DNA from: an uncultured Clostridia bacterium
Lineage (GTDB): Bacteria > Bacillota > Clostridia > Oscillospirales > Ruminococcaceae
Length of the DNA stretch: 37,292 bases
Assembly: GCA_947627455.1 (NCBI GenBank)
Contig: CANQWC010000023.1
Location: forward strand, 1 to 37,292
Reading direction: 5' to 3'
The notes below the pieces were generated by a model, which was not told where the DNA came from, made no database searches, and saw nothing but the letters and a program-made list of their open reading frames with translations. Each line of letters begins with the position of its first letter. Position 1 is the stretch's first letter. Below, one piece after another: positions 1 through 37,292 of this stretch. The translations under genes and the position numbers were made by a program.

Positions 1-111
1 GATGAAAGAATAATAAAAAGAATTGTCGGTCATAAGGGTCACGGCGTAACAGAAGCGGTTTACACGCATTATGACATTAACCAGCTTCTGAGCGCGATTG
101 ACCTGATATGA
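1..111 (+). CDS. Tyrosine recombinase/integrase, C-terminal fragment
   Basis: The window opens inside this gene; 36 codons remain before a TGA stop. The fragment reads DERIIKRIVGHK, then TEAVYTHYD, which matches the end of phage/ICE tyrosine integrases: the GH of the second catalytic histidine box followed about ten residues later by the nucleophilic tyrosine in a VYTHY context. Such enzymes integrate and excise a mobile element by site-specific recombination. The gene runs towards the 3' end of rpsI, so an element lying left of the window may end here. The upstream part, its start and its class cannot be seen. The family call is sound, since two active-site motifs are present at the right spacing. 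Confidence 0.85.
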   Translation, partial: DERIIKRIVGHKGHGVTEAVYTHYDINQLLSAIDLI

Positions 112-389
112 AAGGCGGCTGCACATGAAGCGCCGAATAAACCGAACCGACTACAAAAACATATACACAAGGCGACACTATTTCCGCACGGTCATGAAAT
201 ACTCTCACGAGTTGCCGCCGAAGGTCTGACCCATCCCCCTAAAACGGCAACATGAACTGCTTTAGCTGTCTTACGCAAGACATTTCTTCTTTGCTTAATT
301 TGTTAAAGCAATTTGTAAGCAACCGGTGTATTTCCGCACACGGTCGCGCATGGGTCGCAGATAGCTTTGAATCCTGAATTATATATGAC
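112..389. other. Spacer between integrase and rpsI terminator; one doubtful 34-codon ORF
   Basis: No clear gene. A 34-codon reading frame (125-229, plus strand, very basic, starts MKRRINRTDY) follows the integrase, but its upstream AAGGCGG is only a weak ribosome binding site and I recognise nothing in it. Two short imperfect repeats of TATTTCCGCAC(AC)GGTC occur near 178 and 330, and GACCCAT near 228 is the inverse of ATGGGTC near 350. If the integrase belongs to an element inserted at rpsI, this stretch would be its terminal sequence. No tRNA was seen. Confidence 0.35.
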
Positions 390-422
390 AAATCCCCGAA
401 AATACGCGGTTTTCGGGGATTT
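390..422. terminator. Bidirectional intrinsic terminator between integrase and rpsI
   Basis: A 13-bp perfect stem (390-402 with 410-422, arm AAATCCCCGAAAA) encloses a 7-base loop. It lies between converging genes, downstream of both the integrase fragment (plus) and rpsI (minus), and the A/T ends of the arms could serve termination in either direction. Confidence 0.8.
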
Positions 423-459
423 TGATATTTTGTGAAATTGTTCGCAAAGGGTAAATTTT

Positions 460-861
460 TTAACGCTTCGAGAACTGCGGCGCTCTTCTTGCGGCTTTGA
501 GGCCGTATTTCTTTCTTTCCTTCATTCTCGGGTCGCGAGTGAGGAAGCCCGCTGACTTGAGCTGAGGTCTGAGGTCGGCGTTATACTGTAAAAGCGCTCT
601 CGAAATGCCGTGGCGGATAGCTCCCGCCTGACCGGAAACGCCGCCGCCCGCAACGGTGCATACGATGTCGAACTGTTCGGCGACGCCGCAGAGGTTAAGC
701 GGCTGACGGACGATGAGCTTCAATGTCTCAAGCCCGAAATAATCGTCGATATCTCTTCCGTTGACAGTGACCTTGCCGCTGCCCTGATATATTCTCACTC
801 TTGCTACTGAATGCTTTTTGCGGCCCGTGCCGTAGAAATAAGGATTCTTGGATTCGTACAT
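460..861 (-). CDS. rpsI: 30S ribosomal protein S9
   Basis: S9 is a structural protein of the small ribosomal subunit whose C-terminal tail reaches towards the P-site tRNA. The 133-residue product has the usual length, the N-terminal [15 protein letters not shown] block, the central [19 protein letters not shown] block and the conserved basic tail ending RRAPQFSKR. Its start has a strong GGAGG upstream. It lies 17 bases downstream of rplM on the same strand, the classic L13-S9 operon, and ends before the hairpin at 390-422. Nothing in the protein is unusual; its 3' end faces the integrase fragment, which matters because this gene end is a known integration target of some elements. Confidence 0.98.
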
Positions 862-878
862 TATTCAAACCTCCTCAA

Positions 879-1307
879 TTAAAGCTCGATTGTCTCGGGC
901 TTCTGCGCCGCATGGGGGTGCTCGCTGCCCTTATAGGCTCTGAGTCTTGTGAGCGAATTTGCGCCGATGCTGTTCTTCGGGAGCATTCCCTGAATCGCAA
1001 AGGTCATCGCCTTCTCGGGCTCTTTTGCCATCATATCGGAATATTTGTATTCCTTGAGGTGGCCTATCCAACCCGTGTGCCATCTTCTGACCTTGGTGTT
1101 GATCTTGTTCCCTGTCAAAACCGCCTTATCGCAGTTGATGATGATAACGTGGTCGCCGCAGTCTTCATGCGGGGTATAGGTCGGCTTGTTCTTTCCGTTG
1201 AGAATAGTCGCGGCAGCGGCGGCAACTCTTCCGAGGGGCTTGCCCGCGGCGTCGATAAGATACCACTTGCGCTCAATATTCTGCGGATTTGCCATGAATG
1301 TTGACAT
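879..1307 (-). CDS. rplM: 50S ribosomal protein L13
   Basis: L13 is an early-assembly protein of the large ribosomal subunit. The 142-residue product has the usual size and shows the family blocks WYLIDAAGKPLGRVA near the N terminus, GDHVIIINCDKAVLTGNK in the middle and the GMLPKN...LRAYKGSEHPHAAQKPE region near the C terminus. The chosen ATG has AGGAGG eight bases upstream; a second ATG five codons in is less well placed. It is the first gene of the rplM-rpsI operon, driven by the consensus promoter at 1400-1428, with a leader of about 85 bases. Confidence 0.98.
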   Translation of the reverse strand: MSTFMANPQNIERKWYLIDAAGKPLGRVAAAAATILNGKNKPTYTPHEDCGDHVIIINCDKAVLTGNKINTKVRRWHTGWIGHLKEYKYSDMMAKEPEKAMTFAIQGMLPKNSIGANSLTRLRAYKGSEHPHAAQKPETIEL

Positions 1308-1395
1308 TATAGTTTCCTCCTGATAATTTAGTCACGGGCGGGAGGTTCTTAACGGGCCGAACACCGCCTTATTCCGAGTTTTATCGGACAACAGT
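1308..1395 (-). promoter_or_regulatory. rplM 5' leader, possibly an L13-type autoregulatory leader
   Basis: Between the promoter and the rplM ATG lies a leader that can fold through GGCGG (1364-1368 on the minus strand) and CCGCC (1337-1341), with further G/C pairing inside. Firmicutes are known to carry structured L13 leaders for autoregulation. Here only the position and the folding potential support that; I did not match a consensus. Confidence 0.3.
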
Positions 1396-1399
1396 CGAT

Positions 1400-1428
1400 A
1401 TTATATTACCGCCCCGCCGATTTGTCAA
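1400..1428 (-). promoter_or_regulatory. Perfect sigma-A promoter of rplM-rpsI
   Basis: On the minus strand TTGACA (1423-1428) and TATAAT (1400-1405) are both exact consensus and separated by 17 bases. This fits a very highly expressed ribosomal protein operon. Confidence 0.9.
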
Positions 1429-1436
1429 GGGGTTTT

Positions 1437-1575
1437 CAGAACTTTTTTAAAATATATTTGAATTTCTTTCGATTTCTCTTGATTTCTCTTGATTTTTCTT
1501 CGATTCTTGAAAATCATTTCAAAAATTTTCTGCTGTCGAAATTTGTCGAAATCTCTCGAAATCAGTCGAAAGTGA
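1437..1575. repeat. Degenerate short-word repeat downstream of the GH43 gene
   Basis: The plus strand shows CTTGATTT/TTCGATTT words repeated four to five times, then GTCGAAAT/CTCGAAAT words repeated four times. The second set is roughly the inverse of the first, so the whole stretch can fold back on itself. It reaches into the last codons of the GH43 gene. It could act as a weak terminator for that gene; no classic terminator with a T run was found. Confidence 0.5.
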
Positions 1576-2974
1576 ACCAGTCGAACTCGGCCTCGCCCTC
1601 GCCCGAAAATTCAAAGTATACCGCCCTCTTGCCGATGATTCCCGCCGTGAGGGGCGCCGTCACCTCGCCCGAATTGATTTCAAGCTCGGCGATAACCCTG
1701 CCGCGCCAGCTGTCGAGGCGCACCCGAACGTTCATCGGCTTGTCGGCCTTTGCGCTGAGGGTAACGCTGCTCGGCGAATTTGTGCCGAACTGAAGATATC
1801 TGAACCCGACGGTCGTGCCGTCTTTGATGTTCACAATAGGCGCTGAGACCCCCTCGACCTGCTCATAGACCGCCTTGATATAGCCCTGATGAAGCGGGCT
1901 GATGTGGCAGGCATAGCCCGCGGAGATTATCTTGTGCGCGTCGATTCCGTTCACGCTTGCGCCCGATGACGTCATCTCGACAGGCTTTGAGGAGACAGGC
2001 TCGCCGTTCACATAAGTTATATCGCCGATGTAGATTTTTCCGTCCCTCGCGAGGGCGATGTCGATAGGCTCGATCATGCCCTGACGCGAGAATTCATCGG
2101 TGCCCGTCTGGCGGTGATAGAAGATGTACCACTGCCCGTTTATCTCAACGAGGCCGCCGTGGTTGTTGCCCCAACGGTAGGTCTGCTGACCCGTGCCGTC
2201 GGGAAGCCTGAGAATTTCGCCGCCGTTGAACGAGATATCTCCGCCGTCCTGATAGCCCTCGAGCGGGCTGTCTGACCATTTATAAGAGAGAAAACCGTTG
2301 CAGGGCTCATAGACGCCCAGCTCGGGCACGGGTGTGGTATACCTTTTTGAGTATACATATACATATTTTCCGCATATTTTTCTCGGGCTCGAGGCCTCGA
2401 AGAAAGCGTCGCGGCTGTTGATTCCGAACTTGTTGTTCTCGGCGTTCCAAGGGTCAAAGGTGTGGCCAATCGGGTGCTTGTGAAGCGTGCCCTCTTTGAT
2501 TGTCGCCATGTCGTCCTCAAGCTCAGCGCAGAAGCATGAGCAGAACCCCCAGTAGGCATAGACCCTGCCGTCGTCATCGACCAAAATACCGGGGTCAAAG
2601 CCGAGCTTCGTCAGAACGGGGTTCTCGAACGGCCCCGCGGGGTTCTTCGATGAGGCCACAACGATTCTTCCGCCCTGATTCTCAGCGGCATAGAGATAGA
2701 AGGTATCGCCCTTCTGAACGACGTCGGGCGCATAGAGAATCGAGCCGTTTGTCGCGGTATAGCATACGCCGTGGCAGGTCCAGTCGGTGAGGTCGGTGAG
2801 GGGTGCGCTCCAGACGACTTGGTCGCGGCCGCAGTAGGCGGTTTTTTCGGTGTCGTGCGAGCCGTAGACATAAAGCCGCTTCTCGCCGTTATATTCAAAA
2901 ACTCGCGGCTCGCCGTCGGGAACGTGCTCCCAGAGAGGGAGATAGGGGTTTGCTGATTTGATTTTTTCTTTCAT
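1562..2974 (-). CDS. Glycoside hydrolase family 43 enzyme (xylosidase/arabinosidase-like)
   Basis: GH43 enzymes are inverting five-bladed beta-propeller glycosidases acting on arabinose- or xylose-containing plant polysaccharides. In this 470-residue protein the three expected acidic residues are visible: D20 in PDGEP (likely base), D127 in FDPGILVDDDG (pKa modulator) and E193 in FFEASSP (general acid). The catalytic domain fills about residues 8-320; the remaining ~150 residues look like a beta-sandwich accessory domain. There is no signal peptide, so it should act in the cytoplasm on imported oligosaccharides. The start has GGAGG eight bases upstream and a good promoter. The nearby transporter and HAD phosphatase suggest sugar use. 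Exact substrate cannot be read from the sequence. Confidence 0.9.
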   Translation of the reverse strand: MKEKIKSANPYLPLWEHVPDGEPRVFEYNGEKRLYVYGSHDTEKTAYCGRDQVVWSAPLTDLTDWTCHGVCYTATNGSILYAPDVVQKGDTFYLYAAENQGGRIVVASSKNPAGPFENPVLTKLGFDPGILVDDDGRVYAYWGFCSCFCAELEDDMATIKEGTLHKHPIGHTFDPWNAENNKFGINSRDAFFEASSPRKICGKYVYVYSKRYTTPVPELGVYEPCNGFLSYKWSDSPLEGYQDGGDISFNGGEILRLPDGTGQQTYRWGNNHGGLVEINGQWYIFYHRQTGTDEFSRQGMIEPIDIALARDGKIYIGDITYVNGEPVSSKPVEMTSSGASVNGIDAHKIISAGYACHISPLHQGYIKAVYEQVEGVSAPIVNIKDGTTVGFRYLQFGTNSPSSVTLSAKADKPMNVRVRLDSWRGRVIAELEINSGEVTAPLTAGIIGKRAVYFEFSGEGEAEFDWFTFD

Positions 2975-3011
2975 ATGTATACCTCCGCATTGTGATTTTT
3001 CGGTTGATTAT

Positions 3012-3040
3012 ATTGTACAGCTTGAAGCATATTTAGTCAA
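3012..3040 (-). promoter_or_regulatory. Promoter of the GH43 gene
   Basis: On the minus strand TTGACT (3035-3040), a 17-base spacer and TACAAT (3012-3017), about 40 bases before the ATG. Confidence 0.75.
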
Positions 3041-3046
3041 GTTTGA

Positions 3047-3125
3047 AAGTGCTGAAAATCCTGAAAATCCACAAATCTAAATTCTATCTTCTAACTCTCT
3101 AACTTCTAATCATCTAATCGCTTGC
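3047..3125. repeat. Short-word repeats (CTGAAAATC; TCTAACTTCTAA family) before the HAD gene
   Basis: CTGAAAATC occurs twice in tandem (near 3052), followed by pyrimidine-rich TTCTATCTTCTAAC, TCTCTAAC, TTCTAATC and ATCTAATC words. The same words, inverted, start at the stop codons of the HAD and MFS genes, so the HAD gene is bracketed by an inverted pair. Confidence 0.6.
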
Positions 3126-3180
3126 TTTTTGCCCGAAAATGTATTACAATATCACTGACAAAACTTTTGGGGGAGCTTTT

Positions 3181-3837
3181 ATGGAAGAAAAATTCAACCT
3201 TAAGAGGGGAGTAATCTTCGACCTTGACGGCACGATGTGGGATTCATCCGAGGCGGTGACGGCAGCCTATAACCGAAGCCTTGAGCGCGTCGGCCTTGAT
3301 ATTCGCCTCAGCCGAAGCGACGTTATGGCGGTGATGGGCAAGACAATGACCGAGATAGCGCATATTTATTTCGACGCCATCGACCCGAACCGCGCCGAGG
3401 ACATTATGCTCGACTGCATTGAAGAGGAGAACGAATACCTCAAAACCCACTGCGGAGAGGTCTATGACGGCCTCGAAGATACCCTTCGTGAGCTCGGGCG
3501 GCGGGGCTATTTCCTTGCCTGCGTGTCGAATTGCCAGTCGGGTTATATCGAGGCTTTCTATGCCGCCACCGGCCTCGGGAAATATTTCAAAGATAAGGAA
3601 TGCTGGGGCGGAACAGGCCTTGAAAAGGCGGGGAATATCCGCCTTGTGGTCGAGAGAAACGGCCTTGAATCCGCTGTTTATGTCGGCGACACCCTCGGCG
3701 ACTATAACGCCACAATGGCGGCAGGGCAGAAGTTTATCCACGCGGCATACGGCTTCGGAAGCGTTCCCGAGGGCACGCCCGCGATAAGCTCGATAAAAGA
3801 GCTTCCCGAAGCGCTGGAGCTTTTAGAGGATAGATGA
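3181..3837 (+). CDS. HAD-family phosphatase (phosphoglycolate phosphatase-like)
   Basis: HAD phosphatases remove phosphate from small metabolites through an aspartyl-phosphate intermediate. The 218-residue product shows motif I as GVIFDLDGTMWDS (nucleophile D14, acid D16), a helical C1 cap (about residues 25-90), motif II in LACVSNCQSG, a lysine in GLEKAGNI and motif IV in YVGDTLGDYNA. I place the start at the ATG at 3181, which has GGGGGAG five bases before it; an in-frame ATG at 3139 would add 14 residues but has no ribosome binding site. Length and cap fit the Gph/PgmB-like subgroup; the substrate is unknown. The gene lies between repeat-rich spacers, with no clear promoter found. Confidence 0.85.
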   Translation: MEEKFNLKRGVIFDLDGTMWDSSEAVTAAYNRSLERVGLDIRLSRSDVMAVMGKTMTEIAHIYFDAIDPNRAEDIMLDCIEEENEYLKTHCGEVYDGLEDTLRELGRRGYFLACVSNCQSGYIEAFYAATGLGKYFKDKECWGGTGLEKAGNIRLVVERNGLESAVYVGDTLGDYNATMAAGQKFIHAAYGFGSVPEGTPAISSIKELPEALELLEDR

Positions 3838-4340
3838 TTAGAGGGTAGAAGATAGAAAAGCTTTTCCCGACTTGCGTGGATTTTGCACATTTTGAACATT
3901 TTGTCGCTCAGCGTGCGCAAAATGTGCAAAGTTCGTAAAAGTGTCAATCTGTTTTCTGCCCCTCTGCCCTCTGACAGTCTGTATGAATAATAAACATAAT
4001 ACGCATAATTGGGGCAAAAATGCTTAAAATGCGAATTATTCATAAAAGTGTCAATCTGATTTCTGCCCCTCTGCCCTCTGACAGTCTGTATGCATTTTCC
4101 GCATTTTCAGCATAATCGACCCGAAAATGTCGAAAATGTCGATTATTCACGCAACTGAAAAATAAAATTGCAAGATTACTTTTGCGATATAATGTATTAA
4201 AGTAATTTTTGGTATTTATACTGACACGCATAATCGACATAATCAGCATAATCGGCCCGAAAATGTCGAAAATGTCGATTATTCACAAAAATCGGTAAAA
4301 GCGTTTCTATCTTCTAACGTTCTAACTTCTATCTTCTAAG
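3838..4340. repeat. Repeat-packed spacer between HAD and MFS genes
   Basis: No gene. From the HAD stop codon onward it holds: an AGAGGGTAGAAGATAGAA box; a 13-bp perfect inverted repeat (3882-3894 with 3918-3930); a 50-bp direct repeat with one mismatch (3936-3985 and 4043-4092); a 42-bp direct repeat with one mismatch (4109-4150 and 4245-4286), each copy carrying a 9-bp inverted pair ATAATCGAC/GTCGATTAT or a near form; and TTCTAACTTCTATCTTCTAA words at 4306-4340. Many short words (CATTTT, GCATAATC, GAAAATGTC) recur at 9-11-base steps. It resembles a nest of miniature palindromic elements. Confidence 0.75.
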
Positions 4341-4369
4341 TTGACAAAACAACATCATGATGGTAAAAT
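4341..4369 (+). promoter_or_regulatory. Promoter of the MFS transporter gene
   Basis: TTGACA (4341-4346), 17 bases, TAAAAT (4364-4369), directly after the TCTTCTAAG repeat words and 32 bases before the ATG. Confidence 0.8.
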
Positions 4370-4401
4370 AAGGGTAAATCCCGAGGAAAAGAGGAGATAA
4401 A

Positions 4402-5688
4402 ATGAAGCTCAACACAAAGCAAACCGTTCTGATAGGCTTATCGTTTGCGTCGATACTTGCTTTTTGGCAGTTTTACGATCAGGTGATACCCGTAATTCTG
4501 GAAAACCACTTCGGCCGCTCGACGATAGTGACCAACGCAATAATGTCGATTGACAACGTTCTGGCGGTATTTCTTCTTCCGCTGTTCGGCACGCTGTCGG
4601 ACAGGACGCGGACGAGATTCGGCAAGAGGACGCCCTTTATTCTCTTCGGCACCGTTGCCGCCGTCGCGATGATGGTTATTCTTGCGCTTCTGACCGAATA
4701 TGAAAGCTTTGCGGGCTTCTTTGTCTGCCTGATGATTCTTCTTGTCGTGATGAGCGTTTACCGCTCGCCCGCGGTGGCCTATATGCCCGATGTAACCCCG
4801 AAGCCTCTGCGCTCAAAGGGCAACGCGGTGATAAACCTTGTCGGCTATATCGGCGGAATATTCGCGACCGTCGCGATGACCCTTGAGGTAAAGTCGACCA
4901 CCCTCGGCGACGGAAGCATTGAATACAACAGCTTTATACCCATCTTCATGACGATAGCGGTGTTCATGCTCATCACGGTACTTATAATGGTGTTCACCCT
5001 CAACGAAAACAAGATAGTCAGAGAGGCGAAGATCGGCGAAACAGCCGAGGAGAGGGCGAGCTCGGGCGAGAAGCTTCCGAAGCCCGTAATGCGCAGTCTT
5101 TTGTTCATACTTGCCTCGGTGTTCCTCTGGTTCACGGCCTACAACGGCGTTACAACGTCGTTTTCGAGATATTTTGAAAACCGCTACGGAATAGACGCGG
5201 GCGGCTCGTCGATGTATCTCACCGTCGCGACGGTTGCCGCGATAGCCTCGTTTGTGCCCCTCGGGGTGATATCCTCAAAACTCGGCAGAAAAAAGACAAT
5301 TTTACTCGGCATAATCCTGATGACGGTCTGTTACCTCGGCATTTTCGCGATGCCGAGCGCGGGCATAGCGATGTACGCGGTGTTTGCGCTGATAGGAATA
5401 GGCTGGGCGGGAATAAACGTAAACTCCTTCCCGATGGTGGTTGAAATGTGCCATAGCTCAGACGTCGGCAAGTATACGGGCTATTATTATGCGTTTTCAA
5501 TGGCTGCCCAGATATTCACGCCGCTCTTCTCGGGGGTATTGATAACAAAGCTCGGGTATAACATTCTTCTGCCATATGCGGCGGTGTTCTCGGCGCTGTC
5601 GTTTGTGACGATGCTCTTTGTCGCCCACGGCGATTCAAAGCCCGAAAAGAAGAAATCGCTCATCGAGAATTTTGATGTAGACAATTAG
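4402..5688 (+). CDS. MFS transporter, GPH/sucrose-type sugar carrier
   Basis: A 428-residue polytopic membrane protein with about 12 hydrophobic segments. The cytoplasmic loop after helix 2 reads GTLSDRTRTRFGKRTPFI, the signature of the glycoside-pentoside-hexuronide/sucrose carrier group, and the RSPAVAYMPDVTPKPLRSKGNAV block in loop 4-5 is also typical. A charged middle loop (about residues 205-235) separates the two six-helix halves. The start has GGAG eight bases upstream, and a promoter lies at 4341-4369. It probably imports a di- or oligosaccharide with a cation, possibly the substrate of the nearby GH43 enzyme. That link is inferred from position only. The C-terminal tail is short and basic. 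Confidence 0.85.
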   Translation: MKLNTKQTVLIGLSFASILAFWQFYDQVIPVILENHFGRSTIVTNAIMSIDNVLAVFLLPLFGTLSDRTRTRFGKRTPFILFGTVAAVAMMVILALLTEYESFAGFFVCLMILLVVMSVYRSPAVAYMPDVTPKPLRSKGNAVINLVGYIGGIFATVAMTLEVKSTTLGDGSIEYNSFIPIFMTIAVFMLITVLIMVFTLNENKIVREAKIGETAEERASSGEKLPKPVMRSLLFILASVFLWFTAYNGVTTSFSRYFENRYGIDAGGSSMYLTVATVAAIASFVPLGVISSKLGRKKTILLGIILMTVCYLGIFAMPSAGIAMYAVFALIGIGWAGINVNSFPMVVEMCHSSDVGKYTGYYYAFSMAAQIFTPLFSGVLITKLGYNILLPYAAVFSALSFVTMLFVAHGDSKPEKKKSLIENFDVDN

Positions 5689-6031
5689 AGGGTTAGAAGA
5701 TAGAATTCAGATGAACAGAGGGTAGGGGATAGAAATTCTCTGCCCTCATTTTTATGGATTATAGACATTTTAGACATTTTAGGGTCTATTGTGCTTAAAA
5801 TGCTTAAAATCCATGCAGAGGTCAGATGGTCAGACGGTCAGAAATCAGATTTATACTTTTATGGATTTTCTGAACTTTCCGCACTTTCCGAATTCCAAAA
5901 AATTTTTCTTTGCCGATGCAATATTTCCGCCCGCAAAAGCGTATTACATATATAGGGGGCGCGGACATGCGTCGGAAAAACATCGTAAACCGCATAAAAT
6001 ATTAAAATTTGATTACATTTGCCGAAAGCTA
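5689..6031. repeat. Second repeat-packed spacer, after the MFS gene
   Basis: No gene. It begins at the MFS stop codon with AGAGGGTTAGAAGATAGAA, the same box found at the HAD stop codon. Then come TAGACATTTTAGACATTTTA and, after a short loop, the inverse TTAAAATGCTTAAAATCCA, forming a long imperfect palindrome (about 5755-5815). GGTCAGA words repeat three times near 5820, and CTTTCCGAACTTT-type words near 5872-5893. The last part up to 6031 is AT-rich upstream sequence of the ABC operon. Confidence 0.65.
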
Positions 6032-6060
6032 TTGAAAATATCAATAAATGGTGTTATAAT
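6032..6060 (+). promoter_or_regulatory. Promoter of the ABC/CARDB/permease operon
   Basis: TTGAAA (6032-6037), 17 bases, exact TATAAT (6055-6060), about 63 bases before the first ATG. Confidence 0.8.
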
Positions 6061-6123
6061 GCTGAGGTAAAGCACAATCGGTGGTTTATAGTCAAAATTT
6101 GAAGCGAAAGGAGTGGCGCTTTA

Positions 6124-7008
6124 ATGGCGGAAAAAGTCGTGCCCACGGCGAAGCCCGTAATTGTCATCAAGGGCCTTACCAAGATCTTTACCCTCGGCAA
6201 GGAAAAGGTCGCGGCGCTGAACGGAATCGACCTTGAAATCTTTCCGACCGAGATAATCTGCCTTCTGGGCACCTCGGGCTCGGGAAAATCGACCCTGCTG
6301 AACATGATGGCGGGGCTTGAAAAGCCGACCAAGGGAAGCGTTACGATCTACGGCGAGAGGATCGACAAGATGAGCGAGCGAAAGCTTGCCTTGTTCAGGC
6401 AGAAGAACATGGGCTTTGTGTTCCAGTCATATAACCTTCTGCCGAACCTCACCGCGATCGATAACGTAAGCCTGCCCCTCGCCTTTGCGGGGGTTCGCCG
6501 AAAGGTGAGAACAAAACGCGCAAAACAGATGCTTAAGCTCTGCGGCCTCGGCAAGAGGATGAAGCATAAGCCGACCCAGATGTCGGGCGGCCAACAGCAG
6601 AGGGTCGGCATCGCAAGGGCTTTTGTCGCAACGCCGAAGATAGTTTTTGCCGACGAGCCGACGGGAAACCTTGATACCCACACGACCATCGAGATTATGG
6701 AGATGATGGTCAGAATGGCGAGGGAGAACAAACAGACCCTTGTCATCGTCACCCATGATATCGAGATCGCGGCCTATGCCGACAAAATCTATCACATCAT
6801 CGACGGAAGAATCAGCGCGGTCGAGGACAACAGGGATAAACAGATTATCCCCGCCTCTTCGACGAGCGCCGAGCCCGAAGCCGAACAGCAGAAAAATGAA
6901 GATGACAAGCCGAGTATCCGCTCGGCAGACGACGAGATTTCGGGAATTCTTGAAAACTTTTCGATTGAAACCGAAGACAAATCGGAGAATAATACGGAGG
7001 AAGAATAG
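6124..7008 (+). CDS. ABC transporter ATPase, MacB/LolD type
   Basis: This is the nucleotide-binding subunit of a MacB/LolD/FtsE-like transporter. Visible motifs in its 294 residues: Walker A GTSGSGKST (49-57), Q-loop in VFQSYNLLP (about 99-107), signature MSGGQQQR (153-160), Walker B IVFADEP (173-179) and the switch histidine in VTHD (about 211). The ATPase core ends near residue 228; the last ~65 residues are a charged, glutamate-rich tail not typical of LolD (usual length about 230). The start has AAAGGAG upstream. It is one base from the next gene and forms an operon with the secreted protein and the MacB-like permease. These transporters work as mechanotransmitters rather than classic channels. 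Confidence 0.92.
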   Translation: MAEKVVPTAKPVIVIKGLTKIFTLGKEKVAALNGIDLEIFPTEIICLLGTSGSGKSTLLNMMAGLEKPTKGSVTIYGERIDKMSERKLALFRQKNMGFVFQSYNLLPNLTAIDNVSLPLAFAGVRRKVRTKRAKQMLKLCGLGKRMKHKPTQMSGGQQQRVGIARAFVATPKIVFADEPTGNLDTHTTIEIMEMMVRMARENKQTLVIVTHDIEIAAYADKIYHIIDGRISAVEDNRDKQIIPASSTSAEPEAEQQKNEDDKPSIRSADDEISGILENFSIETEDKSENNTEEE

Positions 7009-7009
7009 A

Positions 7010-9193
7010 ATGAAAAAGTTAATTGTTTTTGTTGTCAGTCTTGTCCTGATGATGAGCTTGTGCGTTCCCGCTTTTGCCGATGAAAGTGCGCCGACAGCGC
7101 CCGCTTTCCCCGCAGGGCTTGTTATTGAAAGCGTAAGCGGCAACGGCAGCGTTTCGGCAGGCAGAAGCTTTACCGTCTATTTCAGCATCGACACTGCCGA
7201 TGAATATTATGGCGGAACGGCTGTCGCCTCGATTTCGGGCAGCGGCTTTACCGTCGACGGCTTCCGCGCGATCTATAATATCGGAACGGTCACAAAGGGC
7301 TCGAATTATGCCGTGCCCGTCTTCTGCGCGGCAGATACCGCAACGGGAAGATACCCCGTAACCCTCACCGTTGACTATACCGAGGGCGGCAAGACCGTCA
7401 CCCTCACTCAGGTGCTCAATATAAACGTCACGGGCTATACCGAGCCCACTATCCCCGAATCTGACGGCAGCGTGAGCCTCGACATTACCTCTGCCCCGAA
7501 TTACACCGTAGCCGCGGGCGATACCTTTGACGTGACGTTCAGCGCCTACCTCAATAACGTCTATACAAACGGAATCTTCGGCTATGCTTACAGCTACGGC
7601 AGGGGCACCGTTTCGGTCTCGGGAACAGGCTTCACCCTTGCGGGCGCGCTTGCCGAGCAGAATATTTCAAGCGGCTCAAACACCGTCACCGTCCTTGTCG
7701 ACAAGTCGGTTGAAACAGGCCGCTACCCCGTTGTTCTCACCGTAACCTTCGACGTCAACGGCGAAAGCTTCACCGCCTCGCGAACCCTCAATATCGACGT
7801 TGAGAACGACACCGAGGAGATCATCGAGCCCTCGGGTTCAAAGTTCAGGCTCACCGCCGCGGCTATTCCCGAGAGCAAGGGCAAGGCGAACCTCTCGACC
7901 ACCCTCAAAATAAGCCTCAAGAACGATTCCGATACCGTCGCGAGGGACGTTAAGATCACCCTTTCAAACCTCGGCGATATTATTCTCGACACCTATACCG
8001 ATGTTCTTGAAGCGGGCGACCTCAACGCGGGGCAGACCGTGAACGCCTCGTTCCCGATCAAGTTCCCCGAGGTAATCACCTCGCCCCAGACTACGCTTGT
8101 CGCGACCGCCACTTATCTTGTCGACGGCGCGGCCGAGCCTGTCACCGAAAACTTCAACGTATATCTTCAGCAGCGCGTGACCAAGGAAGAGGAGCAGGCC
8201 CCCGAGGAAGCTACTCTTATCCCGAAGGTAATCGTTTCTCAGTATACCACCGACGTTGAGAAGGTCGCCTCGGGCGAGCAGTTCACCCTCACGTTCACGC
8301 TTAAGAACACCTCGTCGGCAAAAGACCTCTACAACATGGCTGTAAACGTTGAGCCGCAGGGCTTCACAAGCGGCACTACTTCAAGCGGCCCCGTGTTCAC
8401 ATTCATCGACGGCACAAGCTCATTCTATACCGATGTCCTCGAAAAGAACGGCGAGCTTGAATATTCCATCAGGCTGAAATGCTCGGCCTCTGCGGGCGCG
8501 GGAAGCTATCCCATCAAGATAAGCTATAACTACCAGTACATGGACAAGGGCGCGTATTCCTCGCCGATGGGCGACGACATGGACCTCAATATCCCCGTCG
8601 AAGAACCCATCAAGTTCGACCTCTTGGAGTGGACCCCGCCGACCGAGTGCCCGCTCGACGGCACGGTGATCTCGTTCCAGTATTACAACAAATCCCGCAA
8701 CCCGATGACAAGCCTCTCAATAGGCATGGAGGGCGACTTTGAAATGCCCACCCAGTACGTCGGAACCCTCAACGCCTCGATGGCCGACTACTTCAACGGC
8801 ACCATCACCCCGAAGGCTGACGCTCAGGTCGGCGATGTTCTCACCGCGGTTTTAGTGTTCACGTTTGAAGATGCCGCAGGCGAAGAAAAGCGCAAGGAAG
8901 AGACCTTTGAGGTCACTGTCACCGAAGCCGCAGGCGGCATGGGCGGCATGGGCGGTGATATGGGCAATTTCGGCGATTTCGGCGACTTCGGAGTCATGGA
9001 CCCGAGCATTGAATATGACGAAAACGGAATGCCCATAAGCGGCGACAGCGTTGAGGAATCGGGCGGGCTTCCGCTCTGGGCGAAGATAGCGATACCCTCG
9101 GCAGCAGGAGTTTTGCTGATCGTTGTAATCGTTGTTGTCGTTAAAAAGGTAAAGGCCAAGAAAGCCTCGGAGGACGATGACGACGACGAATAA
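7010..9193 (+). CDS. Secreted, membrane-anchored CARDB-like protein of an ABC transporter operon
   Basis: I place the start at the ATG at 7010 (GGAGGAAG upstream), giving 727 residues. It has a signal peptide (MKKLIVFVVSLVLMMS, cleavage after VPAFA), then several repeated beta-sandwich segments with CARDB/COG1361-like wording (VEKVASGEQFTLTFTLKNTS, YPVVLTVTFDVNGE, RYPVTLTVDYTEGGK): roughly residues 30-120, 130-230, 240-350, 370-500 and 510-620. A glycine/methionine/aspartate-rich linker (GGMGGMGGDMG) leads to one transmembrane helix (about 690-712) and a tail KKVKAKKASEDDDDDE. It is therefore displayed outside the membrane, between the ATPase and permease genes. No MacA/HlyD-type adaptor is present; this protein may take that place. 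Ligand or partner is unknown. Confidence 0.75.
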   Translation: MKKLIVFVVSLVLMMSLCVPAFADESAPTAPAFPAGLVIESVSGNGSVSAGRSFTVYFSIDTADEYYGGTAVASISGSGFTVDGFRAIYNIGTVTKGSNYAVPVFCAADTATGRYPVTLTVDYTEGGKTVTLTQVLNINVTGYTEPTIPESDGSVSLDITSAPNYTVAAGDTFDVTFSAYLNNVYTNGIFGYAYSYGRGTVSVSGTGFTLAGALAEQNISSGSNTVTVLVDKSVETGRYPVVLTVTFDVNGESFTASRTLNIDVENDTEEIIEPSGSKFRLTAAAIPESKGKANLSTTLKISLKNDSDTVARDVKITLSNLGDIILDTYTDVLEAGDLNAGQTVNASFPIKFPEVITSPQTTLVATATYLVDGAAEPVTENFNVYLQQRVTKEEEQAPEEATLIPKVIVSQYTTDVEKVASGEQFTLTFTLKNTSSAKDLYNMAVNVEPQGFTSGTTSSGPVFTFIDGTSSFYTDVLEKNGELEYSIRLKCSASAGAGSYPIKISYNYQYMDKGAYSSPMGDDMDLNIPVEEPIKFDLLEWTPPTECPLDGTVISFQYYNKSRNPMTSLSIGMEGDFEMPTQYVGTLNASMADYFNGTITPKADAQVGDVLTAVLVFTFEDAAGEEKRKEETFEVTVTEAAGGMGGMGGDMGNFGDFGDFGVMDPSIEYDENGMPISGDSVEESGGLPLWAKIAIPSAAGVLLIVVIVVVVKKVKAKKASEDDDDDE

Positions 9194-9223
9194 ACGGCCT
9201 CGGCAAAAAGGAGTGTGTTGCAG

Positions 9224-10699
9224 ATGAAAATTTTTGATGTTATCGGCTTTGCGCTCTCAAACTTTTTAAGAAGAAAGGCGCGAAGCGCGCTCACGGTCCT
9301 CGGCGTAATAATCGGCACTGCTGCGGTCGTCATAATGCTCTCGATAGGCATCGGAATGAACAAGGGCTTTGAAGACCAGTTAAGCTCATGGGGCAGCCTC
9401 AAAGAGATCAGCGTGAGCGAGAAATACGGCACCTATAACGAAGAGACCGATGAATATGAAGAGAACACCTCAAGGGTCCCGCTCGACGACATCACCCTTG
9501 ACGATATCAAGGCGCTCGACCATGTTCAGGCGGTAAAGCCCGGTATATACGGCTACGGCGCATATCTCATCAAGGACGGCAAGGAAAAGTGCTCTCAGGG
9601 CGGAATTGAAACGGTCGACGCGGCGACGATGGCCGACTTTGAATATGAAATACTCATCGGAAGGCTTTTGAATGAGGACGACGTCGGCACGACAAACTTT
9701 GTCATGTCCTACAATATTCCGTTCAACTTCTATAACCCGAGGGAGCTCGGCGAGAACGAATGGTTCGCCCCCGTATATACGGGCAAAAACGACACCGAGC
9801 TTCCCTTCGACCCGCTCGACGAGAATATAAAGTACCAGTTCACATGGTGGTACGGCTACGGCGAGCAGCCGATGGATTTCTCCCGCCCGAGAATAGTTCT
9901 TGAGGACGCAAAGTGCGTCGGCGTTCTGGTTCAGGACAAGGCCTCGGTCGAAAACTATAATCAGGACTACGATTTCTCAATCTACATGGACGGCAAGGGC
10001 TATCGTGATATGAACGATCGGCTTCAGAAAAATCGGAATAAGTATTACGGTATCCCCGAGGACGAAGCCTCGACAGGCACGGTTTATTTTGTCAACGGCG
10101 TGAACGTTGCCGACAACACCGTCGAAGGAAGAGAGACTGTCTATGACTATCTCACCGTTTTGGTCGACGACACCGACGAGGTCATCGAAGTTTCAAAAGA
10201 GATCATGGACCTCGGGCTTGAGGCAAGCTCTCAGATGGACACCCTCGAGCAGGTGCAGGAGCAGACAAAGTTCTTAAGAACGATCCTCGGCGCGATAGGT
10301 GCGGTTGCGTTCTTCGTCGCGGCGATATCCATCGCGAACACGATGGTCATGTCGATTTACGAGCGCACGAGAGAGATCGGAATAATGAAGGTCATCGGCT
10401 GTAAGCTTGGCGACATCAGGGGAATGTTCCTTGTCGAGGCCGCGATAATCGGCGTCACGGGCGGCGTTTTGGGCGTCGGGCTGAGCTATCTGATGTCAAT
10501 GCTCGTGAATAAGCTTGCGAGCGGCGGCGCGATGGAGATGTTCGGCATCTATTCCTCAGAATCGGCGATATCGATAATCCCGTTCTGGCTCGACATTGTC
10601 GCGATAATCCTTGCGACCGTCGTCGGCGTAATTTCGGGCCTTTACCCCGCAATCAGGGCGACAAGGCTCTCGGCTCTTGAGGCCATCAAGAACGAATAA
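9224..10699 (+). CDS. MacB/FtsX-like ABC transporter permease
   Basis: A 491-residue permease of the MacB type: one N-terminal transmembrane helix (about 20-42, after FALSNFLRRKARSALTVLGV), a large extracytoplasmic region (about 45-350) and three C-terminal helices (about 360-385, 405-435, 450-480) with the FtsX-domain wording SIYERTREIGIMKVIGCKLGDIRGMFLVEAAIIG. The ATG at 9224 follows AAGGAG by ten bases; a GTG three codons earlier is too close to it. The extracytoplasmic region is longer than in many Firmicutes FtsX-like proteins and rich in acidic residues and tyrosine. It completes the operon with the ATPase at 6124 and the secreted protein at 7010. Substrate unknown. Confidence 0.88.
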   Translation: MKIFDVIGFALSNFLRRKARSALTVLGVIIGTAAVVIMLSIGIGMNKGFEDQLSSWGSLKEISVSEKYGTYNEETDEYEENTSRVPLDDITLDDIKALDHVQAVKPGIYGYGAYLIKDGKEKCSQGGIETVDAATMADFEYEILIGRLLNEDDVGTTNFVMSYNIPFNFYNPRELGENEWFAPVYTGKNDTELPFDPLDENIKYQFTWWYGYGEQPMDFSRPRIVLEDAKCVGVLVQDKASVENYNQDYDFSIYMDGKGYRDMNDRLQKNRNKYYGIPEDEASTGTVYFVNGVNVADNTVEGRETVYDYLTVLVDDTDEVIEVSKEIMDLGLEASSQMDTLEQVQEQTKFLRTILGAIGAVAFFVAAISIANTMVMSIYERTREIGIMKVIGCKLGDIRGMFLVEAAIIGVTGGVLGVGLSYLMSMLVNKLASGGAMEMFGIYSSESAISIIPFWLDIVAIILATVVGVISGLYPAIRATRLSALEAIKNE

Positions 10700-10712
10700 T
10701 TTACTTAAATTT

Positions 10713-10756
10713 CCGCCGCTTGCCGAATTAACAAGGCAGGCGGCAGAATTTTTGTT
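10713..10756 (+). terminator. Probable terminator of the ABC operon
   Basis: CCGCC plus TGCC pair with GGCA plus GGCGG (10713-10743) with a three-base bulge, followed by an AATTTTTG stretch. It precedes the glycogen phosphorylase promoter. Confidence 0.55.
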
Positions 10757-10782
10757 CAGTTTTCCGAAATTTCTCGGGCGTC

Positions 10783-10811
10783 TTGACATCTTCGCCCATA
10801 TACTATATAAT
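10783..10811 (+). promoter_or_regulatory. Promoter of glycogen phosphorylase
   Basis: Exact TTGACA (10783-10788), 17 bases, exact TATAAT (10806-10811), 42 bases before the proposed TTG start. Confidence 0.88.
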
Positions 10812-10853
10812 AAGGTACTACTGCAAAAATTTTCTTGCGAAGGAGAGATTACT

Positions 10854-13247
10854 TTGGCAAAGAATCATTATACCTCGGCAGAATTCAAGGAATCGCTCGT
10901 GAGGGTCCTCGCGAACAAGTTTGACGTGACCCCCGAGAACGCATCTTACAACCAGGTTTATGAGGCGCTCGCGTCTATAATCGTCCCGATAATGGTCGAA
11001 AAGCGCCGCCAGTATACCAACCACGTCCATAGCGTCGGCCAGAAGCAGGTCTATTACATCTCGATGGAATTCCTCATGGGCCGTTCGCTTAAGACAAGCC
11101 TTTTCAACCTCGGCCTCACCGATACCGCCGAGAAGGCCCTTAAAGACCTCGGAATAAAGCTTGACTCCCTCTATGAGTGCGAGCCTGACGCGGGCCTCGG
11201 AAACGGCGGTCTCGGCCGACTTGCCGCCTGTTATCTTGACGGCCTTGCCACCGACGGCTACCCCGCAACGGGCTATTCAATCCTCTATGAGTACGGAATC
11301 TTCCGCCAGAAGATCGAAGACGGCTGGCAGGTCGAGCTTCCCGACAACTGGCTCCCCGGGGGCTCATGCTGGCTTGTGCCGAGAAGGGAACAGCAGATTG
11401 AAATTCACTTCGACGGCACTCTTCGCGAATACTGGGACCAGCAGTATCACCACGTCACCCACGACAACTATACGACGGTTCTCGCCGTGCCCTATGACAT
11501 GTTCGTCTCGGGCTACGATTCCGACGCCGTCTCGAAGCTTAGGCTCTGGAAAGCCGAGAGCCCCGCGTTCGACATGAATATGTTCAACTCGGGCAACTAT
11601 GAAAAGGCGCTCGGTCAGAACATCGTCGCTCAGGCGATATCCAAGGTTCTCTACCCGAACGACAACCATCTTGAGGGCCGGTCGCTGAGGCTGAGGCAGC
11701 AGTACTTCATGTGCGCGGCGTCCATCGGCGATATCGTCAATCACCACATGGCCACATACGGCACTCTTGACAACCTTGCCGACAAGGTCGCGATTCAGAT
11801 TAACGACACCCACCCGACCCTTGCGATTCCCGAGCTTATGCGAGTTTTGCTCGATGACTGCGGCTATTCATGGGATAAGGCGTGGGAGATCACCACAAAG
11901 TGCTTCGCCTATACCAACCACACCGTCATGGCCGAGGCCCTTGAGAAGTGGAACACCAATCTTCTTGAGACGATCGTGCCCCGCGTATATTCGATTATTG
12001 TCGAGATCAATAACCGCTACTGCGGCGAGATATGGGAGAAATTCCACGATTCAAACCTCTCTAACAGAATGTCTATCATCGCGGGCGGAAAGGTTCACAT
12101 GGCAAAGCTCTGCGTCTGCGCCTCTCACCATGTCAACGGCGTCTCTCAGATCCATTCCGAGATCATCAAGGAATCGGTCTTCAAAGACGAGTACAAAAAT
12201 ACGCCCGAGAAGTTCACCAACGTCACGAACGGAATTGCCTACCGCCGCTGGCTTTGCCAGTCCAACAAGCCGCTCTGCAAGCTTTTGGACGAGACCATCG
12301 GCAACGGCTATCGCAAGAACGCGAGCGAGCTCAAGAAATTCGAGAAGTACAGAAACGATGCCGAGGTTCTTGCCCGCCTTGCCGACATCAAGCTTAAGAA
12401 CAAGACCGCTTTCGCAAAATATGTCAAGTCCCAGTCGGGCGTGATAATCGACCCGAACACCCTCTTCGACGTTCAGGTCAAGCGCCTTCACGAGTATAAG
12501 AGGCAGCACCTCAACGTCCTGAATATAGTTTCTGAGTATAACTATCTTATCGACAACCCGAACGCAGATTTTGTCCCGAAGACATATATCTTCGCTGCAA
12601 AGGCCGCCCCGGGCTATTACCTCGCGAAACAGATAATCAAGCTGATCTGGTCGATGGGCGAGGAGATAAGAAAGCACCCCGCTATCCGCGAGAAGCTCAA
12701 CGTGGTATTCCTTGAAAACTACAACGTCTCCCTGTCCGAGATACTTATGCCCGCATCCGAGATTTCCGAGCAGATATCGCTCGCGGGGACTGAGGCATCG
12801 GGAACGGGCAACATGAAGCTGATGCTCAACGGCGCGGTAACGCTCGGCACCCGCGACGGCGCGAATATCGAGATCGGCAACGTCGTCGGCGAGGACAACA
12901 TCATCTACTTCGGAATGACCGCCGACGAGGTCGAGCAGCGCAAGAGCGGCTATAACCCGAACCTCTTCTACGGCTCGGATATCGTCATCAAGGAAGCAAT
13001 CGACAGAATCGAGAGCGGCGCCAACGGCAGCCAGTTCAGCGACGTCGTAAATTCTCTCAAGTTCCGCGACCCATACATGGTTCTTGCCGACTTTGAATCC
13101 TATCGCGAGGCTCAGGCCTATGCCTCAAGAACATATCGCGACGCCCCGAAGTGGCAGTCGATGTCGCTGATGAATATTGCGAACGCGGGCATATTCTCTG
13201 CCGACAGGGCGGTCGAGGAGTATGCAAAGAACATCTGGAACCTGTAA
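10854..13247 (+). CDS. glgP: Glycogen/maltodextrin phosphorylase
   Basis: Glycogen phosphorylase releases glucose-1-phosphate from the non-reducing ends of alpha-1,4-glucans using pyridoxal phosphate. The product shows the family's DAGLGNGGLGRLAACYLDGL block near residue 115, NDTHPTLAIPELMR, the VFDVQVKRLHEYKRQ-type block (here LFDVQVKRLHEYKR) and the cofactor lysine near residue 655 in EASGTGNMK. I choose a TTG start at 10854: AGGAGA lies 7 bases upstream and a consensus promoter sits just before it. An open frame runs further upstream but through the promoter and the end of the permease gene, so it is not coding. The resulting 797 residues match the usual length. It appears monocistronic. 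Confidence 0.95.
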   Translation: MAKNHYTSAEFKESLVRVLANKFDVTPENASYNQVYEALASIIVPIMVEKRRQYTNHVHSVGQKQVYYISMEFLMGRSLKTSLFNLGLTDTAEKALKDLGIKLDSLYECEPDAGLGNGGLGRLAACYLDGLATDGYPATGYSILYEYGIFRQKIEDGWQVELPDNWLPGGSCWLVPRREQQIEIHFDGTLREYWDQQYHHVTHDNYTTVLAVPYDMFVSGYDSDAVSKLRLWKAESPAFDMNMFNSGNYEKALGQNIVAQAISKVLYPNDNHLEGRSLRLRQQYFMCAASIGDIVNHHMATYGTLDNLADKVAIQINDTHPTLAIPELMRVLLDDCGYSWDKAWEITTKCFAYTNHTVMAEALEKWNTNLLETIVPRVYSIIVEINNRYCGEIWEKFHDSNLSNRMSIIAGGKVHMAKLCVCASHHVNGVSQIHSEIIKESVFKDEYKNTPEKFTNVTNGIAYRRWLCQSNKPLCKLLDETIGNGYRKNASELKKFEKYRNDAEVLARLADIKLKNKTAFAKYVKSQSGVIIDPNTLFDVQVKRLHEYKRQHLNVLNIVSEYNYLIDNPNADFVPKTYIFAAKAAPGYYLAKQIIKLIWSMGEEIRKHPAIREKLNVVFLENYNVSLSEILMPASEISEQISLAGTEASGTGNMKLMLNGAVTLGTRDGANIEIGNVVGEDNIIYFGMTADEVEQRKSGYNPNLFYGSDIVIKEAIDRIESGANGSQFSDVVNSLKFRDPYMVLADFESYREAQAYASRTYRDAPKWQSMSLMNIANAGIFSADRAVEEYAKNIWNL

Positions 13248-13271
13248 ATTTTGAAAAGTTTTAAAAAACTA

Positions 13272-13300
13272 TTGCAATTTCTCTGCGAATATGCTAAAAT
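13272..13300 (+). promoter_or_regulatory. Promoter of secG
   Basis: TTGCAA (13272-13277), 17 bases, TAAAAT (13295-13300), 36 bases before the secG ATG. Confidence 0.75.
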
Positions 13301-13336
13301 ATATGGGATTTAAAACTTTTATTGGAGGATTTTTAA

Positions 13337-13588
13337 ATGGCAGCAGTAAATATCATCAGCGGAATTATCCTTTTGATCGCAAGCGTGGCGATCATACTTG
13401 CGGTTTTATTCTCTGATACACACAATTCGGGCCTCAACTCGGCCATCGGCGGCTCGTCCGATTCATTCTTCGGGCGAAACGGCGGCAACACCCGCGAGGC
13501 GAAGATCAACAAGGCAACCGCGATAATAGTCATCGTGTTCTTTGTTGTGGCCTTGGTGGTCAACGTCGTCTCCGCCTATCTCGGATAA
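13337..13588 (+). CDS. secG: Preprotein translocase subunit SecG
   Basis: SecG is the small third subunit of the SecYEG protein-export channel. The 83-residue product has two transmembrane helices (about 5-25 and 60-80) joined by the typical glycine/serine-rich loop with SGLNSAIGGSSDSFFGRNGG. ATTGGAGG precedes the ATG. It has its own promoter and is followed by a strong terminator at 13600. In many Firmicutes secG is next to rnr and smpB; here it is next to a tiny membrane peptide gene and ung. Confidence 0.93.
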   Translation: MAAVNIISGIILLIASVAIILAVLFSDTHNSGLNSAIGGSSDSFFGRNGGNTREAKINKATAIIVIVFFVVALVVNVVSAYLG

Positions 13589-13599
13589 TCTGAAGCAGG

Positions 13600-13628
13600 C
13601 CGCCCGTTCACCGCGGGCGGTTTCTTTT
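13600..13628 (+). terminator. Intrinsic terminator after secG
   Basis: CCGCCCG (13600-13606) pairs with CGGGCGG (13614-13620), then TTTCTTTTTT. Confidence 0.85.
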
Positions 13629-13643
13629 TTCAGGGAGGTCACC

Positions 13644-13742
13644 ATGAAAAAACCACTTGTTGTGAGAGTTATCGTGATAGTTCTCGTTGCGCTGATGGCA
13701 CTCTCGATAGTTGCGTCTGCGTTCTACGCGCTTTTGGCATGA
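13644..13742 (+). CDS. 32-residue single-pass membrane peptide
   Basis: An ATG preceded by AGGGAGG (8 bases) opens a frame starting [14 protein letters not shown] and ending FYALLA, almost all hydrophobic after a basic N terminus: one transmembrane helix. Its stop overlaps the ung start (ATGA), which suggests translational coupling. It resembles in size and shape the small single-helix proteins annotated as DUF4044 in Firmicutes, but I cannot confirm the family. It lies directly behind the secG terminator, so its transcription needs read-through or an unseen promoter. Function unknown. Confidence 0.6.
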
Positions 13743-14416
13743 GCAGGGTGGCTATCGGCGGCGGCTGGGACGAGGTTATCGGCGATGAGTTTGAAAAGGA
13801 GTATTATTTAAAGCTCCGCGAATTTTTAAAGGCCGAGTATTCCTCGCAAAAAATCTATCCCGACATGTACGACATCTTCAACGCCTTAAAGCTCACGCCG
13901 TATAACGAGGTCAAGGCGGTGATACTCGGGCAGGACCCATACCACGAGCCGAATCAGGCCCATGGGCTGAGTTTTTCTGTCCGCGACGGCACCGAGCTTC
14001 CGCCATCGCTGAAAAATATCTATAAAGAGCTCGAGACCGACGTCGGCATAAAGCCCGCGTCTTCGGGCGATTTAACCCCTTGGGCGAAACAGGGCGTGCT
14101 GCTTTTGAACGCCGTGCTGACGGTTCGGCAGGGCAGGGCGAATTCTCACAAGGGCATGGGCTGGGAGCTTTTCACCGACGAGGTCATCAAAAAGCTGAAC
14201 GAGCGCGACACGCCGATCGCGTTTATCCTCTGGGGCGCCAACGCCCGAAGCAAGAAAGTGCTGATCACCAACCCGATCCACGGCATTTTCGAGTCGGCCC
14301 ACCCGAGCCCGCTTTCCGCCTATGGCGGCTTCTTCGGCTCGAAGGTCTTTTCGCGCGTGAACAAATTCCTCATCGAAAACGAAATCCCGCCCATCGACTG
14401 GCGCGTGGAGAAATGA
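13739..14416 (+). CDS. ung: Uracil-DNA glycosylase
   Basis: Ung removes uracil from DNA as the first step of base excision repair. In the 225-residue product the water-activating motif GQDPYH (64-69, D66), the LLLNAVLTV block (121-129) and the DNA-intercalating [10 protein letters not shown] loop (188-197, catalytic H188) are all intact. Length matches family 1 enzymes. The ATG overlaps the stop of the preceding 32-residue peptide by four bases, so it is probably translated by coupling. A strong terminator follows at 14421. Confidence 0.97.
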
Positions 14417-14420
14417 AAAG

Positions 14421-14444
14421 AGCAGACCGCGGGGTCTGCTTTTT
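14421..14444 (+). terminator. Intrinsic terminator after ung
   Basis: AGCAGACC (14421-14428) pairs with GGTCTGCT (14433-14440), then TTTT. Confidence 0.88.
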
Positions 14445-14468
14445 GTATGCAAATTAAAAGCTTAGGAT

Positions 14469-14596
14469 CAAGCCCTTTTCAAAGGGCTTGCAGGAATCCA
14501 AAGGGCAGCGCCCTTTGGTCGCAGCCCGCAGGCTGCGAAACTCCATACGTAGTGCGCTCCGCAAGGGGTGAATTGAAAAACAGCTCGGTGAGCTGT
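14469..14596. repeat. Structured intergenic repeat, family A copy 1
   Basis: Four consecutive perfect hairpins: 14469-14490 (10-bp stem), 14498-14518 (9-bp stem, loop AGC), 14519-14538 (8-bp stem, loop CGCA), then a 54-bp conserved block 14543-14596 ending in CAGCTC-GGT-GAGCTG flanked by A and T runs (terminator-like). A second copy lies at 27018-27208 with the same order and loops but different, still complementary stems in two hairpins. Reading frames across it on either strand are not coding. It could be a small RNA, a processed 3' element or a palindromic mobile repeat. Confidence 0.75.
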
Positions 14597-14604
14597 TTTG
14601 AAAG

Positions 14605-14664
14605 AGGGGACGCCCTGTAAGAGAGGGCGTCCCCTTATGATTCGCAGCTCTGACAAGAGCTGCG
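14605..14664. repeat. Two strong hairpins following repeat A
   Basis: A 12-bp perfect stem (14605-14616 with 14624-14635, arm AGGGGACGCCCT) is followed at once by a 9-bp perfect stem (14643-14651 with 14656-14664, loop GACA). Neither has a clear T run on the plus strand. Confidence 0.7.
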
Positions 14665-14670
14665 CACATT

Positions 14671-14900
14671 AAGCCGCCGAGCTTGCGAGGCGGCCAGTGT
14701 TCGGAAAGGGTGCGGGGAAACCCAGCATGGGTGTCCCCGCTTATTACTACTCAGTCCGCGTGTGATTTTCCCCAGCAAGTAAAAAGTGTGTCGAGGATTC
14801 ACCCGATTTTCGAGCGTAAGCGAGAAAATTTCAAGCCGCCGAGCGAAGCACGGCGGCAAGTAGCGGAGGGGGTTCGGGGGAACCCGCAGGGTGCCCCCGA
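14671..14900. repeat. Structured repeat family B, two tandem copies
   Basis: Copies at 14671-14740 and 14833-14900 align along their length. Each starts AAGCCGCCGAGC, forms a GCCGCC/GGCGGC hairpin and ends in a long two-part hairpin (14712-14740; about 14874-14900) whose outer arms are GCGGGG/CCCCGC in one and TCGGGGG/CCCCCGA in the other. The last hairpin is followed by TTTTATAATC and could terminate plus-strand transcription. The stretch 14741-14832 between them holds no gene. Bases 14901-15015 also hold nothing recognisable. Confidence 0.65.
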
Positions 14901-15015
14901 TTTTATAATCACAGGCGATGGGCTTTTATGTATATGACGCTTTCATTTGGCTAAATTTACCCAACGTCTCTTTTCAGGTGCCCTCAATATGTCACACCTC
15001 ACTTCCAAAATCTCC

Positions 15016-16671
15016 CTACCTCCCCACTCTCTTCCTCACTTCCTCAAAGCTCACGCCGAACTTCTCATAAATCGTCCGCGCATAGCCGAACTCCTGCGGC
15101 TCGGCGCGCTCAATTCGGTAGAGTCTGCGGTTGTCGTCGGTGGTGTCGACTGTCGTGACGATGCTGACAAGCTTAGTGTCGCCCTCGACCTCTTCGTTGA
15201 GGCGGTCAAGGCTCTTCGCGAGCTCTAAAAGGTGAGTTGCATAAACGCCCCTGACGCCGACGCAGCGGAAGATTTTCGTGAGCTCCGTCGCGATGTAAAC
15301 ACACTCGGTCGGCGTAGTCGACTGTATCGATTCGTTCAGAAGCAGCATGCTGTACTTTGTCGCGGTGTCGATGGTCTCCTTGAACTGCTTGCATTCCTGA
15401 GTGAACCGCGAGGTATTGAGGCCGACCTCTTCCTCTTTCGGGAAGTGTGTGTAGATGTAGTCGACGGGCGAAATTTCGCAGCTCTCGCAGGGGACGTAAA
15501 GCCCCGCCTGAGCGAAGACCTGAATAATTCCGATGGCGCGGGTATAGGTCGTTTTGCCGCCGTTGTTCGCTCCCGTGAGCACGAAGAACCGCCCGTCGTC
15601 ATCGAATCGGCAGTCGTTTGTGATGATCTTGTTCTTGAGGCTTCCCATCGGGTCTGCGGCGACCATCTGGATATAGAACGAGAGGTCGAAAACGCCTTTC
15701 GCGTCCATTCTGCGCTCTTCCATCGGCAGATATTTAGGCCTGCACATCGAAAGCCCCCTTGCGCGAACAGCTTCGATGAGTTTTTTCGCGCCGATATAGA
15801 AGCTCAGCTGGGTCTCAAAGGTGAGGATATCCTCGGTCGATTTCTTGAAATATGCTCTGATCGCGGTGTCGAGGTGGCTGATATATTCCGCGTTGACGTC
15901 TTTAAGCTCGCGGAAAAGCGGGGCTTCAAGGTCGTTGGTGCCGCCGTTTTCGTTATAAAGCGAGTGGGTCTTGCCGATGGCTCTTCCGCCGTCTCCGACC
16001 CTGCCGAACAGCCAGTCGAACTTGCCCTTTTTCTTGATCTTGTCGGTCGATACCGAAAGAAGCATCGCCTCGACGGGTCGCATCATATCGTCAAAGTTAA
16101 TGCCGACGGTCACGCTTCTGACGCCTTTCGCGAGAATACTCAGGCACTCATCGGTCTCTTTCTTTACCTCTTCAAAGTAGTCGGAATTATACACCGAGGC
16201 GAAGTAATCCGCGAGCTCTTTAAGCGCTTTCGAGCGGAACTTCTCCTTATATTTTTCGCAGAACTCATGGCACTTCGTCACGCACTCGATATAGGTGCGA
16301 AGGCTTTCAAAGCGCTGATTCAGGGCGAAAAAGCTGTCGGCGAGCCCGAGCTTCTGAATGTTGACGTGCTCGTTGATATACATTTTGTGAACGTTTTCAT
16401 AGAGCACCGCCTCGAGCGCGGGCACTTCAAGAAAATCTTCCAGAATGTCAAGCCTGAAGTTGAGCGTTTCGGGGTCGGTTGAAAGCTGAGTGAATATCCT
16501 CTGCGCGTTGAGGGCATACTCGGGGCTTATCAGCCGCGCGAGCTGTTCAAGCTCAAGGTTTGTCACATAGTCCTGCGGAAGCTTAGCCAGCGCCGCGCCC
16601 CGATCAAGGTGTTGGCGCCGCTTTTCTTCCGACGGGTACAAAAGGTCGACTAAATGCTTTTCCTCAGACAT
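15016..16671 (-). CDS. MutS-related DNA-binding ATPase lacking the mismatch-recognition domain
   Basis: The 551-residue protein has a MutS-like lever/core helical region (about 40-340) and a C-terminal ABC-type ATPase (about 345-551). Walker A is GANNGGKTT (near 366) and the Walker B position reads MLLLNES (near 441), with asparagine where classic MutS has aspartate. The His switch lies in VYATHLLEL. The N-terminal mismatch-binding and connector domains of MutS1 are absent, and there is no Smr domain, so it is neither MutS nor MutS2. Its role is unknown; relatives are commonly annotated simply as MutS-family. It is the last gene of the ackA run, 26 bases behind the GNAT gene, with no clear terminator. 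Confidence 0.85.
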   Translation of the reverse strand: MSEEKHLVDLLYPSEEKRRQHLDRGAALAKLPQDYVTNLELEQLARLISPEYALNAQRIFTQLSTDPETLNFRLDILEDFLEVPALEAVLYENVHKMYINEHVNIQKLGLADSFFALNQRFESLRTYIECVTKCHEFCEKYKEKFRSKALKELADYFASVYNSDYFEEVKKETDECLSILAKGVRSVTVGINFDDMMRPVEAMLLSVSTDKIKKKGKFDWLFGRVGDGGRAIGKTHSLYNENGGTNDLEAPLFRELKDVNAEYISHLDTAIRAYFKKSTEDILTFETQLSFYIGAKKLIEAVRARGLSMCRPKYLPMEERRMDAKGVFDLSFYIQMVAADPMGSLKNKIITNDCRFDDDGRFFVLTGANNGGKTTYTRAIGIIQVFAQAGLYVPCESCEISPVDYIYTHFPKEEEVGLNTSRFTQECKQFKETIDTATKYSMLLLNESIQSTTPTECVYIATELTKIFRCVGVRGVYATHLLELAKSLDRLNEEVEGDTKLVSIVTTVDTTDDNRRLYRIERAEPQEFGYARTIYEKFGVSFEEVRKRVGR

Positions 16672-16697
16672 AATTTTTCCTCCTTAAAGATTGTCGC

Positions 16698-17405
16698 TCA
16701 GGCAAACGACGCCTGAATTTCTGTCCAAACGGGCGTGAACCCTGCTCGCAAAGCGTTTCTGAATGAGGGTAAATTGTTCCAATTACAGCTGTAAAAGGGC
16801 GCCTGCCCGATTTTTATTATCTCGTTCGCGAGCGCCGACGTAAGCGCCGCGGCGATTCCCTGCCTGCGGTATTCCTTTAAAACGTCGATGCCTATCTGCA
16901 TCATATTTTCCGCGTCCTGCGATGCCCCCGCGAGCCCGACAAGCCTTCCGCCGTCATAAGCCCCGACCGCGATTTTGTCGTTCTGCGGCCTTTTTTGGCA
17001 GAGCGCGTTCGACCACTCGGGAAGATAAAGCTCCCCGAAATCCTCGGGCAAAAGCAGGCGGGTCTCATATCGGCAGGGGAGAGGCGCGACCTCATCGCCC
17101 GACGGCAGAAAGAACACACATTCAAGCTTCGGCTTAAGCCCCAAGGGCATGAGCGCCTCTGAGTTTATATATGAGCCTCTAAGCGCGTCTGAAACCTCAT
17201 CAAGCTTATCCTCGCGAACCGAAACGGCGCTTCCGAAGCCGAAACTCACGGCCAGAAAATCGACCTGCTCGGGGTAAAAAACCTTTGCGCCCTCTCGCCG
17301 AGCCGACGGGTAAAAGGTGTTCTCGGGCCTGAAAAAATCCTCGGGCTGACAGCCGACGTCTGCCGCCGACTGCCTCAGCGCGGTGTCAAAAAATCTGCGC
17401 TTCAT
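16698..17405 (-). CDS. GNAT-family acetyltransferase
   Basis: A 235-residue protein with a C-terminal GNAT fold. The acetyl-CoA pyrophosphate loop motif is visible as IGIDVLKEYRRQGIAAALTSAL (about 173-195, Q/RxxGxA type), followed by the YSCNWNNLPSFRNALRAGF block typical of the final strand-helix. The N-terminal ~110 residues are a less conserved domain. Substrate unknown. It starts 4 bases after the DUF1294 stop and precedes the MutS-like gene by 26 bases, so it is probably cotranscribed with ackA. Confidence 0.85.
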   Translation of the reverse strand: MKRRFFDTALRQSAADVGCQPEDFFRPENTFYPSARREGAKVFYPEQVDFLAVSFGFGSAVSVREDKLDEVSDALRGSYINSEALMPLGLKPKLECVFFLPSGDEVAPLPCRYETRLLLPEDFGELYLPEWSNALCQKRPQNDKIAVGAYDGGRLVGLAGASQDAENMMQIGIDVLKEYRRQGIAAALTSALANEIIKIGQAPFYSCNWNNLPSFRNALRAGFTPVWTEIQASFA

Positions 17406-17409
17406 TTAC

Positions 17410-17682
17410 TCACCTCACTGCAAGGGCGACAACAATCGCGATATGCGCAACAAGCGCGAGAATATTTATCGCCCAAAAGTAGCGGTGCTTTGTCTTGTGG
17501 TGAAACACTTTCATTCCCAAAAGCCCGCCGAGCGCCCCGCCGATCACGCTGAGCCCCAAAAGGGTCTTTTCGCTGATTCTCCATGCGCCCTTTTCGGCCC
17601 TATGCTTGTCAATCCCGTAGGCAAAAAAGGCCGCGGACGATACCACGGCCATGTATATAAGCGCGAATTTTTCGGGGTTCAT
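17410..17682 (-). CDS. DUF1294 small membrane protein
   Basis: A 90-residue protein with three to four hydrophobic segments. It carries the DUF1294 pattern: FFAYGIDKHRAEKGAWRISE, then the glycine-rich SVIGGALGGLLGM and the FHHKTKHRYFW motif. The function of the family is not known. Its ATG overlaps the ackA stop by one base (TAATG), which implies translational coupling to acetate kinase. Confidence 0.88.
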   Translation of the reverse strand: MNPEKFALIYMAVVSSAAFFAYGIDKHRAEKGAWRISEKTLLGLSVIGGALGGLLGMKVFHHKTKHRYFWAINILALVAHIAIVVALAVR

Positions 17683-18893
17683 TATTTGTTTTCCGCGATG
17701 ACCGCAAGGGTGTCGCGCGCGATAAGAAGCTCCTCGTTAGTGGGAACTACCCATACTTCGATCTTTGAATCGGGCGTAGAAATTTTCGTGAGCTTGCCGC
17801 GAATGGTCTTGTTATAGGCCTTGTCGATCTTGATTCCGAAGTATTCCATATCCTCGCAGACCGCCTCGCGAACCTCCCAAGAATTCTCGCCGATGCCCCC
17901 CGTGAAGAGAACCGCGTCGATGCCGTTCATGGCGGCGGCATAAGCGCCGATATACTTCTTGATCTGATACTGAAGCATGTCAGAGGTGATGATAGCGCGC
18001 TCGTCGCCCTTAAGGCAGGCTTCCTGAATATCGCGGTTGTCCGAGCCTATCCCCGAAAGCCCGAGGAAGCCCGACTTCTTGTTCATATATTCCGACATAT
18101 CGTGAGGGTCAAAGCCGTGCTTCTGCATCACGAATGTGACGGCCGACGGGTCGACAGCGCCGCAGCGGGTGCCCATGAGAATGCCGTCGAGGGGAGTGAA
18201 GCCCATCGAGGTGTCGACTGATTTTCCGCCGTCGACAGCGGTGATCGACGAGCCGTTGCCGAGGTGGCATGAGACTATCTTGAGGTCCTTGATATCCCTG
18301 CCCATGGCCTCGGCCAGAGCGGCCGAAACAAAGCGGTGAGATGTGCCGTGGAAGCCGTACTTGCGGACGTGATATTTCTTGTAATCCTCATAAGGAAGCC
18401 CGAAGAGATAGGCTTTCGGCGGCATAGTCTGATGGAAAGCGGTGTCGAAGACTACGACCTGCGGCGTTCCCGCGGGAAGAACCTTAGTGCAGGCCCTGAG
18501 CGCGAGCGCGTGGGGGTGATTGTGAACAGGCGCAAGCTCAGAAAGGCCGTCGATCTGGTCGATGACCTCTTCGGTGACCATGCAGGCGCGGTCAAAGATT
18601 TCCGCCCCCTGAACGATGCGGTGGCCGACTGCGTGAATTTCGCTCATCGAGTCGATGACCTTGCCGTCGCCCGTGGTGAGGACCTCAACGAGCTTTTCAA
18701 AGGCTTCGGTGTGGGTCGGGAAAGGGCAGTCCTGCTCAAAGACGTAATTTTTTGCGGGCACCTTGTGGCTGACATGCCCGTCGACGCCGATTCTGTCGCA
18801 ATTTCCCTTTGCGATGACAGTCTCGTCGTCCATGTTGAGGAGCTGATATTTAAGCGACGAGCTCCCCGCGTTGACTACTAAAACAAGATTCAT
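17682..18893 (-). CDS. ackA: Acetate kinase
   Basis: AckA makes ATP and acetate from acetyl phosphate, the last step of acetate fermentation. The 403-residue product has VVNAGSSSLKYQLL at the N terminus, FDTAFHQTMP, the RKYGFHGTSHRFVS block, CHLGNGSSITAV (phosphate loop), MGTRCGAVDPS and the GGIGENSWEVRE block near the C terminus; length is standard. A GAAAGGAAG ribosome binding site precedes the ATG. Phosphotransacetylase, its usual partner, is not next to it; instead DUF1294, GNAT and MutS-like genes follow in the same run. Confidence 0.97.
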   Translation of the reverse strand: MNLVLVVNAGSSSLKYQLLNMDDETVIAKGNCDRIGVDGHVSHKVPAKNYVFEQDCPFPTHTEAFEKLVEVLTTGDGKVIDSMSEIHAVGHRIVQGAEIFDRACMVTEEVIDQIDGLSELAPVHNHPHALALRACTKVLPAGTPQVVVFDTAFHQTMPPKAYLFGLPYEDYKKYHVRKYGFHGTSHRFVSAALAEAMGRDIKDLKIVSCHLGNGSSITAVDGGKSVDTSMGFTPLDGILMGTRCGAVDPSAVTFVMQKHGFDPHDMSEYMNKKSGFLGLSGIGSDNRDIQEACLKGDERAIITSDMLQYQIKKYIGAYAAAMNGIDAVLFTGGIGENSWEVREAVCEDMEYFGIKIDKAYNKTIRGKLTKISTPDSKIEVWVVPTNEELLIARDTLAVIAENK

Positions 18894-18953
18894 AATGTAA
18901 CTTCCTTTCTATATCCATTGGAATTTTAATACTGAAAAATGCCTCTTCCGAGT

Positions 18954-19622
18954 TTATTTATAAAGCCCGAAATGTTTTGCTATCAAATCGCAGACCTCTT
19001 CTTTGGTATCAATTCCGTTATCTTCCCTGACCACCGTGAAGAAGCCGCTGTTCGCCAATTCGTCATAATTCTTTTGGCTGTTGATGAGCGCAAGCCCGCG
19101 CCGATAGTTTTCCATAACGGCTTCGGGGTCGTCGCAGCTTTTTATAACATCTAAAATAAACTGCTTTTCTGGGTCGTCGCGGTCAAAAAAGCGGTCGACG
19201 CTCATGGCCTGCGGGCAGATCATAACAGCAACGCGGTTATAATCCGATATTTCTTTCAACAGGTCGATCGGAATATTTGTATCCACGATAACTTTTTTAT
19301 CTCTTGATATTGAAATAAGCTCAGCCGCTTCAAATTCGGCGGCTTCTCGCCCCACGCTGAAAACCCATCGCTCATATTCCTCGGGGGAGCGGGTCACAAA
19401 ATCCTTCCAATCGGTAAGATTATTGAGATAACAGATATCGGGCTGCAAGTCGGGCTCTGCCACAATATCCGATACCGCGCTATGATAATTTTCGCCGCAA
19501 AAAATCATGTCAAACTTTTCGGCAAGCATTTTTACCGTTGTCGACTTTCCCGCATAGGCTGTACCCGTAATGAAGTATACGTTCTTCAGATAATGCTTAA
19601 GAATGTTATTTGAAATATTCAC
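18954..19622 (-). CDS. P-loop NTPase, nucleotide-kinase-like
   Basis: A 222-residue protein with a Walker A motif GTAYAGKST (20-28) close to the N terminus, a possible second strand in KKVIVDTNIP (about 110-120) and an arginine/aspartate stretch DRFFDRDDPEKQ that could form a lid. The pattern resembles small AAA-like kinases that act on nucleosides, vitamins or sugars; substrate unknown. The start is a GTG at 19620-19622, with GGAG seven bases upstream; this GTG overlaps the TGA of the TfoX-type remnant, so it was probably translated by coupling to that gene. ackA follows 60 bases downstream. Confidence 0.75.
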   Translation of the reverse strand: MNISNNILKHYLKNVYFITGTAYAGKSTTVKMLAEKFDMIFCGENYHSAVSDIVAEPDLQPDICYLNNLTDWKDFVTRSPEEYERWVFSVGREAAEFEAAELISISRDKKVIVDTNIPIDLLKEISDYNRVAVMICPQAMSVDRFFDRDDPEKQFILDVIKSCDDPEAVMENYRRGLALINSQKNYDELANSGFFTVVREDNGIDTKEEVCDLIAKHFGLYK

Positions 19623-19743
19623 TTTTTATCTCCGCTTCTAATTTTGGTCTTCGGCTCGGGCAGCTCATCATACGGCAGGAAATTCCGTCAAGAGAGGACA
19701 ACTGCTCTAAAATAAAGCTCAGAAATTCCTTACTTGTTGACAT
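19619..19743 (-). pseudogene. Remnant of a TfoX N-terminal-domain gene with internal deletion
   Basis: The minus strand starts MSTSKEFLSFILEQLSSLDGIS, the usual first helix of TfoX N-terminal-domain proteins, but the middle (about 60 residues, with the MMGEY-type core) is missing. After a change of frame the C-terminal end DELPEPKTKIRSGDKK is readable and ends in a TGA overlapping the next gene's GTG. In the first frame the peptide would instead end at 19606 after 45 residues. This is a deletion plus frameshift of a once ~110-residue gene. The promoter at 19818-19846 and the coupling to the kinase-like gene remain. Confidence 0.7.
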
Positions 19744-19817
19744 GCGATATACCTCAAAAGCTCAATTTAATGAAAACCTCAGCGCTGCGTAAAATCCGCA
19801 AAAAAATCATCATTGGT

Positions 19818-19846
19818 ATTATATACTATCGCGCAGGAAAAATCAA
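19818..19846 (-). promoter_or_regulatory. Promoter before the TfoX remnant and kinase-like gene
   Basis: On the minus strand TTGATT (19841-19846), 17 bases, exact TATAAT (19818-19823). Confidence 0.75.
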
Positions 19847-19858
19847 GAGCCTTGCACC

Positions 19859-19890
19859 AAAAAAGCCCCTCGTGAGAGGGGCGGTTTTTT
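19859..19890. terminator. Bidirectional intrinsic terminator
   Basis: GCCCCTC (19865-19871) pairs with GAGGGGC (19876-19882), loop GTGA. Six A bases precede and six T bases follow, so it can terminate in both directions. On the minus strand it closes the transcript carrying the methyltransferase and the gene stump. Confidence 0.85.
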
Positions 19891-20014
19891 ATCCGTAACA
19901 TCTTTTACACGCCGTGAAGCCCAAGCTTTTTGCCTCGTCGAGCGTCACATACATCGGGTCGTCCATGCCGCTGCAACTGCTATTGCTATGATATTTTGTT
20001 CCGCTATTAACCTC
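19889..20014 (-). pseudogene. 3' stump of a gene ending in an Ada-like cysteine motif
   Basis: The minus strand reads VNSGTKYHSNSSCSGMDD, then YVTLDEAKSLGFTACKRCYG and a stop. The pattern KYH...C...(S/T)LxEAKSxGxxxCxxC is the C-terminal zinc-binding-like tail seen on various secreted or metallo-beta-lactamase-fold proteins of Firmicutes. Here the upstream part is gone: its frame runs straight into the 3' end of the AT-rich methyltransferase gene, and no 5' part appears on the other side. It is best read as the remnant of a gene cut when that region arrived or was rearranged. Confidence 0.65.
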
Positions 20015-20019
20015 TCTGA

Positions 20020-20787
20020 TTATAATTTTCTTGCTTTAAAGCATACCGAAATTGGTATCATTTTTGCTTTTTGTGTCTTATCGCTTGTATCTTCGGTACT
20101 TTCCATTGTTTCCCTATCATTCTGCTCAATCATCTGTTCAATTACAAAACCAGCTTTTGCAAGTGCATTAACATATGTTGATATTTTACGATTACACAAT
20201 ATAACCTCACTGTCATGAACTGGCATTTTATAATATGACTCGTCAAAATAACTTTTACTAAAAACAAGTTCTCCATTTTCTATCACATTTTTTCCTTCTT
20301 CACGCGAAAATGCAACACAATGATACAGAGTATGATTCCAACTAAAAATGAAAATGCCATCTTTTTTTAGGCAAGAAGCAATTTTGTCAAAAGTTCCTTG
20401 TAAATCTGTAGTCCATCCAATTCCATATATAGAATAGACATAATCGAAGTAATTAGATGGAACATTCATTTCTTCCATAGGTGTACATATTAACTTTGCA
20501 CTATACCCATTTTCTGAAAGGAATTTCTCAGCATTAGCAAGCTGATTTTCTGACAAATCAATTCCCCACAGCTCTCCTGCCTTTCTATCTGCATGATATT
20601 TTAATGAATGACCGCTCCCACAGCAAATCTCTAACATTCTCTTTCCGGACACATCGCCAAATAAGTGCAATTCGTCCTCAGTTTGAAATTTTACTCCATA
20701 CTGCGGAAGTGCAGTTGTACCAAACCACAAATCCGCATATGCATTCCAATAAGACTTATTACTATCCACAATAGTATTATTGTCCAT
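20020..20787 (-). CDS. Class I SAM-dependent methyltransferase (AT-rich, likely acquired)
   Basis: A 255-residue Rossmann-fold methyltransferase. Motif I is LEICCGSGHS (about 52-61), the acidic end of strand 2 is GIDLSENQLANAEKFL, motif IV region is YFDYVYSIYGIGWT and a post-IV block reads CLKKDGIFIFSWNH. The substrate cannot be told; small-molecule methylation (UbiE/COQ5-like group) is likely. GGAGG lies nine bases before the ATG. Codon and base use are clearly AT-rich against the GC-rich genes on both sides, and its 3' end abuts the stump of a broken gene, both signs of transfer. Confidence 0.88.
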   Translation of the reverse strand: MDNNTIVDSNKSYWNAYADLWFGTTALPQYGVKFQTEDELHLFGDVSGKRMLEICCGSGHSLKYHADRKAGELWGIDLSENQLANAEKFLSENGYSAKLICTPMEEMNVPSNYFDYVYSIYGIGWTTDLQGTFDKIASCLKKDGIFIFSWNHTLYHCVAFSREEGKNVIENGELVFSKSYFDESYYKMPVHDSEVILCNRKISTYVNALAKAGFVIEQMIEQNDRETMESTEDTSDKTQKAKMIPISVCFKARKL

Positions 20788-20873
20788 ACAGAATACCTCC
20801 GCTTTTAAAATATAGCGCTTATTTTACCGCAGAACACAAGGGGTTTATAAAATAAATACCCCGTCCTTAATTT

Positions 20874-21593
20874 TTATTTATACAACCTAACCACCGCTCG
20901 TGTCTCGGCGCCGTCCTCCGACTTGAGCGCGATGTTATACCCCGCGCCGTCCTCGCCGAATTCGCAGACGGCCGTCTCGCCATAGGCTATCGCCTTGCGG
21001 TAGGTTATCTCAAAATCATTCGCCTCGCCCCGAAGGTAAACCTCCTCGGGCAGAATCCTCTCGGCGAGGTCGAGGTAGCACACGTTGTTCATATGCCTGT
21101 TCGGGTCGATGAGATTTCGGTCGATGAAAAATTTTTTCTCGATTGTGTGCTCGGCGATGTCCCGAAGCTTCGGCAGCCACATTTCGCCGAAGTTAGTCCG
21201 TTCGGGTTCGCTCTGATATTTCGCGAAGGCTTCGGGGTCCATTCTTTCGAGCTTTCCCGTCGAGGTGTTCAGCCTCGCCCAGTTTGAAATCGCCGCCGCG
21301 CAGAGCTCGCCGCTATTATTTCTTATTTCAAATTCTCTCGATGCCGCAACGCCCTTTGTGCCCCTGCTCCATGTCGAGACGTCGACGCGGTCGTTATATT
21401 CGGGCCTCTTGAAGATCTTCACTCGGTAAGCGGTCAAAAACCATCTTCCGAAGCTGTCCTTAAAGCCGTCACCGACCGCCTCGCCCTGCAAGCAGCAGGC
21501 GTTTTCAAAAAGCCGAAGAATCGCCGAGTTGCGAATCCCGAGGTTTGCCGAGACATCGGAAAAACCGATATAAAAATTTTCGGTGTATACCAT
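20874..21593 (-). CDS. Acyl-ACP thioesterase (FatA/FatB-type)
   Basis: This enzyme hydrolyses acyl-ACP to release free fatty acids. The 239-residue protein is a double hotdog: N-terminal half with FYIGFSDVSANLGIRNSAILRLFENA and a GRWFLTAYRVKIFKRPEYND block, C-terminal half starting near residue 150 with FFIDRNLIDPNRHMNNVCYLDLA, the second hotdog signature with the conserved Asn/His. Size and order match PF01643 in Firmicutes. It starts 19 bases behind asnA and is probably in the same transcript. No obvious terminator follows except a weak 5-bp stem (GGGGT/ACCCC) near 20840-20865. Confidence 0.9.
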   Translation of the reverse strand: MVYTENFYIGFSDVSANLGIRNSAILRLFENACCLQGEAVGDGFKDSFGRWFLTAYRVKIFKRPEYNDRVDVSTWSRGTKGVAASREFEIRNNSGELCAAAISNWARLNTSTGKLERMDPEAFAKYQSEPERTNFGEMWLPKLRDIAEHTIEKKFFIDRNLIDPNRHMNNVCYLDLAERILPEEVYLRGEANDFEITYRKAIAYGETAVCEFGEDGAGYNIALKSEDGAETRAVVRLYK

Positions 21594-21612
21594 TTTTCAG
21601 GCTCCTCTCCGC

Positions 21613-22620
21613 TCAGAGAAGGGGCACTCCCGCCTCCTTGCATATCATTTCGGTCTCGCTGTCCCATACCGAGACCTGAACCTCGCCGATATGCGCCTTG
21701 CCGAGAAGAAGCATACAAAGCCTTGACTGCCCGATGCCCCCGCCGATTGTGAGCGGAAGCTCGCCGTTAATGAGCATTTTATGGAATTCAAGCCCCGAGC
21801 GCCACTCGCACTCGGCCTTTTTAAGCTGAGCCTTAAGCGATTCCGCGTTGACCCTTATACCCATCGAGCTCAGCTCAAACGCGCAGCCGAGGGTCTCGTT
21901 CCACATCAGAAGGTCGCCGTTAAGCGCCCAGTCGTCATAGTCGGGTGCGCGGCCGTCGTGCTTCTGCCCCGATTTAAGGGTGTCGCCGATGCCGATGATA
22001 AACGCGGTTTTATGCTCCTTAAGGTATGCGTTTTCGCGCTCCTTCGGGGTCTTTTCGGGGCAGAGGTCTTCAAGCTCCTGCGCGGTGATAAAGCTGACCT
22101 CGCGGTCGAGGCTGCAAGCCACATTCGGGTAAATTCTCGTGACGACGTCGGCGGTGTCGCATACCGCGTTCGCTATCTTCCTGACGGTTTCTTTAAGAAA
22201 GTCAATGTTTCTGTCCTCAGCCGAAATAATCCTCTCCCAGTCCCACTGGTCGACGTAGATCGAGTGCAGGTTGTCAAGCTCCTCGTCTCGGCGAATCGCG
22301 TTCATGTCGGTATAAATGCCCTCGCCGCAGTGAAAACCGTACTCTTTGAGGGCCATTCTCTTCCATTTCGCGAGCGAGTGAACCACCTCGGCATTCCCGC
22401 CCGTCTCCTTGATGTCAAAGACGACAGGCCGTTCGATTCCGTTGAGGTCGTCGTTGAGGCCGCGTCCGCCCTCGACGAAAAGCGGCGCAGAGGCCCGCTT
22501 AAGGTTAAGCGCACGGCAGAGGTTAAGCTCAAATGTATGCTTGATAAGCCCGATAGCCGTCTGGGTCTCATATGGCCCGAGCCGCGGGGTATACCCCGCA
22601 GGTATAACAGTTTTGCTCAT
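21613..22620 (-). CDS. asnA: Aspartate-ammonia ligase (asparagine synthetase A)
   Basis: AsnA makes asparagine from aspartate, ammonia and ATP; its fold is like class II aminoacyl-tRNA synthetases. The 335-residue product shows the family's FVEGGRGLNDDLNGIERPVVFDI block, EVVHSLAKWKRMAL, GIYTDMNAIRRDE and SIYVDQWDWE near the first half, and the GGGIGQSRLCMLLL motif 3 arginine block near the C terminus. Length is standard. The start ATG has TTGGAG upstream and a consensus promoter at 22656-22684. It is followed by an acyl-ACP thioesterase in the same orientation. Confidence 0.97.
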   Translation of the reverse strand: MSKTVIPAGYTPRLGPYETQTAIGLIKHTFELNLCRALNLKRASAPLFVEGGRGLNDDLNGIERPVVFDIKETGGNAEVVHSLAKWKRMALKEYGFHCGEGIYTDMNAIRRDEELDNLHSIYVDQWDWERIISAEDRNIDFLKETVRKIANAVCDTADVVTRIYPNVACSLDREVSFITAQELEDLCPEKTPKERENAYLKEHKTAFIIGIGDTLKSGQKHDGRAPDYDDWALNGDLLMWNETLGCAFELSSMGIRVNAESLKAQLKKAECEWRSGLEFHKMLINGELPLTIGGGIGQSRLCMLLLGKAHIGEVQVSVWDSETEMICKEAGVPLL

Positions 22621-22655
22621 AATGTCACTCCAAGGATAATTTTTTGATTTAATGT

Positions 22656-22684
22656 ATTATAGCACCGCGATAAAAGGTTGTCAA
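22656..22684 (-). promoter_or_regulatory. Promoter of asnA, overlapping the upstream gene's stop codon
   Basis: Minus strand: exact TTGACA (22679-22684), 17 bases, exact TATAAT (22656-22661). The -35 box contains the TGA stop of the histidine phosphatase gene and part of its terminator hairpin. Confidence 0.85.
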
Positions 22685-22694
22685 GAAACAACCT
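22675..22694 (-). terminator. Short terminator of the histidine phosphatase gene
   Basis: Minus strand AGGTTGT/ACAACCT 7-bp stem followed by TTTTAT. It includes the end of the gene and the -35 region of asnA. Confidence 0.55.
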
Positions 22695-23232
22695 CCTCAT
22701 CTCTCCACTCATACCCTTTCACGGTGCAGTTGGGGTGCTTATAGCTGTAAAACTCCTCGTTGGTGAGGTCTTCAAAATATGTGTCAATGACCCTTAACAC
22801 GCCGTAGTGCGCGACGATGAGCAGCGTTTTGCCGCGGTATTTTTCCGCGATATCCTCCAAAAAGCCGTAAATTCTATGCGCAAGCTGAAGCGTCGATTCG
22901 CCGTTCGGGCAGCGCTTTGCGAAGTGCTTCTTGCACTCGATGAAATCCTCGCTGCGCCAGTCGCTGCCCTCAAAATCGCCGTAGTCCTGCTCGATGAGCC
23001 GCTCGTCGGTCTCAACGCGCGCGCCGATAATTTTCGCGACGATCTCTGCGGTCTCTTTCGCCCTCGCGAGCGGCGACGAGATAATAATTTCTATCCCGAG
23101 GCCCTCGGCGTTCTTCGCGAGCTCAAGCGCCTGAGTCCTTCCCTCTTCGGTGAGCTTTGCGTCGGCCCGCCCGCAGATTTTATGCAAAACGTTCCATTCG
23201 CTCTGCCCGTGTCTTGTTGTATAAAGCTTCAT
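22681..23232 (-). CDS. Histidine phosphatase family protein
   Basis: A 183-residue member of the phosphoglycerate mutase-like histidine phosphatases. The catalytic motif is TRHGQSEWN (residues 6-14, His8 the phosphohistidine), with the supporting SSPLARAKETAEIV block (about 53-66), E/D stretch ERLIEQDYGDFEG (about 78-90) and the second histidine in LIVAHYGVLR. Members act on sugar phosphates or cofactors such as alpha-ribazole phosphate; the substrate here is unknown. GGAGG precedes the ATG. No strong promoter was found in front of it. Confidence 0.92.
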   Translation of the reverse strand: MKLYTTRHGQSEWNVLHKICGRADAKLTEEGRTQALELAKNAEGLGIEIIISSPLARAKETAEIVAKIIGARVETDERLIEQDYGDFEGSDWRSEDFIECKKHFAKRCPNGESTLQLAHRIYGFLEDIAEKYRGKTLLIVAHYGVLRVIDTYFEDLTNEEFYSYKHPNCTVKGYEWRDEEVVS

Positions 23233-23293
23233 TTCGGCCTCCTTGCGATGTCAGCTGAGCCTCAAAATTAAGAAAAAATTAAGAATTAACCGA

Positions 23294-23322
23294 TTGATTT
23301 GTTTTTCTGCCGATGTTATAAT
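23294..23322 (+). promoter_or_regulatory. Promoter of the small lipoprotein gene
   Basis: TTGATT (23294-23299), 17 bases, exact TATAAT (23317-23322), 19 bases before the TTG start. Confidence 0.8.
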
Positions 23323-23341
23323 CTAATCGGGAGGTGTTGAT

Positions 23342-23692
23342 TTGAAAAAATATGTAAAACTTGCCGCTGTCCTTGCCGCCGTCATGATGATTCTATGCTC
23401 CTGCGGTTCAAGCATCAGAAGCGCCGAAAATACCGTACGTCGAGAGTTCTTTTGGAATTGGACCTTAAGGGGCTATGAGCTTATCGACCTTGAATATGAC
23501 GCCGAAATGTCTCAGAAAAGGCTTTATGATCTTGAAGACGGCGAAGACATCGCGATCTTCAAGACTTCATTCAAGACCCCGCACAAAGTCAGCGGCAGCC
23601 TCAGCCCCGACCACGTTTATACGGGTTGGACATGGGAGCTCAGGCGCAGCAAACATTCGGGCTGGAAAATCGTCAACTACGGCTTCGGATAA
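23342..23692 (+). CDS. Small lipoprotein of unknown function
   Basis: A 116-residue protein with a lipoprotein signal peptide: basic MKKYVK, hydrophobic stretch to MMILCSC, lipid attachment probably at C21 (lipobox LCSC). The mature part is about 95 residues, with WNWTLRGYELIDLEYDAEMS and TGWTWELRRSKHSGWKIVNYGFG, which reads like a small NTF2-like or DUF4829-type domain; I cannot name a family. Translation starts at a TTG, with GGGAGG seven bases before it and a consensus promoter. Its stop directly abuts the pyk stop on the other strand, with no base between and no terminator. Confidence 0.7.
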   Translation: MKKYVKLAAVLAAVMMILCSCGSSIRSAENTVRREFFWNWTLRGYELIDLEYDAEMSQKRLYDLEDGEDIAIFKTSFKTPHKVSGSLSPDHVYTGWTWELRRSKHSGWKIVNYGFG

Positions 23693-25105
23693 TCAAATTC
23701 TGTCGATTTTGATGAGGTTCGTGTTGCCCGATGTTCCGTTGGTCATTCCGCCCGTCGTGACTATCGTGTCGCCCTTGTTAAGGCCGAAGGTCTCGCGGGC
23801 GTTTTGCTTCGCGGCATAGAAGAGGACATCGGTAGAATCAAATTTTTCGCATATCTTCGGCGTAACTCCCCATGAGAGGGCGAGCTTGCGCCTTGTTTTT
23901 TCGCTTGTCGTGAGGCCGAGAATGTCGACAGGGCATCTGAACCGCGACACCATTCTTACCGTCGCGCCCGAAAGCGAGCAAACCGCCATCGCCTTTGCGC
24001 CGACGTCGATAGCCATTCCGCAGGTCGCGTGAGATATCGCGTCGACGGTGTTGTGAATCCTGAAGTCAGAGGTCCTGAACCTTTCGGCATAGTCGATGCC
24101 GCGCTCGGTCTCCTCGGCGATTTTTGCCATGGTTTTGAGCGCCAGAACGGGGTATTGGCCCGCCGCGGTCTCGCCCGAGAGCATTATCGCGCTTGAGCCG
24201 TCGTAAATTGCGTTCGCGACATCTGAGGTCTCTGCCCTTGTCGGGCGCGGGTTGTGAATCATCGATTCGAGCATTTCGGTCGCGGTGATGACCCTCTTGC
24301 CCAAAAGGCGGCACTTTGTGATGAGGTTTTTCTGGATCGCTGGGAGCTTCTCAAAAGCGATCTCAACGCCCATATCGCCGCGCCCTATCATAATTCCGCC
24401 GCAAAGCTCGACTATCTCTTCAATGTGGTCGACGCCCGACTGGTTCTCTATTTTCGCGATGATGTCGATGTCGTCGCCGCCGTGCTCATGTAAAAATTCC
24501 TTGACGTCGAGAACGTCCTGCCTCACCGAAACGAACGAGCAGGCGATAAAATCGACGTCGTTTTCAATTCCGAAGAGAATGTCCGACTTATCCTGCTCCG
24601 AGAGGAACACCTGTTTTAAGACCTTCCCGGGGAAAGCCATCGACTTGTTGTTTGAGAGCTCGCCGCCCTCGCGAACGACAGAATGGATCTCCTCGCCGTC
24701 GATAGAAGTGACTTCAAAGCGCAGCAAGCCGTTGTTGAGAAGAATTGTGTCGCCGACGGAGAGGTCGTGAGCGAGGCCCTTATAATTGACCGAAACGCGT
24801 TTTTCGTTGCCGACGGTCTCCTCGGTCGTGAAGATGAACTCATCGCCCGAATTGAGGAAAACCTTGTCGTTTTCAAACTTGCGAATGCGGTATTCGGGGC
24901 CCTTTGTATCGAGCATTATCGCGACGGGCAGGTCAAGCTCCTCGCGCAGGCGCTTAATCAGGTTGATTTTTTCGAGGTGATCCTCGTGGGTCCCGTGCGA
25001 GAAGTTAAGCCTTGCGACGTTCATTCCCGCGAGCATCATTTCGCGCAGGGTCTGCTCATCAGAGCAGGAGGGGCCGATTGTGCAGATGATCTTTGTTTTT
25101 CTCAT
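23693..25105 (-). CDS. pyk: Pyruvate kinase
   Basis: Pyruvate kinase makes ATP and pyruvate from phosphoenolpyruvate. The 470-residue protein has the standard length without the extra C-terminal PEP-utiliser domain. Visible: NVARLNFSHGTHEDH near the N terminus, MLDTKGPEYRI, the catalytic lysine block IDIIAKIENQSGVDHIEEI, Mg-binding MIGRGDMGVEI, and KRVITATEMLESMIHNPRPTRAE (ATEML where many have ATQML). The C-terminal allosteric domain ends in GDTIVTTGG. Strong promoter at 25144-25172. It converges with the lipoprotein gene. Confidence 0.97.
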   Translation of the reverse strand: MRKTKIICTIGPSCSDEQTLREMMLAGMNVARLNFSHGTHEDHLEKINLIKRLREELDLPVAIMLDTKGPEYRIRKFENDKVFLNSGDEFIFTTEETVGNEKRVSVNYKGLAHDLSVGDTILLNNGLLRFEVTSIDGEEIHSVVREGGELSNNKSMAFPGKVLKQVFLSEQDKSDILFGIENDVDFIACSFVSVRQDVLDVKEFLHEHGGDDIDIIAKIENQSGVDHIEEIVELCGGIMIGRGDMGVEIAFEKLPAIQKNLITKCRLLGKRVITATEMLESMIHNPRPTRAETSDVANAIYDGSSAIMLSGETAAGQYPVLALKTMAKIAEETERGIDYAERFRTSDFRIHNTVDAISHATCGMAIDVGAKAMAVCSLSGATVRMVSRFRCPVDILGLTTSEKTRRKLALSWGVTPKICEKFDSTDVLFYAAKQNARETFGLNKGDTIVTTGGMTNGTSGNTNLIKIDRI

Positions 25106-25143
25106 ATTCAGTACCGTCCTTTCGGAAAAATTCAGTCAACAAA

Positions 25144-25172
25144 AGTATAGCATATTTTTGCGATGTTGTGAA
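25144..25172 (-). promoter_or_regulatory. Promoter of pyk
   Basis: Minus strand TTCACA (25167-25172), 17 bases, TATACT (25144-25149), about 40 bases before the ATG. Confidence 0.7.
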
Positions 25173-25182
25173 GAGGGTTTAC

Positions 25183-25210
25183 AAAAAAATTCCCCGCCGA
25201 AGCGGGGGAT
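25183..25210 (-). terminator. Terminator-like hairpin on the minus strand
   Basis: CCCCGC (25192-25197) pairs with GCGGGG (25202-25207), loop CGAA; on the minus strand it is followed by a run of T bases (complement of 25183-25189). No minus-strand gene lies directly upstream, only the hairpin array 25216-25358. Confidence 0.65.
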
Positions 25211-25215
25211 TCGAT

Positions 25216-25358
25216 AGGGCGGTGAGTAAATCGTGCCTATTTTCCGAATGCGCCCTGACAAGGAGGCGAAGCCCTCGGCTCCGCGCAAGCGCGGAGCCGC
25301 ACCCGCGCCGCAGGCGGCACGGGTGGCCGCGCCCTTCGGGCGCGGCGGGCTTCGCCCG
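25216..25358. repeat. GC-rich array of consecutive hairpins
   Basis: In order: AGGGCG (25216-) with CGCCCT (-25256) as a wide pair; 25277-25298, 9-bp stem, loop CAAG; 25300-25325, 6-bp plus 4-bp stem, inner loop CAGG; 25326-25346, 9-bp stem, loop TTC; 25346-25358, 4-5-bp stem, loop TTC. No reading frame across it looks like a protein. With the minus-strand terminator at 25183-25210 it might be a transcribed RNA, or a palindromic repeat element. Confidence 0.65.
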
Positions 25359-25411
25359 CCCGTTATTCCGCCCGTTCCACGATTCGTAGACTGCCTTCTT
25401 TTGCCCGTGGG

Positions 25412-25440
25412 TTGACTTCACGGCGCCGACGCGTTATGAT
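25412..25440 (+). promoter_or_regulatory. Promoter of the Xre-type regulator
   Basis: TTGACT (25412-25417), 17 bases, TATGAT (25435-25440), 21 bases before the ATG. Confidence 0.7.
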
Positions 25441-25461
25441 TGACGCAAAGGAGGTGATCAC

Positions 25462-26025
25462 ATGGACAGCGTTAAATTCGGGGCGTTCATCGCCGAGACC
25501 CGAAAGGAGTGCGGCATGACCCAGCAGGAGCTCGCGAAGAAGCTCTCGGTGACGAATAAGGCGGTGAGCCGCTGGGAGACGGGCTCGGGCTTTCCAGATA
25601 TAAATATTCTTGAGCCGCTGGCAGATGCCCTCGGGGTGAGTATTTTAGAGCTCATGCGTTCCGAGCGTCTTTCGGTTCGCGACGAGCAGACCTCTCAGGC
25701 GCTTTCTGACACTATCGAGCTTGCAAATCTGCGCCGAGACAGGCGCGAATTCATCATCGCGGCGATGTGGCTTTCGGCCATAGGTCTGATTCTTATTGCG
25801 CTCGCGATATTTATGCCGTCGGCGGTTACTGTCTGGACTTTGCCGCTTGCTTTCTGTTCGGTCTCGGGGCTCGGCTGCCTGCTTTACGCGGTCAAAAAAC
25901 GCCGCAGCGGTCTGCCGTCAGCGCTCTGGTTTGCGGCGTCGGGCGTTTTGCTGACCGTTCCGATAGTTCAAATCGTAATTCTTCTGCTGATGTTTGTGAT
26001 GACAAACTTTATCGGCTGTTTCTGA
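25462..26025 (+). CDS. Xre-family regulator with membrane-spanning C-terminal part
   Basis: The first ~65 of 187 residues form an HTH_3/Cro-CI domain (FIAETRKECGMTQQELAKKLSVTNKAVSRWETGSGFPDINILEPLADALGVSILELM in overview, residues 8-66). A linker (67-92) leads to about three hydrophobic segments (about 95-117, 122-143, 158-184). It is thus a DNA-binding protein tethered to the membrane, a common Clostridia layout of unknown signal. AAAGGAGG precedes the ATG, with a promoter at 25412. Two secreted proteins follow within 8 and 27 bases and may be regulated with it. Confidence 0.88.
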   Translation: MDSVKFGAFIAETRKECGMTQQELAKKLSVTNKAVSRWETGSGFPDINILEPLADALGVSILELMRSERLSVRDEQTSQALSDTIELANLRRDRREFIIAAMWLSAIGLILIALAIFMPSAVTVWTLPLAFCSVSGLGCLLYAVKKRRSGLPSALWFAASGVLLTVPIVQIVILLLMFVMTNFIGCF

Positions 26026-26033
26026 GGTGACAG

Positions 26034-26444
26034 ATGAAAAAATCGAATATAATTTTTTCGACCGTGATAATTCTGCTGATGGTCATGTGCATCGCAATTT
26101 CGGCGTTTTCGCTCAGCCCGAAGTTCAGGGTATCGATGTTTGTATTCTTCAACGGCGAGAGGCTTGAACGCGCCATAGAATCGGGCGACGGCATACCGAT
26201 AATCGGCGGCGTCGACGCCATGAATTTTTGGGGCGACGGCATGGACGAGTTTATCCTCTTCATAATAGGGAGCAGGTACTACGGCTGCTATTATTCCCAT
26301 AGCGGCGAGCCGTACGCGTTTCAGGGCGTCCCCGCAGAGCTCACCAAAACAGGCGAAAACTCATGGGAGTGGCGTGCCGACGGCAATCACGGAAAGACTT
26401 CGCGAATCTGCGGAAATTGGTATTATTTTGAAGCTGTTTTTTGA
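26034..26444 (+). CDS. Secreted or membrane-anchored protein of unknown function
   Basis: A 136-residue protein with one N-terminal hydrophobic segment (KKSNIIFSTVIILLMVM..., residues 4-26) serving as signal or anchor, and an extracytoplasmic part containing MNFWGDGMDEFILFIIG, YYSHSGEPY and a closing CGNWYYFEAVF. I recognise no family. It begins 8 bases after the Xre regulator with a GAGGTGA ribosome binding site, and the WYYFE word recurs in the next gene, hinting at related folds. Function unknown. Confidence 0.65.
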   Translation: MKKSNIIFSTVIILLMVMCIAISAFSLSPKFRVSMFVFFNGERLERAIESGDGIPIIGGVDAMNFWGDGMDEFILFIIGSRYYGCYYSHSGEPYAFQGVPAELTKTGENSWEWRADGNHGKTSRICGNWYYFEAVF

Positions 26445-26471
26445 GAAGTGTATTATAAAAGGAGAGTTATC

Positions 26472-26987
26472 ATGAGGCTTTATTTTCTTATCGCGGCGGC
26501 GGTCGTGCTGATGGGCGTGCTGTCTTTTTGCGATGCGGGCGCCGACAAGAGCATATTCGGCATCGATGTCAGCGATGCAGAGGTTGTCGCCGACACCGAC
26601 AGCCACGGCTGGCTCGGCGACGGCGAGAGATATTTAGAACTTAAATTTTCCGATGCCTCGGCCGAAATCGCGATTTCAAAGTCATGGCAGCCTCTCCCTG
26701 CGAGCGAGCGCATCACCGCGATAATCTGGGGCGCCGAATTTGAAAAAGACGGCGAGCGTTACGGCGTCGGGCCGTACATGTCGGCAGAGCTGCCACAGGT
26801 CAAGAACGGTTGGTATTATTTTGAAGACCGCACCGAACCGATCGACGGTGCAACGCCAAATCTGAACGGCGGTGCGCCCGACAGCGACAGCGCCGCCGAT
26901 TTGTACCTATCGCCCCCGCGCAACTTCACCGTCGCAGTCTACGACTCCGACACCGCCACGCTCTATTATGTCGACCACGACAGCTGA
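26472..26987 (+). CDS. Secreted protein of unknown function
   Basis: I place the start at the ATG at 26472 (AAAGGAG eight bases upstream), giving 171 residues; an ATG eight codons earlier lacks such a site. The N-terminal hydrophobic stretch LYFLIAAAVVLMGVLSFC is a signal peptide or anchor. The mature part contains DTDSHGWLGDGERYLELKF, SWQPLPASERITAIIWG and, later, KNGWYYFEDRTEPIDG and NFTVAVYDSDTATLYYVD, a layout I associate with a widespread uncharacterised Firmicutes family, but cannot name. It is the last gene of the Xre group; the structured repeat A copy 2 begins about 30 bases downstream. Confidence 0.65.
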   Translation: MRLYFLIAAAVVLMGVLSFCDAGADKSIFGIDVSDAEVVADTDSHGWLGDGERYLELKFSDASAEIAISKSWQPLPASERITAIIWGAEFEKDGERYGVGPYMSAELPQVKNGWYYFEDRTEPIDGATPNLNGGAPDSDSAADLYLSPPRNFTVAVYDSDTATLYYVDHDS

Positions 26988-27017
26988 AAGCAAAAGCCAT
27001 AAAATTTCGCTTGAGCT

Positions 27018-27208
27018 TTTTTCAAAAGGCTTGCAGGGGTCAATGAAAGTTGGTATTCCTGTCAAAATTAAAAGTTTTCGATCCAACCTTTTACAAAATG
27101 TGGGTGGGGGTCGAGGGGGCAGAGCCCCATCGTCGCGACCGCAGTCGCGAAAACCCATACGTAGTGCGCTCCGCAAGGGGTGAATTGAAAAACAGCTCGG
27201 CGAGCTGT
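27018..27208. repeat. Structured intergenic repeat, family A copy 2
   Basis: Same order as copy 1 at 14469: a TTTTCAAAAGGCTTGCAGG start, a GGGGC-AGA-GCCCC hairpin (27116-27128), a 7-bp hairpin with loop CGCA (27133-27150), then the 54-bp block 27155-27208, identical to 14543-14596 except one base in the loop of the last hairpin. A ~75-base AT-rich stretch (about 27040-27108) is inserted between the first and second parts relative to copy 1. Confidence 0.75.
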
Positions 27209-27226
27209 CAGTTATCACAAAGTTGG

Positions 27227-27531
27227 GCAAAGGCGTAAGCCTTTGCAGAACGATGCTGACAAAAGTGCCCTATCCGTAGATGGATAGGGCATCGTTTGAA
27301 CCCTCGTCGGGTTTTCCCCGCACTTAAAGCCCCTTACCCATTCCCACGCTTACAATCAAAGTAAAACAATCCAATCAATCCGGCGCCAGCTTTCGAAAAT
27401 GAGTAGGCGTCAGCCCTATATATTGCTATATTAGCCCAAAACCCATAATCCGAGCCTCCGCTTCGTGCCGTTCGCTGATCGTTTATCTCTACCGCAAATT
27501 CACTGCCCCCTGTACGTGCTTCAAAACGCTC
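27227..27531. other. Hairpin-rich spacer between repeat A and the tetR promoter
   Basis: Two further perfect hairpins follow repeat A: 27227-27246 (GCAAAGGC/GCCTTTGC, loop GTAA) and 27266-27291 (10-bp stem, arm TGCCCTATCC). CCCTCGTCGGG near 27301 is a small stem. From about 27330 to 27531 I see nothing I can name; a minus-strand frame there does not look like a known protein. Confidence 0.5.
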
Positions 27532-27560
27532 TTGCACCTTGGCGTCCTTTGTGGTATAAT
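27532..27560 (+). promoter_or_regulatory. Promoter of tetR
   Basis: TTGCAC (27532-27537), 17 bases, exact TATAAT (27555-27560), 51 bases before the ATG. Confidence 0.8.
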
Positions 27561-27584
27561 ACATCATACATCAACGTATTATGT
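27561..27584 (+). promoter_or_regulatory. Palindromic operator over the tetR transcription start
   Basis: ACATCATAC and GTATTATGT are inverted copies (8 of 9 positions) around a 6-base centre, directly after the -10 box. Size, symmetry and position fit a TetR dimer site for self-repression. That TetR binds it is inferred. Confidence 0.6.
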
Positions 27585-27611
27585 AACCATAAAGCCCTTA
27601 GGAGATTAGCC

Positions 27612-28169
27612 ATGTCAAACTTCACGAAGAAAGCAATTCAGGAGTCCTTTCTGAAACTGCTGACGGAACGGCCGCTGTCCAAGATCACGGTGAAAGATAT
27701 TGTGGCGGACTGCGGAGTAAATCGCAACACCTTTTACTACTATTTCGAGGACATGCCGAAACTCATCGAAAGTATTGTCGAGGAGGACGCTGCCGAGATC
27801 ATTCAGTCCTATCCCACAATAGAAAAATTCGAGGACTGTTTGGAGGCGGCGATCACATATGCGCTTGCGAAAAAGCGCGCGGTGCTGCATATTTATCACT
27901 CGGCAAATCGGGAAATTTATGAGATGTACTTATGGAAAGTCTGCGATCACACGGTCAATGCCTATGTTACATCTGTCCTTCAGGGGAAAAGTGTCAGGGA
28001 AAGCGACCTTTTCATCGTAAAAGAGTATCTGTCAGGTCTTGCTTTCGGGCTCTTCTCAAGATGGCTGAAAAACGATATGAACGATGATATTCGGGGCATG
28101 CTTTCACGTTTGACGGAGATCAAAAAAGGAATGATTGAGGAGATGATTCTGCGCTGCGTGGAAGAATAA
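27612..28169 (+). CDS. TetR/AcrR-family transcriptional regulator
   Basis: A 185-residue regulator. The N-terminal HTH (about residues 5-50) reads KKAIQESFLKLLTERPLSKITVKDIVADCGVNRNTFYYYFEDMPKLIESI, the typical TetR layout with the T/N-FYYYF recognition helix. The rest is a helical ligand/dimer domain. The ATG at 27612 has AGGAG seven bases upstream; an open frame extends 49 codons further up but runs through promoter and operator. It heads a cassette with DUF308, MMPL transporter and heptad-repeat genes, which it probably represses. A terminator at 28214 separates it from them. Confidence 0.92.
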   Translation: MSNFTKKAIQESFLKLLTERPLSKITVKDIVADCGVNRNTFYYYFEDMPKLIESIVEEDAAEIIQSYPTIEKFEDCLEAAITYALAKKRAVLHIYHSANREIYEMYLWKVCDHTVNAYVTSVLQGKSVRESDLFIVKEYLSGLAFGLFSRWLKNDMNDDIRGMLSRLTEIKKGMIEEMILRCVEE

Positions 28170-28213
28170 ACAGACAAATGCAGCCGTTTGCCTGAAAATC
28201 GGTCATTTTTATA

Positions 28214-28248
28214 TCCCGTGTCTGATTATCGGACACGGGACTTTTTTT
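28214..28248 (+). terminator. Intrinsic terminator after tetR
   Basis: TCCCGTGTC (28214-28222) pairs with GACACGGGA (28232-28240), followed by CTTTTTTT. Confidence 0.88.
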
Positions 28249-28253
28249 GTCCG

Positions 28254-28282
28254 TATGCAAATCAAAACGCGAAGGATATAAT
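28254..28282 (+). promoter_or_regulatory. Weak promoter of the DUF308-MMPL operon
   Basis: Exact TATAAT at 28277-28282; the hexamer 17 bases upstream is TATGCA (28254-28259), a poor -35 box. No copy of the tetR operator palindrome is visible here. Confidence 0.5.
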
Positions 28283-28311
28283 ATAAACAAACGAGCAAAG
28301 GAGGCTTTTGT

Positions 28312-28926
28312 ATGAAGATGCGCTCGGTAACGCCGATGAGAATCGCTAAGATCGGATACATCGTTATGTCCGTTCTGTTTTGCTTGTCAGGCGTTTTGTT
28401 TATCGCTATGCCCGAAATTTCGACGAAAATCATCGGAATTTGTATCGGTATCTCGATGATCCTCTTCGGCATTGTCAGGCTGATCGGATATTTTTCAAAG
28501 GACCTGTACCGATTGGCGTTTCAGTTTGATCTGGAATTCGGAATACTGATGATGATTCTCGGGGTGATAGTCCTGTTTAATCCCGAGAACCTGATGGCGT
28601 TTATCTGCGTTGCCATCGGTATTTCCATTCTGCTTGACGGACTGTTCAAAATTCGGATAGCTTTCGATTCAAAACAGTTCGGCATCAAAAGCTGGTGGCT
28701 GATTTTAGCTCTTGCGATAGTGACAGGGGTGATCGGAGTATTCCTGATTTTTGATTCTGTGACAGGCTCCGAGCTGATGACCGTTATACTCGGGCTTACC
28801 CTTCTTTCGGAGGGCATTCTGAACCTGTCTACGGTTATCAGCACCGTTTTAATTGTCAAAAATCAGGCGCCCGACATCATCGAAACGGACATCATTGACA
28901 TTGACTTTGACGGAAAGGAAAGGTGA
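28312..28926 (+). CDS. DUF308 (HdeD-like) membrane protein
   Basis: A 204-residue protein with six hydrophobic segments arranged as three similar pairs, the DUF308 pattern (for example YIVMSVLFCLSGVLFIAMP, GILMMILGVIVLFNPENLMAF, LALAIVTGVIGVFLIFDS), each followed by a glycine-rich helix such as IGICIGISMILFGIVRL. The tail is acidic (DIIETDIIDIDFDGKER). HdeD itself is linked to acid resistance in E. coli, but the function of Firmicutes members is unknown. AAAGGAGG precedes the ATG. It is 4 bases before the MMPL gene and so part of its operon. Confidence 0.85.
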   Translation: MKMRSVTPMRIAKIGYIVMSVLFCLSGVLFIAMPEISTKIIGICIGISMILFGIVRLIGYFSKDLYRLAFQFDLEFGILMMILGVIVLFNPENLMAFICVAIGISILLDGLFKIRIAFDSKQFGIKSWWLILALAIVTGVIGVFLIFDSVTGSELMTVILGLTLLSEGILNLSTVISTVLIVKNQAPDIIETDIIDIDFDGKER

Positions 28927-28930
28927 AAGC

Positions 28931-31027
28931 ATGAAATTTTCAAAGGCAATCGTAAAATTCAGAATACCGATTCTGATTCTGGCACTTTTACTCATGATTC
29001 CCTCGGTTTTGGGGATTATGGGAACGCGAATCAACTATGATATGCTTACATATCTGCCCGAGGATATGGAAACCGTCATCGGGCAAAATGAACTCTTAGA
29101 GGACTTTGACAAGGGCGCTTTCGCGTTTTTAATTGTGGAAGATATGCCGGAAAAGGACGTCGCGGCGCTGAAAGAGCAAATCGAGCAGGTGGAACATGTG
29201 GATACCGTCCTTTGGTACGACTCTTTTGCAGATATTTCCGTACCGATGGAGCTGCTGCCCGACAAAATCTATAAAGAATTCAATACGGAAAATGCCACCA
29301 TGATGGCGCTGTTCTTTGACGGCTCCACATCTTCCGACGTCACCATGGACGCGGTGCGTCAGATTCGCGAAATCGCGGGAAAACAGTGTTTCCTGTCGGG
29401 GCTTACCGCAATGGTAGTTGACTTGAAGGACCTATGCGAACGGGAAGAACCTATCTATGTGGGAATTGCAGTCGCGCTCGCGCTTTTAGTCATGCTGCTT
29501 CTTTTAGACAACTGGCTTACGCCGTTTGTATTTCTTCTGAGCATCGGCATGATGATTCTGATAAATCTCGGCAGCAATTATTTCCTTGGGGAGATTTCAT
29601 ATATCACAAAGGCGCTTTCCGCCGTTTTACAGCTTGCCGTGACTATGGATTATTCCATCTTTTTATGGCACAGCTACAATGAACAGCTTACCAAACAAAC
29701 CGACCATAGGGAAGCTATGGCAAGCGCGATTCAAAAAACGCTGACTTCCATTGTAGGAAGCTCGATAACTACCGTCGCGGGATTTATCGCCCTTTGCTTT
29801 ATGTCCTTCACCCTCGGACGCGACCTCGGAATCGTGATGGCGAAAGGCGTTATTTTGGGGGTACTTGGCTGCGTGACCGTTCTGCCCGCCATGATACTTA
29901 TACTGGATAAACCGCTTCAGAAGGCAAAGCACCGCTCGCTCATTCCGAATATGCGCCGTTTTGCAGGCGGCACGGTAAAGGTTTTCCCGATTTTTCTCTG
30001 CCTGTTTGTTCTGCTGATCCCGCCGGCGCTTTACGGATATAACAAAACCAACGACGAAACATATTACAATCTGGCAAAGTCCCTGCCCGACGATATGGAA
30101 TATGTGATTGCAAACAGCAAGCTGTCGGAGGATTTTGACGTCGCCTCGACGCACATGCTCCTTATCGACAAAAATCTTTCGCCCAAATCCGTTCGGGAAA
30201 TGACGGACGAAATGGAGCAGGTGGGCGGCGTAAAATATGTGTTGGGGCTTGAATCGGTTATCGGTCCGCGCGTGCCGGAGGAGATACTGCCCGAATCGGT
30301 TACGGGTCTTTTGAAGAGCGACAAATGGGAGCTGCTGCTCCTTAACTCCGAATATCCCGTGGCAAGCGACGAAGTCGGCGCGCAAATTGAATCTTTAAAT
30401 GCCATTCTGAAAAAATACAATCCGACAGGAATGCTCATCGGAGAAGCGCCCTGCATGAAGGATATGATCGACGTCACCTCCCACGATTTTGAGGTTGTCA
30501 ACGCGATTTCAATCGTCGCGATTTTTCTCATCATCGCCTTGGTGGAACGCAGCGTTTCTCTGCCGTTTATTCTGATTTCCGTTATTGAACTCGCGATTTT
30601 TATTAACCTCGGGCTTCCGCATTACCTCGGGCAAAGCCTGCCGTTTATTGCGCCGATATGTATCAGCACTATCCAGCTTGGCGCGACCGTGGACTACGCC
30701 ATTTTGATGACTACGAGGTACAAGTCGGAACGCTCACGAGGAGCGGATAAAAAAGAAGCGGTAACGACCGCGCTCGCATCGTCGATTCCCTCCATAATCG
30801 TTTCTGGCATGGGGCTGTTCGCCGCCACATTCGGTGTTGCGCTCTACTCAAAAATCGACATGATAAGCTCGATCTGTATGCTTCTTGCCCGCGGCGCACT
30901 CGTTAGTATGCTCTGCGTGATTTTGATCCTTCCTGCGCTTCTTATGCTGCTTGACAGGGTCATTTGCGCGACCACGCTCGGAATGAAAAAGAAAAACAAT
31001 ACCGAACAGGAGGTAGTTTTGAAATGA
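28931..31027 (+). CDS. MMPL/RND-family transporter
   Basis: A 698-residue membrane transporter of the MMPL branch of RND proteins. It has two homologous halves: a first helix (about 8-28), an external domain (about 30-165), five helices (about 170-350), then a seventh helix (about 370-390), a second external domain (to about 525) and five helices (about 530-680). Proton-relay-like acidic motifs are visible in the helices: AVTMDYSIFLWHSY and its twin GATVDYAILMTTRY. The ATG at 28931 is 4 bases after the DUF308 stop with a GGAAAGG site. Its stop overlaps the next start (ATGA). Substrates of such proteins are lipids or toxic hydrophobic compounds; here unknown. Confidence 0.92.
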   Translation: MKFSKAIVKFRIPILILALLLMIPSVLGIMGTRINYDMLTYLPEDMETVIGQNELLEDFDKGAFAFLIVEDMPEKDVAALKEQIEQVEHVDTVLWYDSFADISVPMELLPDKIYKEFNTENATMMALFFDGSTSSDVTMDAVRQIREIAGKQCFLSGLTAMVVDLKDLCEREEPIYVGIAVALALLVMLLLLDNWLTPFVFLLSIGMMILINLGSNYFLGEISYITKALSAVLQLAVTMDYSIFLWHSYNEQLTKQTDHREAMASAIQKTLTSIVGSSITTVAGFIALCFMSFTLGRDLGIVMAKGVILGVLGCVTVLPAMILILDKPLQKAKHRSLIPNMRRFAGGTVKVFPIFLCLFVLLIPPALYGYNKTNDETYYNLAKSLPDDMEYVIANSKLSEDFDVASTHMLLIDKNLSPKSVREMTDEMEQVGGVKYVLGLESVIGPRVPEEILPESVTGLLKSDKWELLLLNSEYPVASDEVGAQIESLNAILKKYNPTGMLIGEAPCMKDMIDVTSHDFEVVNAISIVAIFLIIALVERSVSLPFILISVIELAIFINLGLPHYLGQSLPFIAPICISTIQLGATVDYAILMTTRYKSERSRGADKKEAVTTALASSIPSIIVSGMGLFAATFGVALYSKIDMISSICMLLARGALVSMLCVILILPALLMLLDRVICATTLGMKKKNNTEQEVVLK

Positions 31028-32736
31028 AAAAAATTTCTATGAAAATCATCGCGCTCTGCCTTTGTGTGATTTTGGCGGCGAGCGGCATAACGGCGACTGC
31101 TTTCGCCGTAAATTCCGACGGAGATGAAGCCGAAAATAAAGAAACCGCAGCCGAAACTGTCGTCGCCGAAGATGAAGCGAGCGCCGACATATCCAAAGAC
31201 GAAACCGTTTATGTTCTTGCGGGCGCCGACGGCTCGGCTCAAAAAATCATTGTCAGCGATTGGCTCAAAAACTCCCTCGGCAGCGATACGTTGAGCGATA
31301 AATCGGAGCTTACGGATATAGAAAATGTCAAGGGCGATGAGTCGTTTTCCGCAAGCAGCGGAGGCGAAATGATTTGGAACGCCGAGGGCGGCGATATTTA
31401 CTATCAGGGCAGCACCGAAAAAGCTCTTCCGGTTGACATGATCGTTACATATACGCTCGACGGAGAGCCCATCTCGGCAAGCGATTTGGTCGGAAAGAGC
31501 GGCAGGGTGACGATTCGCTTTGACTATAAAAACAAGCAGTACGAAACCGTGGAGATCGACGGCAAGCAGGAAAAAATCTATGTTCCGTTTGCGATGCTGA
31601 GCTGCGTTATCTTAGACGACGACGTTTTCACAAATGTAACTGTTACTAACGGCAAACTCATAAACGACGGCGGCCGCACCGTCGTTATCGGAACGGCTTT
31701 CCCGGGACTTAAGGAAAATCTTGCAATATCCGAAGATAAGCTGAAAATTCCCGATTATGTCGAAATATCCGCAGACGCAAAAGACTTTAAGCTCGGCAAT
31801 ACCGTGACCGTTGCCACAAACGAGCTTTTCAACAGTCTTAATACGGACAAATTCGGTTCAATAACCAAATTGAGTGATTCTGTCGGGCAGCTGCCGAACG
31901 CTATGGCTCAGCTTTTGGACGGCTCCTCGCAGCTTTATGACGGGCTCAACGAATTGTTTGAAAAATCAGGCGATCTGGCGGCGGGTATAGATCAGCTTGC
32001 TGACGGATCGGAGAATCTTAAAAGCGGCGCCGAGAGCCTTGATTCGGGTGCCGAAGAGCTTCAGGCAGGTGCTGAGCAGCTAAGCGAGGGACTGAATACC
32101 TTGACCGCAAGTAACGACGTATTAAACGGCGGCGCGAAACAGGTATTTGACACGCTGCTCTCCACAGCGAACACCCAGCTTGCAGCCGCAGGACTTGAAG
32201 TCCCGACCCTGACGGTTGAAAACTATGGGCAGATTCTTGACGGCATCATCGCAAAATCAGGCGGGAACACCTCAGAAGCAGCAAAGCCAATCGTCGCACT
32301 TAAATCATCCCTTGACAGCTACAACACTTTTTATCTCGGTCTGCAAAGCTATACGGCAGGCGTTGCCGACGCGGCGGCAGGTGCAAATGCTTTAAAAGCG
32401 GGAACGGATAACCTAAAATCCGGTGCTTCCGAGCTTTCCGCCGGTGCTTCGGAGCTGGGCAGAGGTATCCTCGACCTGAAAAATGCAACGCCGGCTCTGG
32501 CGGACGGCATCAGCCAACTTCGCGACGGCTCGATGCAGCTTTCCGACGGGCTGAATGAATTCAATGAGCAGGGAATCCAAAAGCTGGCAGATGCTATAGG
32601 CGGAAACCTCGACGGACTTATGACCAGATTCCGCGCGACCAAAGACGTGTCGCTGCGCTATAAGAATTTTGCAGGCGCGAGCGAAGACATGGACGGTCAG
32701 GTAAAATTTATTTATAGGACGGAGGCTGTTGAGTAA
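31024..32736 (+). CDS. Secreted protein with X-X-X-Leu-X-X-Gly heptad repeats (YhgE-like accessory of MMPL)
   Basis: I place the start at the ATG overlapping the MMPL stop, giving 570 residues. It has a signal peptide (MKKISMKIIALCLCVILAAS, cleavage near TAFA), an N-terminal domain (about 60-270, with YTLDGEPISASDLVGKSGRVTIRFDY) and a long run of heptads of the form xxxLxxG: LLDGSSQLYDGL, QLADGSENLKSG, ELQAGAEQLSEG (about 300-355), interrupted near 360-460, then LKAGTDNLKSG to LRDGSMQLSDGLNEF (about 465-530). Such repeats form long helical hairpins, seen in YhgE/Pip proteins, but no transmembrane domain follows here. It probably works with the coupled MMPL transporter outside the membrane. 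Confidence 0.88.
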   Translation: MKKISMKIIALCLCVILAASGITATAFAVNSDGDEAENKETAAETVVAEDEASADISKDETVYVLAGADGSAQKIIVSDWLKNSLGSDTLSDKSELTDIENVKGDESFSASSGGEMIWNAEGGDIYYQGSTEKALPVDMIVTYTLDGEPISASDLVGKSGRVTIRFDYKNKQYETVEIDGKQEKIYVPFAMLSCVILDDDVFTNVTVTNGKLINDGGRTVVIGTAFPGLKENLAISEDKLKIPDYVEISADAKDFKLGNTVTVATNELFNSLNTDKFGSITKLSDSVGQLPNAMAQLLDGSSQLYDGLNELFEKSGDLAAGIDQLADGSENLKSGAESLDSGAEELQAGAEQLSEGLNTLTASNDVLNGGAKQVFDTLLSTANTQLAAAGLEVPTLTVENYGQILDGIIAKSGGNTSEAAKPIVALKSSLDSYNTFYLGLQSYTAGVADAAAGANALKAGTDNLKSGASELSAGASELGRGILDLKNATPALADGISQLRDGSMQLSDGLNEFNEQGIQKLADAIGGNLDGLMTRFRATKDVSLRYKNFAGASEDMDGQVKFIYRTEAVE

Positions 32737-32779
32737 ATCGGCAGTTGAGAATGTATTGGCAAGCAATTAGGCGGTTTGA

Positions 32780-32814
32780 AGCAGCAAGTCTGTCAAAAAG
32801 ATTTGCTGCTTTTT
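32780..32814 (+). terminator. Terminator of the MMPL operon
   Basis: AGCAGCAAGTCT (32780-32791) pairs with AGATTTGCTGCT (32799-32810) at 11 of 12 positions, then TTTT. Confidence 0.85.
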
Positions 32815-33202
32815 GATTGCGATGCGGCCATGTTAAAAGGGAAAAATGCGAGATCCCGAAAATTTTTAATCTTTCAGCGGTATTGAGAGTAGAGTGAAAA
32901 GAGGTTGAGGGAAAAAGCAGATTTTATAGAGCAAGATTTTACCGCGGTACCAAATTTGGCTATGCACGCGGGGTTTTGTCCAAGAGGGCGAGCAATCAAT
33001 CGTACAACAACGCAATTAAAACTCTTTGAGGACAAGCGGTCGGTCATTTATGACCGCGACGTCCGAAAAGCAAGTTTTAATGCTTTGTTTGATTGCAAAG
33101 CCCGATTGGTGACAAAACAAGCTTGCATTATGCTCAAATTTGGCTGCGCGGGAATCTTGTTGGGGAGTAGCCTTCCCCAAACCCTGCTTTAAATAAAAAA
33201 GT
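32815..33202 (+). other. Unexplained segment before the mobile element repeats, closed by a terminator
   Basis: A 95-codon plus-strand frame (32905-33192, TTG start, TAA) spans it, but the start lacks a well-spaced ribosome binding site and the composition (many Cys/Arg/Thr, no domain) argues against a normal protein. GACAAGCGGTCGGTCATTTATGACCGCGAC near 33034 holds the inverted pair CGGTCAT.../ATGACCG (33038-33056). With the terminator at 33203 the segment may be transcribed, as a non-coding RNA or small gene of the mobile element. Confidence 0.35.
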
Positions 33203-33236
33203 TACCAACGTGCCAAATTGATACGTTGGTATTTTT
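33203..33236 (+). terminator. Intrinsic terminator at the left side of the mobile element
   Basis: TACCAACGT (33203-33211) pairs perfectly with ACGTTGGTA (33223-33231), then TTTTT. An A run on the other side would also allow minus-strand use. Confidence 0.85.
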
Positions 33237-33418
33237 ATGCTCAAATTCTGTCTGCACTGGTTGCTTTTTCTCGAATTTAAGTGTTACTGAAGCGAAAACA
33301 GTCGTCAAAAAAATTGCACAATAAAGTTGTCATAAATGTCTTGCGCTTTGTGATAAACGGAGAAATTTTAAATTTTCGGCAAACTTTTTTTGAAAGTACC
33401 CTGATTTTTGCGAAAAAA

Positions 33419-34257
33419 ATGTACGTTGTATCGTGAGAGGGGTATGTGACACTGTTAATAGGAATTTTACAATCGTGGGGGTGTCCATTCGCTGAAAAAA
33501 TGTCCGTTTAGTTTGAAGGCAAAAAATTTTTTGATTGGATACCTGCTTTTTGAAGAAAAAATGTACGTTGTAATATGAGAGGGAAAAACTTGTCCGTTGT
33601 AAAGTGAGAGGAATCATCAAAGCTCTGTTTGGCTTTTCCGGCGCGAGGAAAATTAGCAAAAAGTTTACATTCGCATACCCGATCATTAGCCAAAATTTTG
33701 TCCGTTTAGGGTGAGGGGGGTAACACAAAACTTGAACGCTGTGATTTACCCGACGGAGAGAATTTGCAAAAATTTTCATCTGTTACCTTGATATTTTCCG
33801 AAAAAATGTACGTTGTAATATGAAGGGCATATTTTTCATTCACAAAAAATTTACAAAGCTGCATATGGTCGTTCGATGAAAATTTGTCCGTTTAGGGTGA
33901 TGGGAGCAATACAAAACTTGGACGTTGTGATTTATCCGCCAGCGAGAATTTACAGAAAATTTACATTTGACACCTTGATATTTTTCAAAAATTTGTCCGT
34001 TAAAGGTGAGAGGGAGAAATAATTTTGCAGCATTAGTGGACAAATCTGCACCGAGATGTCCGTTATAAAGTAGAGAGATTTTTTGATGAGATTGCCGAAA
34101 ACTTGGCAAAAAATAATTTTTCGGTGTGGAAGAGATTGAGGAATTGGCAAAATCAAAAAATTAGCGTTGAAGGTAATGCGGAAGATTGTGTTCATATAAA
34201 ATTTACATTTAAGGTGTCACCATTCGCGCAAAAAATGTCCGTTGTAAAGTGAAAGGA
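33419..34257 (+). repeat. Ten interspersed copies of a ~22-bp direct repeat upstream of mobC
   Basis: Copies start at 33419, 33500, 33561, 33590, 33698, 33806, 33884, 33993, 34056 and 34235. Consensus: aaaaWTGTMCGTTgtaaagTGAGAGG. Spacing ranges from 29 to 179 bases; parts of the intervening sequence also repeat (33724-33828 resembles 33910-34014, period about 186). The last copy merges into AAAGGAGG, the ribosome binding site of mobC. Minus-strand frames here only read the repeats. Bases 33237-33418 show nothing else nameable. The array is a candidate origin or relaxosome/initiator binding region of the element. Confidence 0.85.
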
Positions 34258-34265
34258 GGCTTTAT

Positions 34266-34664
34266 ATGCCAAAGAAATACAACACGCCCAAACGCAGCGT
34301 TGTCGTCAAAACTCGCATGACCGAGGAAGAATACGCAGACTTCACCGAGCGTGCAAAGATTTGTGGGATTAGCCAGTCTGAATTTATCCGTCGAGCTATT
34401 GATGATGCAGTTATCAAACCTATCATCACAGTTTCGCCTGTCAATGAAAAACTCTTGTCAGCCATCGGTCAGCTAACCGCGCAGCTCGGCAAAATTGGCG
34501 GGAATCTCAATCAGATTGCACGGTTTTTGAATGAGCATGGCACGCCATATAACACACTTTATGTCGATGTGCAATCTGCGATTTCCGACCTCGCCGATCT
34601 GAAATTTGAAATCTTGCGAAAGGTAGGTGATGCGGTTGGCGACGTTCAAACATTTAAGCTCTAA
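34266..34664 (+). CDS. mobC: MobC-like relaxosome accessory protein
   Basis: A 132-residue protein: N-terminal ribbon-helix-helix DNA-binding part (about 10-55: RSVVVKTRMTEEEYADFTERAKICGISQSEFIRRAI) and a helical C-terminal part with the mobilisation-protein motif LTAQLGKIGGNLNQIARFLNEHG (about 73-95). Such proteins bind near the origin of transfer and help the relaxase open it. AAAGGAGG stands seven bases before the ATG, inside the last repeat copy. Its end overlaps the relaxase start by about 35 bases, so the two are translated together. Confidence 0.88.
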   Translation: MPKKYNTPKRSVVVKTRMTEEEYADFTERAKICGISQSEFIRRAIDDAVIKPIITVSPVNEKLLSAIGQLTAQLGKIGGNLNQIARFLNEHGTPYNTLYVDVQSAISDLADLKFEILRKVGDAVGDVQTFKL

Positions 34665-36216
34665 AAATGCCGACTATGGCGCGGCTGAAAAGTATTTACT
34701 GTTCGAGCATGACGAGTTTACAAACAAGCCTGTTTTCGACGAAAGTGGAAGGCTAATCCCTCGTGAAAACTGCCGCTTTGCAACCTTGAATTGCGGTGAT
34801 GATGATTTCGCCATTGCCTGTATGAAATCCAATCTCCAATACGGCAAAAACCGAAGTCGAGGAGACGTCAAAAGTCATCACTACATAATCAGTTTTGACC
34901 CGAGAGACAGTGTTGAAAACGGTTTGACAGTTGACCGCGCACAAGCTCTCGGTGAGCAGTTTTGCCGCGAACATTTCGCAGGACATCAGGCAATCGTTTG
35001 CACACATTCCGATGGTAACAACCACAGCGCTAATATCCACTGTCACATAGTTATCAATTCTCTGAGGATTGAAGATGTTCCTCTACTTCCGTATATGGAC
35101 AGACCTGCGGATACGAAAGCCGGCTGCAAGCACCGTTGCACCGAGGCAGCGATGAACTATTTCCGTGCAGAGGTTATGGATATGTGCCATCGCGAGGGAC
35201 TGTATCAAATTGATTTGCTCAGTGGAAGCAAAGAACGAGTAACCGAGGGCGAATACCGGGCGAAACGTCGAGGGCAGGCTGAATTGTCTGCAAGCGGTAA
35301 ATCGACAAAGTTTGAGACGGACAAAGAAAAGTTGCGGCAGGCGATTAGAACAGCACTTGAAGCCGCAACAAATTTTGATGAGTTTGCTGATTATTTGGCA
35401 CGGCATGGCGTGACCGTCAAGAAGAATCGTGGGCGGCTAAGCTATCTAACGTCAGACCGCACCAAACCTATTACTGCCCGTCGCTTGGGCGATGACTTCG
35501 ACCTCGCTGCAATAAATGCCGTTTTTGAACATAAATCGCGACAGTTGGCGCAAAATGGAGAGCAAAGCATATCTTCTCGAACGAGTATTCTTGACCGATT
35601 ACAGACGGCAAAAAATGCGAAAATCGACACTTATCACGACAGTATTTCGCGAATGGTCGATGTAACGTCCGATAAGGGCGCGGGGTTTGAGCATTGGGCT
35701 AAAGTCTTTAACTTGAAGCAATCGGCAAAAAGCGTCGCCGAGCTTGAAAAGTATGGTTTTGATTCGCTTGAAGATTTGAAGAACGCTATTGTCATTGCAA
35801 AAGCAGATGAGCGTGATTGTAGGGAGAAGCTCAAAGATGTCGAGATTGAGCTTTATGGCAAAAAGGAGCTTCAGAAACGTGTACTTGCGTATGCAAATAC
35901 AAAGCCTATTCGGGAAGAATATCGGGCATTGAAATCTGACAAGGCAAGGGCAAATTTCCAAAAAAAGCACGAAAGCGAGTTTATCATAATGGATTCGGCA
36001 AAGCGGTATTTTGCAGAGCACGGTATAACGAAAATCCCGAGCTACAAGACTTTGCAATCGGAAATTGAAAGACTGACATCACAGCAGAATGAACTGTACG
36101 CGGAATTGAAAGAAAAACGCAGTGAGGTCAAGCGGTTGCAAATAATCACGGATAATATAAACCGAACTTTGCACGAAAAATCAAACAAAGCAAAAGACCA
36201 AACACAAGAAATTTAA
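34627..36216 (+). CDS. mobA: Mobilisation relaxase, MobA/VirD2 type
   Basis: The relaxase nicks one strand at the origin of transfer and leads it into the recipient. In this ~529-residue protein the metal-binding histidine triad is seen as HSDGNNHSANIHCHIVIN (H133, H138, H140 region), and Y17 or Y23 in NADYGAAEKYL is a likely nicking tyrosine. Residues 1-200 form the relaxase domain; the rest is helical, with a coiled-coil C terminus (about 455-515). A GTG at 34627 and an ATG at 34630 are both possible starts, after AGGTAGG. It overlaps mobC and precedes a TnpW-like gene. Base use is AT-richer than the chromosome. Confidence 0.9.
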   Translation: MMRLATFKHLSSKNADYGAAEKYLLFEHDEFTNKPVFDESGRLIPRENCRFATLNCGDDDFAIACMKSNLQYGKNRSRGDVKSHHYIISFDPRDSVENGLTVDRAQALGEQFCREHFAGHQAIVCTHSDGNNHSANIHCHIVINSLRIEDVPLLPYMDRPADTKAGCKHRCTEAAMNYFRAEVMDMCHREGLYQIDLLSGSKERVTEGEYRAKRRGQAELSASGKSTKFETDKEKLRQAIRTALEAATNFDEFADYLARHGVTVKKNRGRLSYLTSDRTKPITARRLGDDFDLAAINAVFEHKSRQLAQNGEQSISSRTSILDRLQTAKNAKIDTYHDSISRMVDVTSDKGAGFEHWAKVFNLKQSAKSVAELEKYGFDSLEDLKNAIVIAKADERDCREKLKDVEIELYGKKELQKRVLAYANTKPIREEYRALKSDKARANFQKKHESEFIIMDSAKRYFAEHGITKIPSYKTLQSEIERLTSQQNELYAELKEKRSEVKRLQIITDNINRTLHEKSNKAKDQTQEI

Positions 36217-36227
36217 GGAGGATAACA

Positions 36228-36485
36228 ATGAAAAATCAAGATTTAATTGACCTTTGCGAGTGTTACGAGCCACTGGACTTCCCGCCCAAGGAAATTTTGA
36301 GGGCATGGAAACGAGAGAGCGAACCCAAACCAGAACCTTATTATGGTACAGAACCGGGCGGTGAGAAATTTTTCTACATAGGGAATACCCGCATCAAGGT
36401 TTCGGAACATTTTGCCAAAGACGGTAAGCCATTAGAAGATTTGCTCGAAGATGTCATAAAATATTCTGCAAAATCATCGCTTTAA
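36228..36485 (+). CDS. TnpW-like small transposon protein
   Basis: An 85-residue protein with the C-terminal pattern KFFYIGNTRIKVSEHF, then GKPLEDLLEDVIKYSAK, which matches the TnpW family found next to TnpX-type recombinases in Tn4451-like elements; the N-terminal ~45 residues are variable and proline-rich. Its role is unknown. AAGGAGG precedes the ATG, 11 bases after the relaxase stop, so it is in the mob operon. Confidence 0.65.
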   Translation: MKNQDLIDLCECYEPLDFPPKEILRAWKRESEPKPEPYYGTEPGGEKFFYIGNTRIKVSEHFAKDGKPLEDLLEDVIKYSAKSSL

Positions 36486-36488
36486 AGC

Positions 36489-36517
36489 TTGAAATTACTC
36501 CACGCTTATGGTATAAT
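36489..36517 (+). promoter_or_regulatory. Promoter of the serine recombinase
   Basis: TTGAAA (36489-36494), 17 bases, exact TATAAT (36512-36517), 45 bases before the recombinase ATG. Confidence 0.78.
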
Positions 36518-36538
36518 TCTTTTGTATTGTAAGCGTGG
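36500..36538 (+). promoter_or_regulatory. Inverted repeat around the recombinase promoter
   Basis: CCACGCTTA (36500-36508) and TAAGCGTGG (36530-36538) are perfect inverse copies placed on either side of the -10 box. The pair could be an operator or, in RNA from read-through of the mob operon, a hairpin that closes that transcript. Confidence 0.55.
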
Positions 36539-36561
36539 GTGTTTATGAAAAGGAGGTTAAA

Positions 36562-37292
36562 ATGACACCCAACAACGCAAAATATAGCACTGCGCTCTAC
36601 ATGAGGTTAAGTAGAGATGACGAAAACTTCGGTGACAGCGTGTCCATAGAAACGCAAAGAATAGTCCTGCAAAAATTCGCGCAAGAGAACGGACTTTTCG
36701 TCTTTGACGAATACGTTGACGACGGCTGGAGCGGCACGAATTTCGAGCGTCCTGCATTTCAAAGAATGATGGAGGACATTGAAGCGGGTAAGGTAAACTG
36801 TGTGGTTACGAAAGATTTGTCAAGATTTGGCAGGGAACATGTAACGATGGATTATTATCTCGAATTTGTTTTCCCCGAGATGAACGTCCGCTATATTGCC
36901 GTCAACGACAATGAAGATACCAACAATGGCTTATCTGATTTTGTCCCGTTCAAAAATTTATTTAACGAGTTCATGGCAAAAGATACCAGTCGTAAAGTTA
37001 AGGCTGCTCTTCACGCCAAGTTTGCAGCAGGTGAGCGCACGTTCACAACTGCACCGCTCGGTTATATGCGCCACCCAGAGAACAAGAACAAACTTGCTGT
37101 TGACCCAGACACCTCTTGGATAATCGAGAAAATTTTTGACCTTGCAGTACATGGCGCAGGAGCAGGGAAAATTACGAAGATTTTGATTCAAGAAAAAATT
37201 CCAACGTCGGGGTATATCAACTACAAGAAATATGGTCAGTTTGCGAAAATTTACGAAAATGCTCCCGCCGAAAAAGCCTATGCATGGAACAT
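36562..37292 (+). CDS. Large serine recombinase, TnpX type (truncated by window end)
   Basis: The first 243 codons are present. They contain the resolvase catalytic domain: ALYMRLSRDD with nucleophile S17, SVSIETQR, VDDGWSGTNFERPAF and VTKDLSRFGREHV, then NEDTNNGLSDFVPFKNLFNEFMAKDTSRKVKAA, typical of the TnpX/TndX branch, and the start of the recombinase domain (about 165 onward: APLGYMRHPENKN, IIEKIFDLAVHG). These enzymes excise and insert integrative mobilizable elements such as Tn4451 through a circular form. AGGAGG lies six bases before the ATG. Remaining sequence and the element's right end lie outside. Confidence 0.93.
   Translation, partial: MTPNNAKYSTALYMRLSRDDENFGDSVSIETQRIVLQKFAQENGLFVFDEYVDDGWSGTNFERPAFQRMMEDIEAGKVNCVVTKDLSRFGREHVTMDYYLEFVFPEMNVRYIAVNDNEDTNNGLSDFVPFKNLFNEFMAKDTSRKVKAALHAKFAAGERTFTTAPLGYMRHPENKNKLAVDPDTSWIIEKIFDLAVHGAGAGKITKILIQEKIPTSGYINYKKYGQFAKIYENAPAEKAYAWN

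What the first reader, a model, noticed from the sequence alone, without database searches (positions are those of the whole stretch)
14469..14596. Two-copy intergenic repeat whose hairpins differ but stay paired (with 27018-27208)
Both copies share the same order: a TTCAAA(A)GGCTTGCAGG start, a hairpin with loop AGC/AGA, a hairpin with loop CGCA, then an almost identical 54-bp block ending in a terminator-like CAGCTC/GAGCTG stem. In the CGCA hairpin the arms are TCGCAGCC/GGCTGCGA in copy 1 and TCGCGAC/GTCGCGA in copy 2: the bases changed on both sides together. The AGC/AGA hairpin also keeps a stem with different bases. Changed but complementary stems beside a conserved single-stranded block suggest selection on RNA structure, or a mobile palindromic element moved by a transposase elsewhere. 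It does not match a named RNA class I know.
Basis: partly seen in the sequence, partly recalled or inferred. Interest (0 to 1): 0.8.

Follow-up and report, generated by a model that had tools for sequence, protein, structure and literature searches.

The report
Dispersed hairpin-array repeat in gut bacteria
The two repeats belong to a large family of short, mobile-looking DNA elements made of five or six hairpins in a row, scattered through the genomes of many gut bacteria, whose hairpins differ from copy to copy while their two sides stay matched.

Summary
The window copies (14457-14634 and 27071-27243) belong to a dispersed family: 41 BLAST matches in this genome, model matches in 52 of 295 genomes of the order. 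The unit, about 178 bp, is AAAGTTTTCG, hairpins HP1-HP2-HP3, a conserved GCGCTCCGCAAGGGGTGAATT block, HP4 and HP5. Of 128 model matches, 14 neighbouring pairs are tail-to-tail and none head-to-head. No Rfam family matches it, nor do the phage, plasmid and viral collections. Covariation is strong but nearly free of wobble: G-T is 1% of pairs against 11% in tRNA stems. G-T and A-C are not significantly unequal overall, though HP5 leans to G-T. Within this genome different hairpins are nearly unlinked while the two arms of each are fully linked. I read it as a non-autonomous REPIN/BOX-like element whose hairpins are kept paired at DNA level, by arm-to-arm correction and exchange between copies. 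Four own copies sit inside IS1-type MITEs with 8-10 bp matching flanks. What moves the bare unit is unknown; no transcript data were on hand.

The parts
14457..14634 (+). Copy 1: complete 178-bp unit (left end AAAG..., HP1-HP2-HP3, core, HP4, HP5)
   Evidence: cmsearch R1 214.5 bits, E 3.9e-68, a model sequence itself; fold z -6.99
14469..14490 (+). HP1 of copy 1 (CAAGCCCTT/AAGGGCTTG type)
14498..14518 (+). HP2 of copy 1 (CCAAAGGGC-AGC-GCCCTTTGG)
14519..14538 (+). HP3 of copy 1 (TCGCAGCC-CGCA-GGCTGCGA)
14554..14574 (+). Conserved core block GCGCTCCGCAAGGGGTGAATT
   Evidence: 32 copies of the 30-nt core with up to 3 mismatches in this genome
14577..14599 (+). HP4 of copy 1 (CAGCTC-GGT-GAGCTG with A/T flanks)
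14606..14634 (+). HP5 of copy 1 (GGGGACGCCCT...AGGGCGTCCCC)
14643..14664 (+). HP6 (CGCAGCTC...GAGCTGCG), present after HP5 in many copies of this genome
27010..27070 (+). Likely remnant left arm (HP1 and a CCTGTCAAAATTA linker) stacked in front of copy 2
   Evidence: similar stacking in other copies
27071..27207 (+). Copy 2: left end, HP1, HP2, HP3, core (27166-27186), HP4
   Evidence: cmsearch R1 match 27071-27243, E 5.7e-35
27208..27299 (+). Different module (CAGTTATCACAAAG...GCATCGTTTGA) in the place of HP5; also seen in several other copies

Best explanation
A dispersed, non-autonomous, mobile-type DNA repeat built as an array of five to six near-perfect hairpins. Singly, or as a tail-to-tail inverted pair that would fold into one large branched hairpin in single-stranded DNA, it sits between genes of gut bacteria titled Oscillospiraceae, Ruminococcus and the like. 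Shown: the multi-copy family, the anatomy, the inverted pairing of a minority, arm-to-arm covariation with little wobble, near-free assortment of hairpin types between copies, and four copies inside IS1-type MITEs with matching flanks. Inferred: each hairpin is kept complementary at DNA level, by replication template switching from one arm to the other and by short exchanges between copies, so that hairpins evolve as separate cassettes; the bare unit is moved in trans by an unidentified enzyme, possibly acting on single-stranded hairpins.
For: Copies: 41 matches in this genome; 16 of 60 genomes, own included; 52 of 295 genomes of the order in 38 of 148 genera. No exact 21-nt core in viral contigs, no blastn match in plasmids or phages. 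Turnover: at the ung locus this genome and G017 carry the unit and at least five syntenic relatives do not; 1 of 14 G017 copies examined shares a site with an own copy. Orientation: 14 tail-to-tail, 0 head-to-head, 1 same-direction neighbours within 500 bp among 128 model matches. Covariation: 97.1% of 1533 cells pair and 163 cells are changed on both sides, against 51.1 in shuffles and 8 and 16 when slid by one column. Wobble: 58 G-T, 41 A-C and 112 other against 5484 Watson-Crick; 16 tRNAs, 22 G-T of 192 stem pairs (Fisher p 4e-15). Assortment: n=25, six between-hairpin tests p 0.08-0.94, 22 distinct combinations of 25; arms of one hairpin, and the HP2 linker with HP2, linked at 0 of 5000 shuffles. 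IS1 capture: four copies with 8-10 bp matching flanks; IS with the same ends and similar frames in this genome.
Against: No constant target duplication at the ends of the bare unit, no helper identified, and no close relative for an exact empty site (nearest 82% in ung DNA). Only 28 of 128 model matches are in tail-to-tail pairs. Assortment is not perfect: with 44 of 73 left ends classified, HP2-HP3 p 0.013, HP3-half p 0.036, HP1-HP2 p 0.051. One of five measures does not exceed shuffles: further pair types 36 against 37.6 (465 of 500 as high). HP5 shows G-T over A-C 23:4, HP1 8:2, HP2 13:8, which suits RNA for those hairpins. Inverted loops, one possible mark of template switching, are nearly absent (one ACC loop in the 28 of 33 HP4 variants printed). 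HP4 of copy 2 scores as a minus-strand terminator. The genomes compared are mostly multi-contig assemblies.
Confidence: 0.6

Rival explanations
1. A family of structured RNAs or RNA regulatory elements (for example bidirectional transcription terminators) under selection for RNA folding; the high copy number reflects useful domestication.
For: Strong covariation; strong folding; HP4 has A-runs before and T-runs after it in the 33 aligned units, and in copy 2 it scores as a minus-strand terminator; HP5 G-T over A-C 23:4; convergent over divergent gene gaps 22:8, p 0.016.
Against: Wobble is about ten times rarer than in tRNA stems and G-T and A-C are not significantly unequal overall. HP3 has no T-run, yet the anchored count gives 949 Watson-Crick, 0 G-T, 3 A-C and 32 other. 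In tandem gene gaps orientation is 25 to 15. No Rfam family. No terminator-like hit inside the unit of copy 1.
Confidence: 0.2
2. All copies were spread by IS1-family transposition; the bare units are IS1 MITEs that lost their outer ends.
For: Four own copies have outer inverted ends and 8-10 bp matching flanks; IS1-type elements with such ends occur in the genus and in this genome.
Against: The outer-end pattern matches only 7 times in this genome against 68 left ends of the unit. Carriers G005, G010, G011, G016 and G028 have units but no outer-end match. In the captured copies the outer arm joins just before the unit's own left end.
Confidence: 0.1
3. A REP/REPIN system: units moved as single-stranded DNA by a Y1 (HUH) transposase acting in trans.
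For: Inverted pairs, hairpins, three solo closed palindromes; Y1 matches over the cut-off in 6 of 13 carriers against 2 of 17 non-carriers in the genus, p 0.049.
Against: This genome has no Y1 match. G004's ten matches, several partial, look like a multi-copy insertion sequence (inference). No invariant GTAG tag: 13 of 32 own cores lack GTAG.
Confidence: 0.1

Closest known systems
REPIN / BIME (REP doublets, for example of Pseudomonas)
   Same: Extragenic hairpin units in inverted pairs, non-autonomous, many per genome; long solo palindromes as deletion products (PMC3116915, passages)
   Different: 178-bp arrays of five to six different hairpins instead of one palindrome of about 20-60 bp; 13 of 32 own cores lack GTAG; no Y1 transposase in this genome; hairpin types assort nearly freely
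BOX elements of Streptococcus pneumoniae
   Same: Modular, folded, dispersed repeats of variable length (PMC3049150, passages)
   Different: No sequence comparison was made; here paired arms change together and discrete hairpin types combine nearly freely
MITEs (here IS1-type MITEs of the same genus)
   Same: Four own copies lie between IS1-type inverted ends with 8-10 bp matching flanks
   Different: The unit itself shows no constant TSD, and outer ends are few against left ends, 7 to 68
Template-switch evolution of RNA hairpins (Monttinen and Loytynoja 2022, PMC8794818)
   Same: Both arms change together without lasting G-U states; proposed single-event mechanism (abstract and passages)
   Different: Described for RNA genes; here in dispersed DNA repeats, apparently without strong RNA-level selection

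Membership tests
REP/REPIN | Short palindrome with GTAG (or CGTC) tag at one end | tested here: not met
   The only GTAG looked at lies inside the core and is missing in 13 of 32 own cores; no constant tag seen at the unit ends of the alignment; CGTC was not searched for
REP/REPIN | Inverted doublets as the replicating unit | tested here: inconclusive
   14 tail-to-tail, 0 head-to-head, but only 28 of 128 matches are in such pairs
REP/REPIN | Y1 (RAYT) transposase in the same genome | tested here: not met
   PF01797: no match in G000; it rings in 5 of 14 control genomes
MITE | Terminal inverted repeats matching an IS, with target duplication | tested here: inconclusive
   Met for four IS1-captured copies, two exact and two with a mismatch; the bare unit shows no constant TSD in 15 rows
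MITE | No coding capacity, many copies, intergenic | tested here: inconclusive
   41 matches; of 153 units 70 were placed between ORFs and 36 overlapped an ORF in a crude calling
Rfam structured RNA | Match to a curated covariance model at gathering score | tested here: not met
   0 matches in the window; one T-box and nothing on the units in 20 related loci
Structured RNA in general | Covariation with G-U tolerated on one strand | tested here: inconclusive
   Covariation strong; G-T 1% of pairs, G-T:A-C 58:41 overall, HP5 23:4
Structured RNA in general | Transcription | not testable with these tools
   No RNA-seq on hand
BOX element | boxA-boxB-boxC module sequences | not tested
   Resemblance is of layout only; no pneumococcal sequence was compared

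The most novel reading that the evidence does not exclude
Each hairpin is a separately inherited cassette. Across dozens of copies in one genome the hairpin types are close to linkage equilibrium with neighbours 20-40 bp away, while the two arms of each hairpin are rewritten together in single DNA-level events (template switching or a dedicated single-strand hairpin exchange). The family would be a natural record of arm-to-arm copying in bacterial chromosomes, spread through a whole order.
Probability: 0.35. Interest if true: 0.8.

Novelty: new variant of a known kind. Interest (0 to 1): 0.55.

Why it matters
How compensatory changes arise without lasting mismatched intermediates is an old question in hairpin evolution. 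Here one small genome holds dozens of copies of the same hairpins in different paired states, so the process can be measured directly, with the linkers as internal controls. The family is also a possible source of false calls: it shows strong covariation, as an RNA gene would, while it may not be an RNA gene.

Tried and rejected
Two-copy repeat: rejected. Known RNA family: no match at Rfam gathering scores; the permissive search of the first locus lists nine hits, all below their gathering scores. Phage or plasmid origin: nothing found; the viral-contig scan was for the exact 21-nt core only. Y1 transposase as present helper in this genome: not found; a weak genus-level association remains (p 0.049). 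TSD for the bare unit: none constant in 15 rows, two of which are the same element and one (L208) is doubtful. Exact empty site: the held genus (31 genomes, own included) has no relative closer than 82% in ung DNA. Simple scans: around copy 1, two terminator-like and two promoter-like hits, none inside the unit; around copy 2, no promoter-like hit and two minus-strand terminator-like hits, one of them HP4 and one in the inserted module. Literature; no listed title or abstract start describes this family, and the library lacks preprints and most subscription papers. PMC10589994: passages only, two on a CRISPR repeat and one reference entry. PMC3733652: passages only; the words Firmicutes, Clostridi, Ruminococcus and Faecalibacterium have 0 occurrences in its main text.

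Caveats on counts: searches use 153 core-bearing units, deduplicated by sequence, so copies without the core are left out; a few of the 139 HP4 assignments are plainly other hairpins. Searches use 128 model matches from 100 chosen loci, not deduplicated; at least four places were fetched twice (for example L064 and L215, L340 and L164). The tRNA yardstick is 16 distinct tRNAs, acceptor and T stems only. In one search, 29 of 73 left ends were dropped because a hairpin could not be classified. One search printed 18 of 30 ung loci. G028 (L123) keeps a left-end remnant there, G016 (L133) a solo palindrome and G019 (L131) a left arm, so they are not among the five without the unit; G026 (L138) has a longer interval without it and is not counted. 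The 14 G017 copies are those scored (14 of 51 candidates). One search shows only hits over 250 bp. One search printed 21 of the 25 matches. The flank matches were read by eye with offsets of up to two bases. One search was an empty script. Counts from capped or filtered searches are lower bounds.

Full report
What is there. The two places share the stated order of parts: a 62-nt block 95% identical, HP3 arms changed on both sides, and an AGC/AGA-loop hairpin. The fold of copy 1 (window 14457-14634) is -90.9 kcal/mol, z -6.99, with 0 of 200 shuffles as good.

Not two copies. The own genome (1.99 Mb, 40 contigs) has 41 BLAST matches to window 14460-14600, itself included, 32 cores with up to 3 mismatches and 68 left ends with up to 3 mismatches. 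The reversed-pattern controls are 0 in both pattern searches. Among 60 genomes, own included, 16 match; 12 of 30 other genomes of the genus match. A covariance model (R1) built on 33 units (25 own, 8 from relatives; A1) matches 52 of 295 genomes of the order, in 38 of 148 genera (stricter filters). Viral contigs hold no exact 21-nt core; plasmids and phages give no blastn match.

Anatomy. The unit is AAAGTTTTCG, HP1, HP2, HP3 (TCGC...GCGAAA), the core GCGCTCCGCAAGGGGTGAATT, HP4 (triloop) and HP5. In more distant families most of the 21 matches printed keep the left end and the string of hairpins while the 3' half diverges. In this genome left arms lead to the core (24) or to another 3' half (20) among 44 classified of 73. 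Neighbouring units closer than 500 bp are tail-to-tail 14 times, head-to-head 0 times and same-direction once, among 128 model matches; so 28 of 128 are in tail-to-tail pairs, and the second member usually scores lower. Three closed solo palindromes of 44-46 bp were seen. Copy 2 is a composite: a likely remnant left arm (27010-27070), the unit from 27071, then a different module (27208-27299) in place of HP5.

Covariation. On A1, 97.1% of 1533 cells pair, 20 of 47 pairs have changes on both sides and 163 cells are changed on both sides (shuffles 51.1; slid by one column 8 and 16); the number of further pair types, 36, does not exceed shuffles, 37.6. Copies are related, so these counts are not independent events. 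One orthologous comparison helps: at the ung locus this genome and G017 share HP1, HP2 and HP3 types, but HP4, HP5 and HP6 differ on both arms; G017's HP6 holds one G-T pair.

DNA or RNA. A transition in a Watson-Crick pair can give G-T or A-C, but only G-T pairs in RNA of that strand. Over 128 matches and 47 pairs there are 5484 Watson-Crick, 58 G-T, 41 A-C and 112 other cells, with 321 gap cells set aside. G-T versus A-C has p 0.11. In 16 distinct tRNAs of the same loci 22 of 192 acceptor and T-stem pairs are G-T, 1 A-C and 1 other. In the anchored count HP4 has 1581 Watson-Crick, 3 G-T, 2 A-C and 1 other over 139 copies and 33 variants (28 printed), and HP3 has 949, 0, 3 and 32; HP5 (1521, 18, 7, 39) and HP2 (816, 25, 5, 86) are less clean. 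Against the DNA reading, HP5 is 23:4, HP1 8:2 and HP2 13:8 for G-T, so RNA may matter for HP5. HP4 is 6:8 and HP3 8:19, part of the last being misalignment of its short form (inference).

Assortment. In the 25 own units of A1, none of six tests between different hairpins is significant (p 0.08 to 0.94), and there are 22 distinct combinations of 25. Positive controls work: the two arms of each of four hairpins, and the HP2 linker with HP2, are linked (0 of 5000 shuffles); the other linker tests and HP4 arm with its own loop are not (p 0.18-0.42). With 44 of 73 left ends, weak links appear (HP2-HP3 p 0.013, HP3-half 0.036, HP1-HP2 0.051; the other three 0.14-0.40). So hairpins are nearly, not wholly, unlinked. 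That HP2 carries its linker along suggests exchange of pieces between copies; the one-pair steps between HP4 variants suit arm-to-arm correction.

Mobility. At the ung locus the unit is present in this genome and G017 and absent from at least five relatives with the same convergent MutS-like neighbour (G021, G003, G005, G011, G018); G028 has a left-end remnant. Of 14 G017 copies examined, only this one shares its site with an own copy. Four own copies (L102, L121 which is the place of L078, L027, L020) lie between outer inverted ends with matching flanks of 8-10 bp, two exact and two with a mismatch, read by eye with offsets of up to two bases. Elements of about 900 bp with such ends (L280, L281, and L005 in this genome) were found. 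In L281 one frame matches InsA (PF03811, 30.4 bits, cut-off 26.1) and one matches InsB weakly (PF03400, 21.9 bits, cut-off 24.1); the L280 frame scanned gave no match. The frames in L005 resemble these by eye and were not scanned. L280 and L281 show no clear duplication of their own. The bare unit has no constant duplication and no identified mover. PF01797 is absent here though commoner in carriers (6 of 13 against 2 of 17, p 0.049).

Gene context. Of 153 units, 70 could be placed between ORFs: 40 tandem (25 same, 15 opposite strand), 22 convergent, 8 divergent; 42 were too near a locus edge, 36 overlapped an ORF in the crude calling and 5 had no neighbour. Background convergent and divergent gaps are about equal (100 and 95 pairs, 23,909 and 23,668 bases). 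Convergent over divergent, 22:8, has p 0.016, as expected if promoters are avoided, or if the units serve as terminators.

Comparison with the known. It works like REPINs (inverted hairpin doublets, solo palindromes; PMC3116915, passages) and has modules like BOX elements (PMC3049150, passages), but it fails two REP features tested here (tag, Y1 gene) and matches no Rfam family. The best mechanistic parallel for paired changes without lasting wobble is template switching (PMC8794818, abstract and passages); that paper also reports that compensatory changes with loop inversion are extremely rare, so the lack of inverted loops here is weak counter-evidence.

Verdict. A real family of dispersed hairpin arrays, found across the order and matching no Rfam family; a new variant of a known kind, with an unusual and testable pattern of hairpin evolution.

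Noticed in passing
L280, L281 (G019) and L005, about 1864-2766 (own genome, near C1:54666-55567): IS1-type elements of about 900 bp with ends GGGAGTGTNCAAA..CGCCCACA. The end pattern matches in 9 of 30 genomes of the genus, in several as facing pairs about 85-115 bp apart that look like MITEs.
   Followed up: partly
window 27317 to at least 28400: A block (TetR regulator, start of a DUF308/MMPL cluster) 91-94% identical in DNA to G017, G003, G016 and G028; the upstream sequence differs in the three printed (G017, G003, G016). Its left border lies beside copy 2.
   Followed up: partly
window 14673-14900: More hairpins downstream of copy 1 (GCCGCCGAGC..., GGGGAAACCC...GGGTGTCCCC, GGGGGAACCC...GGGTGCCCCC) that recur after other units.
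   Followed up: no
window 3823-5887 and 33381-34257: Two other repeat-rich regions: imperfect AT-rich repeats of 40-107 bp, and a five-copy family with the AAAAAATGTACGTT motif.
   Followed up: no
core block GCAAGGGGTGAATT of the units: The conserved block resembles a Shine-Dalgarno sequence (recalled), as do GGAAGGGGAGCG and AGGAGGGTAGC in sister 3' halves; no reading frame behind it was looked for.
   Followed up: no
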